A DNA stretch of 64,000 nt, taken from Pocillopora verrucosa (taxonomy: Eukaryota > Cnidaria > Anthozoa > Scleractinia > Pocilloporidae). The notes under the pieces are model-generated. The model worked only from the letters and a program-made list of their open reading frames with translations, did no database searches and had not been told where the DNA came from. Numbering within the stretch: position 1 is the stretch's first letter; each line of letters begins with the position of its first letter. Below are positions 1 through 64,000 of this stretch, in pieces. The translations under genes and the position numbers were made by a program. The stretch spans positions 11,786,011 to 11,850,010 of the forward strand of contig NC_089313.1 of the NCBI RefSeq assembly GCF_036669915.1. Reading direction: 5' to 3'.

Positions 1-642
1 CTTCCAGAACGCAATGTTATGTTTAGCACAACCGGGACAACATGTCTTCACTCTCCGATGAACCGTGTGGTTTGCTGGAAATTCTACAAGTTCTGATGAA
101 TATGGATTAACAACTGCAGCCAATAATCAGCTGCTACGTCACGGATTTGGCACGGGATGTGTTTGCACGCTCAGCCACGTAATCAAAAATCAAGCTGAAT
201 GAAAAGCATTGTGAGTGACGGATTGGCATGTGGGAAGACGAGGGAACAATTCATAGCTACTAAATTTTAGAAACTACCATCTAACTAGAAAATTGCTCCG
301 ACACTCGAAAATAGCTAATTTGAAACGCTGATATCATTAAAAGTTGTAGATATCTGTAAGAAATAAAGATATTTTTTCAGGCCTCATTTTGAATTGGGTC
401 GATAATTAAGAATTGTTAATTGTTCTCTTACGAGGGGAGCGTAACAAAAAGAACGCAAAGATGATGATGACGCATCAAGTGAGCAAGTGACCAGCCGGAA
501 AGTGCATCGAGCTATAATAATCCAAAGAGTTAAGACTGATAATAGGTTAATAAAATAAATTTGAAAGGTTGTGGAGGAAGATTTTAATTCGTGTTGCTTC
601 GAGCGTGGGACAAAGAAAAAACAAAACAAAACAAAACAATTC

Positions 643-720
643 TGAGTCCTCATGAGGAATCGAACGTCAAACCTCTGGGTTTCGCGTTCCAATGCTCTAC
701 CACTGAGGCACAGAGTCCTC
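643..720 (-). repeat. tRNA-like SINE head
   Basis: On the minus strand the stretch reads like a tRNA: an A-box-like TGCCTCAGTGGTAGAGC and a B-box-like GTTCGATTCC about 35 bases later. The acceptor ends do not pair (GAGGACT and AGGACTC), so it is not a working tRNA. It is most likely the pol III promoter head of a tRNA-derived SINE or a decayed tRNA. Confidence 0.6.
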
Positions 721-1280
721 ACGATAATCAAACCAATGCTATCACGAGTTTCATTAGTGAACAGCACGTGTGAAAAGAATAGGACAGAGACAAGACGACT
801 GAACGATCTTTCTCTATCGTTTTACCGAGCTCAAAATTAACTATCTTTTGCGGTATTTGAAAGGTAGTTCGAAGTTCTTAGTCAATCTTAGAAAGAATAA
901 GCCGCCCTAACCCATGGCTAATTTTAAAAAAATCCATTCACTCAGCTACCTTGTCTAAGACGTTGAATTGTGGCGCATTAGCTCTTGGAACAGGCGCATT
1001 TTTTTTTGTTTTACAAGCAAGCAGGGGAAAGCGCGAGGCGGCGTGAAGGAGTTGTGAGAGGTGAGGCTTGCATCAGTGGAGGAGCACTAAAGAAAAACCC
1101 TCCACTTGCAGCCGTATTTCTCCGTGCGCTTGCATCCGCTCGCCTTAAAAGATAAGAAATAAAATTGGTGCCTGTTTCACAGGATATTGAGGCTTGCTAC
1201 TTAACAAATTAAGAACCTTCGACCGTGCTCTGTTCTGTTGCAAACTGACGTAGGGAGCAGTTAGAGCACGAAAGAAATGT

Positions 1281-1406
1281 AGGGGAAAATAGTCTACGTG
1301 TACCCGCACCCTCCCCCCGCCAAGGTGAAACGAAGATGAGGATCCCTCGCTTCCGTTTCACCTTGGGGGGAGGGAGGGTACGGCTCTACGTAGTCTAAGG
1401 GGAAAA
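1281..1406. mobile_element. 108-bp palindromic MITE-like element with 9-bp target duplication
   Basis: AGGGGAAAA occurs directly repeated at 1281-1289 and 1398-1406. Between them lies a near-palindrome: TAGTCTACGTG at the left end and CTACGTAGTCTA at the right, with inner arms CAAGGTGAAACG and CGTTTCACCTTG and C-runs facing G-runs. This is the shape of a non-autonomous DNA element; the 8-9 bp duplication would fit a hAT-like transposase, which is inference. Confidence 0.6.
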
Positions 1407-2144
1407 CGAGATAGGTTCAAGGAGCCTTTGATTTTTCTTTTGTATGATCTCTCACCCTACTTAACAAGGTATGAATTTATCCATCTCTTGGAGGAGTCTC
1501 AAAGTTGTCCTGCATAAAGTGCACGATTGTAAATAAAATATAAATTCGTAGTGTGCTCGTAATTAAGGTGCATTATCAGAGTCAAAATTAAAATGTAAAC
1601 TCTCTCGGGTTTGAATTTCTAAACGAGTCTAGGTATGCTGGTTTTTTTCTCAGTGAATTTGAAATATAATTATTGTTTCTTTGCGAACAAAGTTTCTTTC
1701 AAATCAACAGTTTAGTTGACAGTTTCAATGAACTTTATTGAACTGGACAGAAGTGATCCCTGTCATATTCAATGCCAGTGCATTGACTACAGTGTTATAC
1801 AGTGTTCTACCAATTTTACAATGGCTAAAGTAAAGTAACCTTTCGACTCCCACGAGTGATCGTTATTTAGATTCACCCCACAAATATATACCTTACACAA
1901 GATGGACAGCTTGTCCAGAGTGCTCTACAAATATAATCGTCGGTTACAAGGGTTGCAACGAAAAGGTTTAAAGTTATATCAATGGCCGTTTATTGTTTCA
2001 GTTTACGTATGTGTTTCCCTACAATTACCTTGCGTGAAAACTAATTTATTGAAAGAACAGAACGACAAACAGTCATGATAGTAATAAAGTATGAGAATAA
2101 AAAACTTTGATTGGGGATGGATTATTGTAAAATGTGATTGAAAT

Positions 2145-2275
2145 AGTGGAGGAGGGGGAGGGGGTTGGGGGTTGGGGGTTGGGGCAAAAGCTGAAAAAAA
2201 AATTATTAAAACAGACGTAAAAAAAAGATTCTTCCATCTCCCAAACTACCTACCCCCCACCCCCCACCCCCTTAT
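2145..2275. repeat. G-tract / C-tract inverted repeat with G-quadruplex potential
   Basis: Runs of GGGGG separated by TT on the plus strand (2150-2185) are followed 65 bases later by CCCCCACCCCCCACCCCC (about 2252-2272). Each arm alone could form a quadruplex or i-motif, and together they could pair as a hairpin. Confidence 0.5.
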
Positions 2276-4189
2276 CTTCTAATGGTCCTTCCCTTCAGCG
2301 GATTAAGAGCAGTTTTAAATGTTTGCTTGGACAGTGTACACTTAACTGTTTTCAGTAGAAGGAGACAAGGGAACTTATACGCCATTCACACCAAAGCTGA
2401 ACCATGTTTTAAAGCTGTTTTCTCAAACACCATTGAAAATTGTCTTCTTTACAGAAGCGGCTTAGACCGATGTTTTTCGACTTCAAATTTAGCACACTGA
2501 AAATAAAAGTTAGTGACCACTTGAACCCCATGGAAATTCAGTGTTTCACTTCTCTGCCGGTTTCTGATTTTCATTCAGTTAAAATCGATTTGACTAATTA
2601 TGATTTGCTAGTGTGAATGGGGTGTAAGTCCAGGTCCGTCACAAAAATTATGAATGAAAGTCAACGTAACTCAATTACAACTGCCTAAAATAGCACTTTA
2701 CATTTCATGTAATACCTCACTGTAATATGGTAACTCCACCTGACTACATAGAAACTTCTTCCCTGCACATAAGACCCAGGGCAATAAATAAGTATACTTT
2801 ATACAATAAAAAGGCGGAATAGAAAGCGTACAAATTTCTTTCTTGTAAAGCAAACTTTTTGTGGCTTGCGAAAGTATGCAGACTGAACTCCTCCAACAAC
2901 AGTTGGCTGTTCACCTATGATGTTCTGACGAGCTCTTTTACTTGATAATAGGAAGTGTTCAGCCAACATCATCCGAAGCCACAGACGATAACACCAATAA
3001 ATTAAATAGTTATCACAGAGCTCAAATGTATAAGAAAATTTTGACAGTGATAACACTGAAATATATACAGTCGTTCATTGTTTAAATACTCAGATCGATT
3101 AACATATCCATCATAAATAAATACCTCTTTTTTGAATTAAAATGATGAAGATTTGATTTTGAATCCTTGGTCACAAACCAATTTTGTGTTATTCTGTTAT
3201 TTAAGGCTTAGAACACAGATTTTTAATTAGTGTAAGACTACACTATCCAGCCTTTAATTAGCTTTGCTATCAGATTCCCGTAAAGATATTTCTTTGCGCA
3301 CAACTTCTTGCCTATTAACGCCCACATTTTAGAATCCCACAAGGCATTTTCCAATGCATTTTAAAACCTACAAATTTCGAAACTTTTGAAGGAGCTTTAG
3401 CAATTCACACGACTACAAAGTTTAGCTCTGCATGAAAAAAAGTATTAAGAAACTTCCGATAAAGAAGTGTAGGTGACGGTATTCTTGATGATATCAATAT
3501 TTCTATTTCATTTTATGCTCATAACAATAAATTTTCGGAATCGAAACTATAATTTTGCTTTCTAAAGATTAATGATTAATCTTCATAGAGGAACACTCTT
3601 GCTGGTTACATTTCAAACAAGGATAAAAAAACAGTCGGGTCCACGTTTTTCAAGCAATATGTTGCGTATCACAAAATTTTTTTTTCCTGTTCAAACAGGT
3701 CTTTTGGCTCTGTTTTTGTTTTTGTTTGTTTGTTTGTTTTTTTCAATTTCAGCCCTTACAGACATTTTCTTTTACTCTATAAATAACCGTGCTACAGAGG
3801 CGTTTCCTGACAACTTCAACTTGCGTCGAGTTGATTCGCCCCTTATTTGCAGATTCGCTCCCTTTGACGTTTTTTAAAAATGTTATCAAACCAAAGACGA
3901 CAAACAAACAAACACACACAAGAAAACATCGAAGAAAATAAAATAATTGCCCAGCACAACTTATACTGGTACTAACTTTCCTCTTCAAAATCTACACACT
4001 TCACTTCATCACATAACCTACTAAGGTCATTCGTGACAAACGTCGACCCTTGCGTGACAAGTGAAGAGATCGTTAGAGTAACGCTTTCCTTACCGGAATA
4101 TTTCGTTTTGACGGGAAAGAATTTCTTCAGAAAGGAAACAACGGATGAAGAGGACATTTGGTTACGGAGAAAAAGGAGTAATTTTAACA

Positions 4190-4517
4190 TCAACGAGAAG
4201 TGTTTCCCTCTTTGTTCTCTTGCGCTGCACCTTCCTCCACTTGTTTAATATCATCCTTACCGCCCTCTTCCTCGTTTGCTTCCTCGTTTGCTTCCTCTTT
4301 CTTGTCACTCTGATTCTCTTGTGTCTCTGCATCCTTCTCCACCTCACTGCCATTCGTTTGCTTTTTTTCAGTTTCCTCTTCTTTTCCGCCAGCTTCGCTG
4401 TTCTTTTCTTCCTTTCCTTCTTGGTCCTCCTTGCCTGAATCATCTGAAGGCGGATTCATGGATTCTAGGGCAGTTCTGTTGTGTTGAGCCATCCTCGACC
4501 ATTTTGCCAGGTTCGCT
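4190..4517 (-). CDS. PDE10A: PDE10A-like last exon with Glu/Lys-rich tail
   Basis: Terminal coding exon: 1 + 327 nt, ending in a stop at 4190. It opens with [11 protein letters not shown], the end of the catalytic helix, then runs into about 85 residues of low-complexity Glu, Lys, Gln, Asn and Gly (residues about 860-948), for example [16 protein letters not shown]. The tail is highly charged and predicted disordered. The reverse strand of the same stretch is a pyrimidine-rich run that also reads as an open frame; I treat that as a shadow. Acidic tails are not a feature of vertebrate PDE10A that I know. Confidence 0.88.
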
Positions 4518-7500
4518 CTTTATAAACAATAAAAGAAAAAACGAAAAATTAGCAGAGAAAAACGTACTCAGACCGATTGGATTACAGTTACGAAACCCCT
4601 CATTAAAATCAGATACAACCTCGTATTTTTGCGTTAATTTGTGCGACGAACTACATCTAAATGAGCGGGAAACGGCGAAAAAGTTCCGAGTTGGACTTCG
4701 TGAGAACTTAAGGCTCACGTAATTTCTGATCAGAACGTATATATGGTAGTGAAACTTCAAAACGGCAACTTTCTTAATGAGAAAATCAATCATTCAGTAA
4801 CGTCTTTTCAGCCAACTGAACCAGCACTATCCCTTAAAGTGTTGCAGGACATTACATCAGAAAAAAGTAGTAAAAAAAAAGAAAAAATAACCTGGAGAAC
4901 AGATTCTGATAATCAATTTAGACAGCGCACTACTTACTGAGATCCTTCCACAAGTGGTTTTGTGTCAGGAATGCACTTCTGTAAGAGCTCATAACAAGGT
5001 AAACAGATTCCAACCAGGAAACCAACCTGACGACAAATGTAAAATTTGTTCTCAAGAATTTTCAAAGCTGGTCTGCGTAAAAATTAGAACAGTTTTCAAC
5101 TGAGTGTCGAAAGACAAAACCAAAGTTATCCTGGCGACCAATTAGAACAAAGATTACATCATCGTTAGCTAATGAGAACTCAAAGTGAAAACAAGTTAAT
5201 TACTTGAAGCGCGGGAAAACGCAAATGACCAAGTCGCGATTGTATTAAGCTTTGCATCTGATTGGTTGAGAAAGTGGCGCGAGTTTTCCAGACCAATCAA
5301 AGAGCAAAGTTAAGTAAAACCAATGCAATCGCGATTACTTTCGACACCCAATTGAAAATTGCTGTAAGTGCATTGTAAGTAGTTATAAGAACACAATATT
5401 GCCTTTGAATAAATGGCTTGAAAAATATTAAATTTTTTTTTATGATTCTATTGAGCAGGTAACACAAACATGTCTGCTCTAATTTTCATTGATATAATTA
5501 AATGGAGCTTCTCACCTGATGCGCTGGCAATTCATGCGCTGTGTTACGGTCCTTCATTGCAATGGGTGTTTTTCCCTGCGCCTTTTCAAGATCACCCTGA
5601 CAACATCAAAAAGAACAATAAAAGTCAAATCTCCGCTGAGCTATGGAAAGTAAGACATAACAGATTCAAAGCAAAAGCAAGAAAAGCAAGAAAGAGCACC
5701 AGAGGTTGAGCGAAGATGTTGTTTAACACTGAACTAGAAATGAAAATGTTATGGTTCTTATAAGGTCTTTCAATTCAACTTGACCAGGAGTATAACGTTC
5801 GCTCTAACGATGGGCTAACGCTCGAACCGTCAGTTTTAAAAACTATTTAAGGTGGCCAACTTACATCGATCAAACCAAATAATCCTGTAAACCCCTCTAC
5901 CACGTGGCACCACAGTTTCCTAAGGAACTTAACCCCTTTATTCAGGATTACAGTATCATGATGCCGACCACGCAGGTCATCAGTTGATCAAAGAGCATTC
6001 TTCATTACCAAGTGCAAAATACTTGCTACAAAACGCACCTCAGCGTAAAACTCTTGATAAATGACCCTCACAATCTCCAACTGAATTTCCCACGGCTTTG
6101 TGCAGGCAGATAAATCACAAGCTGTCATACAAATAGCACGTAACAGCTTCCTGAAAGGGACAAAAGTCTTCAAGTCAGTTGCTGATGCACCGTCATTTAG
6201 GGAACGACAATCAGTTGCGTTTCTGTGTTTTCCAGTCATTCGAACGCATGATGGTTACCATATGCTTTCACTTCTATGAAACGGAAGTTGTGTCGACTAG
6301 ATATTTAAATAAAGTTATAAGCATTTAAGAGACAAGAGTTGGCCATGCACAGTTCCTTGAATTAGTTCAAAACCGATGGACAGATTGTAAACAGGTCTGT
6401 AATGAATTTAACCGCTCTTTGGGACATGGAAAGCAACACTCTTTCAAAAGCAAGAGCAAAGTGTTCTCATTAACTCTACCAATTTTAAATCAAAATCGTT
6501 TTTCGTCTCTCTGTCGGTGTTTTTTTATTAGATGTTTTAACGAGAAAAATCTTGGAAGAAGACAACGTCGGCTCCCACCCTACCCTGAAAAAGGAGAAGG
6601 TTTAAGCTCGTTCTCGAAAAACAACTCGGAGTGACTGCTCAACGATCAAAATGAAAGGCCAGAAGAAAGGATTTTAATTATAATAATGGGCTTTAGCAGT
6701 GAACATTCCACAAGGTGGCTTTTCTTGTTTATTATTTCCAAGTCAAATTAGAATTAGAATTTGGAAAGATGGATTTTGTGGAGGGAGGAAAACCGGCGAA
6801 CCCAGAAGAAAACCGTAGGGACGAGAACTAACAACAAACTCAACCCACATGTAACAACAGGTGCGGGAATGAAACCCAGGCCACAGCGGTGGGAGTAAAA
6901 CAAACGCTCTGACCACTGACTGCATCATTCCCTGCTCCCCCAAGGATTTTGACTCTTTTAACACTCTAGTTCTGACTCGCAGTCCTCCATCCAGTATCGT
7001 ATGTTACCTGTGATCTTGGTTGTCCCATGTGAACTGTCCTTTTTCCACCAACTCCTTCAGTTTAGACTTGTTACCGAAAAACAGCGCCAGATCTGTGGCA
7101 AGGATACACTCCTTCATGTAACCAAGCACTGTTTTGTACTCTGCCGGACTTAGGTGAGAGAAGATGTTGTGGCCTTCATGCTGTTGACAGGAAAGTAACA
7201 TTTGGCTTGTTTAGTTGGAACTGTAGAAAAGTAATTTGAATTTTAATATCACTCAACAATCGGTCGGGTCACTCGCAGAATGCACTTGCTCGGATTCGTC
7301 CCTGTTGTCAAAAAGATATCCCCTCCCTTTGACCTTTTTTTAAAACTTTTTATTCATTCCTCTTTTGACTGAACACTTGCAAGGGTAATCGTACCTGAAG
7401 GATGGTAATGGTTTGGTTGAAGTGATGATGTTCCATAGTTGACGTGCTATACACAGCAGCCAGGGGAGTCTGTTCATTCTTCATCCACGAGTTGGTGCGA

Positions 7501-10500
7501 CCACGGTGATCCAAGTCATGGCACAATGACGCAAAGAACATGGCCAAGGCCTGCAGGCAGTCAAACAATAGGGTACGAATTAACTGAAATCACATTCTCC
7601 ATTTCCCTTTAACCAATAAATTGAAAGATTGTTCCAAATAAGCTTAATTCAGCGTGGCCCTCGGTGTCTCCTTGTATCAAGGGCACAGCTGTACATTGTT
7701 TGTCTATACAAGGAGGACACAGAGTTGGCACCCCACCCCCTAACTAAGTGGCTTAAGGTGTCTCCTTGTATCTAGGGCACAGCTGTGTATATTTTTTGTG
7801 TCTACAAGAGGGAAATAAAATTGGCAGACTCCTCCCCCCCCAACACAAGTCACTCTATGGGGTCAAAGGGTTAAGCTTTATTACCAACTCGTTCCAATGA
7901 GCCCCTCTCTACTCCCTTCAAGGTCGTTTTTTGGTAAGCAAAGAAGACAACAACGCTCCGTACCTCAAGTGCAGTGAATTTTTCGTTCCCAGATCGTATG
8001 ACGAGATACATGGAATGTGCGACAGCGAAGGCATGGGTCCAGTTGTGGTATGGAACATCTCGATAATTCTTCTTCACGGTAAGCACAAACCGCCACAGTT
8101 CGTCAACTCCAAATCTATAACATAAGACAGTCAATAGATTAATCCAAACCTAACCTAACGCTCCTAATCTATCCTGATGTTATTACGGTGGAAGGACAAA
8201 AAAAACATTTAGAGCATAAAAGTATGTCTCTTGTTGGAAAGCCCCCTAGGGAGGGCTATAGAGACAATGTGTGTCGGCAGGAGTTGAAAACAATTTGAAC
8301 TTTGGGATTTTAACATGTGACTTTCATCACACCACTACAATGCCCAACCAACTGAACTAAGCAGTAAGAGGCAAATCGGTCAATTCTGACATTTTATTTA
8401 TCCAAAATAAATGAAGAGTAGCAAGGTATATGTGAACAATAATTCAAATTTAGAAATTTACATAGTGGTAATTATAGATTGCAAAGGGTAGTAACATAAA
8501 AAAGAGATATGTGAGATACATTTTCTGCAAAATAACTAGAAAAAAAGGATTAAAAAGAATGCAAATATAGCAGTATGATCCATGGGAACTAAGTTTCACA
8601 CCCATAGAAAAGCATGGTGTATTGATATAAAGTTATACCATAGAGTAGAACCTACATAAAGGGGACGTAATTGAGACAAAGTTAAGTGTCTGGTGATAAG
8701 AGGTATCTCCTCCGTGCTAATAGAACGCTGTTCGATTACGAGTCGGTAAACCCAAAACATTCTCCCTTTGATCCCTTGGCTACGAAAATGTCTAGTAAAA
8801 AAAAATTGAACTGAAGTAAATAAATCCTAACCTTTGAAGTGAGAAGAGATTCTTTGTCATTTGAATGACTAGACTTGGCATGAAGTCTGTTCCCTCTTTT
8901 ATCAGTGAGTATGAATCAAATTTATACCTGTCAATTACGAAAAAATAACAAGCACCACTTACTGATGTATTGTTCATTGTACAGAAGGGGCTTAACGCTA
9001 ACACTTGAATCGTTCTTATGTATTAAAATTCCAATAAAAAAATGCCCCGCGACGATCACCGAAGCTCTCAATGCTGCCTATACACTAGTGCGGGGGGGGA
9101 GAGAGAGAGAAAGAGAGAGTGGGGTGGGCTTCTCGTGAAGTCCATGGAAAGTCGACTTAGACTTCTCACTTCTCGTAGACCTCTCCTAAGCTCTCCTGCT
9201 CGACTCTCGCAAACTGTCAATTTTCAGCTTTACCGTTTGACCCCTACGAATGACTAGAATCTAATTTTCTTTACAACGTCACCCCCAAATCACACATTAA
9301 CGTCACGAGAATAAAGGAAACAATCACCAACTAAAGACGCTCTTGATCGTTGAACAAATTCTCCTTATCAGAACCTTAGGGAATGTACAGAGAACACTAA
9401 GGAGAAGATGCATACTGATGTTAGAGTGTAAAGGGTAGTATAGAAGGTATCACTTGTACGTACGATTCCAAAGATGGAAAAGGTTCTTGAACTGGCATCT
9501 CTTGGGTGGATGTTAGCTCCCGCTCAGAACACTTGCTGTGATATGATAGCACTTCCAATGCGACCTAAAATAAATAAAATAGGCCACAATTAACACCCTG
9601 TTACCGAAGATGAAAATGAAATGGACACTGACACGAATCCTCAAGGTTCGATATATTTGGCACCCCGCCAGAAAAAAAATGGAACGAGTACATTTGGTGA
9701 CCGATAGTCATGTCAACTCGCCGACACAAGTTGTCAATTCACCGTCACCCATGGTCAACCCGTCGACATACCGTCATCCTGACTGATATTCAGTCAGAGT
9801 TAAGTCAATAACTTTCTTTCTCACTGCTAAACTTCCAGTGTAAAACGAATAAGATAAGCAAGCAAAGTCTGATTTGACTTACAGTTTTTTTTTAATATAA
9901 TAAAGTTCGGATACAACGCGCGCTGAAAGAGCGGTTGAAAGAGCGTGCTCTATCAGAGTATAGAGCATACTGACGATACTGTTGTTCGTTTGGAAATAAA
10001 GTTTCTTTGAAAAATTGAAAGTAGAGCGTGGGGAATTTAAAGGACTTTTTGTAATAAAACAAATACAGACGCCTTGACTGTACTCTGTTCTGTGGTAAAT
10101 CACCTGGGTATCGGTTAGAGCACTCAATAAGTGGGAAGAAAGACTCGATTACGTCTCGTGTTTCTCACTTGTTTCGTGCTTTACAACAGAACAGAGCAAA
10201 GTCAAGGCTACTCAATTTGTTAATAAGATTGTCTTTTCTCTCTTTTCAAAAGTCCTTAAATTATGGGGTGGGATTTTTAAAAAACAGCTATTCAAAAACA
10301 CGAGTCGTCGCTCGAAAATCTTTCCCCCGGGAAGTTTATTAGTGTAACAAATGTTGCTGAGCGTCTCTTTAGCAGTAGATAACAGATGACATCTAAAGGT
10401 GGTAAGAACTGAAAAGTGGCACACTTGGCGCTGCCGAGTGTGCCACTGATGTTCCTATCACATTCTGACTTCTTCTGGGATCTACTAAAACTGAACCAAC

Positions 10501-13500
10501 GCATAAAAAGCGAAAAGTCGTTAATGGTGACGTCATATGTGCATCTGTCCTCCAACAGATCATAAGTAAGAACCAAGCAAAAGCTTTAACATCACAAAAG
10601 AGCTTGATAGTTTACCCTGTGTTTCTGCTCCGACCTCCTTATCTTGTCATATAGCTGCAAAGAAACAGTTTCGTTTTGTTACTTTCTTCCCTGCATCCAG
10701 AAAGTCCTTTGTGTGAAATAAGAGACTTCGGTCCACAGCCAAACTTTAAATATTTTGGTATTTTAAAATTCTTAACCCCTCATAGTTAATTTGTAATTGT
10801 CACTTCCAGTTGCCAAACAGTTCTTACAAAATTAGCACTAAGAATATGGTGTTTATTGCGATTACATCATCAAGCTGATAACTTCATGTAATCTCAATAC
10901 ATCTCTGCTGAATAATGTATCAGCAATTTAAGGAGAAGATAATTATCAATCACTTTTGCAAGTTAAAGGGCATCCCACGGTGGTCACAACTGAAATTACC
11001 ATTAATAACCATTGCTAACATTGGCAGATATTTATAAGACTATAGACGCAGTACCTCACCAAACCTTTGAGATGACTTTTTTTTTTAAATTAAACATTTC
11101 CCTCCAAGCTGAAGAAATACCTGGCTACATGAAATTATACAAGACTGCTAAACAAAGGACGCTTCGTTAGGTAATGAAGTGAAGTTACTGTGCAGTTTCT
11201 ATTCATGTTAACTAACCTTTGCATGGTGGAGAGCCAAGCCACAGTAAATTGCAAATGTCTGGAAAGACTTTTCATCTAGAAATGAAATAATTGAACAAGT
11301 TTGCTGATACATGAATGAATACTCGGTCATCAAACTTAAAAGAAAATCAACAGTATTTCAGGCAGGATTTATATAGTTAAATCTAAAAGTACAAAAAATA
11401 AGATAAATCGTATATCTCATTATCATAATTTACAAGAAAAATTTTTAAAAGGAAGGTGTAACATACTCATGTTTGGTGGAAGAGAGTCACAATTTTCATG
11501 CTCAAAGCTTTCATTTAATTTCAACTATCTATTCCCTTAAGTCTTTTGTCTTGTGTTTAAAACAAGTTACCTGAAGCTGTAAATACTCCACTCTTTTTGT
11601 TCACCATCTGAACAACACCAATAATACTGAAAATTTAATAAAATTTCAAACAATTTTTTAATACATTAGGAAAACTACTGTAACTTCAATAAGCACTGGA
11701 GTGTCAGTTTATTAGATTTATTGGAATCTGTTCTTTATTTTAATAGGTAGCATTTACACATTTTCCAACTCTCTAGGTTTGGTTGGTGTAGATGGAAAGA
11801 AAAAGGCCACTCCCTGAAAATTTAAGACATGAGAGTTGGAGAGTAAGGATATAATATATTTTGCTCCATCTACTACCTGCAAGATTGATCACAAAACATC
11901 CCAGGACATTTCATGAGTAATCTGGACAGGACTGTGAAAACTAATGGCCTCAAGTGCTGCTCTTTCACAAAATGTGGGTGCCACAGGGAGCTAACTTTGG
12001 AAAACTTAATATATAACTCAGCTCTTATGAGAGGTTTTAAGAGCTGGGTATCCCAAAATCTCCAAGACAAGAGCTCACAGGCACCTTGTGAATCAGACAA
12101 CACACTCAGTTTAGCTAGAAACTGTAGTTGCTGTTCCCCTTATAAGGAAGATGGTCCTATATGTATTAGCCAGTTAAGACAGAGTTTCTATTGTAAGCAC
12201 TTACTTTCCTCTGATGAAAATTGGCATACAAAGCAATGTGGTAGTGGTATACCCAGTCTGAAGGTCAATTTCCCTGCAGAGAGCAAAACAAATATGATCA
12301 AAGGAGGGTTCTTTAGGACAAGGTCAGGGCAGTTTAAGTGATTTTCGTTCAATTTATCCAATCTATGTAATTACAAATGCACAAGCCTGAAACGTTTGAA
12401 TAAACATATTTATTTCAAGCACACCTGTTGAATCTTTCATCATGATAGGCATCTGCAATGTTCAGTGTTTCTCCTGTGGTGGCCACATGGCCTGCCACTC
12501 CCTTCGTTTTTGGAAACCTGGAAAAACAAGATCAGTTAAAAAATTACTGACAGTATTTGACAAAATTAAAAATAAAAGACTTGGGTCAGAACTGCAAGCT
12601 GCAACAACTGTTTTGACCACCAAGGTAAGAAAAAAAACATTTGCGGGACTGAAACTGTAGGCCAGGATGGTCACCAAATGAAAGTTTGGATCCGAGTTTA
12701 GCATTAAAGTTTCAAGTCACAATTTTGCTTTATGATGTAATATGTCTAAGCTGAAGTTAAACTAGGATAATAACTTGAATGAAACTTATTAAATGATTAC
12801 TTTAACACAATAACTTGCCTCTTTTACCTCTTTTTCATAGTATTACTAGATCTTAAATGTTATGCTAACCATAAAAGTACAAATGAATATGATCTGTACA
12901 GTCATATAAGATGGTTACAACAAATAGAGGGTTCTCAATAGATTTTTAAGTAGGAGGTGATCACTGATAAAGTAGGAGGCCTTGTTACCATGTTTCACTG
13001 TGAATGCCTGGACTCAAGTAAAATGGCGTTCATCTATCAAGTCCAGAACTGTAAGCAAGTTTCCCAGTTTTGTCTGGATCACAGTTGTGCAAGAAACGGA
13101 AGAGAAAGTTGGAAACAACTCAAGCAAACTTGCAGAACAAAACAAAGAAAAAAGCGACTTAAACACAAAGTGGCTATAAATCCCAAAGTAAGCGGCAATC
13201 AATCGCTGGGTGCCGCCTTCTATTGAGAACCCTGCAAATACATGTAAAAGATTATGAAAATTGTAGGAAAGATAACAATAACATTACCCAGGCATCTACT
13301 TAAGACTTAAAACACAGTTCAGATGAATATGCAATGCAATTCTTAATGAAAATCTTTCTGACAAAAAATAATTTTATGCCTGTATCACCTGATTTCTTTT
13401 TGAAGATTTGATGACCTGCTGTCCTCAAGACTCCCTCCTATATCAAATATCCTGGCATACAATTCATTTGTTCTGTTGTCCACAAGGAAGAGTGATGTCC

Positions 13501-16500
13501 TGTCTGCATCCACCAAAGTTTGTGCATAATTCTTGTCAAAAAAGGAAACATTTGAATAAGTTACTTAAACCAATAATAAAATGGTCGCTATTGTTACAAA
13601 CAATTGCATTATTATTCACAAATTAAACCTCCCAAGCACTTTTGCACTGGCTTTACCAGCTGAGTATAATGGGAACATATAATGGGAACACATATCCAGA
13701 TGGCCGCAAATACAAAGGACTTTCCAGTATTTGTTTGTGGTGGAACAACATCACCATTTCCCTGAGACATTTGAATCCATGTTTGTACTTTATGTGGTAC
13801 TTTACACTTTGTGTATACATTAGTGACACTAGTAAAAAGTAACTATCCAGGAAATAAATAACCTGCCTGCACAAATGTCATTTCAAATGCACTTTACAAA
13901 GTGAACAAAGATGTTTCTGTAAAGCATGTATGGCTACACTGGTGTGTGCACTTTTTTATGTAAATGTAACCCTTTCACTCCCAAGATCTGAGTAACAATT
14001 CTCCTTACTCGTGCTATACAATTTTTGTAGTGATGGTTTAGAGAATTAACAATTCAACAGGATCAACTAAGAATCCCTTATCTAATATTTTTCTTTATTC
14101 CCATCACTTGTCTGCTTGACATTGTAAGGAGAAAGTCAGTTTCTTGGTTACTCATGGGAGTTAAGGGTTAAAATACATTTGCAATGGTTGAATGTGTATC
14201 ACACACTCACCATAATCTTCATAATCACTGTATCCATGCTGACAATATCTTGAAAGATTGACCTGAAAAATAAACAGAAGATAAAAGTAAACAGAGCTTG
14301 CTCAATTTCTTATATTAATACTATGACATAACAAAGCAGGCTCACAGGCTTCTCTATTACATATAATGTAAACTTGAAAATATTGAAAGCCTCTGTGAAG
14401 AAATTCATTCATTTAGTATTTTGTACTCAGTAGCAAGAATGAGAATTACTGAAAAGCCAAAAAATGAAATTGTAATGACATTTCAAGTTTTTTTCCCCAC
14501 ATCTGTTTTAAAAAATATTTGTTTGATTTACCTTGTCACATTTAGTAGAAACTCTGTCAATTTTCTGTGTCTTTGCATGTTTTGGAACATCTGAAAAATT
14601 GAAAAATGTATACAATCATGTAAGAAAAGGGAATCTGTGATTACTAAAAGAAAGGAATTTATCATAGACTTCAAAAAGGAAAGGTAAGGTTAATGAGCAG
14701 CCTTTTTTACCTCCTAATTTCAACTTAATATATCTATTTGCAATGTTTAAAAAATTAAATTACATCATCATAATATCTTGATAATAATAAGTTATTTACC
14801 TCTGCATAATACAGTGATATTCCACCCCACACAAGGTAGCTGTTGACAATCTAGAAAATATCAGAGGCAAATTAGACACATAACTAGCACACAGGGTTGT
14901 ACACCTTCTGTAGTAACATGATTCACTTATCAACTGCATTTAAAACTTGATCATATACCTTACATTTCAATAAAAAGTAAAAATTTTCTGAATTAAAGCA
15001 AAGTGCATCATACCTCATCATCTTCTTCTCCAAATGCTTCATGGCCAAGTCTCCTACATAACTCAATCACACCTGTACAGAATAAAACAAAGAATTTTCC
15101 TAACTCTACTAAGAAGAACAAAAGTACCATAAGACTGTAGTTTCTTGCACTAACAAAAGTAATGGAGGTAACTCCCAAGACCTGATTGTCAATTCTCCTC
15201 TCTAGCTGCCACACTTTTCCTTGTAAACTAATTACAGGAAGTTGGTGTTGAATAAAGATAACAACTTTTTCCTGATAAGTTTGAGTATTCTCATTACCCA
15301 TTTGCTGCATAATTTATGGATATTTTAGGGAGAAGTTACACTTATGGGAGTTTTAGGGTTAGGAAACATTTGGTCCAAAAGTGTATGCATGCATGATAGG
15401 CCCATCAACTTGTGTCTTTTATCTTTTAATAAATTTATTTTCTTGATAGCATGATACAAAACTTAGGCACCTGCAGTTTCCTAACTTGATAAGTACTGTT
15501 AGTAGGAGGAGTTTATCCATACAAAGCTTAAACTCACCAATAAGCTCGCCATTTGACTGAATGATTGGCTGACATAAAACAGACTGTGCTGTGCTACCTG
15601 AAAAGACATTCATTTCTGATAGTTTAATGATAAAATAATTTTGCCTGTAATTTATCATCAAGAAGTTTATCCCCAAAAGCTCCAAATGGATGGCAAAAGT
15701 TTACAAGTCATTAAGTCCTTAAGATCAACATATCAATAATCCTTAATTTAATCAACTTGATAGAGGAAACACACAACATGCTTGCTAAAGAAAATAAAGA
15801 GTACTGTAAATTGTCTAAAAGAAAACTACAGGCAAGAACTAATGACAATTTTAAGTAGAAACTGGAGGGGAAAGACAAAATCTGCTCTTTTTTTAGCTTA
15901 GCAAGTACATAATAGCTTTAAGTAATAGATTGACTGTGAACCTGTGATAATATTAACACCCTCATGAATGAGAATCAATTGTGTATTGTGGAAGTTCTTA
16001 AACACTGTGCAGCAGAAATTTTAAATAACAGTAGACACAAATTATTGAACTTATTCAAATGCAAAATAAGGGAATATAATAATTAGTTACCTTCCAGTCC
16101 TATTCCTTCTGGAAAACGGTCATCCTGAATTGAAATAAAGCAAATTTAGGAGATTTGGAAGCTGCATTAGTTAATAAACCTAGTATATTCCTTGTAAATA
16201 AAAGTAAAGCAAAGAAAACAAACTTAGAAAAAAGGGGAAAATGATGTACCTAACAAGAACAGAGTTAATGAAATGATGACAGAACATTCTCCCACAAGTT
16301 AGATTTCATGATTGGATGTGAAATTTTTGAAAACTTGCTTTTTGCAGAGCCCAGCTGAATTTTTGAGAACAACAGCAGGTACAATGGAAAAAGTGACCTA
16401 GTGGAGTTTTGGCAAGTAACAATAGATTCAATTGAGCATTTTTCAAGTTCAGAATTAGTCACTTATGGATTTGCTGTCTTAATGACTTATTGTGGCTAGG

Positions 16501-19500
16501 TTTATAAATTGAATAATTAATGACCACACACATTAACTTAAGATCCTAAAGTGAACCAGATCTTGAGTTGTAGGAAGGAATGGGTGTGGTAAAGTTTTTA
16601 TTAAAACCTTCTAAGCCCTAATAATGTTCAGCATTGAATTTGTCTCCTCATAACATCAGAACTTCCCATTTTTCCTTAACACCTTGATTCCTAAGAGTGA
16701 CTAGCATCAAATTTCTCCTTGCAATATCACTCCTGAATCACACTTAAAGGTCAAGGGAACATTAATAGCAAATGATCACCAACTCAAGAAGCTCTTAAGT
16801 GTTAAACAAATTCTCCTTGTCAGCTCCTTAGGAAATTTATGTAGAGAATATGCATGGCAGTGATGCAAAGGAGTAACAGGTTAAAAAGAAATTGCCCTGG
16901 ACACAGTTGTTAAAAGATGAGTTAGATTAACTCAGGGTTAATGTGAAATCTGATTTCTAATCTGAAAGCTTTAAGGGAAAATTCAGTTCCCTTCTTCTTG
17001 TCTAAAATTTGATTAATGGATGCTCTCAAAAGAATACTAGTGAGAATATCCTAAAAAGGCTTTCGAACAAAGGAGTAAATAAACCTGGATCAAAATTTAA
17101 CCATAGGTTAGCACTTATCAGTCCTTGAACAACATACTGTACCCAGATCTTTAAGAATTTCTCTGAGACATTATACTTGTGATAGGAAAATGAGTGGCAT
17201 TCAACTCAGTGAGGAGACCTCAAATATTGACTGCAGAGCCTCAAGAGCTAAAAGTACAGCACTTACCCCTAACACTTCATTTGTTCTGAATGGCTTTTGA
17301 GTAAAAGCTACATATGCTGCAATTGTACTTCCATCCTTTATTTGAATATTTGATGAAGTCCTCCTAAAAACAATTGTATTATATCTCATCACTCTGATAA
17401 TATTCACAGGATTAGTTCAAATGTGTGAAATAAAGTTAAAAGCTGTCATTACCAAGAATCTTGCAGTATTCATTGTTTTAACTATTTCTATCAAATTGGA
17501 TCAATAAATATCAATATAGCACCCTTGTATTGGGAGCAATGCATTTTCCCAAAGAGAAAACAATAGATTGAAGCTCTGAAAGTTTCCAGACTTTCTTCAA
17601 ATCAGACAAACACATAATTGACCAAAAAAATATGAAAAAAATATCATACAAGAATTAGAAGGGAAGGATGGACCTTATGTAGTCAAGATAATGAAAAAGT
17701 GTCATTCAACCCTTTAACTCCCAAGATCTGATTAATAATTCTCCCCTCTAGTTGCCAAACATGTCCTTGTAAATCAGTAATGAGACCTTGGTGTCAAATC
17801 AAGATAACAACCTCCACCTGATAAGTTTGAGTATTCTCATTACTTGTTTCTTGGATAATGTATGGATATTAAAGGGAGAAGTTACAGCTTAATCACTTCT
17901 GGGAATTAAAGGGTTCACAAGAGGAGACTTTCACATTAGAAATACTTACCCTTCTGGATGGTTAGGATTGTAGATGAACAATGCCTGACAATCAAACAAA
18001 ACATTCATTAACAAAATGATGATCTCACAATATTGTTGATCATTTTATTCAAATATAGATCATTTTAAATTAACCCTTTAACTCCCAGATCAAATTTGTA
18101 ATTCTTCTTACTGTCAACCATACAGTTCTTATAATGTTAGTTCTGAGAATTTAGTACTTGATCAACTAATTATCCCCTAATTGATATTTGTCATTATTCT
18201 CATCACTTATCTGGTTGCTAACCTAGCCCTATGGATATTGTAGGGAAAAATTCTGTCTTGGTCACTCATGGGAGTTTAAGGGTAAAATTCTTAACCTATG
18301 AGGATTAAAAAAAAAAAAGCACTGAGCAATGTATGTTACAAATCATTTTTATAGTAATTTACAGCTATTAGTTAACAATTACAGTAGTCATTTTACACAT
18401 CATAATGAATTTATAATTCAAGTTTTTTCCCTTCTGATTAGTGGTACTGTAGTGTGTTTGGTAATCACTGACTTGAATTACAATAATTGCAGTTATATAT
18501 TTTTATCCTTCATTAATATCATTTTTTTATAATTTCAGTGCCTAGCAACGTCTTACCTTTCCTGTAGCATCAACTAAATACAAAGTGAAAGAATCTGCAT
18601 GACAAGCTGTTAAAAGAGAAACACCAAACATACATGAATTAATTATCATACACTCATTAATTTTTTAAAATCATAATGTACAGGGCTAGGTTGTTGAAAA
18701 CTGGGTTTAGATAACACAAGGTTAGTGTGAAATTTGATTTCAGATCTGAAAGCTTTTAAAGAAATTCAGTTTATTAGGCCATTTGTGTACAATTCAATGG
18801 TTGAATGCTCTAAAAATAATTGGAAAAAATTAATTATTCCAAAAGAGCTTTTAGCCCAGGATCATACAGCACATGTACATTAATTTTAAAATTACCATAG
18901 GGAGCTGCGCATAATAGCAAGAGTTGTCAAGACTAATGTTTGCGTTATCCGCTAAAACTTAACCGCAGTATGACCCCCCAAGTTAAAAGTGTCCATCTGG
19001 CAACCAACTTTTCACATTAAGGTGCGGGGAAGAATTTTATGGCAAGAAAATAAATCTTTTATCAAATCATTAACATTAAATTATGAGTAATCTCTACAAA
19101 ATTTAATGGCAATGTATTCATCTAATCTAGCTACAACTAGCAACTTGAACAGCCAGCTATAAATTACTTTATATTACTCACTAAAAGAGATTTTTGGAGA
19201 TACAAACTAAAGCATTTTTATCAACTTCACTAGCCTTAGCATATCCTACCTGATGCAATACAGTTTGCCAACTCCATCAACACCTTCTGCTTGTTTGGTG
19301 ACTGATGAATATCATTTGTCAGCTCTTCCAGCATTTTCTTCTTATCACTGTGTACACAAAACTGTACAGAGAGGAAAATAAATAGATTAAACTTTACTTT
19401 AGCACAAGAACTGGTTAATATAATATACCCCCCTTCTTCAACTAAAGCTTCCTGAATTCTGTGTGGTTCCTGGGCCAAAAAGAAAAGGTTACCCCTTTAA

Positions 19501-22281
19501 CTCTCATGAGTAATCAAGACAGAAATTCTCCTTACAATATCAATACAACATCAACCAGATAAGTGATGAGAATAAAGAAAAATTATTGGGGATAAAATCA
19601 AAATTGGATCAAATTTAGTTGATCCAATACTAAATTCTCTGAATTAACATAAGAATTGTATAGTTGCCAGTAAGGAGAATTACAAACTTGATCTAGGAGT
19701 TAAATGGTTACCTTTAACAGTGACAAAATATTTCCTTACAATAAATTGCTTTTTGAAAACTCAATGTCAATTTTTTTAGATGGGTTACCCATAAAAACCC
19801 ACTGGCCTTGAACAGAGTATTTGTAACACAATTACGCATGTTACAAATAAATGTAATCCACACAAGTGATTAAATAGGATTTTCCAAGAAGTTGGCGATA
19901 AGAACAAAGAGCACTGAACCTGAGAGGTATTATCTTGATAAATCACATAATTCTCTTAACTACTTTACCAGGGGAAGTATCCAGCTTAATGGGAATTAAA
20001 GCTTGAGAAAGCCTAACAATTTCAAGGGTGATATAGGGATAGGAATGAATAATTTCTGGTTTCTATCCAAAAAAATCAATAAAATAGGGGTATCCCCTTA
20101 AGCCCTCAAACACCATGTGGGATGGAGGGATAGGGAATAAGAATATTAGTACTGGTACTGAAAAATATGACTCCTGCAGAAACCAGGGGGGAAGGGGGAG
20201 GAGGGAATATTAGCACCACTTGAAAAATATGACCCACACAGAAACTGGGGGTAGGTGGAGAGGGAGGAATGGGTATATTAGCAATTGAAAAACATAACCC
20301 CCACAGAAACTGGCAAATTGAAAATATGACCCCACAGAAACCAGAATGTAGGAAAACAACTAAGACTTAATGAGCACAACAAAAACTCTGCATGTGTGTT
20401 TAAACAATCCTTACTTTTTTTAATTTTCCAATACAAAACAAAAAATATTGAAATCACCAAATTTTATGGAGTCTGAGAACTGAGACTGTTCAAGCAAAAT
20501 ATTATTGTTTCTACTTCGAAGTTGGCACTACATTTACAAGTTATGCTATAAGAGGGATCTGGCACTGTTTGAGAAGGTATTCACTGTAAGCTCCCCAAAA
20601 AATTCATCGGAGAAATGAAAGTTCTTTTTCTTTTTCATGTCATTTTCCTGTGACATCTAAATCTCCCCATTCAATTTATTAGTACAGGAAAACTCTTCTA
20701 TGGTCAATAGAAATTTAAAAAATTTATTAATCGACGATGACAGCAGCTAAATTTTATTACTTACTAAAGTATGACCCATTCAAAATACAAGGAGCAGATG
20801 TTGCAGACTAAGAGTTTAACCATATTACAATTTGACAGTTCTCTGACGACACGAGTCTCTCGTTTGGCTGGAAAAATATCCTTTTCTAATATATCTATTG
20901 AATCATTTAAGTTACTCATTCTTACAGATGTTTTTGATATAATGTTGTGAAACTGCACGCAAATGTAACGCAGTACATCCTAGTTGGTGTTAAGAATATT
21001 TTCAATTGGGATCCATGACCTCGGTTAATTTGTTAAAGAACGGAAAACCTTGTTGAAGGAATAACGAAATAAAAATAAAATTTAAAGGAAAACGGCGATC
21101 GCTGAAAGATTAAATGTCAATGTTTCGAGTGCGGCAATTTCAAATGTCAAAGGAAGTGGCCTCACAAACCAGTGAAGGATATCTTATGCCTCAAATAACA
21201 GAAAAAAGAACACATGTACGTACAAACTGCAATATCATTTGGCTTGCTTACCTTCCACTTCGACAGAGATGGACGATGTGGGTCTGTATAAAAAAAATGT
21301 ATAAAATTGCGCCTTTTACTTATATACAGGGAGCACACCGAAAAATACTTTAACTGCTCGTTGCTTCAAATGACGGTAGAGTTGACATTGTCCCAAATTA
21401 AAACAGGCCGCTTACCACTTTGTTTATTATTTTCATGATCGAGAGAACTTGAAGGCTTCTTCCCCGCTTTAATCTTCAATTTTCGCGTCTTCCTAATGAG
21501 CCATCGCTCCAAACGGTCTTGATCGACATGTTTCATCACATAATCCTCCAAAAACACAGGGTTTGCTCGGAGAAAAATACGCACCGCCTCTTCATCGACA
21601 TCAGCTGAAATTTGGAAAAAATAAACAGGAGTAATAAAATAAACCCAAAGTAGGGACAGATCATATCTTTCTTTGAAAATACCATTTTCGACACAAAACA
21701 GCGCCTACACACAAAAAAGAAAATCATGAAAATCAATTTAACTGGAAAAAGGTTGGTAATTATTTAAGAGCGTAGGACACGGGGCAAATTTTTGTTTCTT
21801 CGGAGCAAACAATATCTTCGAGCCAGATCGCGATGCAAAAGAACACATAATTAAGTTTGAATTTCTGAACAAAATCTTACGCACTCAAACTTCATGATCG
21901 TTGTATCAATATATAACAAAAGTGAGATTGTGCGAGAATAGTGCCGTGAAATAGTAAGGGTCAATGCTATCATTAACGCGGTTCGAACTCGTTTAAAAAA
22001 TTGCACTAACCTTGGCCATTTCCTATCGCTTTTCCCTGTACCAAAGCTGGCCGAAACGGCCCATCGCCAAAGCTTGCGGTCAGATCAATGTGGGTAATAT
22101 GACTGCTCTGACCATGGTTGTTTGATGTTCGGTTGCTAGAAGGCCCTTTCGCTGCCTTTGCCTGTGAAACAGGCGAAGTCCCATGACCGTTCGAAGCGCG
22201 CTGATAAATAGGGCTGTAGCGCGAACCGCTTGGTAGAGGAGGAAGCCGACGATTTCCAACCTGGCGTGAAGGACTCGACAT
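4190..22281 (-). CDS. PDE10A: PDE10A-like dual-GAF 3',5'-cyclic nucleotide phosphodiesterase, complete 28-exon gene
   Basis: Cytosolic enzyme expected to hydrolyse cAMP and cGMP. I rebuilt the coding exons by hand from GT-AG sites and phase: 22281-22011, 21604-21416, 21283-21252, 19361-19250, 18606-18557, 17984-17950, 17363-17267, 16124-16091, 15597-15538, 15072-15014, 14850-14800, 14590-14532, 14262-14211, 13531-13389, 12517-12425, 12273-12205, 11626-11571, 11275-11217, 10654-10616, 9564-9464, 8927-8832, 8114-7964, 7550-7395, 7180-7008, 6150-6039, 5596-5516, 5026-4938, 4517-4190. They sum to 2847 nt, 948 codons plus stop, with every join in frame. The order is unique N-terminus, GAF-A, GAF-B, HD-type catalytic domain, acidic tail. 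Similarity to PDE10A is closer than to PDE5 or PDE11, for example [13 protein letters not shown] and [10 protein letters not shown]. The family is usually about 780 residues; the extra length is the N-terminal exon and the tail. The start is the first ATG in frame; an in-frame GTG lies upstream at 22347. Confidence 0.93.
4938..9564 (-). CDS. PDE10A: PDE10A-like catalytic domain, exons 20-27 (residues about 521-839)
   Basis: Class I phosphodiesterase HD domain. Visible catalytic parts: H609 and H613 in YHNWTHAF (exon 22), H647 and D648 in CHDLDHRG (exon 23), the EHHHF motif, D758 in MTACDL (exon 25), and the invariant nucleotide-binding glutamine Q810 at the end of exon 26, with the following exon starting [15 protein letters not shown]. 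All metal ligands expected for the family are present, so the enzyme should be active. The residue before Q810 is His where human PDE10A, as recalled, has Gly. The domain ends in exons 27-28 with [14 protein letters not shown], matching the final helix of the family. Confidence 0.9.
5093..5358. mobile_element. MITE, TTTTCAAYTGAGTGTCGAAAG family
   Basis: The left end TTTTCAACTGAGTGTCGAAAG-type motif starts at 5093 and the right end CTTTCGACACCCAATTGAAAA ends at 5358, giving about 20-bp terminal inverted repeats around a 265-bp body. The body contains facing CCAAT-box motifs (GATTGGTTGAG and GACCAATCA). It sits in the intron between PDE exons 26 and 27. Related copies occur at 49849-50047 and 61365-61563. 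Confidence 0.7.
6757..6957 (-). mobile_element. tRNA-derived SINE in PDE intron
   Basis: Read on the minus strand it starts GGGGGAGCAGGGAATGATGC, with A-box-like GCAGTCAGTGG and B-box-like GGGTTTCATTCCC, then a body containing TGTGGGTTGAGTTTGTTG and a GGTTTTCCTCCC segment. I recall SINEs of this layout from cnidarian genomes. It lies in the intron between PDE exons 24 and 25. Confidence 0.65.
7663..7850. repeat. Two tandem 94-bp units with internal dyad
   Basis: GGTGTCTCCTTGTAT recurs at 7663 and 7757, each followed by GGGCACAGCTGT. Within the first unit CTCCTTGTAT faces ATACAAGGAG, so each unit can fold. It is intronic (PDE exons 22-23). Confidence 0.6.
9090..9122. repeat. GA-rich microsatellite
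   Basis: A G-run followed by (GA)n with A interruptions, then GTGGGGTGGG. It lies in the PDE intron between exons 20 and 21. Confidence 0.7.
9237..9435. mobile_element. CTTTAACTCCCA-type MITE, divergent copy
   Basis: Intronic copy of the about 200-bp family, sharing the internal block ATAAAGGAAACAATCACCAA and AAACAAATTCTCCTTATCAG with the copy at 16677 and with the one split by the retrotransposon at 40126-44138. Confidence 0.55.
10616..13531 (-). CDS. PDE10A: PDE10A-like GAF-B domain, exons 14-19 (residues about 368-520)
   Basis: Second GAF domain, the cyclic-nucleotide-binding one in PDE10A. Exon 14 (143 nt) has [20 protein letters not shown]. Exon 15 has [19 protein letters not shown] and exon 16 has [16 protein letters not shown]. 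Exons 17 and 18 together carry the GAF ligand signature NKxnFx3DE: N478-K479, F484, then D488-E489, split by the intron between 11571 and 11275. Exon 19 (39 nt) is the helical linker to the catalytic domain. The intact signature suggests that ligand binding is retained; whether it is cAMP or cGMP cannot be read from sequence alone. Confidence 0.88.
13968..14170. mobile_element. CTTTAACTCCCA-type MITE
   Basis: About 200 bp, starting AACCCTTTCACTCCCAAGA and ending TCATGGGAGTTAAGGGTT, so the ends are inverted repeats. The body is AT-rich with paired AATTCTCCTTAC and GTAAGGAGAAA motifs near the two ends. It lies between PDE exons 13 and 14. Confidence 0.7.
14211..19361 (-). CDS. PDE10A: PDE10A-like GAF-A region, exons 4-13 (residues about 165-367)
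   Basis: Ten short exons (34-112 nt) build the first GAF domain and the linker helix. Recognisable pieces are [10 protein letters not shown] (exon 4), [14 protein letters not shown] (exon 5), [16 protein letters not shown] (exon 7), [11 protein letters not shown] (exon 8), [16 protein letters not shown] (exon 9), [16 protein letters not shown] (exon 10), [10 protein letters not shown] (exon 12) and [17 protein letters not shown] (exon 13). Each aligns in order with PDE10A GAF-A as recalled. Exon 6 (17950-17984) and exon 8 (16091-16124) are microexons of 35 and 34 nt, easy for gene finders to miss. Most introns here carry short inverted-repeat elements. Confidence 0.88.
15163..15361. mobile_element. 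CTTTAACTCCCA-type MITE
   Basis: Starts GTAACTCCCAAGACCTGATT and ends TATGGGAGTTTTAGGGTT. The body is close to the copy at 17707 (TTTGAGTATTCTCATTAC is shared). It lies between PDE exons 9 and 10. Confidence 0.65.
16677..16884. mobile_element. CTTTAACTCCCA-type MITE, divergent copy
   Basis: Starts AACACCTTGATTCCTAAGAG, contains AAATGATCACCAACTCAAGA and ends AGGAGTAACAGGTTA. It belongs to the same subfamily as 9237-9435. It lies between PDE exons 7 and 8. Confidence 0.55.
17707..17915. mobile_element. CTTTAACTCCCA-type MITE
   Basis: Starts AACCCTTTAACTCCCAAGAT and ends TGGGAATTAAAGGGTT, clear terminal inverted repeats. It lies between PDE exons 6 and 7. Confidence 0.75.
18071..18283. mobile_element. 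CTTTAACTCCCA-type MITE
   Basis: Starts TAACCCTTTAACTCCCAGAT and ends CATGGGAGTTTAAGGGT. It lies between PDE exons 5 and 6. Confidence 0.75.
19489..19710. mobile_element. CTTTAACTCCCA-type MITE, inverted orientation
   Basis: Starts ACCCCTTTAACTCTCATGAG and ends CTAGGAGTTAAATGGTTA. Its interior is the reverse complement of the 18071 copy (GATCCAATACTAAATTCTCT against AGAATTTAGTACTTGATC). It lies between PDE exons 3 and 4. Confidence 0.7.
21252..22281 (-). CDS. PDE10A: PDE10A-like N-terminal exons 1-3 (residues about 1-164)
   Basis: Exon 1 (residues 1-90) is Ser/Pro/Gly/Asn-rich, looks disordered and has no counterpart that I recognise. Exon 2 (91-153) carries the helical segment typical of the PDE10A start, with the pattern [13 protein letters not shown] then LERWLIRK, followed by a basic Lys-rich stretch. 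Exon 3 is a 32-nt microexon at 21252-21283, ending in SLSKWK. Exon 1 ends one base into a codon and exon 2 begins CTGATG after a good acceptor, so the phase fits. The separate first exon suggests that alternative first exons, as in vertebrate PDE10A, are possible. Confidence 0.85.
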
Positions 22282-22324
22282 CAATATTTTCGAAACTGGT
22301 TTCCTTTCATGTGAAGTTTTTCCT

Positions 22325-22366
22325 TCACAGAAAGACGGACGAACCACAAGCGATGTTTATCTTCAT
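22325..22366 (-). promoter_or_regulatory. Upstream ORF in the PDE10A-like 5' leader
   Basis: An ATG at 22366 opens a 13-codon frame closed by TGA at 22325, 43 bases before the PDE start. If transcription begins upstream of it, this uORF could lower translation of the main frame. Presence is seen; function is inference. Confidence 0.4.
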
Positions 22367-22400
22367 CGCTAAGCGAGAGTAAGCAGCTGGCGGCAGATAG

Positions 22401-22420
22401 TCACGTGACCCACCGGAAGT
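22401..22420. promoter_or_regulatory. E-box and ETS motif pair upstream of PDE10A-like gene
   Basis: TCACGTGA (22401-22408), a palindromic E-box, is followed at 22412-22420 by ACCGGAAGT, an ETS-type site. They lie about 120 bp upstream of the start codon in a locally CpG-richer stretch, consistent with a proximal promoter. No TATA box is evident at the expected place. Confidence 0.45.
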
Positions 22421-22429
22421 ATAATTCAC

Positions 22430-25400
22430 AGCAATCTTTTTACTTATGTCACTTTTGTTCCCTAATTTGACGCGCGCCGCGGTAAGCAGACAAAACAAGC
22501 TTTTTTCGGAAAAAAGAGAAAAATATATTGTATTGTTCTTGTTGTTTTATTTTTATCTCGACTTAGAACATCAGCTGGAATCACAGACTGAAAAGGAAGC
22601 CGTAGCATTAAAAGATATTAAGGAAACTAAGACAAGTCTTCTTCCTTTTTACTAAGAAAAACGTTGATCCTTTCTCATAAATAAGAAGGCGCAAAAATAC
22701 AAAGACAAATTGCTGAATTAAATTTTTTTAAAATATAATAGAATAAATCAATATCTCTTAGAAACTATGAAATCGTAATCGGGGGCACAATTTTCGCGGA
22801 GATGGTACATTTCAAAACATTTTAATTTTAGCATGCAACCCTGTCAAGAATCATTGACGTGTTTTCTCGATTTAACGAGGGGTCTCAGGTTTGCCCGGTT
22901 TGAAGTTAAGAACACCAAATTAAACCCTCTTGGCACTCTATTTTGCAACAAGGTCAATGTATTGTGGTGAGATGTATGACTGACTGAATTTATCATAACG
23001 TCGGTGTTCAAAAGAAAAAAACCCTGAAAACTCTCGTCGCGTCTTGACGCCAATTTTGAATCAAACGCTCGGAGTGCTGTGCTGTACCATGTATTAAATT
23101 TCATTTTAATTATCTGGAGTCTCTCTGAAAACAATTTTCTTTAGTTTCCTGTCTTTCAATCCTCAGTTTTTTTCGAATGATTTCTTTGTCCACGGCAAAA
23201 TTTTTAATGAATTCGTCTATTTTAGGATTACAATGAAAATCACGAGGCTACTTTGATGATATGTTGTCATCAATTTTTAAATACGCGTAATTTTTCTTCA
23301 GATAATAGTTGCTGTACATTACCCCGGTTAATGAAGAATCAGATAAAGTCTTCTAGCTATTAATGGGTTTATTCTGTTTGAAACTCATAGAATGAAAAGT
23401 GGAAAGCGTCACAAGCTAGTTAGCCCGACTGAGTTACGCAACTGCTTATTTTGATCGTAACAAAAACTGATTATACAAAAAGTTTTCGTCATGAAAAACT
23501 TTCGTAATCTTCCAAAGGAACATAGAAAGTCTAAGTCAAAATTTTGCGCTATTGAGTGTTGGAAAAGCAACGTTATTTCATTGCCTCCGAGTAAAATTAA
23601 TTCGGGAAAGTACAGTCAGTTTTCCTTTTTCTGGCAAGATTAGAAAAAAAAATCCACTCCACAAGTTGAAGAAAAAAACTTGGCAATGTTTTCTTTCCGG
23701 TCGCTTGGTAACTTTTCAAGAGGTTTAAATTCATTTCTATCCGTGACAATAAGTAGTCGAGCCACCATTTGTAGGGGGGTTGGCAGCTGAGTTTTAGGTC
23801 ATCGCAATTTTATTTTGAAAATTTTATTCCTTGGATGAAAGCCCTCAAATAATCAAGAGAACTTCCTCTGGGCAACCCGTTGAATACAGCACAGGATAGT
23901 TTTTTTTTCTGGAAAATTAACTCGGACGAGATAAAGCTAAGCAAGAGAAAACTTAAAATTAAAGTTTGAATCGAATTTTCGAGTAATATGTGAAACTCTG
24001 TATAACAAAACATTAGCAAATGACAGAAATTTTAAAGCGATGATAAAACTGAAGTATATCACCTTCAGGTATCGAAACAGCGATCCTTAGCTATCGAGAC
24101 TAACTATGGTATGCAAATTTTATCATGACGTCACTGTTCTCACCGAAGTGATCCCATTGGATGAGACTGGTTTCCCGGCTTTGACACTAATGGCTTGAAA
24201 GGGGTAACCGTTTGTGATTCGGTAACGCAAGTGATGTTTTCATCGATTTTCTGATTTCATATTTAAAACTCTTGGTTAGACAGACTGGCTTGGAGAGCTA
24301 AGTGTTGCAATTCCCCCAGCTAGCTCTTGGACACAGGCTTTTTTTATCTTGACTCCTATGCAATGTTTTGAAACCTACCGATGTAAAAGTTGACAGTTGT
24401 CCATAAAGTAGAATCGCATAGCATGGCTGTGGTCTAGCAGCAACCGGTGGGCCCTGGGCCTAACCTTTGCTCATGGGCAACTTAGGAATTTTAGTTTTTC
24501 CATAAAAAGCATATTCTGAGCACCTTGAATTTCACAGTTTCAGAGCTCTGAACACCCTTCAATTTTTCTTAGAGCACAACCTTGCATAGAAAAAAAAAAT
24601 TGAGAGAGCTGGCCAAAAATCTGTAAAATAACTTCTTTTATTTTTCACATCTTGAAATGTTTTGAATGACATTTATCATTTCATATATTTTATGCACATT
24701 GCAGTTAACTGTTCCCACTGTAGTGCAATGTTCTAATCTTGTTCCAGAAAGATTTCCGCACAGCCTCATATCACTCTAAAACAAAGCCACAGTCCCAAAG
24801 GCAATCAATTATTTGTTAGCCATCTTTATCCAAGAACTATGAAGTAAGGGGCTGTGCGGCAATCTTACCCTTGTTTCTGACTTTGTATCAAACTGTATTA
24901 TAAAGAATATTTCTCACCACATAAAAATTATCCTTATAGTTTTGAAAGTTCCAAAGTTGCTTTTCATACGTCAAATGGAAAATACAGTGTTTGAGACAGG
25001 TATTTAACCATCATACAAATATGACTAAAGTGACTAGAATCTATTTGAAACTGTTATTAAAACCACCAGATTAACTATATATGTATTAATCTGACAGTTT
25101 TCCCAACAGCCCTCAAAATCTGTAAAATGATTAGAAAACCCCTCTAAATGCTGCAGGAACATGACAAGTCTAGTTTGACTCAAAAATCCCAAATCCACAT
25201 TTTTTTTTTGCACATACAACAAAACATATTATGTCATTAAAATTCACATCATTCGAATTAACCAATGAGCACATGCCTGAAATTGAACAATAAAAATGAA
25301 ACAAAGTTTGTGATTGCTCACACCAGAGTAAAAGTGCCAACTGAGTTCTTTAAAAGTTTTTTATCAATTTCATAAATGCAGAAAAGGTCACGACATGTTT

Positions 25401-25430
25401 ATTCACCATTTTTAGTCCCAAACAAAGTCT
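22430..25430. other. Intergenic region with no recognised gene
   Basis: Short open frames only, none with a family pattern; AT-rich. A GC-rich spot (GACGCGCGCCGCGG, near 22470) lies just beyond the PDE promoter and could serve a divergent transcript. I see no tRNA and no clear element. Confidence 0.5.
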
Positions 25431-25439
25431 TATCCTTTC

Positions 25440-25627
25440 TTTAATATCACACCCATCCCCATCCTGTAAATGTAAAGTTCTCATCATCATCATCATCATC
25501 ATCATCGTAATCATGGAAGTAATCATTAACACTGCATCTGCTTTTCATTGGCTCTTGGTTGCCAGGAACACATAGGTCCTCCAAGCAAACTGAACTCTGG
25601 TGATACCTCTTCACCTTGTGAGTAAAC
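25440..25627 (-). pseudogene. Out-of-frame remains of the BTB-1 C-terminus and acidic tail
   Basis: Continuation of the BTB-1 homology beyond its current stop. The stretch keeps the equivalents of VVDSQGEEGITRLQFAW and of PMKSRCSVNDYF followed by an Asp run encoded by a (TCA)n microsatellite on the plus strand at 25480-25505. Two further one-base losses separate these pieces. Confidence 0.65.
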
Positions 25628-26940
25628 TACTGCAGCACCAATTCCTGCCAGGAAACCGTATGACCCTGGTGGAGTTTCAGAGAAGAATCCTCCACCATCC
25701 CCTCCATAAGGACCATAACATTTAGGTTCTCCTTTATCATCTTTCTTGTTTGAAAAAATTGGAGCTGGTTGATCATCAGTCCAGAGTTTACTTCAACTCT
25801 AACAATCCTCTCATTTTCTTTCAGATGAAATTCATGGTGTTCACAGTGACTGGAGTCACTTCCAAACTTCACCTCTCTGTCACCATTGTAGAAAATCCTT
25901 AGGCCACCTAGTACAGATGTCCCACACCATTGACGGATCCATAAATCCATTCCCTTTATAAACACATCATTTCTCAGATCTTCAACAATCATTTCATCAC
26001 TGTGATGTGATCTTACAGAAAGTCTCCGCACATCACTTGCAAAGCAACGCCCCCACCAGACTACAGGTTTGGCAAATACCCTTGTGGTTGCCCACCTTTC
26101 ATCCGGTGAGTCTTTCTCAGAGGAATCAATTTGCAGTTTCTGTGCCTTTGCAATCCATTCTGTGCACGAGTTTGCAAGAAGCTTATGTAACAGGATTTCT
26201 TTCAAATAAGACTTTGATATGGTTGGAAGTCGTACTAAAGATAACAATTCTGGCAAATTCTTTTTTCGGTTTGCTAGATCATGTTCCACATACTTAAAAA
26301 CAGCTTCCAACACCGCCCTTTCCCGTTCCTCTGCAACCGGAATTAGGTTCTCGATGACTACACAGATACCTTCATCGGCAAGAATCTCTTTCAGGAAACC
26401 AATTGGAAGAGAGAGAAATTCCTCCTCCTTGCAGATCTCTGTGAAATGCTGCAGGGCGTACCTTTTGGCAGTTTCCCTTAGCTTTTCCAGCGAAAAACAA
26501 TCAGCAAGCTGCCAGATGCTAAGACAAGTTTCATCATCGATTGCATCTTTCAAGAAATCTCCGCATGATTTCTTGACAAACTCCACCTGCAAATAATTGG
26601 ATGCCTCGAGCAAAGTTTGCACATTGTCTTTGTTGACATTAATTTTGCCCGAATATGCGAATTCGATCAAATCACTGACAGCATTCTCGTCAAAACCAAG
26701 AAATTCTATCTCTTTTTCCACTCCATCGTCCCAGTGTTTCCCAAGTAGGGCTTTAAAGTAAGGACTAAACGAGACCAGAACAACACGATGAGCTCGAAGT
26801 CGTCGGTCTTGGCTGATCTTTAAAGCGACATCACAATGCATGCCGTGCTTGATTTTATTTGAATCGCTTGTGAGCGAGAGATCAATATTTGTCGAATACG
26901 ACCGGCCAAGAAGGGGAAAATATCCCTTTCCAGTGGCCAT
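25627..26940 (-). CDS. BTB-BACK protein with frameshifted jacalin-like C-terminus (BTB-1)
   Basis: Intronless 437-residue frame, ATG at 26940. It has a BTB domain (about 35-125, with HRVVLVSFSPYFKALLGKHW and DENAVSDLIEFAYSGKI) and a BACK domain (about 130-240, IWQLADCFSLEKL, LSLPIGFLKEILADEGIC). BTB-BACK proteins normally bridge Cullin-3 to substrates. After a linker comes the start of the jacalin-like domain (FIKGMDLWIRQWCG, RIVRVEVNSGLM). At LQFF the frame departs from its two paralogs. Reading the other frames recovers KCYGPYGGDGGGFF, then GSYGFLAGIGAAVV, then the Asp-run tail down to about 25440. Three single-base deletions relative to the paralogs explain this. It also lacks about 12 residues just before the BTB core. 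It is either a decaying copy or a shortened protein that keeps BTB-BACK. Confidence 0.8.
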   Translation of the reverse strand: MATGKGYFPLLGRSYSTNIDLSLTSDSNKIKHGMHCDVALKISQDRRLRAHRVVLVSFSPYFKALLGKHWDDGVEKEIEFLGFDENAVSDLIEFAYSGKINVNKDNVQTLLEASNYLQVEFVKKSCGDFLKDAIDDETCLSIWQLADCFSLEKLRETAKRYALQHFTEICKEEEFLSLPIGFLKEILADEGICVVIENLIPVAEERERAVLEAVFKYVEHDLANRKKNLPELLSLVRLPTISKSYLKEILLHKLLANSCTEWIAKAQKLQIDSSEKDSPDERWATTRVFAKPVVWWGRCFASDVRRLSVRSHHSDEMIVEDLRNDVFIKGMDLWIRQWCGTSVLGGLRIFYNGDREVKFGSDSSHCEHHEFHLKENERIVRVEVNSGLMINQLQFFQTRKMIKENLNVMVLMEGMVEDSSLKLHQGHTVSWQELVLQ

Positions 26941-26984
26941 GTTTAAACGAGAATATTGACTGAATTCCAGTTTTTGCTCGGCTG

Positions 26985-28840
26985 AAACTGTCCTCCCAAC
27001 AATCTCGTTCCCAAGGTCTTGCGATCTAAATTCAGCCGAGGAGAGTGCGAGGAGGTTTGAAAAATGTCTTGCTTTTTCAAGTTTGTAAACGAAACAATAT
27101 CACTTAAAGTCAGGAGCACATCATCTCCAAATAAAAAAAGGGAAAGCGGTAGAGTACTTTATTTGCACAGAGAATGGAATAATTTGAAAATTGATGAGAG
27201 GCTTAAAATGGAGCTTACTTGGTGAAAATGGGAAAAGGAGCAAAAGGCAGGGACCACGCAGCAAGTTTTCGAGTGGAGGGGCTAAAGAAGAATGCGTGAA
27301 GGAAATTTTTTTTGTTAAATCATTTTTTGTTTAGTTTATTTTATTCTTGCAAAAAAGTGGGAGGGCTAAAGGAGCTATCCTGAAAAACGAATGAGTCAAT
27401 CCCCATGAAATGACAGGGAGGATCTTCAATTTGTGACAATGTCTTTTGTCGATTTCTTTTCATCTAAGAGTTCACATTGTTTTCATCTTCCAAAGAAATA
27501 AATAATAATATCTGGGATTTAGTAGTGGACATTCGATGAGGTGACTCTTCTTGTCCGCTTTTTTGGAATCCGGAAGTAGGCGCGTTACAATCTCTCTTGG
27601 GAACTTGCAGTTTTTAATAGAGAGGAGTGAAGATATGCCAGACTTTCCAGACTCTAGATATATGTGGCATTTTAAGAGGTTCTGTAAAGTGTGTTTATAA
27701 TTCAAAGAGGAAAGTCAATTGGATATGTATGATAAAGTCAGGATTCATGGAATCAGAGAACTGGTGAAGACATCATACAATTTATGTTGTGCATAACTCA
27801 CTAAAAGTTCTTCAGCATTACCCTTACAACCACATCTCCCTTTAGCACACACAGAGTATGTCCATTTCAAAAGATGTCTCCTACAGTGAAAAGGTGTTGT
27901 TACCTCCAGCTAAAGTTTCATCATGCAAAGGCTGGTTATTCAATTTAAATAAGACTTCCTCAAAGTGGGAAATAATAGATTCAAGCATATTTTTAACTGT
28001 CCTAGCAACTTAATTAAACCTACAGGTCTTGAGTTCTTTCAACTATGGATACAGCTTTCACACTTTCCAAAAAAGCTTAAGTTCCCTGTCAAAGATTTCT
28101 AAAGCAGCTATATATTCTGAACAAATTTTATCAAATGATTTTCATGCACCTCATGTGCCACTTTTCTTGTCCTTGACACATTTTGACACCATCTGTGATC
28201 TATTACTGAACAATTAAACAAACGAAAAACTCTGACTTGCTACCCCTAGTGCAAGGTCCATCACACAAAGGCTGAACTTGACTAATGAACTTATACCAAC
28301 ACCTGCATCACAGAGCTCAAATGAATGTTTGCTTCCACCAGAAAAAACAACCCAAACATCATGAAGGGGCCAACTTTTGACTCAAGCTCTGAATGTATCA
28401 TTGATAGAAATTTATTTGAAAAATCACTGTGAAAATAATAATTTTATATCATACAAACAAACAAAATTTGACTATTAAGGTCCTGAATACACAAAATTTG
28501 TAACACAAAATGTTGGTTCTCAACACTCACAAAGAATTTTTGAGAAAAAGTTCTACGATGAATGCCCTCCAGTAGATGGCTGAAAAAAATAGTTTTGTAT
28601 TTATAGCCACAAATTTAAACTAGTTTCAGTGGATGCATTGGCTACATTGTCCTTAAAAAGTCCTTTGCAAGTACCACATACTCAAACAACATATAAGGTC
28701 TTTCTACCTGTAAAAATAAAAATAATGAAAATTAATACTTGATGCATTTTTAAAAGTTGTGGTGCAGTTGCTGAGAGGTAAAGCATACAAAGTGAGCTCA
28801 GGTGTTTGACAATTTTTAATCACAAGGGGTCTGGCAACCA
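26985..28840. other. BTB-1 upstream region, no recognised gene
   Basis: No coding pattern recognised. A stretch at 27500-27560 resembles 6679-6740 (GGGATTTAGTAGTGGACATT against GGGCTTTAGCAGTGAACATT), so both are probably pieces of one dispersed repeat. Confidence 0.4.
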
Positions 28841-28841
28841 T

Positions 28842-29050
28842 TCCCCCTTTCACTCCTCAGATCTAAATTTTAGTTCTCCACACTGTCTGCTATGCATTTC
28901 AAAAATTTTTTGCTTAGAGAATTTAGTGTTAAATCAGATGGTGTCTGCTAATCGACATGTTTCTTTCTTCTCAACAACCTTTTGCCTAAAACTTCAGTGG
29001 AACTGTTAGGAGAAATTCCAATTTGGTCACCACTGGGAGTGAAAGGGTTA
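28842..29050. mobile_element. CTTTAACTCCCA-type MITE
   Basis: Starts CCCCCTTTCACTCCTCAGAT and ends CTGGGAGTGAAAGGGTTAA. It lies between the first two BTB genes. Confidence 0.7.
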
Positions 29051-29099
29051 AGTACAATTGGAACAATCAGTGATATGACTAAATACAAGCCATACAGAC

Positions 29100-29720
29100 A
29101 TAAGCCATTTTAAGGTGATTCCTTCGTATTTCATTGCCCATCCTGTACTGCACATAAAACTCACATAAACTGGCAAATAAGCGCATGCATTCCAAAAACA
29201 TGTTGTTTTTTAATTAATACAAAAGAGGTGCCACGGTCTTTAGCTCTTGAATGAGCATGGTCACCTATATTTTTTATTGCATAATTTTGGTGTACTTATT
29301 ATCCCCTTTAACTTGGAGAAATAAAAAAAAATTAATTAAAGAAAAAAACAGATATAGCAAAAAGGTGTGGACAAAGCCTGTCACTTGATGCAAATTATGA
29401 CCTTGACATGGATGATTTGAGAAATTTTTAAAGTCAATGTTGTTTAAAATTGTGATTTTTCCACAAATTATATACAAAATTGTTCTCTATCATTCCATAC
29501 TTTAAAAACCCTTGCTTCCAACTTCTGAAAAATTTACTGTGCCCATTAAACCTCTTAATAAAATAAGCATGGCAAACTATCTTTTTTATTGTATATTTTC
29601 AAGACAATGGTAAAGAACATTTAAGGAAAGTATAAATAAATTGTTTGATAACTTATTTTCTGAGGGATCACTTTAAGACAAAGTCTTATGTTAAACATTA
29701 TCCTTTTTTTCTAAACTAGT
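29100..29720. repeat. BTB-downstream block, copy 1
   Basis: The block containing GAGGTGCCACGGTCTTTAGC, TTGCATAATTTTGGTGTACT and the end TGATAACTTATTTTCTGAGG recurs, diverged, at about 35080-35660 and in part at 44205-44410. It is the 3' flank that travelled with BTB gene duplications. Confidence 0.6.
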
Positions 29721-30064
29721 TATAAGCTATGGTGACTGGAGAATTTTTCTCCCTACTGGCATTGCATCAGAACACAAACAAAAAGCTGTAGTGCACAAGC
29801 TGGACATGAAATTTTCTGGATTAAGTTGTTTGAAACATGAAAAGCACCATGCTAGATTTAAGCTGTCACAGTAACACAACTATGAGTATTGTAGGCAGTG
29901 AACCCAGGATTAAAATTCATTAGGTTAAAAAGAAAACCTGAGTCAGATTCAATATTCTCTAGGGCCTTCAATCAATCTCAATCCTAGGTGTGATCAATAA
30001 ATTCTACATCCATTCTTACCACAATCTCAGGCAAATGGCTCAAACATGTAAATTTGTATTCCAC

Positions 30065-30360
30065 CTTCCTGATTAATTATATCATCAAAGTCATCAAAAC
30101 CTTCATAACCTTCATAACCATCAAAATCTTTGTTGTCATCATAATTGTTATAATCATAACTCTCTATATTATTCCATATTAATGCCCATCACACCTCTTA
30201 ATTAAACAAGCACAGTGAACCATCTTTTCTATTGAATTTTTTAAGACAATGGTAGCAAATATTTAAGGAAAGTTTAACAAATTGTTTGATAACTTTTTTT
30301 TCTGAGGAATCACTTTGAGAGAAAGTCTTCTGTTGACCATTATCCTTTTTTCTAAACTAG
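30065..30360 (-). pseudogene. Orphan acidic-tail fragment of a BTB paralog
   Basis: TCATCAAAGTCATCAAAACC and CTTCATAACCATCAAAATCT at 30075-30160 repeat the Asp/Glu/Tyr-rich tail coding of BTB-2, and the flank TTTAAGACAATGG...CTGAGGAATCACTTTGAGA at 30240-30320 repeats its 3' side. No BTB, BACK or lectin part accompanies it, so it is the tail end of a lost copy. Confidence 0.55.
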
Positions 30361-31964
30361 TTATAATCTAGGTTGTTTAATTGTTCTGCGGCAACGAGAA
30401 AGTCATCAAAATCTTCATAACCATCATAATCTTCATAACCATCGAAATCTTCGTCATCATCATAATCGTCATAATCATAACTCTCCTCATCATCATAGAA
30501 GCCATCGTTAGCTTTGCATCTGCTTTTTATTGGCTCTGGGTAACCAGGAAGCACATATACCCTCCATGCAAACTGAAGTCTGGTGATACCTTCTTCACCC
30601 TGTGAGTCAACAACAGCAGCACCAATTCCTGCTAGGAAACCGTACGACCCTGGTTGAGTCTCAGTGTAGTATCCTCCACCATCCCCTCCATAAGGACCAT
30701 AACATTTAGGATCACCATTTTCATCTTTCTTGTTAGTGTAAAAGGAGAGGCGGTCAATCATCCATCCAGAATTAACATCAACTTTGACGATCCTTTCATT
30801 TTTTTCCAAGTGAAATTCATGGTGTTCGGACTGATCAGAGCCACTTCCCATCATCATCTCTTGGTCACCGTTATGATTATAAAAAATCTTCAGCCCTCCC
30901 AGAACAGGCCTCCCATCCCAGCGTCGAATCCAAAGTTTCATTCCCTTTATGAAGACGTCACTGCCAAGATCTTCAACAGCCTCTGTGTTGTTGTGATGAG
31001 ATGTTTCAGGATGTACGTAGCCACCATTAGCAAAGGAACGCCCCCAACTGACAGCAGGTTTGGCAAACGCCCGAGTGCTCGCCCATATTTCATCGGCTGA
31101 ATCTTTCTCGGGGGAATCAGTTTTCAGCTTACGAGCCTTTGAAATGATTCCTCTGCTGGAGTCTGCAATAAGTTTGTGTTCTGAGATTTCTTCCAGATAA
31201 GACTCTGATAAAGTTGGAAGTCGTACCAAGGATAACAATTCTGGAAAATGTCTTTTTCGGTTGTCGATATCATGCTCAACATACTTCAAAACGGCTTCCA
31301 ACACGACCTTTTCCCTTTCCTCTTTGGACGGAATCAGGCTCTCAATAACCACACAGATACCTTCATCAGCAAGAATCTCTTTCAGGAAACCAATTGGAAG
31401 CGACAAAAATTCTTCCATCTGAGTGACTTCAGTAAAGTGCCGCGAAAAGTGATTTTTAGCCTCCTTCATTAGCTCTTCCAGCGCAAACAAATCAGCAAGC
31501 TGCCAGATGCTAGAACAAGTTTTATCACTGATTGCACCTTTCAGAAAATCTCCGCACGATTTCTTGACAAACTCCACCTGCAAATAATTGGATGCCTCGA
31601 GCAAAGTTTGCACATTGTCTTTACTGATGTCAATTTCGCCCGAATATGCGAATTCGATCAAATCGCTGACAGCATTCTCGTCAAAGCCAAGAACTTCTAT
31701 CTCCTTTTTCTCTCCATCAGCCCAGTTTTTCCCGAACAAGGCTTCAAAGTAAGGACTAAAAGAGGCCAGAACAACACGATGAACTGAAAGCCGTCGGTCT
31801 TCACTTATCTTCAAAGTGACATCAGAATATCTGCCATCTTTGTACATGGTCAAAAGCCCCTTCAGAAGATTACAGCCATGGCTTGGATCGTTTGCATGTA
31901 AAGTTTCCATATCCGTCGAAAAATACCTTTCCAGAGAAGGTAAACCTCTTTTCATTGCTGCCAT
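30357..31964 (-). CDS. BTB-BACK-jacalin-like lectin protein (BTB-2), intact
   Basis: Single-exon frame of 535 residues, start MAAMKRGLPS. BTB about 37-146 (DGRYSDVTLKISEDRRLSVH, VVLASFSPYFEALFGKNW). BACK about 148-255 (SIWQLADLFALEELMKEAK, LSLPIGFLKEILADEGICVV). Linker about 260-325 with PAVSWGRSFANGG. The C-terminal domain (about 327-478) shows the pattern of jacalin-like/ZG16 lectins: VFIKGMKLWIRRW, GLKIFY, NERIVKVDVNSGWMIDRLSF, then Gly-rich YGPYGGDGGG, and GITRLQFAW at the end. An Asp/Glu/Tyr tail (486-523) is encoded by GAT/GAA repeats. There are no Kelch repeats. BTB-BACK suggests a Cullin-3 adaptor; the lectin-like fold would then be the substrate or glycan reader. The lectin assignment is from memory of the family, not a search. 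Confidence 0.85.
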   Translation of the reverse strand: MAAMKRGLPSLERYFSTDMETLHANDPSHGCNLLKGLLTMYKDGRYSDVTLKISEDRRLSVHRVVLASFSPYFEALFGKNWADGEKKEIEVLGFDENAVSDLIEFAYSGEIDISKDNVQTLLEASNYLQVEFVKKSCGDFLKGAISDKTCSSIWQLADLFALEELMKEAKNHFSRHFTEVTQMEEFLSLPIGFLKEILADEGICVVIESLIPSKEEREKVVLEAVLKYVEHDIDNRKRHFPELLSLVRLPTLSESYLEEISEHKLIADSSRGIISKARKLKTDSPEKDSADEIWASTRAFAKPAVSWGRSFANGGYVHPETSHHNNTEAVEDLGSDVFIKGMKLWIRRWDGRPVLGGLKIFYNHNGDQEMMMGSGSDQSEHHEFHLEKNERIVKVDVNSGWMIDRLSFYTNKKDENGDPKCYGPYGGDGGGYYTETQPGSYGFLAGIGAAVVDSQGEEGITRLQFAWRVYVLPGYPEPIKSRCKANDGFYDDEESYDYDDYDDDEDFDGYEDYDGYEDFDDFLVAAEQLNNLDYN

Positions 31965-32290
31965 TTTGAAGATTTTCCGAGAAGAGAAAAGTCAAAATGT
32001 TCGGTTTCGCTAACGGCGTCTGCAAAGTCTTCAGATTTTAGTCGAAAGCGGAAGTCGGGGTGACTAGTTACCAGATCTCACACTCAGGTGGAATACATGG
32101 TCAAAAGTCCCTTCAGCAGTTCGGAACCATGGCTTTAATCTTTTGCGTTAAAATTTCCAGATTAATATTATGGCCATTTTAAAGATTTTCTGAGAAGGGA
32201 AAACTAATGTTTGGTTTCGCCAACGAGGTCTGGGAGTCTTTGCTCATGGTCGAAAGCGGAAGTCGGGGTGACTAGTTACCAGATCTCACT
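31965..32290 (-). repeat. BTB-2 leader region with internal 208-bp duplication
   Basis: GAAAGCGGAAGTCGGGGTGA then CTAGTTACCAGATCTCAC occurs at 32043-32082 and again at 32251-32288, and AAGATTTTCCGAGAAG at 31970 recurs as AAGATTTTCTGAGAAG at 32183. The first leader copy is shared with BTB-3 at 37233-37360. Between the copies lies a short coding-like remnant shared with 37370-37440. Confidence 0.6.
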
Positions 32291-33950
32291 CGAATGAAAT
32301 TGGCCTCACATTTTACTTCTTGCTTATTCTCCTTCGACGTCAGGGAAGCAATGAAGAGGGGGGTGAATAGGCCAACGGATCGGAGGATTCTGAAAATTAT
32401 TTTGCTCGGATTTCGGATTCAGAGCGAAATTTCAACGGATTTGCGGATCCTGAACTTGCAGCGATTCACAGTTTCATCAATTTTTTGGGTCCGGATTTTG
32501 GATTTTGCTTGCGAGGAAGTTCGAATCGTGGATCGAAAAGGTTGTCAGAAATGCGTTGTTTCTGGGTATGTGTATTTTTTTTGTCACGGCCGGACGAGAC
32601 TCACTTCATGTCACGCATCAGGGAAATAATAACGAACTATGGCCAGCATGAGGAAAGAGGAAGAATATGCATCACTTGGACATGACAAACACCGAGTAAA
32701 CTTCATGGTTTGGTAAACATGTTGGTTCTAAAAAATGAGCGCCTCGTTTGAAAACGGCTGTGCGTCAGAAACAAAGTCTTTAAACCGTCACTTTCGATTG
32801 CATTTAACACCAGTAGTAAGACCAAAAACTGTATTTGTGCGTTGACTTTTTACCAGGCGACTTGACTTACATATAGAGAGAGGTGGTTTAAATGAGTCAC
32901 TGCAATACGGATAACTTAAATTATTTTTGAATTTTCGAACCTTTGGCTCGATGCGCTAAACGAGGGTCAAGTCTACCCTTGGGTACACCAATGGAGATTA
33001 ATTGTACCAGTGCATATTTACACTACCCTCTCCCTCAGTGCAGCAAAATTGTTACTCCGATAATTTTCTCGATCAGTTACGAGCTTTTCCGCCTCCCTTC
33101 GGCCAAAGTCCCTCAGGGCGACCAATAACTCCGGACTTTTGTTTGATGCTTAATGGAAAAGTTGACCCGGAACAATGGACCATTTCTTGCTACGGCGCAC
33201 ATTCAGGCAATCGCGTGAGTTGGCAGATAGCCTGTGTTCCTAGCAGACTCACATTCCAAAAGAGAATACATAATGAACAACTCGAGTATGACGGATATGG
33301 ATTTATGTGCAATAAATGTTCAACGCATCATTAGTTATGGAAACGATTTACCAGAGACAGCTTCAGATATCCGAAGACAGAGTCGACTTGGCCCTGTCTG
33401 ACGGTTTGGAGTCTTCTGAAGTAAACAAGAATGAGGAGGAAGTTGAAACAGGCGACAGTGACCCCGAGAATGTGGAGGAGATCCCAGAGTATGACTCAAG
33501 TACAGATGAAAACGAGGAACCAGAAGATGGAGATTCAAGCATTCCTGAACTTGACAGACGGTCCACTTTCCTATTAGGGAGCCACGACACGCTTTGGACG
33601 ACAAGTCAGGATCAACGACAGATTCCTAATGTAAAGGTAGATCTTTTAGTTAGCGGTTAAAGATCCTATAAAAAGTGTCAGAACGTTTTTTAAAATTGTT
33701 TAGCTATAACACACAACAGCTCAAGGTACGTTTTTCACCTTTGCACGTGACAAGTAGCAAACGGATTCGGATTAAACAATTTTCTTTAACGGCTTGACGG
33801 ATTTGCATACCCCTATTCACCCTCCTCAATAAAATAAAAGATCTTTTAAATTACTTATCTTATGAATTGATCTACCAAACCAGATGAACCATATATCAGT
33901 CATATATCTTTTTTTTTCTCTCCATTGTTCCAATTTTTCCTGAAAAGGGC
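32290..33950 (+). other. Unassigned open frames between BTB-2 and a BTB fragment
   Basis: Two plus-strand frames stand out: 33002-33334 (110 codons; pieces such as DPEQWTISCYGAHSGNRVSW) and 33316-33660 (114 codons, acidic, NKNEEEVETGDSDPENVEE). They overlap by 19 bases in different frames. I do not recognise either. They could be exons or relics of one gene, or an element. Homology is not claimed. Confidence 0.3.
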
Positions 33951-33952
33951 TT

Positions 33953-34140
33953 CAAACTAAGGTTTAACAGAGCCAGAGCAACACGATGCACTGAAAGCCG
34001 TCCGTCTTCACTGATCTTCAAAAGGATATCAGAATATCTGCCATCTCTGTACATGGTCTAAAGTCCCTTCAGCAGTTCGGAACCATGACTTGAATCATTT
34101 GCATTAAAATTTTCCAGATTGCTCTTCGTTGAGAGAGAGC
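33953..34140 (-). pseudogene. BTB-domain fragment with in-frame stop
   Basis: On the minus strand GGCAGATATTCTGATATCC and CAGTGAAGACGGACGGCTTT read as GRYSDI and SEDGRL, followed by HRVALAL, the start of the same BTB domain as BTB-2. A stop lies just before TMYRDG, and the frame is lost after about 45 codons. The upstream leader fragment accompanies it. Confidence 0.65.
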
Positions 34141-35080
34141 TGACCAAAGATGAAGTCCACAGTCCCCTAGCAGTGGCCGTGTAGACGATTTTTATACCAA
34201 GATAAATCCTGATCTTTCGGTTTAATCACGTTGGTTTCAAGCGATCAAAGGCAATATATTTTACCTTCATTTCCGAAGCTGAGCATAGCTTTGTTTCTTC
34301 ATTAATACATCCGGAGAGGACTAAAATGCCTCAGTTCGATTCGTGGTCGTGGTAATTGTCACTATCATGCAGTTCAGGGCCGGAATGAATCTGCCACAAT
34401 CAATACTAGAAAGTTTTATACATCTGCCAGAGCTGATGTAGCTATGAGGACTGAACTTCATTGTTTTTGTTAAGCTGCTTTGTAAAAATTATTAAGCAAT
34501 TCAGAACCGTCAAGTATTTGTTTCTTTGATCCCGACCTGTGTGTATTAATACGTTTGTCCGTGATCGAAGTTTAACGGAAGGAGGTCGTTACCAGGACTA
34601 GCGTACGTTATTCGTGCAAAACTTTGAAAACTTCTAAAATAAACGATATCATTATTTTGATTAAAAGAGATGAACTTTCGTCTTACGATGACCATAAACT
34701 TCGACGGATCAATGCTGTGGTTGAGAAAATCACCACCTAACGAAAAGGCCCTCCTAAGTTTAGGAAATGGACTAAGACAAAATTGTATGATCTGGATCGG
34801 GATTGGCTAGTATGAACCGTCGGGATTACAGGATTAAGAAAAAATTTTAGTCGGGAAGAAGAACGCTATTGGAGACCCTATGTAAGGAGAAATTGGACTG
34901 ATGCTAGTCACTCTTAGGAGTTAAAGGGTTTATTAAATAAGCAAGGTGAACTATCTTTTTTATTGTATTATTATAAGAAGGAACATTTTAGGAAAGTTTA
35001 AAGAAATTGTTCGATAACTTTTTTTTCTGATGAATCACTCTAAGACAAAGTCTTATGTAAACCATTATCCTTTTTAATGA
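34140..35080. other. BTB flanking repeats
   Basis: 34380-34500 carries the GCCGGAATGAATCTGCCACA block that also occurs at 37706 and 38286. The rest shows no recognised coding pattern except the partial MITE listed separately. Confidence 0.45.
34795..34931. mobile_element. CTTTAACTCCCA-type MITE, partial
   Basis: Only the right half is clear: GTAAGGAGAAATTGGACTGA and the end GTCACTCTTAGGAGTTAAAG GGTT. Confidence 0.5.
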
Positions 35081-35660
35081 ATAAAACTCGCATAAACTGG
35101 CAAATAAGCACATGCATTTCAAAAACACATACTTGTTTTTTAAATAATGGATAAGATGTACCATGGTCTTTAGCTCTTGCATAAGCACAGTGACCTATAT
35201 CTTTTATTGCATAATATCGGTGTACTAACTATCCCCTTCAAATCGGAGAAATAAAAAAAATTCGCTGAGGAGAAAAACAAATATAGCTAGAAGCCTGCAT
35301 AAAGCCTGTTACTTAATGCAGATTATGACCTTGACAGTGACAATTCAAGAAAGTTTTTAAGTCGATGTTGTTTAAAATGATGTGAATTTTCCAAAAATTT
35401 TATACAAATTGTTCCATATTACTCCATACTTTAAAAACCCATGCTTCCAACTTCTGCGAAATGTACCGAGAACTGATGGAATACCGCACGTGATTAGTGC
35501 CCATCATACCTCTTAATTGAACAAGCACGGTGAACTGTCTTTTTTGTTGTATTTTTCAAGACAATGCAGGAAACATTTAAGGAAAGAGTAAAAAATTGTT
35601 TGATAACGTTTTTTTTTTTCTGAGGAATCACTTTGAGACAAAGTCTTATGTTAACCATTA
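35080..35660. repeat. BTB-downstream block, copy 2
   Basis: Second copy of the 3' flank seen at 29100-29720 (shared AAACTGGCAAATAAGC, TGCATAAT, GTGTACT and TTGAACAAGCACGGTGAAC segments), immediately downstream of BTB-3. Confidence 0.6.
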
Positions 35661-37232
35661 TGACCATTGTGCGGCAACGAGAATACCACCAAAGTCATCA
35701 AAATCTTCGTCGTCATCGTAATCGTCATAATCATCATCATCATCATAACTCTCCTCATCATCATAGAAGCCATCGTTAGCTTTGCATCTGCTTTTATTTG
35801 GCTCTAGGTCACCAGGAAGCACATATGCCCTCCATGCAAACTGAAGTCTGGTGATACCTTCTTCACCCTGTGAGTCAACGACAGCAGCACCAATTCCAGC
35901 TAGGAAACCATACGACCCTGGTGGAGTCTCAGTGTAGAATGCTCCACCATTCCCTCCATAAGGACCATAACATTGAGGATAACCGTTTTCATCTTTCTTG
36001 TTTGTGTAAAAGGAGAGGCGGTCAATCATCCATCCAGAATTAACATCAACTTTGACGATCCTTTCATTTTTTTCCAAGTGAAATTCATGGTGTTCGGACT
36101 GATCAGAGTCACTTCCCATCATAATCTCTTGGTCACCGTTATGATTATAAAAAATCTTCAGCCCTCCCAGAACAGGCCTCCCATCCCAGCGTCGAATCCA
36201 AAGTTTCATTCCCTTTATGAAGACGTCACTGCCAAGATCTTCAGCAGCCTCTGTGTTGTTGTGATGAGATGTTTCAGGATGTACGTTGCCACCATTAGCA
36301 AAGGAACGCCCCCAACTGACAGCAGGTTTGGCAAACGCTCGAGTGCTCGCCCACATTTCATCGGCTGAATCTTTCTCGGGGGAATCAGTTTTCAGCTTAC
36401 GAGCCTTTGAAATGATTCCTCTGCTGGAGTCTGCGATAAGTTTGTGCTCTGAGATTTCACCCAGATAAGACTCTGATAAAGTTGGGAGTCGTACCAAGGA
36501 TAACAATTCTGGAAAATGTGTTTTTCGGTTGTCGATATCATGCTCAACATACTTCAAAACGGCTTCCAACACGACCTCTTCTCTTTCTTCTTTGGACGGA
36601 ATCAGGCTCTCGATAACCACGCAAATACCTTCATCAGCAAGAATCTCTTTCAGGAGACCAATTGGAAGCGACAAAAACTCTTCCATCTGAGTGACTTCAG
36701 TAAAATGCAGCAAAAAGTGATTTTTAGCCTCCTTCATTAGCTCTTCCAGCGCAAACAAATCAGCAAGCTGCCAGATGCTAGGACAAGTTTTATCACTGAT
36801 TGCACCTTTCAGAAAATCTCCGCACGATTTCTTGACAAACTCCACCTGCAAATAATTGGATGCCTCGAGCAAAGTTTGCACATTGTCTTTGCTGATGTCA
36901 ATTTTGGCCGAATATGCGAATTCGATCAAATCGCTGACAGCATTCTCGTCAAAGCCAAGAACTTCTATCTCCTTTTTCTCTCCATCAGCCCAGTTTTTCC
37001 CGAACAAGGCTTCAAAGTAAGGACTAAAAGAGGCCAGAACAACACGATGAACTGAAAGCCGTCGGTCTTCACTAATCTTCAAAGTGACATCAGAATATCT
37101 GCCATCTTTGTACATGGTCAAAAGCCCCTTCAGAAGATTACAGCCATGGCTTGGATCGTTTGCATGTAAAGTTTCCATATCCGTCGAAAAATACCTTTCC
37201 AGAGAAGGTAAACCTCTTTTCATTGCGGCCAT
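35658..37232 (-). CDS. BTB-BACK-jacalin-like lectin protein (BTB-3), intact
   Basis: Single-exon frame of 524 residues, nearly identical to BTB-2 from the start through the lectin-like domain (scattered changes such as G to A in AYSAKIDISK and R to L in HFLLHFTEV). The same domain order applies: BTB about 37-146, BACK about 148-255, jacalin-like about 327-478. The acidic tail is shorter and differently arranged (DDDDDYDDYDDDEDFDDFGG), showing length change in the GAT-repeat coding. Offset to BTB-2 is 5268 bp and the identity extends over the 5' leader, so this is a recent tandem duplication or is homogenised by gene conversion. The absence of introns suggests that the family founder was a retrocopy. 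Confidence 0.86.
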   Translation of the reverse strand: MAAMKRGLPSLERYFSTDMETLHANDPSHGCNLLKGLLTMYKDGRYSDVTLKISEDRRLSVHRVVLASFSPYFEALFGKNWADGEKKEIEVLGFDENAVSDLIEFAYSAKIDISKDNVQTLLEASNYLQVEFVKKSCGDFLKGAISDKTCPSIWQLADLFALEELMKEAKNHFLLHFTEVTQMEEFLSLPIGLLKEILADEGICVVIESLIPSKEEREEVVLEAVLKYVEHDIDNRKTHFPELLSLVRLPTLSESYLGEISEHKLIADSSRGIISKARKLKTDSPEKDSADEMWASTRAFAKPAVSWGRSFANGGNVHPETSHHNNTEAAEDLGSDVFIKGMKLWIRRWDGRPVLGGLKIFYNHNGDQEIMMGSDSDQSEHHEFHLEKNERIVKVDVNSGWMIDRLSFYTNKKDENGYPQCYGPYGGNGGAFYTETPPGSYGFLAGIGAAVVDSQGEEGITRLQFAWRAYVLPGDLEPNKSRCKANDGFYDDEESYDDDDDYDDYDDDEDFDDFGGILVAAQWS

Positions 37233-37699
37233 TTTGAAGATTTTCCGAGAAGAGAAAAGTCAAAATGTTCGGTTTCGCTAACGGCGTCTGCAAAGTCTTC
37301 AGATTTTAGTCGAAAGCGGAAGTCGGGGTGACTAGTTACCAGATCTCACACTCAGGTGGAATACATGGTCAAAAGTCCCTTCAGCAGTTCGGAACCATGG
37401 CTTTAATCTTTTGCGTTAAAATTTCCAGATTAATATTCATCGAAAGAGAGCTGACAGAAGAAGAGGTTCACAGTCCCTCGGCGGTGGCCATGTAAACAAT
37501 TTTGATACCAAGGGAAATCCTAATCTTTCTGTTTGACCACGTTGGTTTCAACCGATTAATGGCAATGTATTTTACCTTCATTTTCGAAGCTGAGCATAGC
37601 TTTGTTTGTTTATTATATTTTTTTAATTAATATTTTTTTATTCTGGAGAGGACCAAAATACCTCAGTTCGATTGGTGGTCTTGGTAATTGACACTATCA

Positions 37700-38700
37700 G
37701 TCCAGGGCCGGAATGAATCTGCCACAATCAAAAATAGAAAATTTCATATAGCTGCCAGAGCCGATGTAGCTATGAAAACTGAATGTCATTATTTTGTCTA
37801 ATTGCTTTGTAAAAATCATTACGCGAACCGTCAAGTTTTTGTTTTGACGCGTGATTCCCGATTCAAACTTCAACGTAGCCAAGCACTGAGAGGACAAACA
37901 CGAAAACCCGTCTTACTTAAATATACAGCACACCGGGTGAAAATGTTTACATGTGCACAAACTGGTCTGATTACTGAGAGAAATTTCTCTATTTGCGTGG
38001 AACATCAAGTAAAGCTTAGTTTGAAAATATGTGTCGAAACTGAAAAATTCTAAAAAATGAATATGTTTCCCGTGTTTGATTTAGTATCAGACTCTGAAAC
38101 AAGACTAATTCGATATCAAGTTTCGATAACGCTTTTCCCGAACAAGGCTTCAAAGTAAGGACTAAAAAAGGCCATAACAATACGATGAGCTGAAAGCCGT
38201 CGGTCTTCACTGATCTTCAAAGTAACATCAGAATATCTGCCATCTTTGTACATGGTCAAAAGCCCCTTCAGAAGATTACAGCCATGGGCCGGAATGAATC
38301 TGCCACAATCAAAACTAGAAAATTTTACAGGACTGAATGTCATTATTTTTGTTTAGCTGCTCTGTAAAAATCATTATGCGATTCAGAACCGTCAAATGTT
38401 TGCTTCGACACCTGATTCCCGATTCAAACTTCAACGTAGCCGAGCACTGAGAAGACAAGCTCGTAAACTCGTCTTACTTAAATATACAGCATACCGGGTG
38501 AAAATGTTTACATGTGCACAAACTATTCTGATTACTGAGAGAAATTTCGCTACTCGCGTGGAACATCTAGTAAAGCTTAGTTTGAAAATATGTGCCGAAA
38601 CTGAAAAATTCTGAAAATGAATTTGTTTCCCGTGTTTGATTTAGTATCAGACTCTAAAACAAGACTAATTCCATATCAAGTTTCGATAACACTTTTTTTT
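37700..38700. repeat. Two tandem copies of a block of about 560 bp
   Basis: Copy 1 is about 37705-38136 and copy 2 about 38288-38696, both running from GCCGGAATGAATCTGCCACA through ATGTTTACATGTGCACAAAC to CATATCAAGTTTCGATAAC-type ends. A BTB fragment sits between them. A third, shorter copy is at 34380-34500. No coding function is recognised. Confidence 0.65.
38134..38290 (-). pseudogene. BTB-domain fragment
   Basis: Minus strand reads HGCNLLKGLLTMYKDGRYSD, then LKISEDRRLSAHRIV and SPYFEALFGK, equal to residues about 29-79 of BTB-2 with few changes, then stops matching at both edges exactly where the 560-bp block begins. It was captured within that tandem duplication. Confidence 0.75.
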
Positions 38701-38792
38701 TCAGATTGCTGACTTATAACGTCTAAAACTGACAGTCGTGTGATGTTTCGAGCCATTTGCTGCTACATGTTTTAATTTATTTCGCCACATTA

Positions 38793-39173
38793 TTAAGTCA
38801 ACGTGTATTCATAGTAATACTGAGAAAAGGGAAAAAGAAACAGCAAAGCCAAATGAGTAACTAGTTTAGTCGAGCCATGATTAAAAGACAATAATTCATC
38901 ACTTATATCTCTTGGTAGTCCAGCGTTCATGAGAATATTCTTAATGCCAGAAGAGAACAAGTTATTTGTGTTCACAGAAAGACTACGTAGATTGTCGTGT
39001 TGTTCCGTGAACTTTCTTTCCTCCAACAATATTGACAATGATTCCCTGTATGGCTCCATCCTAACACCCGTGAACTCAAGCTTATAATGTGTGTTGAATT
39101 TTATCAATTTTTTTGAGTACACCTTCGCCACTGACTTCCGCTCTTGATTTATATTAATTACTAAGAGAAGCAA
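38793..39173 (-). other. Unassigned 126-codon open frame
   Basis: A frame with balanced composition in its middle (for example LRSLSVNTNNLFSSGIKNIL and LPRDISDELLSF), but a hydrophobic, repeat-like end. I recognise no family and no splice context. It may be an exon or chance. Confidence 0.2.
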
Positions 39174-39628
39174 GCGCCCTCTCTACTTTTTGGGTCACAA
39201 TCCGACAGCTAAGTGTTTAGAAGAATCCTAAAAATACACGATTCTGAAAGATTAGAGGAAAAATACCAAAAAAGACAAATTATAAAAATATAATCCCCTC
39301 CTACCAAGTTAGCTTTGAATAGCCGAGGACGGTTTGAACATTTACTAAAGTAAGCCTTGTCAGTTCACGCATGTTTAATGTCTTGGCAACTGCGCATGAC
39401 CCTGAGATGACGAAGTTCACTACTGTAACTACGATGTTAACACGAAATATACGTGAAATATGGAAACACACTTCCGTAAACACTGGACCACCCGACCGGC
39501 AACTGATGAACGACTATGTCACACGCCAGTGATCAACGGCGTCATCATCTACAGAGACACCACCCACCGGGAAATTCGAATGTCATCCTATCAGACCTTT
39601 TACCCTTTTCCTAGGTCGTTTTCCTCAA

Positions 39629-40064
39629 CCCTTTGCACCCTAACATCAGTATCCATATTCTCCGTACTTTTTTCTATACATTTCCTTTGTTACTGACAAG
39701 GAGAATTCGTTTAACAATCAATGCTTCCTAGGTTGGTGATCATTTCCTTTATTCTCACGATCTTAACCCTTCAACGCCCAAGATCTCATTAGTAATTCTC
39801 CTTACTTTCTGCCATACAATTCAAATTATGTCTTGGTAACTCATGGGAGTGTAATAGGTTAATGAATGATTCAGCAGTTTAACTGTAAGGAGAAATTAGA
39901 TACAAGTCACTCTTAGGGTATAAAAGGGTCAAAGTGCATCTCAGAAAATCTAACCACGCTGATTATAGCCATTCTAAGACGTCACAAATTCATACGTCAA
40001 TACTTTCACCGACTAGTGTCTCCGTCTGTCTTCATCAGCCAGCGAAAACATGCATCAGCAATAA
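39629..40064. mobile_element. Clustered CTTTAACTCCCA-type MITE pieces
   Basis: 39629-39780 is an inverted copy of the 9237-type subfamily (GACAAGGAGAATTCG, TTGGTGATCATTTCCTTTA). It abuts 39768-39931, a copy of the main type (AACCCTTCAACGCCCAAGAT; GTAAGGAGAAATTAGAT; AGTCACTCTTAGGGTATAAA). Confidence 0.5.
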
Positions 40065-40125
40065 AATTTCTCATTACGATTATTACCCCCGAATCGCACA
40101 TTTCAGTCACCAGAATAAAGGAAAT

Positions 40126-43100
40126 AGTTGGCGTCCTTCTGTCTCGGGAGACAATGGAGTTGCGCCCATGGTCAGTCTGTGGTGGAGCTGCAGCGCCGGC
40201 TGTGGCTGTAGAGACCGATCCTCGAGCGGCAGATCCTGCTGCAGTTGCTGCATGCGAAGACGTTGTCGTCCGAGGGGGATGGGTTGGCCTCTGCTCTCTG
40301 GCGCCTGCGAGCTCTCATGTCTTCCCACTGCTCCTCTCTTTTCTGCTCTGCTGTCTTGATGGCTGACATGGTGGTGGATCGCCAGCCGCTGCGGTCCGCT
40401 GCCAGTGCTTCGAAGCCTGCTGGCGCAATGCCACCCGCCTTCAGGTCCCGCTTGAGCACATCCTTGTAGCGGAGCGAAGGTCGTCCAGTGGGTCTGGACC
40501 CAGTGGCAAGCTCACCGTACAGAATGTCTTTCGGTAGCCTGCCATCTTGCATGCGGGTGACATGACCGAGCCATCGCAGGCGTCTCTTGGTTAGCAGGGC
40601 GTACATGCTCACAGTTCCTGCCCTTGCTAGGACTTCGGTGTTTGGGATGCGATCCTGCCAGGTGATGCCGAGGATTCTCCTGAGGCAACGCAGGTGGAAA
40701 GCATTGAGCCTGCGTTCTTGCCGGGTGTAGGGAGTCCAACTCTCGCTGCCGTACAGCAGTGTGCTCAGCACACACGCCTGGTACACTTGCGTCTTGGTCT
40801 TGATGGTGAGCATAGTGTTCTCCCACACTCTCTTGGTCAGGCGGGCCATAGCTGTTGAGGCCTTGCCGATCCTCGTGTTCAGCTTGGTGTCCAGGCTGAG
40901 GTTGCTGGAGATGGTGGACCCAAGATAGGTAAAGTCCTCCACCACATCAAGGGTACAGTCACCTATGGAGATGCTGGGAGCAGTGCTGACGTCTTGGCCC
41001 AGAATGTTGGTCTTTTTTATGCTGATTGTGAGGCCAAACTGTGAACAGGCATGGGCAAAGCAGTTGATGAGCTCCTGGAGGGCAGTTTCGGTGTGAGCTG
41101 TGATGGCGGCATCATCAGCGAAGAGCATCTCCCGGATGAGGACTTTGCGCACCTTTGTCTTGGCTCGGAGGCGTGCCAGGTTGAACAGGCTACCGTCGCT
41201 CCTGGTGTGCAGGTAGATGCCCTCTTCGGATTGGCTGAAGGCGTAGCGCAGCAGCAGGGAGAACAGGATGCCAAAAAGTGTCGGCGCGAGGACACACCCT
41301 TGTTTGACGCCGCTCTTGATGGGGAAGGGGTCCGAGGAGGAGCCATCGTACTGGACAGTACCTTTCATTTCCTTGTGGAAGGAGATGATCAACCTCAGGA
41401 GCTTGGGGGGGCATCCAATCCTGTGCAGGAGTGTGAACAAACCTGACCTGCTGACCAGGTCGAACGCTTTGGTCAGGTCTATGAAAGCGATGTACAGGGG
41501 GCGTCTCTGCTCACGGCATTTCTCTTGTAGCTGCCTCAGGGAGAAGATCATGTCGATCGTAGACCTTTCGGCTCGAAATCCGCACTGTGATTCTGGGTAC
41601 ACACGCTCTGCCAGTGGCTGCAGTCTGTTCAACACGACGCGGGCAAAGGTCTTGCCGACGATGCTGAGGAGGGATATTCCGCGATAGTTATTGCAATCGC
41701 TGCGATCACCTTTGTTTTTGTAGAGCGTGATGATGTTGGCGTCACGCATGTCCTGAGGCACACTTCCTTCCTCCCAGCATTGTAGCAGAAGTTCGTGGAG
41801 ATGTTCGAGAAGACTGGTCTCTTTGCCTGCTTTTATGACCTCTGGCGGAATGCCATCGTTGCCTGGGGCTTTGCCGCTGGCTAGGGAGTCTATGGCCTTA
41901 CTGAGCTCCTCGATAGTGGGTGGGTCATCAAGCTCTCCCATGACTGGCAGGGGGCTCGTGTTCTCCACTGCTGTGTCAGTCACAACGGTCTCCCTGGAGT
42001 ACAGCTCCTGGTAATGTTCCGCCCATCTCGCCATTTGCTTTGCACGGTCTGTGATGAATTCGCCAGTGGATGACTTGAGAGGGGCAGTCTTGATTGCGCA
42101 TGGGCCGAAGGCTTTCTTCGTTCCCTCATACATGGCTCGAATGTTGCCGCAGTCAGCCGATGTCTGGATGCCTTGACATAGGTTCTGCCAGTAGTTGTTG
42201 GCGCACTGTCTAGCAATCTTTTGGGCTTCACTTCTGGCTCGTCTGAGGGCAGTCAGAGTCTTTTCACAGGGGTCTTTCTTGTAGTTCAGTAGGGAAGTTC
42301 TCTTGGATGAGATGGCTGGCTCAAGTTCCTCGATTCCGGCTTCGAACCAGTCGGGGTTTTTGCGCTCTCTCTTTCCAAAAGTGTCCACTGCAGATTTGTA
42401 TGTAGCGTCACGAATGTGGTTCCATCTATCCTCAGCGCAGCTAGTTGGACAGTCGCTGAGGGCCTCTTGGATGGCATCTGCGAAACGTTCGCGTAGTTCA
42501 GGCACAGAGGTCACGGCTGTATTGATGCGGGGACGTCCTTTGTGCTTTGAGTGGTGGATTCGCTTGGGTTGGAGACGCACTTTGCTGGCGACCATAGAGT
42601 GGTCTGTGTCGCAGTCAGCGCTGTGGTAGCTACGGGTGGACAGGACACTGTTCAGCAGGGGTCTGCGGGTGATCACGAGATCCAGCTGGTGCCAGTGACG
42701 GGATCTGGGGTGCCGCCAGGACACTCTGTGGTGAGGTTTCGTGGTGAAGAACGTGTTTGTGATGCAGAGGTCATGGAAGGAGCATAGCTCGAGGAGACGC
42801 TGCCCGTTCTCGTTGAGTTTGCCTACGCCAAAGTGGCCGATGCATCGAGGCCAGGAGGTGAAGTCTGAACCAATCCGGGCGTTGAAATCGCCAAGCAGGT
42901 ACAGGTGTTCTGAGGGGGGTATTTCCTTGATGGCGGTCTCAAGCTGGCTGTAGAACTCGTCCTTTGCCTCTGCTGTAGAGCAAAGCGTGGGGGCATAGGT
43001 GCTCATGATGTTCACAGGGCCTGAGGTTGTTGTGAGGCGAAGGGAAAGGATGCGGGCTGTGCCTTCTGAGGGTGGTTCGACTGAGGGCAGTAGGGAGTTC

Positions 43101-44138
43101 CTAACCGCAAAGCCTGCACCATGCACACGATGCTCCTCTGGAGCTTTCCCCTGCCAGAAGAAAGTATAGTCCTCCTCTTTCAGGCTGCCATTGGATGGGA
43201 GTCTAGTTTCCTGCAGTGCTGCTATGTCAATGTTGAGCCTCTTGAGCTCTCGGCTGATGACTGCTGTCTTCCTTGCGTCATCGATCTGCTGGAGATCGTC
43301 GGAGAGGCCAGGGCACATGGTCCTGACATTCCAAGTTGCCAGTCTCAGCGCTGGCGGCTTTGATGTCTTTCTTCTTCTTTTGTCTGGTGCGGGATTTACA
43401 GTCCGCTCTTCGGTGTTGTCCTTAGCTCCAAGCACCCATTGAAGCAGGCAGACTGTGACGGGTCAGCACCTTACTGGCTGGGGGCTGCCCAGCTTGAGGC
43501 GGGCGATAGCTGACCAGTGGGACGCGAAGATCCCTCCCACCGTCGGAGACAGCCCCTGGCGTCCGAGCTCACGCCAATACGCTCTGGGCTTATAACCGGT
43601 ATCTGCTGTCTCCCGTGTTGTTTCTGTCGCTGGAACAGCGGCACTGGAGTGACTTCTCCAGGGCGCAAGCCTGGGCGGAGTGTGTGGAGATCCTGGGTTG
43701 CCCAGTCGACAGGACCCCCCTCTCGGCCTCGCCGGTGTAGTCCAAAGGAATGCAGAGCAGTACGTTTGGCACCAGGTTGGCTGCAGGAGCTGCCGGAGTC
43801 AGTGAGCACTGCACGCTGGTCCGCCTTCGGGGCTCCACTCCTGATTTGAAGGGTTTACTCCCCTACACATGGCCGTTGGATCTTCAGATCTCCTCCGCCC
43901 TCTAGCCGTTGGCTGCCTGGAGCAGCTCCTCCGCCTAGTAGTGATGCAGTGTAAACATCACCCCCTCACGTGGTTTAGCCCGCCAGCTGAGGCGGTGTGC
44001 CGGGGTGTGGCGCTTGGAGCCAGCACGTGAGAGATTTAGGAGATGGATGAGGACCAGTGTGCCCGTCCACCCTACCAAGTAGGATGCAGCTGCCAGACGA
44101 CAAAGGTACTACCTCTATCCAGAGCCCCCCTACACCCC
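40126..44138 (-). mobile_element. Full-length 4.0-kb non-LTR retrotransposon (APE endonuclease + RT)
   Basis: The direct repeat ATAAAGGAAAT flanks it at 40115-40125 and 44139-44149. Outside these, the two halves (40064-40125 and 44139-44195) join into one copy of the short repeat found intact at 9237-9435, which fixes both ends. Inside is GC-rich DNA unlike the host: a 5' leader of about 700 bp (44138-43436), one long frame, and a very short 3' leader without a poly(A) tail. Clade not resolved; the domain layout fits RTE/Jockey-like elements. Confidence 0.88.
40172..43435 (-). CDS. Endonuclease-reverse transcriptase polyprotein of the non-LTR element
   Basis: Open for 1087 codons. The apurinic-type endonuclease covers about residues 30-290 (LATWNVRTM, AALQETRLPS, LGDFNARIGSDF, DTDHSMVASKV). 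The reverse transcriptase covers about 530-830 (ITLYKNKGDRSDCNNYRGIS, FIDLTKAFD, SGVKQGCVLAPTLFGIL, and the catalytic FADDAA near residue 772). A thumb-like region with RMQDGRLPKD follows, then a C-terminal Cys/His finger (FACSNCSRICRSRIGLYSHS, about 1058-1083). No ATG lies between the preceding in-frame stop and the endonuclease; the frame opens with GTG at 43435, while a nearby ATG at 43440 is in another frame and stops after five codons. A one-base loss near the true start, or non-AUG initiation, would explain this. Confidence 0.9.
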   Translation of the reverse strand: MLGAKDNTEERTVNPAPDKRRRKTSKPPALRLATWNVRTMCPGLSDDLQQIDDARKTAVISRELKRLNIDIAALQETRLPSNGSLKEEDYTFFWQGKAPEEHRVHGAGFAVRNSLLPSVEPPSEGTARILSLRLTTTSGPVNIMSTYAPTLCSTAEAKDEFYSQLETAIKEIPPSEHLYLLGDFNARIGSDFTSWPRCIGHFGVGKLNENGQRLLELCSFHDLCITNTFFTTKPHHRVSWRHPRSRHWHQLDLVITRRPLLNSVLSTRSYHSADCDTDHSMVASKVRLQPKRIHHSKHKGRPRINTAVTSVPELRERFADAIQEALSDCPTSCAEDRWNHIRDATYKSAVDTFGKRERKNPDWFEAGIEELEPAISSKRTSLLNYKKDPCEKTLTALRRARSEAQKIARQCANNYWQNLCQGIQTSADCGNIRAMYEGTKKAFGPCAIKTAPLKSSTGEFITDRAKQMARWAEHYQELYSRETVVTDTAVENTSPLPVMGELDDPPTIEELSKAIDSLASGKAPGNDGIPPEVIKAGKETSLLEHLHELLLQCWEEGSVPQDMRDANIITLYKNKGDRSDCNNYRGISLLSIVGKTFARVVLNRLQPLAERVYPESQCGFRAERSTIDMIFSLRQLQEKCREQRRPLYIAFIDLTKAFDLVSRSGLFTLLHRIGCPPKLLRLIISFHKEMKGTVQYDGSSSDPFPIKSGVKQGCVLAPTLFGILFSLLLRYAFSQSEEGIYLHTRSDGSLFNLARLRAKTKVRKVLIREMLFADDAAITAHTETALQELINCFAHACSQFGLTISIKKTNILGQDVSTAPSISIGDCTLDVVEDFTYLGSTISSNLSLDTKLNTRIGKASTAMARLTKRVWENTMLTIKTKTQVYQACVLSTLLYGSESWTPYTRQERRLNAFHLRCLRRILGITWQDRIPNTEVLARAGTVSMYALLTKRRLRWLGHVTRMQDGRLPKDILYGELATGSRPTGRPSLRYKDVLKRDLKAGGIAPAGFEALAADRSGWRSTTMSAIKTAEQKREEQWEDMRARRRQRAEANPSPSDDNVFACSNCSRICRSRIGLYSHSRRCSSTTD

Positions 44139-44204
44139 ATAAAGGAAATGATCACCAACTAAAGAAGCTATTTATCGTTAAACAAATTCTTCTTACCTGT
44201 ACTG

Positions 44205-44410
44205 TATTCCAAAAACACGTCATTGTCTTTCAATTAATGAAAAAGAGGTACCATGGTCTTCAGCTCTTGAATGAGTACGGTGACCTATATTTTTCATTGC
44301 ATAATTTTGGTGTACTAATTATCCCCTTTAAAGTGAAGAAGTAAAAAAATTCATTGAAGGGAAAAAGAGATATAGCGAAAAGTGTGCACGAAGCATGTTA
44401 CTTGATGGAA
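44205..44410. repeat. BTB-downstream block, partial copy 3
   Basis: AGAGGTACCATGGTCTTCAG and TTGCATAATTTTGGTGTACT match the 3' flank of the BTB genes at 29215-29400, showing that the BTB duplication zone once reached beyond the present retrotransposon insertion. Confidence 0.55.
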
Positions 44411-46040
44411 TCGACCCCCAGAGCGGACGGACGCAACTTTTTAATGTCTGCGAGTATTTCGCTCAAAATAGCTTGAGAACTTCTCCAGACGCCAAAAGCA
44501 CTAATTATGACAGACCAAACGGGAAACAAAGTTCCAAAGACAGGTCGAAAGAGGGCCAGGAGAAAACAATCAGGCTCACAAACCGAAGATAATGAATGGC
44601 CGATACTATAACCGAGATGAACGGTAAACTTGACCTGATTCTGGCGCGGATGGAAGAAATTGACGAGATTAAAGAAAAGCAAAAGGAGTTGGAGAAAGTA
44701 AGTGCTGAGCTGGAAAAAAGCCTCGAGTTAGCTCATGAGTCTATCAAAACTCTGACTGTACAAGTTGACGCTCAAGAAAAGACGATCTCTGAGCTGGAGA
44801 AAGGTGTGAACAACTTGACAAAAAGTGCCAGCTTTGAGAAGGAACGCACAATAAAATTAGGGAGCCACAGTCGGAGAAATAATTTAATATTTTTTGGTAT
44901 TCCTGAAGAAGTGAATGAAACAAGCGTCAAGACCGAATCGAATCATTGAGTGAATTTCAATAGAACGTGTACATCGACTTGGTAAATGAAATCTAAATGG
45001 TCAGAAGCCGCGCCCGATCATAGCAAAGTTTAGTTTCTACAAGAATAACGAATTCATAATATCTAACGCTTGTATTCTCGTTGGAACAGTTTTTGGAATT
45101 TCACAAGATTTCCCCCGAGAGATTGTGGAAACACGAAGAGGCCTCGTGAAAGTCTTATAAGAAGCAAAAAAAGAGGGGAGCGACGCCAAATCGGTCTATG
45201 ACAAACTATACATTAAGGGTCAGAGATACATACCACGATCATGAACAGAAAGCTTTACTAATAACAAGAATAATCTTATGACAAGAGGCTCGACATTTCT
45301 TCACTGAAAGACGTACTTTGGCTTGCCCTGGAGACCTTCTCAATCAAAGTATGTCTTTTAAGGTTAATTTAATTGGGTTTGTTGTAGATGCATATTCGTT
45401 TGGCCATGTTTATATATTTATTTTGTGTTTCTATTTTGGTGTACAGGGTATCTAGTGGGAAAATCTTTTATGTATGAAACCCAACTAATTTATTTAAGTT
45501 TCAATAGAGCTTCCAATGTCTAACATAACTATTTCAGGTAAAATTTCCCCACGGCCCCATACTACATTATGCATTCAGTTCTTGGATAAAGAAAACAATA
45601 ACAAAAACAGTACAATTCTTGGAACGGTCAACCAATACGAAAGTGACGAAATAGTAGACGAAGCGTTGTTATGGGAAATGATAAAGCTTCAAATTAGAGA
45701 TACTTCAATCAAATACTCAAAGGCGAAAACAAAGAAAATGAAGAACAAGGAGACCGATATTGAAAATGATATAGCCGCTCTCTAAAGGCAGTTGGAACGA
45801 CAAAGAAGCTCTTGCTGAACAGTTGAGGGTGAAGAAAAGGGAATTAGAGAGCATTATTGAGTACAAAACAAATGGAGACATAATTAGATCCAGAGCGAGA
45901 TGGTATAATGAAGGTGAGAAAAATAACAAATATTTCTTGGGCCTAGAAAATCGCCACTGCAACAAAAAGACAATCATGCAAATCAAGGCAAAGGATGGAG
46001 CAAATCTTAGTAATGACTCAGATATTCTATTTTTTACACT
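44411..46040 (+). mobile_element. L1/Tx1-like non-LTR remnant, internally deleted
   Basis: ORF1 begins near 44508 (basic RKRARRKQSGSQ start), shifts frame, and continues at 44596-44949 as a coiled coil (KEKQKELEKVSAELEKSLEL) followed by the RRM-like HSRRNNLIFFGIPEEVN. After a further shift, VHRLGK and the C-terminal part up to KGQRYIP at about 45240 can be followed. ORF2 then resumes only in its middle, 45840-46040, with IRSRARWYNEGEKNNKYFLG and an NKKTI segment, typical of the linker before the RT domain. The endonuclease and RT cores are missing. Confidence 0.75.
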
Positions 46041-46045
46041 GGTAA

Positions 46046-47385
46046 AAGCTTATCTGCCTGTTTGCAGCGAATCACGCTGATTCTAGCTTTATCTCATTAA
46101 AAACATCGTTTTTGCTCTTTTGTCGCTGTTTATGGCTTTTTTTTGCATCGGGAAAATGTTTTTTGCCTGTTGCTGCGAATTACGTTGATTGTAGCTATAT
46201 CTTACTCAAATAAACGTTTTTACTTTGTTCACGCTAAATTACCCTGTTTTCAGCTCCATAGCACCAGAAACATGTCCTCGTTTGTTTGCAACTAAATTAG
46301 GCCATTTTAAGCCTTATCGCGCGTAAAACATTATTGCACTTGTTTGCCGCTGAATTGAGCTGTTTTTAACTTTATCACACCGGGAAAAGTTTTCTGCCTG
46401 TTTGCAGCTAGTCACGCTGGTTGTCGCTATATCTCATTCAAAACAACGTTTTTTCTCTTTTCTTGCTAAATTACGCTTTCGTCAGCGTTATCGCACCGAA
46501 AAGGTTTTTTTCCCTGGTTTTCTCTGAATCAAGCAGTTTTTAGCTTTATCTCAACAAGAGCTTGGAGCCTCATCTCATGGAACACTTTGCCTTTTTGTAG
46601 CCAAAGTTTCATGATTCTAGCTATATCTATCTCATTCACTTTATCTCACTCGTGTTTTGAGTGAGATAAAGTTGAAGTTAGCATGATTAGCTGCAAACGG
46701 GCAGATAAGCTTTTCCCAGTCTAAAAAAGCTCAAAACAGCGTAGTTTAGCCACAAAAAAGCAAAACCGTTGTCAACATTGCGATAAATATAAAAACAGCT
46801 TGATTGGCTAGCAAGATACCACAACCTCCTCTCAGTGCACTTAAGCTAAAACAGCGTAACTCAAGAGCAAAGAAGGAAAAAAACACGTTTTCAGTTCTAG
46901 AAAGCTAAAAACTGCTTGATTTAGCTGCGAAAAAGGAAAAACCGTTGTTTGGTTAACATTAGGGTGATTAGCTGAAAACAGGCAGAAAACCTTTTTTGGC
47001 TGTGATAAAGCTAAAAACAGCTCAATTCAGCGGCAAACAAGTGGAAAAATGTTTTTGGTGAGATAAATGTGAAAAAGACGTAATTTAGTCGTATGGGGGC
47101 CTAAGACTCAGTCTTTAGTAGGATCGAACTGTAAACAGCGTTAATTTAGCGACAAACAAACAAAAACATATTTTCGGTGTCACAAAGCTAAAAAAAGCGT
47201 AGCTTAGCAATAAAAAAAGAAAAACGGTGCTTTTCATGAGATCAAGCCCAGAACAGCCCAATTAGCTGCAAACAAACAAATACATGTTTTCGGTGCTAAA
47301 AAGGTGACAAAAGCAAAACTTGGCCACAAAAGTCACCAAAACGTTGTATTTAGTGAGATACAGCTAAAATCAGCGTGATTCATTC
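46046..47385. repeat. Foldback-like palindrome of a 58-bp tandem repeat
   Basis: From 46046 to about 46635, ten monomers of 58-59 bp follow each other (anchor CGCTG or variants at 46075, 46124, 46183, 46242, 46300, 46357, 46415, 46474, 46532, 46610), each with GCTTTATCTCA-like and TTTGCAGCT-like parts. From about 46659 to 47385, about 13 monomers of the same repeat follow in the opposite orientation (TGAGATAAAGCT, AGCTGCAAA). The turn is a perfect 14-bp hairpin, ACTTTATCTCACTC at 46638-46651 and its complement at 46659-46672. The outer ends also match as inverted repeats (AATCACGCTGATT and AATCAGCGTGATT). This is the layout of foldback transposons. Confidence 0.75.
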
Positions 47386-48300
47386 ACGATGGCTCCTCTC
47401 AATCACATGCACAAGGGTCACTGTTCCTACTTCACCATTTTAAAGATGGCAGCAGGTAGCTCGACCATTATCCTGCCTCTCCCACCAAATTAGCCATGTG
47501 ACCAGATTACTTCGACTAACACGACCAAATTGACCGCCTCGGTCAACACAGTCGACAGAACTGTCTCGTCCGACACGTTTGACGGAACTGCTAAAACACT
47601 TCTAAAGCTAGTAGAGCTCATAACCAGAAATCACGGACATTTTGCGCCGGTGTCACAGCAGATTTGGAACCCCCCGCGGATTTGGACTCCCCTGTCCATA
47701 TATACGTTAGCGGATATGGATCCACCTTCGCAGATTTGGACCCCCTCTACCAAACTTTCCTTTTGAGCATCGTTTGTATCGTATTTGGTAACTGATTCTA
47801 TTTGCAAGCTTTCTGTCGATGTTATTTTCAATCACAACACAACATTCCTCAATAAAGGTGCAGAAAAACAGCCATTTCGTTTCAATTCTGCCGCATTTAT
47901 TATAGCGAGTGGTACAGTATACGCAAGAATTAGATGCGAACAAATTACTGCATTCGAATTATCGAAATTGTTACAAAAGATCTTTGCTTCTTCTGATGCG
48001 AATCAACATTGATACGAAACGTCATGACAATAGTGGAGACTATCGCGTCCAGTCACAAAAACAAGTCAGTCTGGTGTTCTAAAATAATAGCCCTCTTATT
48101 GAATCTAGTAGTGTTCGACTATCGCGGAAAAGGTTCAAAAACGACTTTTTTCCAAACATTAAACTAAATGCTTGCTCATTTTCCCTCGGTCGAAAGAAAC
48201 ATTTACAGCTGCCAGTTCGTATGCATTAACGATACGAATGTTTTGAATTAAAAACATACTTTAGTACGCACTGGAAAGTAAAGTATCATCTATTTTTACT
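47386..48300. other. No recognised gene; short GCAGATTTGGACCCC repeats
   Basis: Four degenerate copies of GCRGATTTGGACCCCC sit between 47658 and 47745 (about 20-35 bp spacing). The rest has only short open frames without a family pattern. Confidence 0.4.
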
Positions 48301-48555
48301 AGAACGATAAGGATGATGTTTTCACTCAGTTTTGTTGCGCCGGGAGGTCCATATGTCTACGTCCTAAAAAAAGTGGGGACTATTACATCGAACTCAATCT
48401 TACTTTCTAATTACTTTCTAATTTTAACGGAAAGACGAAAGACTGCTTTCGAAGCGGAAAAGCGGCAAAGTAAGTACTTAATGCCTGTTTTAAAGGTGCT
48501 ATATTCCAAGGCTTGTCTTTAGCCGACCGTTTCACCTCTTATTTATTTTCTCATA

Positions 48556-49158
48556 GGAGATAGAGTACCTCATCAAGTGGAAAGGATGGCCCATGTCATC
48601 ATGTACCTGGGAGCCTGCCCTCCATCTATCTGTTACCACAACAACATAATTTTTCAGTTCATGCCAAAATGTAAAGAAAGCTTAAAAAAGTTGAAGTTAA
48701 TATAGTTCCTTTAGAACAAGACATGCTTTTTAGTTGACCTCCAGTATTTTAAACACCTTGTCTTTTTATTATAAGAATAATAAACATAAGCTGAACAATT
48801 AGTTAATTTGTTAAGATCGTTTTAAACGAATTTTTTTTGTCCTAATAAATCTGTTTTCTGAATTCCTTCTAGACTTTATAAAAAGCCTCCACAGCCCTCA
48901 GAAAGTGAAATTGCCTCAGCATTTAATGGCTTTTATCAGGCAGTCAAGTCACCTTTAAAATCAAATGCTGTCAAAGTGCAGCACACTTGCAAAGTTAACA
49001 TAGAGCGTGATGTCTATCGATATTTTTTTAATTACAAAGGAATATCGTCAAGGGATTCTAAATACACCATGCTCAGCTTAGAGGATTTTAACAAGCTGTC
49101 TCCACCCTATTATTGGTGGTATGTATCTGGACCCTCATGGCCAGGGAAAGGCCTATGA
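48556..49158 (+). pseudogene. Chromodomain-containing gene fragment
   Basis: 48558-48650 reads EIEYLIKWKGWPMSSCTWEP, the second half of a chromodomain with its aromatic and WEP signature, preceded by an acceptor-like TTTCTCATAG. A second coding-like piece at 48874-49130, after TTCCTTCTAG, reads LYKKPPQPSESEIASAFNGF and continues to LSLEDFNKLSPPYYWWYV. FYKK-type residues usually close a chromodomain, so the two may be consecutive exons, but I could not find an in-phase donor for the first. The first half of the domain was not found. It could be a host gene relic or a chromovirus-type integrase tail. Confidence 0.5.
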
Positions 49159-49550
49159 TTTTCCTTTAAAGATGAAAGCTTACCTTGAAAATGCTAACAC
49201 GTCAACATTTTCATTCTCGACAGGATTATTTAACCGAACAAAGCATTTGTGAAAAAGACTTGTTACAGAAGTGTGTTTCAAAGCTGGACTCCAAAGAATA
49301 TACGACAGTGGGTGGGTAGTGCGTTGTGTTTTTGATCTGAAGCAAAAGTGTCTATTAAGGTGTAGGAGGGATCTTCTCGTGAGGGAGAGGAGGAGGAGCG
49401 GTGGGAGGGATGGGTGTCCAGCGCTAGCAACCTTCTGACGTTTGTAGATGGGGGCTAAGTGCACTCCAGTCACTCCAGGATCCTCCCCCCCTCCCCCCTT
49501 GCGGCTGCACACTAGCTTAAAAGATGTTCTTGGGACCTATATCAACTCAG

Positions 49551-50436
49551 AAAGTGTGCTTTGTTACTTAAGTGCATTACGGAATTTCAAGGAGCTAGCG
49601 TATCAGTTTCGTCGTAACATTCCAATGGATCAGCTACCAGGCAAGTATCCCAGGAGTCTGTCTTTATTTTTATCACTCTAATGATTACATGCAGGTGAGA
49701 TTGGGAGACTCAAAGTTCGGTTACCAACATAAAAAAAACTGGGACAAAGTTACAGAGACAAGATACCCATCGGTTAAACGTATTCGTAGGTGAAAACATA
49801 ATAAAAATGGACGCAGCAGTCTATAACACGGCATGCGATTTAGAGCGCTTTTCCATTGAGTGTCGTAAAATCAAAACCAAAGTTATCCAGACGACCGGTC
49901 AGAAGAAAGGAAAAAACCTCAAGAGCCAATCCCGACGATAAAGACGAGATTGGTTTTAGTTTTGCATATGATTGGTTGAGAGAATGGTGCGAGTTTTCTG
50001 GACCAATCACAAAGCGATCTCGGATTACTCTCCACTCTCAATCGTAAATTGCTTTAATACACCGTCGAAGTACAAGCATGATCCATTAGCTGTCCAGTTG
50101 GAGCTGAAAACCAATTACGTTCTAGAATTTTGATATCGGTTTGATTACAGATGAAAACATTATGTTAAACTGAAAGGTAACCCTTTGTGCGAATGTCCTT
50201 TCTGATCACAGAGACAGTGCATAGGCGTGCTGATTGTTATTGGGGCAAAAATTGCCGAACTCAGAGGACTAAACCACTTCATGCAAGGTAAGATTCTTGT
50301 TGGCAATAGTCATGCTAAGTTATGCTCTCATTTCAGTGTCTGGTTGGAGGACAAAGTGTTGATATTCAGCGAACTCTGTGTTCTTTTTGTTTTCAGTCGC
50401 TTCAATTACATTTGCGAACAGACAAGATTTACATAG
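49551..50436 (+). CDS. CHFR: CHFR-like E3 ubiquitin ligase, last three exons (copy A)
   Basis: Exons 49551-49640, 50218-50287 and 50397-50436 join in frame (phases 1 then 2) to the C-terminus of CHFR: ALRNFKELAYQFRRNIP, then ADCYWGKNCRTQ, then FNYICEQTRFT and stop. CHFR is a mitotic-checkpoint ubiquitin ligase whose final domain is a PBZ zinc finger that binds poly(ADP-ribose). The first intron has a GC donor (CCAG/GCAAGT). Two zinc-type ligands differ from copy B: Cys to Ser in the CYLSALR segment, and the last PBZ His to Tyr in FNYIC. No FHA or RING exons are visible upstream in the window, so this is a 3' piece, probably non-functional. Confidence 0.82.
49849..50047. mobile_element. MITE, same family as 5093-5358
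   Basis: Shares with the first copy the block from TTGAGTGTCG through AAAACCAAAGTTATCC and the CCAAT-flanked segment (GATTGGTTGAGAGAATGG and GACCAATCACAAAG). The right terminal repeat is eroded. It lies in the first intron of the CHFR-like exon set, copy A. Confidence 0.6.
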
Positions 50437-51322
50437 CTGAGATTATCTCCATCAGCAAGAGGTTTGCCTTGCAGTTTGCCAGTAACTATTACAATAAATA
50501 ATGCATGGTGCATCATGGACCACACTAATCAAATTGCAAACATATCCCAGCATACTTTTTCAAACTGATATTGTCTTCGAAATACCTCATTTGTGTGTTA
50601 TTTAATGTTTATTTGAATAAAAAGAGATGAACAATTTTTACAAATTTGGTCAAAATTCACTAAGTAATTATCAAATATGACAATGCTACATACATATTTA
50701 CAAAAGCTTTTAAAATGATGTTCCAAAAATCTTTGTTCCTTAAGACATAGTTGTTGATTTATTTCAGTGCTCACAAAAGTTTTCAAAAGACGATGAAATA
50801 TAACAAACTCAAAGTTACAAACAACGCCCGGCTTTGAAGTTATTAAGCAATTAGAAAAATAGAAGACTTGGTTGCCCGCATTGACGATGATCTGTGGAAT
50901 GTAAAAGAGAATCCGAGTCAATGTCACAATTTTAAGTCAAACGAAAGTACAGGTAGTACTACATTTAACACAATGCTAAATTATTGACAGGTTAATTTTT
51001 GGCATTTAATTTACTGAACAGCACTACTCTTACTTCCGTATATTGTCTTACTGGCAAACACCTTACGAGGTCTTACGACAATGTTTGAACTCAGGGAGCT
51101 TAAACATGCATTTTACAGTTTATATTTTTCCACGGGTAACAGTGCTCGCCATAATAAGATGTAGTGGGCGACGGTAAGGATATGGACTCTTTAGACAATT
51201 GGAAAAAAGATTGGGCGAGTACTTTGCAAAAGTACTAAAGCTGAAGGGTAGACTGGCAATTCTAAGCGGAAGATTTCACCACTTCGCACAGAAGTGGACT
51301 GTTAAATATGTGCAATCGTATT

Positions 51323-54149
51323 TTACAAGTTCTCTTCTTCATACCCTTTAGCTGACTTAGTGGAGGCTTTTGAATTTGATTCAACATTCATGGCTTTAAG
51401 ATCCTTTGCTTTGACTGGAAAGTTTTCAACTTCAAGACATCCAGCGTTTTCCAATAGAGTGTCAAACCATGATGGTTGAAGGTCAAAATAATCTTTGCCT
51501 AGATAAAAGATAAATGAAGTTTTGTTTTATGATGGCAAGGCAGAGAATTTCGTTTCCACATACAGATACCTGAGATTTTTGCTTACTGAACCAAAAGTGG
51601 ATTAATTTCAGCGAGACATTTATTCTAAACCGCCACAAAAACCGTAACCTTGAGCACTTGATAAGGGAGCAAGCTAACTCTTTTCAATTCAAGCTACCTC
51701 CTCCAAAAAAGGGTTGATCTTACTGGATAAGTCACGAGTCTTGAATGCAGCAGAAATCATGACAGTTTGAGCTTAAACAAAGTTGGAAGTAGAGATATGT
51801 GTTGGTTTTGTTACGCCTTTGGCTTTCTTGGAAAAGAAGTTCTCCTCAATACCGGAGGAATCTTTGTTATATTTGTATGATGTAACACCTCATTAAGTTG
51901 CTCATTTTATGAGAATCAGGCGAGTACATTGCAAAAGTAAAGCTGAAGGGTACATCGACAATTTTAATTAGCTTAACTGGTTCGTCACTCTCAGAAGACA
52001 CTACTTCGCACAGATTTGGACCATCACTTATGTAGAATCGTATTTTACAAGTTTCCCTCTACAAACCTTTCTTCATGGCTTCAAGATCTTTTGTTTTAAC
52101 TGGAACGTTTTCAACTTGAAGACATCCAGCGTTTTTTGATAGAGTGTCAAACCATGACGGTTGATGGTTAAAATAATCTTTGCCTGGATGAAAGATAATT
52201 AAAAAATCAAAGCCGATGGAAGCACATGTTATCAACCCTAAGCATTCAACTGTTTTGTGACTTGTAAGAACTTCACTGCTTTCGTGCAGATGTGGACTGT
52301 GGTGGAATCGTATTTTACAAGTTTCCTTCTTCGTACCTTTAGCTTGCACAGTGACGGCCCTAGAATTTGATTTAACATTCCTTATGACTTCAAGATCTTT
52401 TGCTGTGACTGGAAAGTTTTCAACTTTGAAACATCCACCGTTATTGGATGGAGTGTCAAACCATGATGGTTGAAAGTCAAAGTAAACTTTGCCTAGTTGA
52501 GAAAAAAAACGAAAAGAAAGAAGAAGAAATAAAAGTCAAACTGCATGGAAGAACTCTTAATAAAATCGAAGGATTATTGAAAAGTTGTCAGGGTAAAATT
52601 GTTCTTCTTGTCTTGAGGATGGAAAAGGTATTTACAAGTTATGCCTTTAGGAAAATGGGAAACGTGCTTTTAAGTTAGGCCCGTAAATGCTGACTTCGTT
52701 GAGTTTGAGTCATGTTTCATTTTCCATAGTTTGTCAAAGAACCGATTTATTTTCATTGATAGGTGATGCAGACCCCTCTTTCCTCTCCAATTACGTCCCC
52801 TAACGCTTTCCTGGAACATAAAATGAGTTCATAAAGACGAAGCCTTCGTATCAACCGCGTTGTCACCACTCGGTTGATACGACGCCATCCCACTTTACGT
52901 ACTCACCATTAAACGTTTGTGGTTTGCTCCGGGACTCTTCTGCTTCTGTTTTACTCTTCTGGACAGTAAAATTAAGGTCCCCCTCGAGCTGGGAAATGTT
53001 CTTCCTTGCGTCCTGTAGCTTTTTGTTTATTGATGCCATGTGCTTGACAAAATCAGATTGAGTCGTTTGCACAGTTTGTTTTAGCTGGGACAGTTTTTCC
53101 TTAAGATCAGCAATGTCTTTGTCATTTCCAAAGAGAGTTTGCTTAAGAAAGCCAATGTCCTTCTCTTTAGCTGTTAAAACACAAATTAATATTCAAATTA
53201 TTTATTATAAAAGTTTGGACAAATTCAAAGTCTGAGTGATAAAGTTAACCGGGAAAACGCAAAAGACGGAACTATCTATTACGGAACGAGAAGCAGGAGG
53301 GAGGGGGGATCGGCAACTCTTAGTTAAATGGGTCACTAGTGCGCGCGCACTTTTCTTTTCATGCATGCGTGACCACATAAAACTAACCGTTAATCTGTGT
53401 TTCAAGGTGGATGATTTTCTGTGTTAGTTGTTCCTTTTCTCTTGCAGACTGGAAAAAAAATTGCCAAAAATGTTACCTTTTTAATTAACGAAATAAGAAG
53501 AGAGCAAAAAAGCTGGGATACAAAACATTATCAACTTGCAATCCCGCGTGGAGATAGTGGAATATCTAAGAGTGGCGTCATAATCTAAGAATTTCATTTG
53601 CGCGCGCTTTTTCATCTCTCCACGAAGAAAAAGCTTTTTAAACTCAGTTACCTGAACGCCTTTAATGTAAAAAAGTTCCAGTTGCGTTAAATGTTTCGTC
53701 AATGTGGGACAGACTTTGAAATGAGCTACTTTTGGAGGAAACCGTTTTACAAATGAAATTAAGCAATTACGACCTATTTTCACAGCTTCTGTATTGAATC
53801 AGGTCTAGTTGCGCGTTTGTTATGAAAATGACTTTAGCTTCTTTTTTTCATGCTCTTTCGGATAACAAATTGTAACTTCTAAAACAACTAAACGTACTTT
53901 TTTTAACGAAAAAAAGGAGGTGTAATGATAGGAAACGCCCACCTCATTAGCCATGATTCGTGCCCCGTGTGAGGCCTCCAAAGGCTCATGATAATTCTCA
54001 GCAGAACGATTTGTGACATTGACTTCTTCATTAAATATTCTTGCAGAACAGGATTTCCTCACAGACACAGACTTGTCACCTGACTTGTTTTTGTTCATTT
54101 TGTAACTGATATCTTCATTAAAACAATTCGATAAACAAGAAAAATGCAT
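51323..54149 (-). CDS. Coiled-coil protein with three tandem PSWFDTL-type exons (copy A)
   Basis: Six exons: 54149-53943, 53448-53388, 53170-52907, 52492-52337, 52183-52067, 51498-51323. They total 981 nt, 326 residues plus stop, all joins in frame. Residues 1-69 are polar and unrecognised. Residues 70-177 form a long coiled coil (AREKEQLTQKIIHLETQI, LKEKLSQLKQTVQ, KLQDARKNISQLEGDL). Then the same module occurs three times, once per exon: GK.YF..QPSWFDT...NAGCL.VENFPVKAKDLEAM. The repeated exons start and end in phase 1, so they can be duplicated or skipped without frame loss. The last one reads through to EEENL and a stop. It converges on the CHFR-like exons. I do not recognise the module. 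Confidence 0.75.
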
Positions 54150-55835
54150 TCTCTTTCACGGTGCTTTAGCATGAACCGAGCCCTTGATGCGAAACAAAGT
54201 TTCGATTTGTTTATGACTAGTTGCATGGTAACGTGTTTATGCCGTCACTTTATGACATCACGCCGGATTTAAGAGGCTGTCTCTCTTATTTCCACCCGGT
54301 CAATTTTGCGTCAAAAATAATTTTGTCTGTAACTCTGTTAGCAGAAAGACTTTACCTAGGAAAGAACTAAATTAGATTTGGTTTGATTCGAAATAATTTT
54401 CTGACTGCATTACGGGCCATAATTATTTCCCAGTCCGTAGGGACCGTCGCAACGTCTCGAAAATTGAAAAATAGGCATATTTTGTAACGCTGTAAAATAT
54501 TTGATTCGCATAGTTAAGCCACAGAATTTATATCAGATTGCTTAAAAACCTTTCTAGTTTTCCAAGAAAGTTAGAATTTGCCCTCTCAACATATCTGAAA
54601 AGGCGAATTTTAGCATATTCTGACCACTAGAAATCGCCATCGGCCGATGGCCGTAAATAACCTTGATTTAGACGCTAAGTTTTGGGATTTGGGACCTGGT
54701 TGACGATTCTATCCTACACAGCCGTTAAGCTTAGACCTTTATAGGCAAAAATATGCAAAAATCCCTGTACGTTTTCGATTTTTCAAAAGTTATGACCGTT
54801 TGAATCAGCACATGTACGAGCATTGGCGATTTTTTCGCCTACACCAAAATCGAACCACTAGAGCAGATTTCGTCATAAATACAGCTTACCCGCTTTGCAG
54901 CCCGGCTTCATGGCTCACTTCAGAATTTTTCTAATAACCAAATTGGTGAAATCCATGATAACTTCAACAAATAGCTAGGTATTGCCTTCGAAAAGTAGGC
55001 GGCATCCATCGTGATTCGTGGTATCAAAACAAATGCCGGAATTGGACACATTTCGCGGTGAATCACCCATTTAACATCGTTGCAGAGCTGAATTTTTTCC
55101 AAAATCAGTTTATAAACTCTCCATGTCTGGAAGCTGAGGAAGAAATGAAGGTTTTAGGCTTCTGAAGAGAAGAAATAATCGCTTTAATTTAGATTCAGTT
55201 CGATGTTATACTGTTCTCACAAAGGTCCGCACAAAAGAGGAGACCGCTGATAGCTTGTGCCGTACGTTGTGCCATATGGTTTTGTTTTGTATCCCAAAGT
55301 AATATTTGGGCAGAAAAATTTTGGATGAAAAGAATAAATGCTTTTACCTGGAGTTTGATATCATATAATAAATAATCAATTTCAAATATCCTGAGCTTGC
55401 TTCTCTCGGTTCCGCGTCGATTGTGTCCACAGAACAGCAACCTGTCAATAGCCGGAGAAATCATGGGTTTATGTGAAATTTCAGATATTCCTCGCTTCCC
55501 AAACTGGTGAACTGGACTTTATGATTACTCCAGCAAATACCTCCAAAATTCAGTGGTCGGCAACTGTCGATACTCTTCTTTGACTCGTTGTTGCGAACTA
55601 AACTCGAAAACTAAAGCCATGTTTCGTGCTTAATGTCCCGTTGAAACTTTGGATTGCAGCTGCATTCTCTTCAAGAATCAGTCATAGAACTCCACTTTTA
55701 AGTCTATGTGTCGAAGTTTGGCGTTTTGGAATTTAAAGCTGAACGATTGCACTATCGCGCATAATAGAGGTCCACATTAATCATTGCGGGTGAACCCGCT
55801 GACCCTTTATTTTTTTTTTGGAAGGCCTGCAAGTG
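54150..55835. other. No recognised gene
   Basis: The upstream region of the coiled-coil gene should include its promoter. A perfect short dyad, CATCGGCCGATG, is at about 54641. Minus-strand open frames (54920-55102, 55195-55464) have no family pattern that I know. Confidence 0.4.
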
Positions 55836-55836
55836 T

Positions 55837-56590
55837 AGTTTGGCATGCAAGTGCTTTTTCGAAACCAGAGAGGCTTCAGTCTGTAGCGAGTCTTCAGCGA
55901 GGTTGTTAAAGCTTTCATTGGACAGAGGATACGCATTGACGAAACGCCCAGTGAAGGGAACAACAGCTGCAGTAAGAATAGTAGACGAATCAAAGAACAC
56001 TCTCTGTGTAAATAAGATTGAGCATTTTAGTAGCTTCCACAACTTCGAATATGGAGATATCGGTCTGAGAGTTTGGAAATGTTATGGCATCGGTAAAGGG
56101 AAGTACATTCCATATGACGTAATTTATATCAAGCACCAAGGTCAAACGTCCCTCCAAACCATAGAATCTCAAGGGTTTTATGATCCTCCTGAAAAACGTG
56201 TGGTCAAGCGTCGTTCAAAGGGCAGCAAGGAAACAGAGAGTACAACGCCATTGTTTGAATGCTCTGTGTTTGGATGTGTTGAAGTGTTCGAAACCTTTTC
56301 GCAGCTGGAGCTGCACCTGGATGTTGGAAAGCATACGATCAGCAGGTTAAAGCCAGTATGATGCAATCAAAAGGGACTGGGCCCTTAAGTTCTCGTCGAT
56401 AGATACCGCTGGTATCGAGTGTTCGAGCTGTTCGTTAGATTCTAGTACACCACTCACTTCTCCCGTGGATACTTCGCCGCACTCGTCTTTACGAGTGTTT
56501 AAAGAATGGCTACTCCGTGTTCAGAGTGCAAGCGATTACGAATGCAAAGACTCCGAAAACAAAGTAACTCCCTAGAACTTGAAGGGTGAT
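55837..56590 (+). pseudogene. Broken ORF with C2H2-type finger
   Basis: An open frame 55840-56361 (173 codons) includes a Cys/His pattern FECSVFGCVEVFETFSQLEL then HLDVGKH, that is C-x4-C-x12-H-type. Just after SRLKPV the frame stops, but shifting by one base continues with YDAIKRDWALKFSSI and runs to CSSCSLDSSTPLTSP. This suggests a single-base loss at about 56360. I recall uncharacterised cnidarian proteins with this finger followed by a RDWA.KF motif, often repeated in genomes, but cannot name the family. The start of the frame has no clear promoter or splice signal. Confidence 0.5.
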
Positions 56591-56599
56591 GGCTTATGC

Positions 56600-57330
56600 G
56601 GCTAGCAATTAAAATTTTGCCATTTTACCGCTAACGGTTAGTTTCTTTGCATTGTTTTAAAGTGAAATTTTTACGGTTAACTCTTTTTAACAACTAACGG
56701 CTAAAATTCGTCGATTTCATACGCGTGACAGCTTTTTTTCTGCTGTTTTACTTCGATTAAGTGCCTTCCTTCCAATAATCTTCCATTGTCTTTTAAGCCG
56801 AAATTTGAAAAAAGCATCGAGAGAGTACGAACATATCTTCGGACCTAGTAAGCCTCCTGTACATCTACACGGGAATTGCTGCGTTCTTCCGCAACCACTT
56901 CTTTTGTAAAGTCAGCGGGTTTAAATTCAAGTTTTTGAGGCATGTTTGAACTCTACCAACTAGCAACGAGATGGTTTTGTATTTGCTTGCTTTTGTTAAC
57001 CTTACTGGATCCTGCAACGCTATGGTGGCGTTTTCAGTCGTGTTTGTGCTCATGGACGTTCACCTTAAGGGCTTAATGCGTCTTGTTGTACTGGAATGTG
57101 TAGGTCGTAAAAGAACAGAGGAAGGCTGCGGCTTTCTTGTCATTAGCGTCAGATTTGCATCGTGTATTGGACCAGTCATCATAGGTAAACAGTACTTTGT
57201 GGATAAGAGTAGTTTTTAGTCGACTGCTAGCCTTTTTTATTCAGAATGCTGCAAGACACACGCTTCTCCACCTGCTGGAGGATTTGAGACTAGTCGGGAA
57301 GAAGTTTGTTTTGCCTGGAGTCAAGCACTA
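56600..57330. other. No recognised gene
   Basis: AT-rich up to 56830, then mixed sequence with short frames on both strands (56865-57053 minus, 56971-57219 plus); no family pattern seen. Confidence 0.4.
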
Positions 57331-57334
57331 GTAG

Positions 57335-58863
57335 TTAGGTGTGGGTGGGTTTACGATAGACACTTGTCTCTAAATTACCCTGAACCCCTCTAGACACATT
57401 TAAATCAAGAAAGGGCAAATGTCTATCCTTTTCACGTTCAAGGGTGAATTGGATCGACGGCTCTACTGAATTCAAATGCGACAAGAGGCGCTCCGCTTCA
57501 TTTCCGGATACCGCAGAAATAACATCATCGACATATCGTTTCCAGAAAAAGGGTTTAACCGGTGAAGTGGCTAAGGCCCTTTGTTCCACGTCTTCCATTA
57601 CCATGTTAGCAATGACAGCAGAAACAGGCGAACCCATAGCTGTACCAAAAACTTGTTGATAGTATGTGCCGTTATATGTAAATTGCGTGGTTTTGAGGCA
57701 AAAAGACAGCAGGTGAATAATATCCTCCACAGGCAAAGAAGTTCTTTGTCCTAGGGAAGCATCTTCTCTGAGTCTTTCCTCCGCAACCTTAACGGCAAGA
57801 TCAACTGGGATTTTAGTGAAGAGCGAAACAACGTCGAAAGATACTAATTCTTCACAAGCGTCAAGAGTTTTATCTCTTATGAAATCCGTAAATTCGCAGG
57901 AATTTTTGACAGTGTAATCAGTATTCCCAACAACAGGCGACAAAATTCTCGCAAGATAACCAGAAATTGCATAAGTCGGAGAATTAACAAAAGAGACAAT
58001 GGGTCTCAAAGGAATTCCCGGTTTATGAATTTTAGGTAAGCCATAAAAACGTGGACATAAGCCGTCACTACTGTATAACATTTTGTACGTAGAGTCACTA
58101 ATTCTGCCAGCTTTTTTCAAATCAAGCAACATTTTGTTTAACTTTCTTTGAGTTTTACTGGTTGGATCAGAGTTTAAGACAGCATACGTACTCTTGTCAT
58201 TGAGCAGAGACAAAGCTTTGTCGTGATATTGCTGTTTGTCCATAACCACAACACAATTACCCTTGTCAGCAGATAATACGAGCCTGTCCGGATCCTTTTT
58301 GAGAGTTATAAGCGCATTGAAAACATCCTTTTGAATGTTTTTGGGAGGAGGTTTAGCACGCCTGAGTACGCTACTTACTTCTGCTCTTACCAAATGCCTA
58401 CGATCGTCGTCGAGTTGAGAGATACTCTCCTCAACAGCGGCGACAATTTCGGCGGTCGATATTTTGCGAGGAGCAATAGCAAACTTTAGACCCTTCTCTA
58501 AACCACTCCGTTCCAGCGCGGATAATTCCTTGGAGGAAAGGTTCATGACCCATTTATCTTTCAGAGATGAGCCTGAATTAACAGGAGACCTCTTACTGAG
58601 CAAGTGACGGAGTTTTCTGTCATGTTTCTCTCTCTGTTTGGTAAACGTCTGCAGTTCTTTCGAAATGCAAAACTCCTCGACCCAGGAAGTTTCGGAGTTG
58701 TTAATCAAAGCAGAGAGTTCACTGAGTGAACGAGAGAATAACGTACGTAACCGCAGTATAGTAACGCTCTTGATGAAAGGGAACCAGCGACTGGTTTTGC
58801 TGTTATTCCTTACATACAGGGTGTTACTGAACCCATCAAGAGAATTTTGCCACAACGTTAAAG
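57335..58863 (-). CDS. Penelope-like reverse transcriptase, truncated
   Basis: About 506 codons open on the minus strand. PLE-specific pieces appear in order: KWVMNLSSKELSALERSGL, KFAIAPRKISTAEIV, LVLSADKGNCVVVMDK, FYGLPKIHKPGIPLRPIVS, SFDVVSLFTKIPVDLAV, GTAMGSPVSAVIANMVMED, and the catalytic YVDD in WKRYVDDV. The frame has no ATG before the homology starts: it opens at the junction near 58863 and the first ATG is about 100 codons in, so the 5' part is missing or rearranged. It ends at VYRKPTHT, where a normal element continues into the linker and GIY-YIG domain. Confidence 0.87.
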
Positions 58864-59270
58864 TTGCTCAAAAACCTTTTCAGACTTTGGGGCATATTTT
58901 CGCCAAACCTAAGGATCCTGTCACGAAAGAACAACGAACCGACGCCATTTATTCTATTCCTTGCAATGACTGTGATAACGAATACATCGGACAGACCAAA
59001 CGCCAGTTTGGTACACGGTTAAAAGAGCACCAAAAAGCGGTTTTTCTTTGCAAAAAGGAAAATTCAGCTTTATCGGAGCATACTTGCCTAACCAACCATA
59101 CAATTGGGTGGGATAATTCTAAAATTATCACTACTAATCGGCGTTACCACCAGCGCCTTTGTTTGGAGGCTTGGCACATTAACTCCGCCCACGCTCCTTT
59201 AAATCGTGACGATGGCGGTCTGCTTCCTGACGCCTATTTACACCTCGTCAGAAAAAAGGCCGCTAATTAG
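58838..59270 (+). CDS. Penelope-like GIY-YIG endonuclease domain, opposite strand to its RT
   Basis: The plus-strand frame in use from about 58838 reads KPFQTLGHIFAKPKDPV, then AIYSIPCNDCDNEYIGQTKR, TRLKEHQKAVF and ALSEHTCLTNHTIGWD, ending KKAAN stop. This is the linker, the Cys-pair and the GIY-YIG-type nuclease found after the RT in Penelope elements (here EYIGQT with Arg and the downstream EHQK). Codons before 58838 are the antisense of the RT and not genuine. The domain points away from the RT, head to head. Confidence 0.85.
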
Positions 59271-59313
59271 TGATCATATAAAAGGACCTCTTGTTGCAGC
59301 GTTTAGATCACCC

Positions 59314-59353
59314 CTGATGAAGGCACTAGACAGGAGTGTCGAAACGTTGGGTC
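59314..59353 (+). ncRNA. Hammerhead-ribozyme-like motif in the Penelope 3' end
   Basis: CTGATGA (59314-59320), a stem GGCACT...AGTGTC with a 7-nt loop and six pairs including one G-U, then GAAAC (59341-59345) and GTC (59351-59353) reproduce the order of a type I hammerhead core with a minimal stem III. Hammerheads are known in Penelope-like elements. I could not find a good stem I, so activity of this copy is doubtful. Confidence 0.4.
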
Positions 59354-59617
59354 TATGAATTGTAACTTCTTCGGTTACATTCATTAAATCTGCAAACCAG
59401 TGTAGCTTCAAACTATGTCTGATTGTCCACCTGGTTGCCGTGTGAACTTTAATATATGAAAAATACTTTGTTTCTCAGTCTTTGTATTCAAACAGTTACA
59501 ACAAAAACAAGAATAACAATTTATTCAAATAGTTGTTTTTTGATTGGGTTAGATGTCATTTCAGAACATAATAATCCTTTTATTTCTCTGCTTTGGTGCT
59601 CTCTGTTTTTCGAGAAA

Positions 59618-59690
59618 GGCCCCGTGGCCCAATGGATAAGGCATCTGACTACGAATCAGGGGATTCCAGGTTCGAATCCTGGCGGGGTCG
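59618..59690 (+). tRNA. tRNA-Arg (anticodon ACG)
   Basis: 73 nt. The acceptor stem GGCCCCG pairs with CGGGGTC (one G-U); the discriminator is G. The D-arm region contains TGGCCCAATGGATAAGGC. The anticodon stem TCTGA/TCAGG encloses the loop CTACGAA, with ACG at 59651-59653. The T arm is CCAGG-TTCGAAT-CCTGG. A T-run follows at about 59712. All arms fold, so it should be a working gene. Confidence 0.95.
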
Positions 59691-59699
59691 CTGTTGTTT

Positions 59700-60372
59700 C
59701 AACTAAATAAACTTTTTAGTTACTGGATTTCTTTTATCATTTTTAATTGTGTCCTAAATTCTAACCACATTGTTTGAAAGAGGTCAAGTGAGACAAGCAA
59801 ATACTGGTGCATGTATAGATTGGTGCATCAAAGTTTAGTTCCCCAGACATCTGTTATTTATAGCCTTGAAAATATTATTATTATTATTATTTTTTAAATT
59901 TGTGGCAGATTTCAGTATTGGAGATAACACTTTCTTGGTAATAATCAACAACAATCCATATGAATCCAAAATACTTAAGGTAAGTTTTAAATAGTACTAT
60001 TATCCTTTAAAACAAGATGCATTTTTTTAATATTGCAGTTTATGAACCTTTAGTGAGTTTCAGCCCATAAAATGTCAGAAGAAACACTTTTTTTATTTTC
60101 CAGCAAACTTTACCTGATGCTAAGTCTATGATACTTGTCTTTTTTTAAGTGATTCATTTTGTTATGTGTAATTTGCACAACGTAAGTAAATGAAGCAAAG
60201 AATTCTTTTTAGTGCTACTCAAAACTGTTTTTTTTTTAAACATGTTTCTCTTTGAGGGACTTTTCCTCTTGAAAAGGTATTTTTCAAAACAGCTATCCAA
60301 TACCAGCTCCTCGATGAATCCTCAATAATGAAACTCAGGCTGGAAAATTTTTGACTCAATGAGTAAGAAATC
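59700..60372. other. No recognised gene; ATT microsatellite
   Basis: AT-rich, with (TTA)n at 59876-59893. No coding pattern seen between the tRNA and the duplicated block. Confidence 0.5.
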
Positions 60373-60545
60373 TAACCCTTTAACTCCAAAATATAACTAT
60401 CAATTCTCTGCATTAAATTAACGTTGATCCAACAATATCCCCTTGTTTAATTGGTCTTTCTTCTCAACACTTTGTACTTGAAATTGTAATGATCTATTTA
60501 AGGAAAATTCCCTTTTGGTCACACCTGTGAGTGAAAAGGCTAACA
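60373..60545. mobile_element. CTTTAACTCCCA-type MITE at the edge of the duplicated block
   Basis: Starts AACCCTTTAACTCCAAAATA and ends near GTGAGTGAAAAGGC. The second copy of the CHFR-containing block begins immediately after it, so the element marks or caused the breakpoint. Confidence 0.6.
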
Positions 60546-61106
60546 CGTCAACATTTTCATTCTCGACAGGATTACTTAACCGAACAAAACATTTGTGAAA
60601 AAGACTTGTTACAGAAGTGTGTTCTAAAGCTGGACTCCAAATAATACACGACAGTGGGTGGGTGGTGCGTTGCGTTTTTGATCCGAAGTTAAAGTGTCTA
60701 TTAAGGTATAGGAGGGATCTTCTCATGAGGGAGAGGAGGAGTGGAGGTGGGAGGGATGGGTGTCCAGCGTTAGCGACCTTCTGGCGTTTGTAGGTAGGGG
60801 CTAAGTGCGCTCCACACTCCAGTCACTCCAGGATCCTTCCTTCCCCCCCCCCCCCTTCCCTTGCGGCTGTGCGCGAGCTTAAAAGATGTTCTTGGGACTA
60901 AGAGCTTTTGCTTTCTTGTGCATTGCAATCGATGTAAGACGGAAATCCATGGGAGACCGAGTTTGGTTTGGATTAGCGCAAGGTTCGAGTTAGCGCAGGT
61001 TAATGTTATTGGAAGTCAACTCAACTTAAACCTCAACACAAGTGAAGACTAAAGAATTCCTGGTTATTTTCTCCTATTGATGCAGCAAGCCATGATATCA
61101 AATCAG

Positions 61107-61952
61107 AAAGTGTGCTTTGTTACAGATGTGCATTGCGGAATTTCAAGGAGCTAGTGTATCAGTTTCGTCGTGACATACCAATGGATAAGCTACCAGGCAA
61201 GTATCCTAGAAGTCTGTCTTTATTTTTATCACTCTAATGATTAAAAAAATCAAAATTGGGACAAAGTTACAAGACAAGATACCCATCGGTTAAACATATT
61301 CATAGGTGATAACATGATAAAAATGGACGCAGCAGTCTATAACACGGCATGCGATTTAGAGCGCCTTTCCATTGAGTGTCGTAAAACCAAAACCGAAGTT
61401 ATCCAGACAACCGGTCAGAAGAAAGGAAAAAACCTCAAGAGCCAATCCCGGCGATAAAGACGAGATTGGTTTTAGTTTTGCATATGATTGGTTGAGAGAA
61501 TGGTGCGAGTTTTCTGGACCAATCACAAAGCGATCTCGGATTACTCTCCACTCTCAATGGTAAATTGCTTTAATACACCGTCGAAGTACAAGCAAGATCC
61601 ATTAGCTGTCCAGTTAGGGCTGAAAACCAATTACGTTCTAGAATTTTGATATCGGTTTGATTACAGATGAAAACATTATGTTAAAGTCAAAGGTAACCCT
61701 TTGTGCGCATGTCCTTTCTGATCACAGAGACAGTGCATAGGCGTGCTGATTGTTATTGGGGCAAAAATTGCCGAACTCAGAGGACTAAACCGCTTCATGC
61801 AAGGTAAGATTCTTATTTGCAATAGTCATGCTAAGTTATGCTCTCATTTCAGTGTCTGGTCGGAGGACAAAGTGTTGATATTCAGCGTACTCTGTGTTCT
61901 TTTTGTTTTCAGTCGCTTCAATCACATTTGTGAACAGACAAGATTTACATAG
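61107..61952 (+). CDS. CHFR: CHFR-like E3 ubiquitin ligase, last three exons (copy B)
   Basis: Exons 61107-61196, 61734-61803 and 61913-61952, the same phases and GC donor as copy A. It keeps the family residues: Cys in CYRCALRNFKEL, both Cys of DCYWGKNC, the His of PLHA, and His in FNHICEQTRF, giving a C-x5-C...H-x5-H PBZ pattern. The 5' exons of a full CHFR (FHA, RING, upstream Cys-rich part) are not seen between here and copy A, which is filled with a Penelope element and other DNA. It may be a detached tail or use very distant exons. Confidence 0.82.
61365..61563. mobile_element. MITE, duplicate of the copy at 49849
   Basis: Nearly base-for-base equivalent of the copy A element and at the same place in the duplicated block, so it was carried along by the block duplication rather than inserted independently. 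Confidence 0.6.
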
Positions 61953-62857
61953 CTGAGATTATCTCCATCAACAAGAAGTTTGCCTTACAGTTTGCCAGTA
62001 ACTATTACAATATATAATGCATGGTGCATCACAGACCACACTCATCGAAATGCAAACATATCGCAGCATACTTTTTCAAACTGATATTGTCCTCGAAATA
62101 CCTCATTTGTGTGTTATTTAATGTTTATTTGAATAAAAAAGAGATGAACAATTTTTACAAATTTGGTCAAAATTCACTAAGTAATTATCAAATATGACAA
62201 TGCTACATACATATTTACAAAAGCTTTTAAAAATGATGTTCCAAAAATTAAAATATTTGTTCCTTAAGACATGATTGTTGATTTATTTCAGTGCTCACGA
62301 AAGTTTTCAAAAGACGATGAAATAAACAAACTCAAAGTTACAAACAACGCCCGGCTTTGAAGTTATTAAGCAATTAGAAAAATAGAAGACTTGGTCGCCC
62401 GCATTGACGATGATCTCTAGAATGTAAAAGAGAATCCGAGTCAGTGTCACGATTTTAAGTCAAACGAACATTTAACACAATGCTAAATTATTGACAGGTT
62501 AATTTTTGGCAATTAATTTACGGAACAGCACTACACTTACTTCCGTATATTGTCTTACTGGCACACACCTTAAGAGGTCTTACGACAATGTTTGAACTCA
62601 GGGAGCTTATAACATGCATTTTACAGTTTACTTATATTTTTCCACGGGAAACAGTGCTCGCCATAATAAGACGTAATGGGCGATGGTAAGGATATGGACT
62701 CTTTAGACAGTTGAAAAAAAGATTGGGCGGGTACTTTGCAAAGGTACTAAAGCTGAAGGGTAGACTGGCAATTCTAATTGTCTAACTGGTTTGTCTCTAC
62801 GGAAGCCTTCACCACTGTTCGCACAGAAGTGGACTGTTGAATATGTGCAATCGTATT

Positions 62858-63848
62858 TTACAAGTTCTCTTCTTCATACCCTTTAGCTGGCTCAGTGGAG
62901 GCTTTTGAATTTGATTCAACATTCTTCATGACTTCAAGATCTTTTGCTTTGACCGGAAAGTTTTCCACTTCAAGACATCCACCGTTTTCCAATAGAGTGT
63001 CAAACCATGATGGTTGAAGGTCAAAATAATCTTTGCCTAGATAAAAGATAAATGAAGTTTTATTTTATGATGGCAAGGAAGAGAATTTCGTTTCCACATA
63101 AAGATACCTGAGATTTTTAGCTTACTGAACCAAAAGTGGATTAATTTCAGCGAGACATTTATTCTAAACCGCCGCAAAAACCGTAACCTTGAGCACTCGA
63201 TAAGGGAGTAGGCTAACTCTTTTCAATTCAAGCTACCTCCTCCGAAAAAGGGTTTATCTGACTGGATAAATCACGAGTCTTGATGCAGCAGAAATCATAA
63301 CAGTCTGAGCTTAAACAAAGTTGGAAGTAGGGATATGTATTGGTTTTGTTACGCCTTTGGCTTTCTTGGAAAAGAAGTTCACCTTAATACCAGAGGAATC
63401 TGTGTTGTATTTGTATGATGTAACACCTCATTAAGTTGCTCATTTTATGAGAATCAGGCGAGTACATTGCAAAAGTACTAAAGCTCAAGGTTAAATCGAC
63501 AGTTCTGATTGGCTTAACTGGTTCTGTGTTTGTATGATGTAACACCTCTGTAATTTGCTCATTTTATTAGAATCAGGCGAGTACATTGCAAAAGTACTAA
63601 AGTTGAAGGGTACATCGACAATTATAATTTATTGGCTTAACTGGTTCGTCACTCTCAGAAGACAGTACTTCGCACAGATTTGGACCATCACTTATGTAGA
63701 ATCGTAATTTAAAAGTTTCCTATTACAAACCTTTCTTCATGGCTTCAAGATCTTTTGCTTTAACTGGAACGTTTTCAACTTGAAGACATCCAGCGTTTTT
63801 TGATAGAGTGTCAAACCATGATGGTTGATGGTTAAATTAATCTTTGTC
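62858..63848 (-). pseudogene. PSWFDTL-exon gene, copy B, partial and nonsense-mutated
   Basis: Terminal exon 63036-62858 is intact (SWFDTLLENGGCLEVENF, ending EEENL stop). The next exon upstream, 63848-63731, opens ACAAAGATTAATTT where copy A has GCAAAGATTATTTT. This gives an in-frame TAA two codons in and loses the conserved Gly. Further exons would lie beyond the window. Unless that exon is skipped, which its 1-1 phase would allow, the copy is dead. Confidence 0.7.
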
Positions 63849-64000
63849 TAGATGAAAGATAATTAAAAAATCAAAGCCGATGTATAGAAGAACATGTTAT
63901 CAATCCTAAGTATCTAACTGTTTTGTGACTCATAAGACTACACTGCTTTCGCGCAGATGTGGACTGTGGAAGAATCGTATTTTACAAGTTTCCTTCTTCA

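Follow-up and report, generated by a model that had tools for sequence, protein, structure and literature searches.

The question raised by this locus is whether neighbouring coral genes that join a BTB-BACK module to a jacalin-like region encode ubiquitin ligase adaptors with an unusual receptor domain, and what such a receptor might recognise. The window, meaning the whole stretch of DNA analysed here, comprises 64,000 nt of Pocillopora verrucosa (GCF_036669915.1, contig NC_089313.1, here C2, 11,786,011-11,850,010), and gene positions are counted within it. A preliminary description had proposed three neighbouring, intronless BTB-BACK-jacalin genes that end in an Asp-rich tail and expand locally in the manner of immune-type genes. 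The observation mostly holds with corrections, in that two of the genes are intact, one has lost its frame and the tail is not general.

Gene structure and domain content of the window

All features described in the window lie on the minus strand. ORF, translation and Pfam analyses identified gene B (30357..31964) as a single-ORF BTB-BACK-jacalin protein of 535 aa, in which a BTB domain (residues 40-142, 31539..31847; PF00651, 90.3 bits) is followed by a BACK domain (residues 150-260, 31185..31517; PF07707, 74.5 bits), a jacalin-like region (residues 336-471, 30552..30959) and an Asp-rich C-terminal tail (residues 474-535, 30360..30545) with Asp or Glu at 24 of 62 residues. The outer limits of the jacalin-like region were drawn by eye from three repeat-like blocks, and within it PF01419 matches residues 349-433 at 27.7 bits when the whole protein is scored. 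Gene C (35658..37232) likewise encodes a single-ORF BTB-BACK-jacalin protein with a tail, of 524 aa and 94% identity to B, with scores of 88.4 bits for BTB, 73.4 for BACK and 26.8 for Jacalin PF01419, the last falling in its jacalin-like region (residues 336-471, 35820..36227). The profile search that had been set beforehand as a test thus placed BTB, BACK and Jacalin above the Pfam cut-off in both genes, the curated value for PF01419 being 22 bits, and Pfam returned no Kelch match in either at E up to 1, as the preliminary description had anticipated.

B and C are continuous ORFs, and the intronless character claimed for the group stands for their coding parts, whereas gene A (25627..26940), an older paralogue, retains a 437 aa ORF in which BTB and BACK both exceed the cut-off, but loses its frame within the jacalin region, where the Jacalin score falls to 12.2 bits. 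Alignment of A with B and C revealed three single-base gaps in this region, and the frame loss reflects either a broken gene or assembly errors. Beyond the ORF, a remnant (25481..25626) remains similar to B and C at the DNA level up to a run of Asp codons, as seen by BLAST, alignment and three-frame translation. The three peptide strings originally quoted are unevenly distributed: all three occur in B, two in C (where the middle one contains G-P-Y-G-G-N-G-G) and none in the gene A ORF. Two 5' gene fragments covering the BTB start also lie in the window, one at 33913..34116 with an internal stop and 83% identity to B, and one of 155 bp at 38133..38287 with 96% identity to B; the latter occupies the right end (~38290) of the interval given in the preliminary description.

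The identity of the C-terminal region was examined in several ways. Cut out alone, the jacalin-like region of B scored 31.6 bits to PF01419, and none of nine control sequences made from it (one reversal and eight shuffles) drew a Jacalin match, which rules out a composition artefact of this Gly-rich region; for two of these controls Pfam gave a weak hit to an unrelated family (E 0.027 and 0.31). Across the seven members of the family described below, BTB and BACK are both above the Pfam cut-off in every copy, and PF01419 exceeds its cut-off in five, namely C13 (30.8), B, C, C2e (25.6) and C7 (22.6), with C2d just under it at 21.6 and A well below. No Kelch repeat was matched in any of the seven proteins by Pfam at E up to 1. 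A profile built from the seven rows matched the genome's own ZG16-like jacalin exon with 66.5% probability and a Kelch propeller control with 0.3%, each figure coming from a single comparison with few rows.

Matches to proteins of known structure were more modest. All 13 phmmer matches of the C-terminal region in the PDB fell on two molecules, a 'Dirigent protein' (two matches, E 0.005), whose aligned stretch looks jacalin-like from its letters, and griffithsin (11 matches, E 0.10-0.21), a jacalin-type lectin as described in PMC4059138. In a profile search of the PDB, ZG16 reached no better than E 0.97, on a par with GFP (E 0.96), and two AlphaFold2 runs of three sequences each gave mean pLDDT values of 33.6 and 34.0. 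Because the matches are of the profile and single-sequence kind and the models have low pLDDT, we make the jacalin assignment at the level of sequence and infer the beta-prism fold. The prokaryote library NCBIfam yielded no family for B or C13.

A seven-member family and the constraint upon it

Relatives were sought throughout the 353 Mb genome (52 contigs). A search with the whole of B, in which 81 of 198 candidate places were scored, yielded seven BTB-BACK-jacalin loci: A, B and C, the further copies C2d (C2:11905098) and C2e (C2:11914402) on the same contig, and the copies C7 and C13. A second search with the jacalin region of C13 returned the same seven and none further at E up to 1. When the genome was searched with the Jacalin family, four places were recovered, three of them being B, C and C13 and the fourth the ZG16-like exon, a separate locus; C2d, C2e and C7 were missed, so that counts from searches of this kind are lower bounds. 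The genome also yielded 74 matches to the GFP family, all of them on contig 1 and clustered near its start and at 28.4-28.8 Mb, consistent with an anthozoan source.

In a tree of 30 BTB-BACK loci taken from the whole-B search, with its remaining matches left out, the seven genes form one clade with 100/100 support against the 23 other BTB-BACK rows. Its stem is long (1.16 changes per column), and C13 branches first, then A. Ten of the 23 other rows were scanned by Pfam at E up to 0.001; Kelch was present in all ten and Jacalin in none. C13 is an old paralogue with 45% identity to B over the matched part and the same domain order, its open frame running for 521 aa from a TTG or 501 aa from the first ATG. 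Its synonymous sites are saturated relative to every other copy, and the fusion of BTB, BACK and jacalin-like domains is therefore old. The Asp-rich tail is confined to B, C and the remnant in A; the other four copies lack it, C2d, C2e and C7 because they end ahead of it, and it cannot serve as the family feature that it was first taken to be.

The C7 copy records how at least one duplication took place. Of the 9 kb examined around it, almost the whole length aligns with the C2d locus at 97% identity, as one block of 2570 bp and another of 6353 bp, and the non-coding DNA common to both loci indicates that the copy moved as DNA. Retroposition as the origin of C7 is ruled out by this shared flanking sequence. 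No relatives were found in prokaryote genome contigs or viral contigs, a result without bearing on animals.

Selection was assessed by pairwise Nei-Gojobori estimates, in which pairs are not independent and counts are small. In all ten pairs of the five close copies (B, C, C2d, C2e and C7), whole-gene dN/dS lies between 0.20 and 0.42, and for the intact part of gene A compared with these five the values are 0.30-0.32 as a whole and 0.25-0.27 for the jacalin part alone. The reading frame is thus under purifying selection. Broken down by domain in the same ten pairs, dN/dS is 0.12-0.35 for BTB, 0-0.39 for BACK and 0.44-0.84 for the jacalin part, and the receptor end looks freer than the rest in these recent pairs; the small numbers involved are illustrated by B and C, whose jacalin parts differ by 6 synonymous and 11 other changes. 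No computable domain-wide pairwise value exceeds 1. The suggestion of local, immune-type expansion can be retained in its first part only, as five loci do lie within ~104 kb of C2. A dN/dS below 1 in every computable pair and a small copy number lend no support to an immune-type arms race or to positive selection of that type.

A candidate Cullin-3 adaptor and its possible ligands

The proposed link to Cullin-3 centres on the BTB-BACK portion, for which KLHL3 is the top hit in the PDB (residues 13-268, E 1.1e-34). Residues W81-A82-D83 of B align at M83-S84-E85 of KLHL3, the phi-x-E motif described for the KLHL3-Cullin-3 structure (PMC3616122). At this place C13 has W-V-E and the other six copies have W-A-D or W-D-D, such that Trp occupies the Met83 position in all seven and the acidic residue is Asp in every copy but C13, which has Glu. 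With a BTB-BACK module, Trp at the Met83 place and Asp or Glu at the Glu85 place, a Cullin-3 adaptor role can reasonably be inferred. The genome also contains cullin exons, taken here as one group irrespective of type.

We favour a model in which these proteins would act inside the cell as Cullin-3 substrate adaptors, with the jacalin-like domain standing in the place of Kelch as the receptor. As judged from the family and the interface residues, the BTB domain would dimerise and, together with BACK, dock on Cullin-3, while the position of the jacalin-like domain suggests that it would grip the target; taken jointly, these two steps are in our judgement probable, with ample room for doubt. In copies that carry both GXXXD and the GG loop, the target could bear a mannose-type or related glycan, and the ligase would then mark glycoproteins that have come to be exposed in the cytosol, the role that SCF-Fbs1/Fbs2/Fbs3 play in mammals. 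We offer this third step tentatively, and would put it clearly short of an even chance. The marked target would finally be ubiquitinated and then degraded or cleared.

The mannose site of jacalin-type lectins consists of the GG loop and the GXXXD motif (as described in PMC4059138). In B, the motif G-W-M-I-D (residues 400-404, 30753..30767) and the loop G-P-Y-G-G-D-G-G (residues 423-430, 30675..30698) follow one another in a single block and align with S-G-x-x-I-D and G-P-Y-G-G-S-G-G of the second griffithsin repeat. Both elements are present in five of the seven copies, as GWMID in B, C, C2d and C7 and GCMID in C2e, each with the GG loop. In gene A the motif reads GLMIN, with Asn replacing the Asp, and in C13 GTLIN stands in its place and the GG loop is absent. 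This pattern of retention and loss makes it plausible that the five copies could read a glycan, and suggests that C13, the deepest paralogue, probably does not do so by way of this site.

These same residues bear on the main competing explanation, which is that the jacalin-like domain binds protein and reads no sugar, so that the family would consist of conventional Cullin-3 adaptors acting on some protein target. The altered site in C13 and in gene A would fit such a role, as would the confinement of the motif to one of the three repeat-like blocks, and there is a precedent in FBXO44, a relative of Fbs1 that reads no glycan according to PMC4603797. Set against this is the joint retention of GXXXD and GG loop in five copies, arranged as in the second griffithsin repeat, and we regard the protein-binding explanation as a serious contender, a little short of even. 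A departure of a different kind would place the uncertainty at the other end of the molecule, with BTB-BACK only dimerising, no docking on Cullin-3, and the proteins serving as bivalent cytosolic lectins or scaffolds. Cullin-3 binding is not universal among BTB proteins, and in six of the seven copies the phi-x-E motif ends in Asp where KLHL3 has Glu; the retention of Trp, a bulky hydrophobic residue, as phi in every BTB-BACK module, the W-V-E of C13 and the extent of the KLHL3 alignment nevertheless make this improbable.

It might also be argued that the cluster consists mostly of decaying, functionless duplicates and that the domain fusion is a relic. The lost frame of gene A, the two fragments nearby, the three copies that end before the tail and the higher dN/dS of the jacalin part in the ten recent pairs all lean in this direction. 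However, whole-gene constraint is evident in 10/10 close pairs and in the intact part of A, and C13 has kept the whole domain order despite saturation of its synonymous sites, and we consider wholesale decay very improbable. The Cullin-3 adaptor model with a jacalin-like receptor remains the one we prefer, and its comparison with described systems is set out on that basis.

Relation to known adaptors and lectins

With the KLHL/KBTBD proteins, such as KLHL3, the coral family shares BTB followed by BACK in the same order, and differs in having a jacalin-like domain instead of Kelch; compared with the KLHL3, KLHL11 and gigaxonin chains, the coral proteins also carry an insertion in BACK. Because Kelch is absent from 7/7 copies, we would place the family among the Cullin-3 BTB-BACK adaptors rather than within KLHL. 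SPOP and other MATH-BTB proteins offer a parallel as BTB adaptors with a non-Kelch substrate domain. In those proteins the MATH domain precedes BTB, and the group is strongly expanded in nematodes, in contrast to the small coral family.

The closest likeness in proposed principle, a cytosolic ligase adaptor with a lectin receptor, is to SCF-Fbs1/Fbs2/Fbs3 (FBXO2, FBXO6, FBXO27). Fbs ligases combine an F-box and an FBA domain on Cullin-1, and their lectin fold is unrelated to jacalin. The coral proteins use BTB-BACK instead, and neither F-box nor FBA was among the Pfam matches of the seven proteins at E up to 1. Two FBA-type matches occur elsewhere in the coral genome. The name Nictaba is attached to a plant fusion of a ligase adaptor with a lectin domain, and there the adaptor, the cullin and the lectin domain all differ from those of the coral proteins. 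Both arrangements are described in PMC6389600, which presents the SCF-Fbs group as cytosolic adaptors that recognise the N-glycans of mislocalised glycoproteins and of damaged lysosomes and also records the plant fusion of adaptor and lectin domain.

Sugar-reading ubiquitin ligases are already familiar among F-box/Cullin-1 systems. A Cullin-3 adaptor with a lectin-type receptor would represent another solution, independent in its construction, and in a coral would provide a testable connection between intracellular glycan recognition and the handling of ingested cells. Carried to its furthest point, the model would make the coral family an animal counterpart of SCF-Fbs of separate origin, a glycan-reading Cullin-3 ligase that uses a jacalin prism to mark glycoproteins exposed by a broken phagosome or symbiont vesicle, with the site-less paralogues having moved to protein targets. 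We consider this extension unlikely as a whole, and raise it for what it would imply: intracellular glycan recognition would be linked to the clearance of microbes or algae in coral. Even if the domain reads proteins, the Kelch position would here be filled by another beta-type domain, held under purifying selection.

On the lectin side, animal jacalin-related lectins (ZG16p and the pearl-shell PPL lectins) and griffithsin share the PF01419 match. The known animal jacalin-related lectins are secreted, whereas the coral domain is joined to BTB-BACK and no signal peptide was apparent on inspection by eye. Rotifer lectins, in the account of PMC8878817, fit the secreted pattern, and ZG16p (as described in PMC4059138) and griffithsin have the GXXXD motif and GG loop seen in coral B. 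In the open-access literature naming both domains, taken at the level of titles and abstract openings and with most subscription papers, InterPro and UniProt outside that scope, we found no BTB-jacalin fusion in an animal; the architecture may already be catalogued in protein databases. For the sea anemone E. pallida, PMC8698432 mentions jacalin-like lectin genes in a passage that gives no domain order. Outside animals, the nitrile-specifier proteins of Brassicaceae are likewise intracellular, multidomain proteins that include a jacalin domain. They have a metabolic role and combine jacalin with Kelch, and neither BTB nor BACK is part of the protein.

Jacalin and BTB-BACK sequences elsewhere in the genome

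Outside the BTB-BACK genes, a Jacalin family search of the genome, whose counts are lower bounds, found a single match, an exon in a 135-aa frame on contig C2 (L001; G000:C2:6356807-6357145; 43.8 bits) that appears by eye to be ZG16-like. Two BTB-BACK-jacalin copies on different contigs, L007 (C7:12733914) and L008 (C2:11905098), share 97% identity across nearly 9 kb and end at an identical point directly past the jacalin domain; this likeness may reflect either a recent inter-contig duplication or an effect of assembly.

In a search with gene B, in which 81 of the 198 candidate places were scored, a stretch of about 91 kb on contig C12 (G000:C12:15270538-15361103) showed at least 15 BTB-BACK matches, distributed over the two strands. 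This cluster is a second local array, exceeding in size the cluster of BTB-BACK-jacalin loci on C2. Of five of its loci that were inspected by eye, four appear to carry Kelch-like repeats, and the frame of the fifth is short.

Candidate mobile elements in the window

An ORF scan identified a 1087-aa frame at 40172-43435 (minus strand); judged by eye, it resembles a non-LTR retrotransposon with endonuclease and reverse transcriptase. Both 2-kb blocks spanning it have a GC content of 0.56-0.57, against 0.31-0.43 in the remaining blocks. The element has probably moved recently, because a 1-kb piece of it has 26 genome matches (itself counted), one of them, on C5, 99% identical. Reverse-transcriptase-like (57335-58867, minus) and GIY-YIG-like (58608-59270, plus) ORFs, both recognized by eye, are perhaps pieces of oppositely oriented Penelope-like elements.

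GFP-like exons on C1

Contig C1 (G000:C1) holds GFP-like exons in two dense arrays, at about 0.67-0.88 Mb and 28.36-28.79 Mb, with 74 matches between them.
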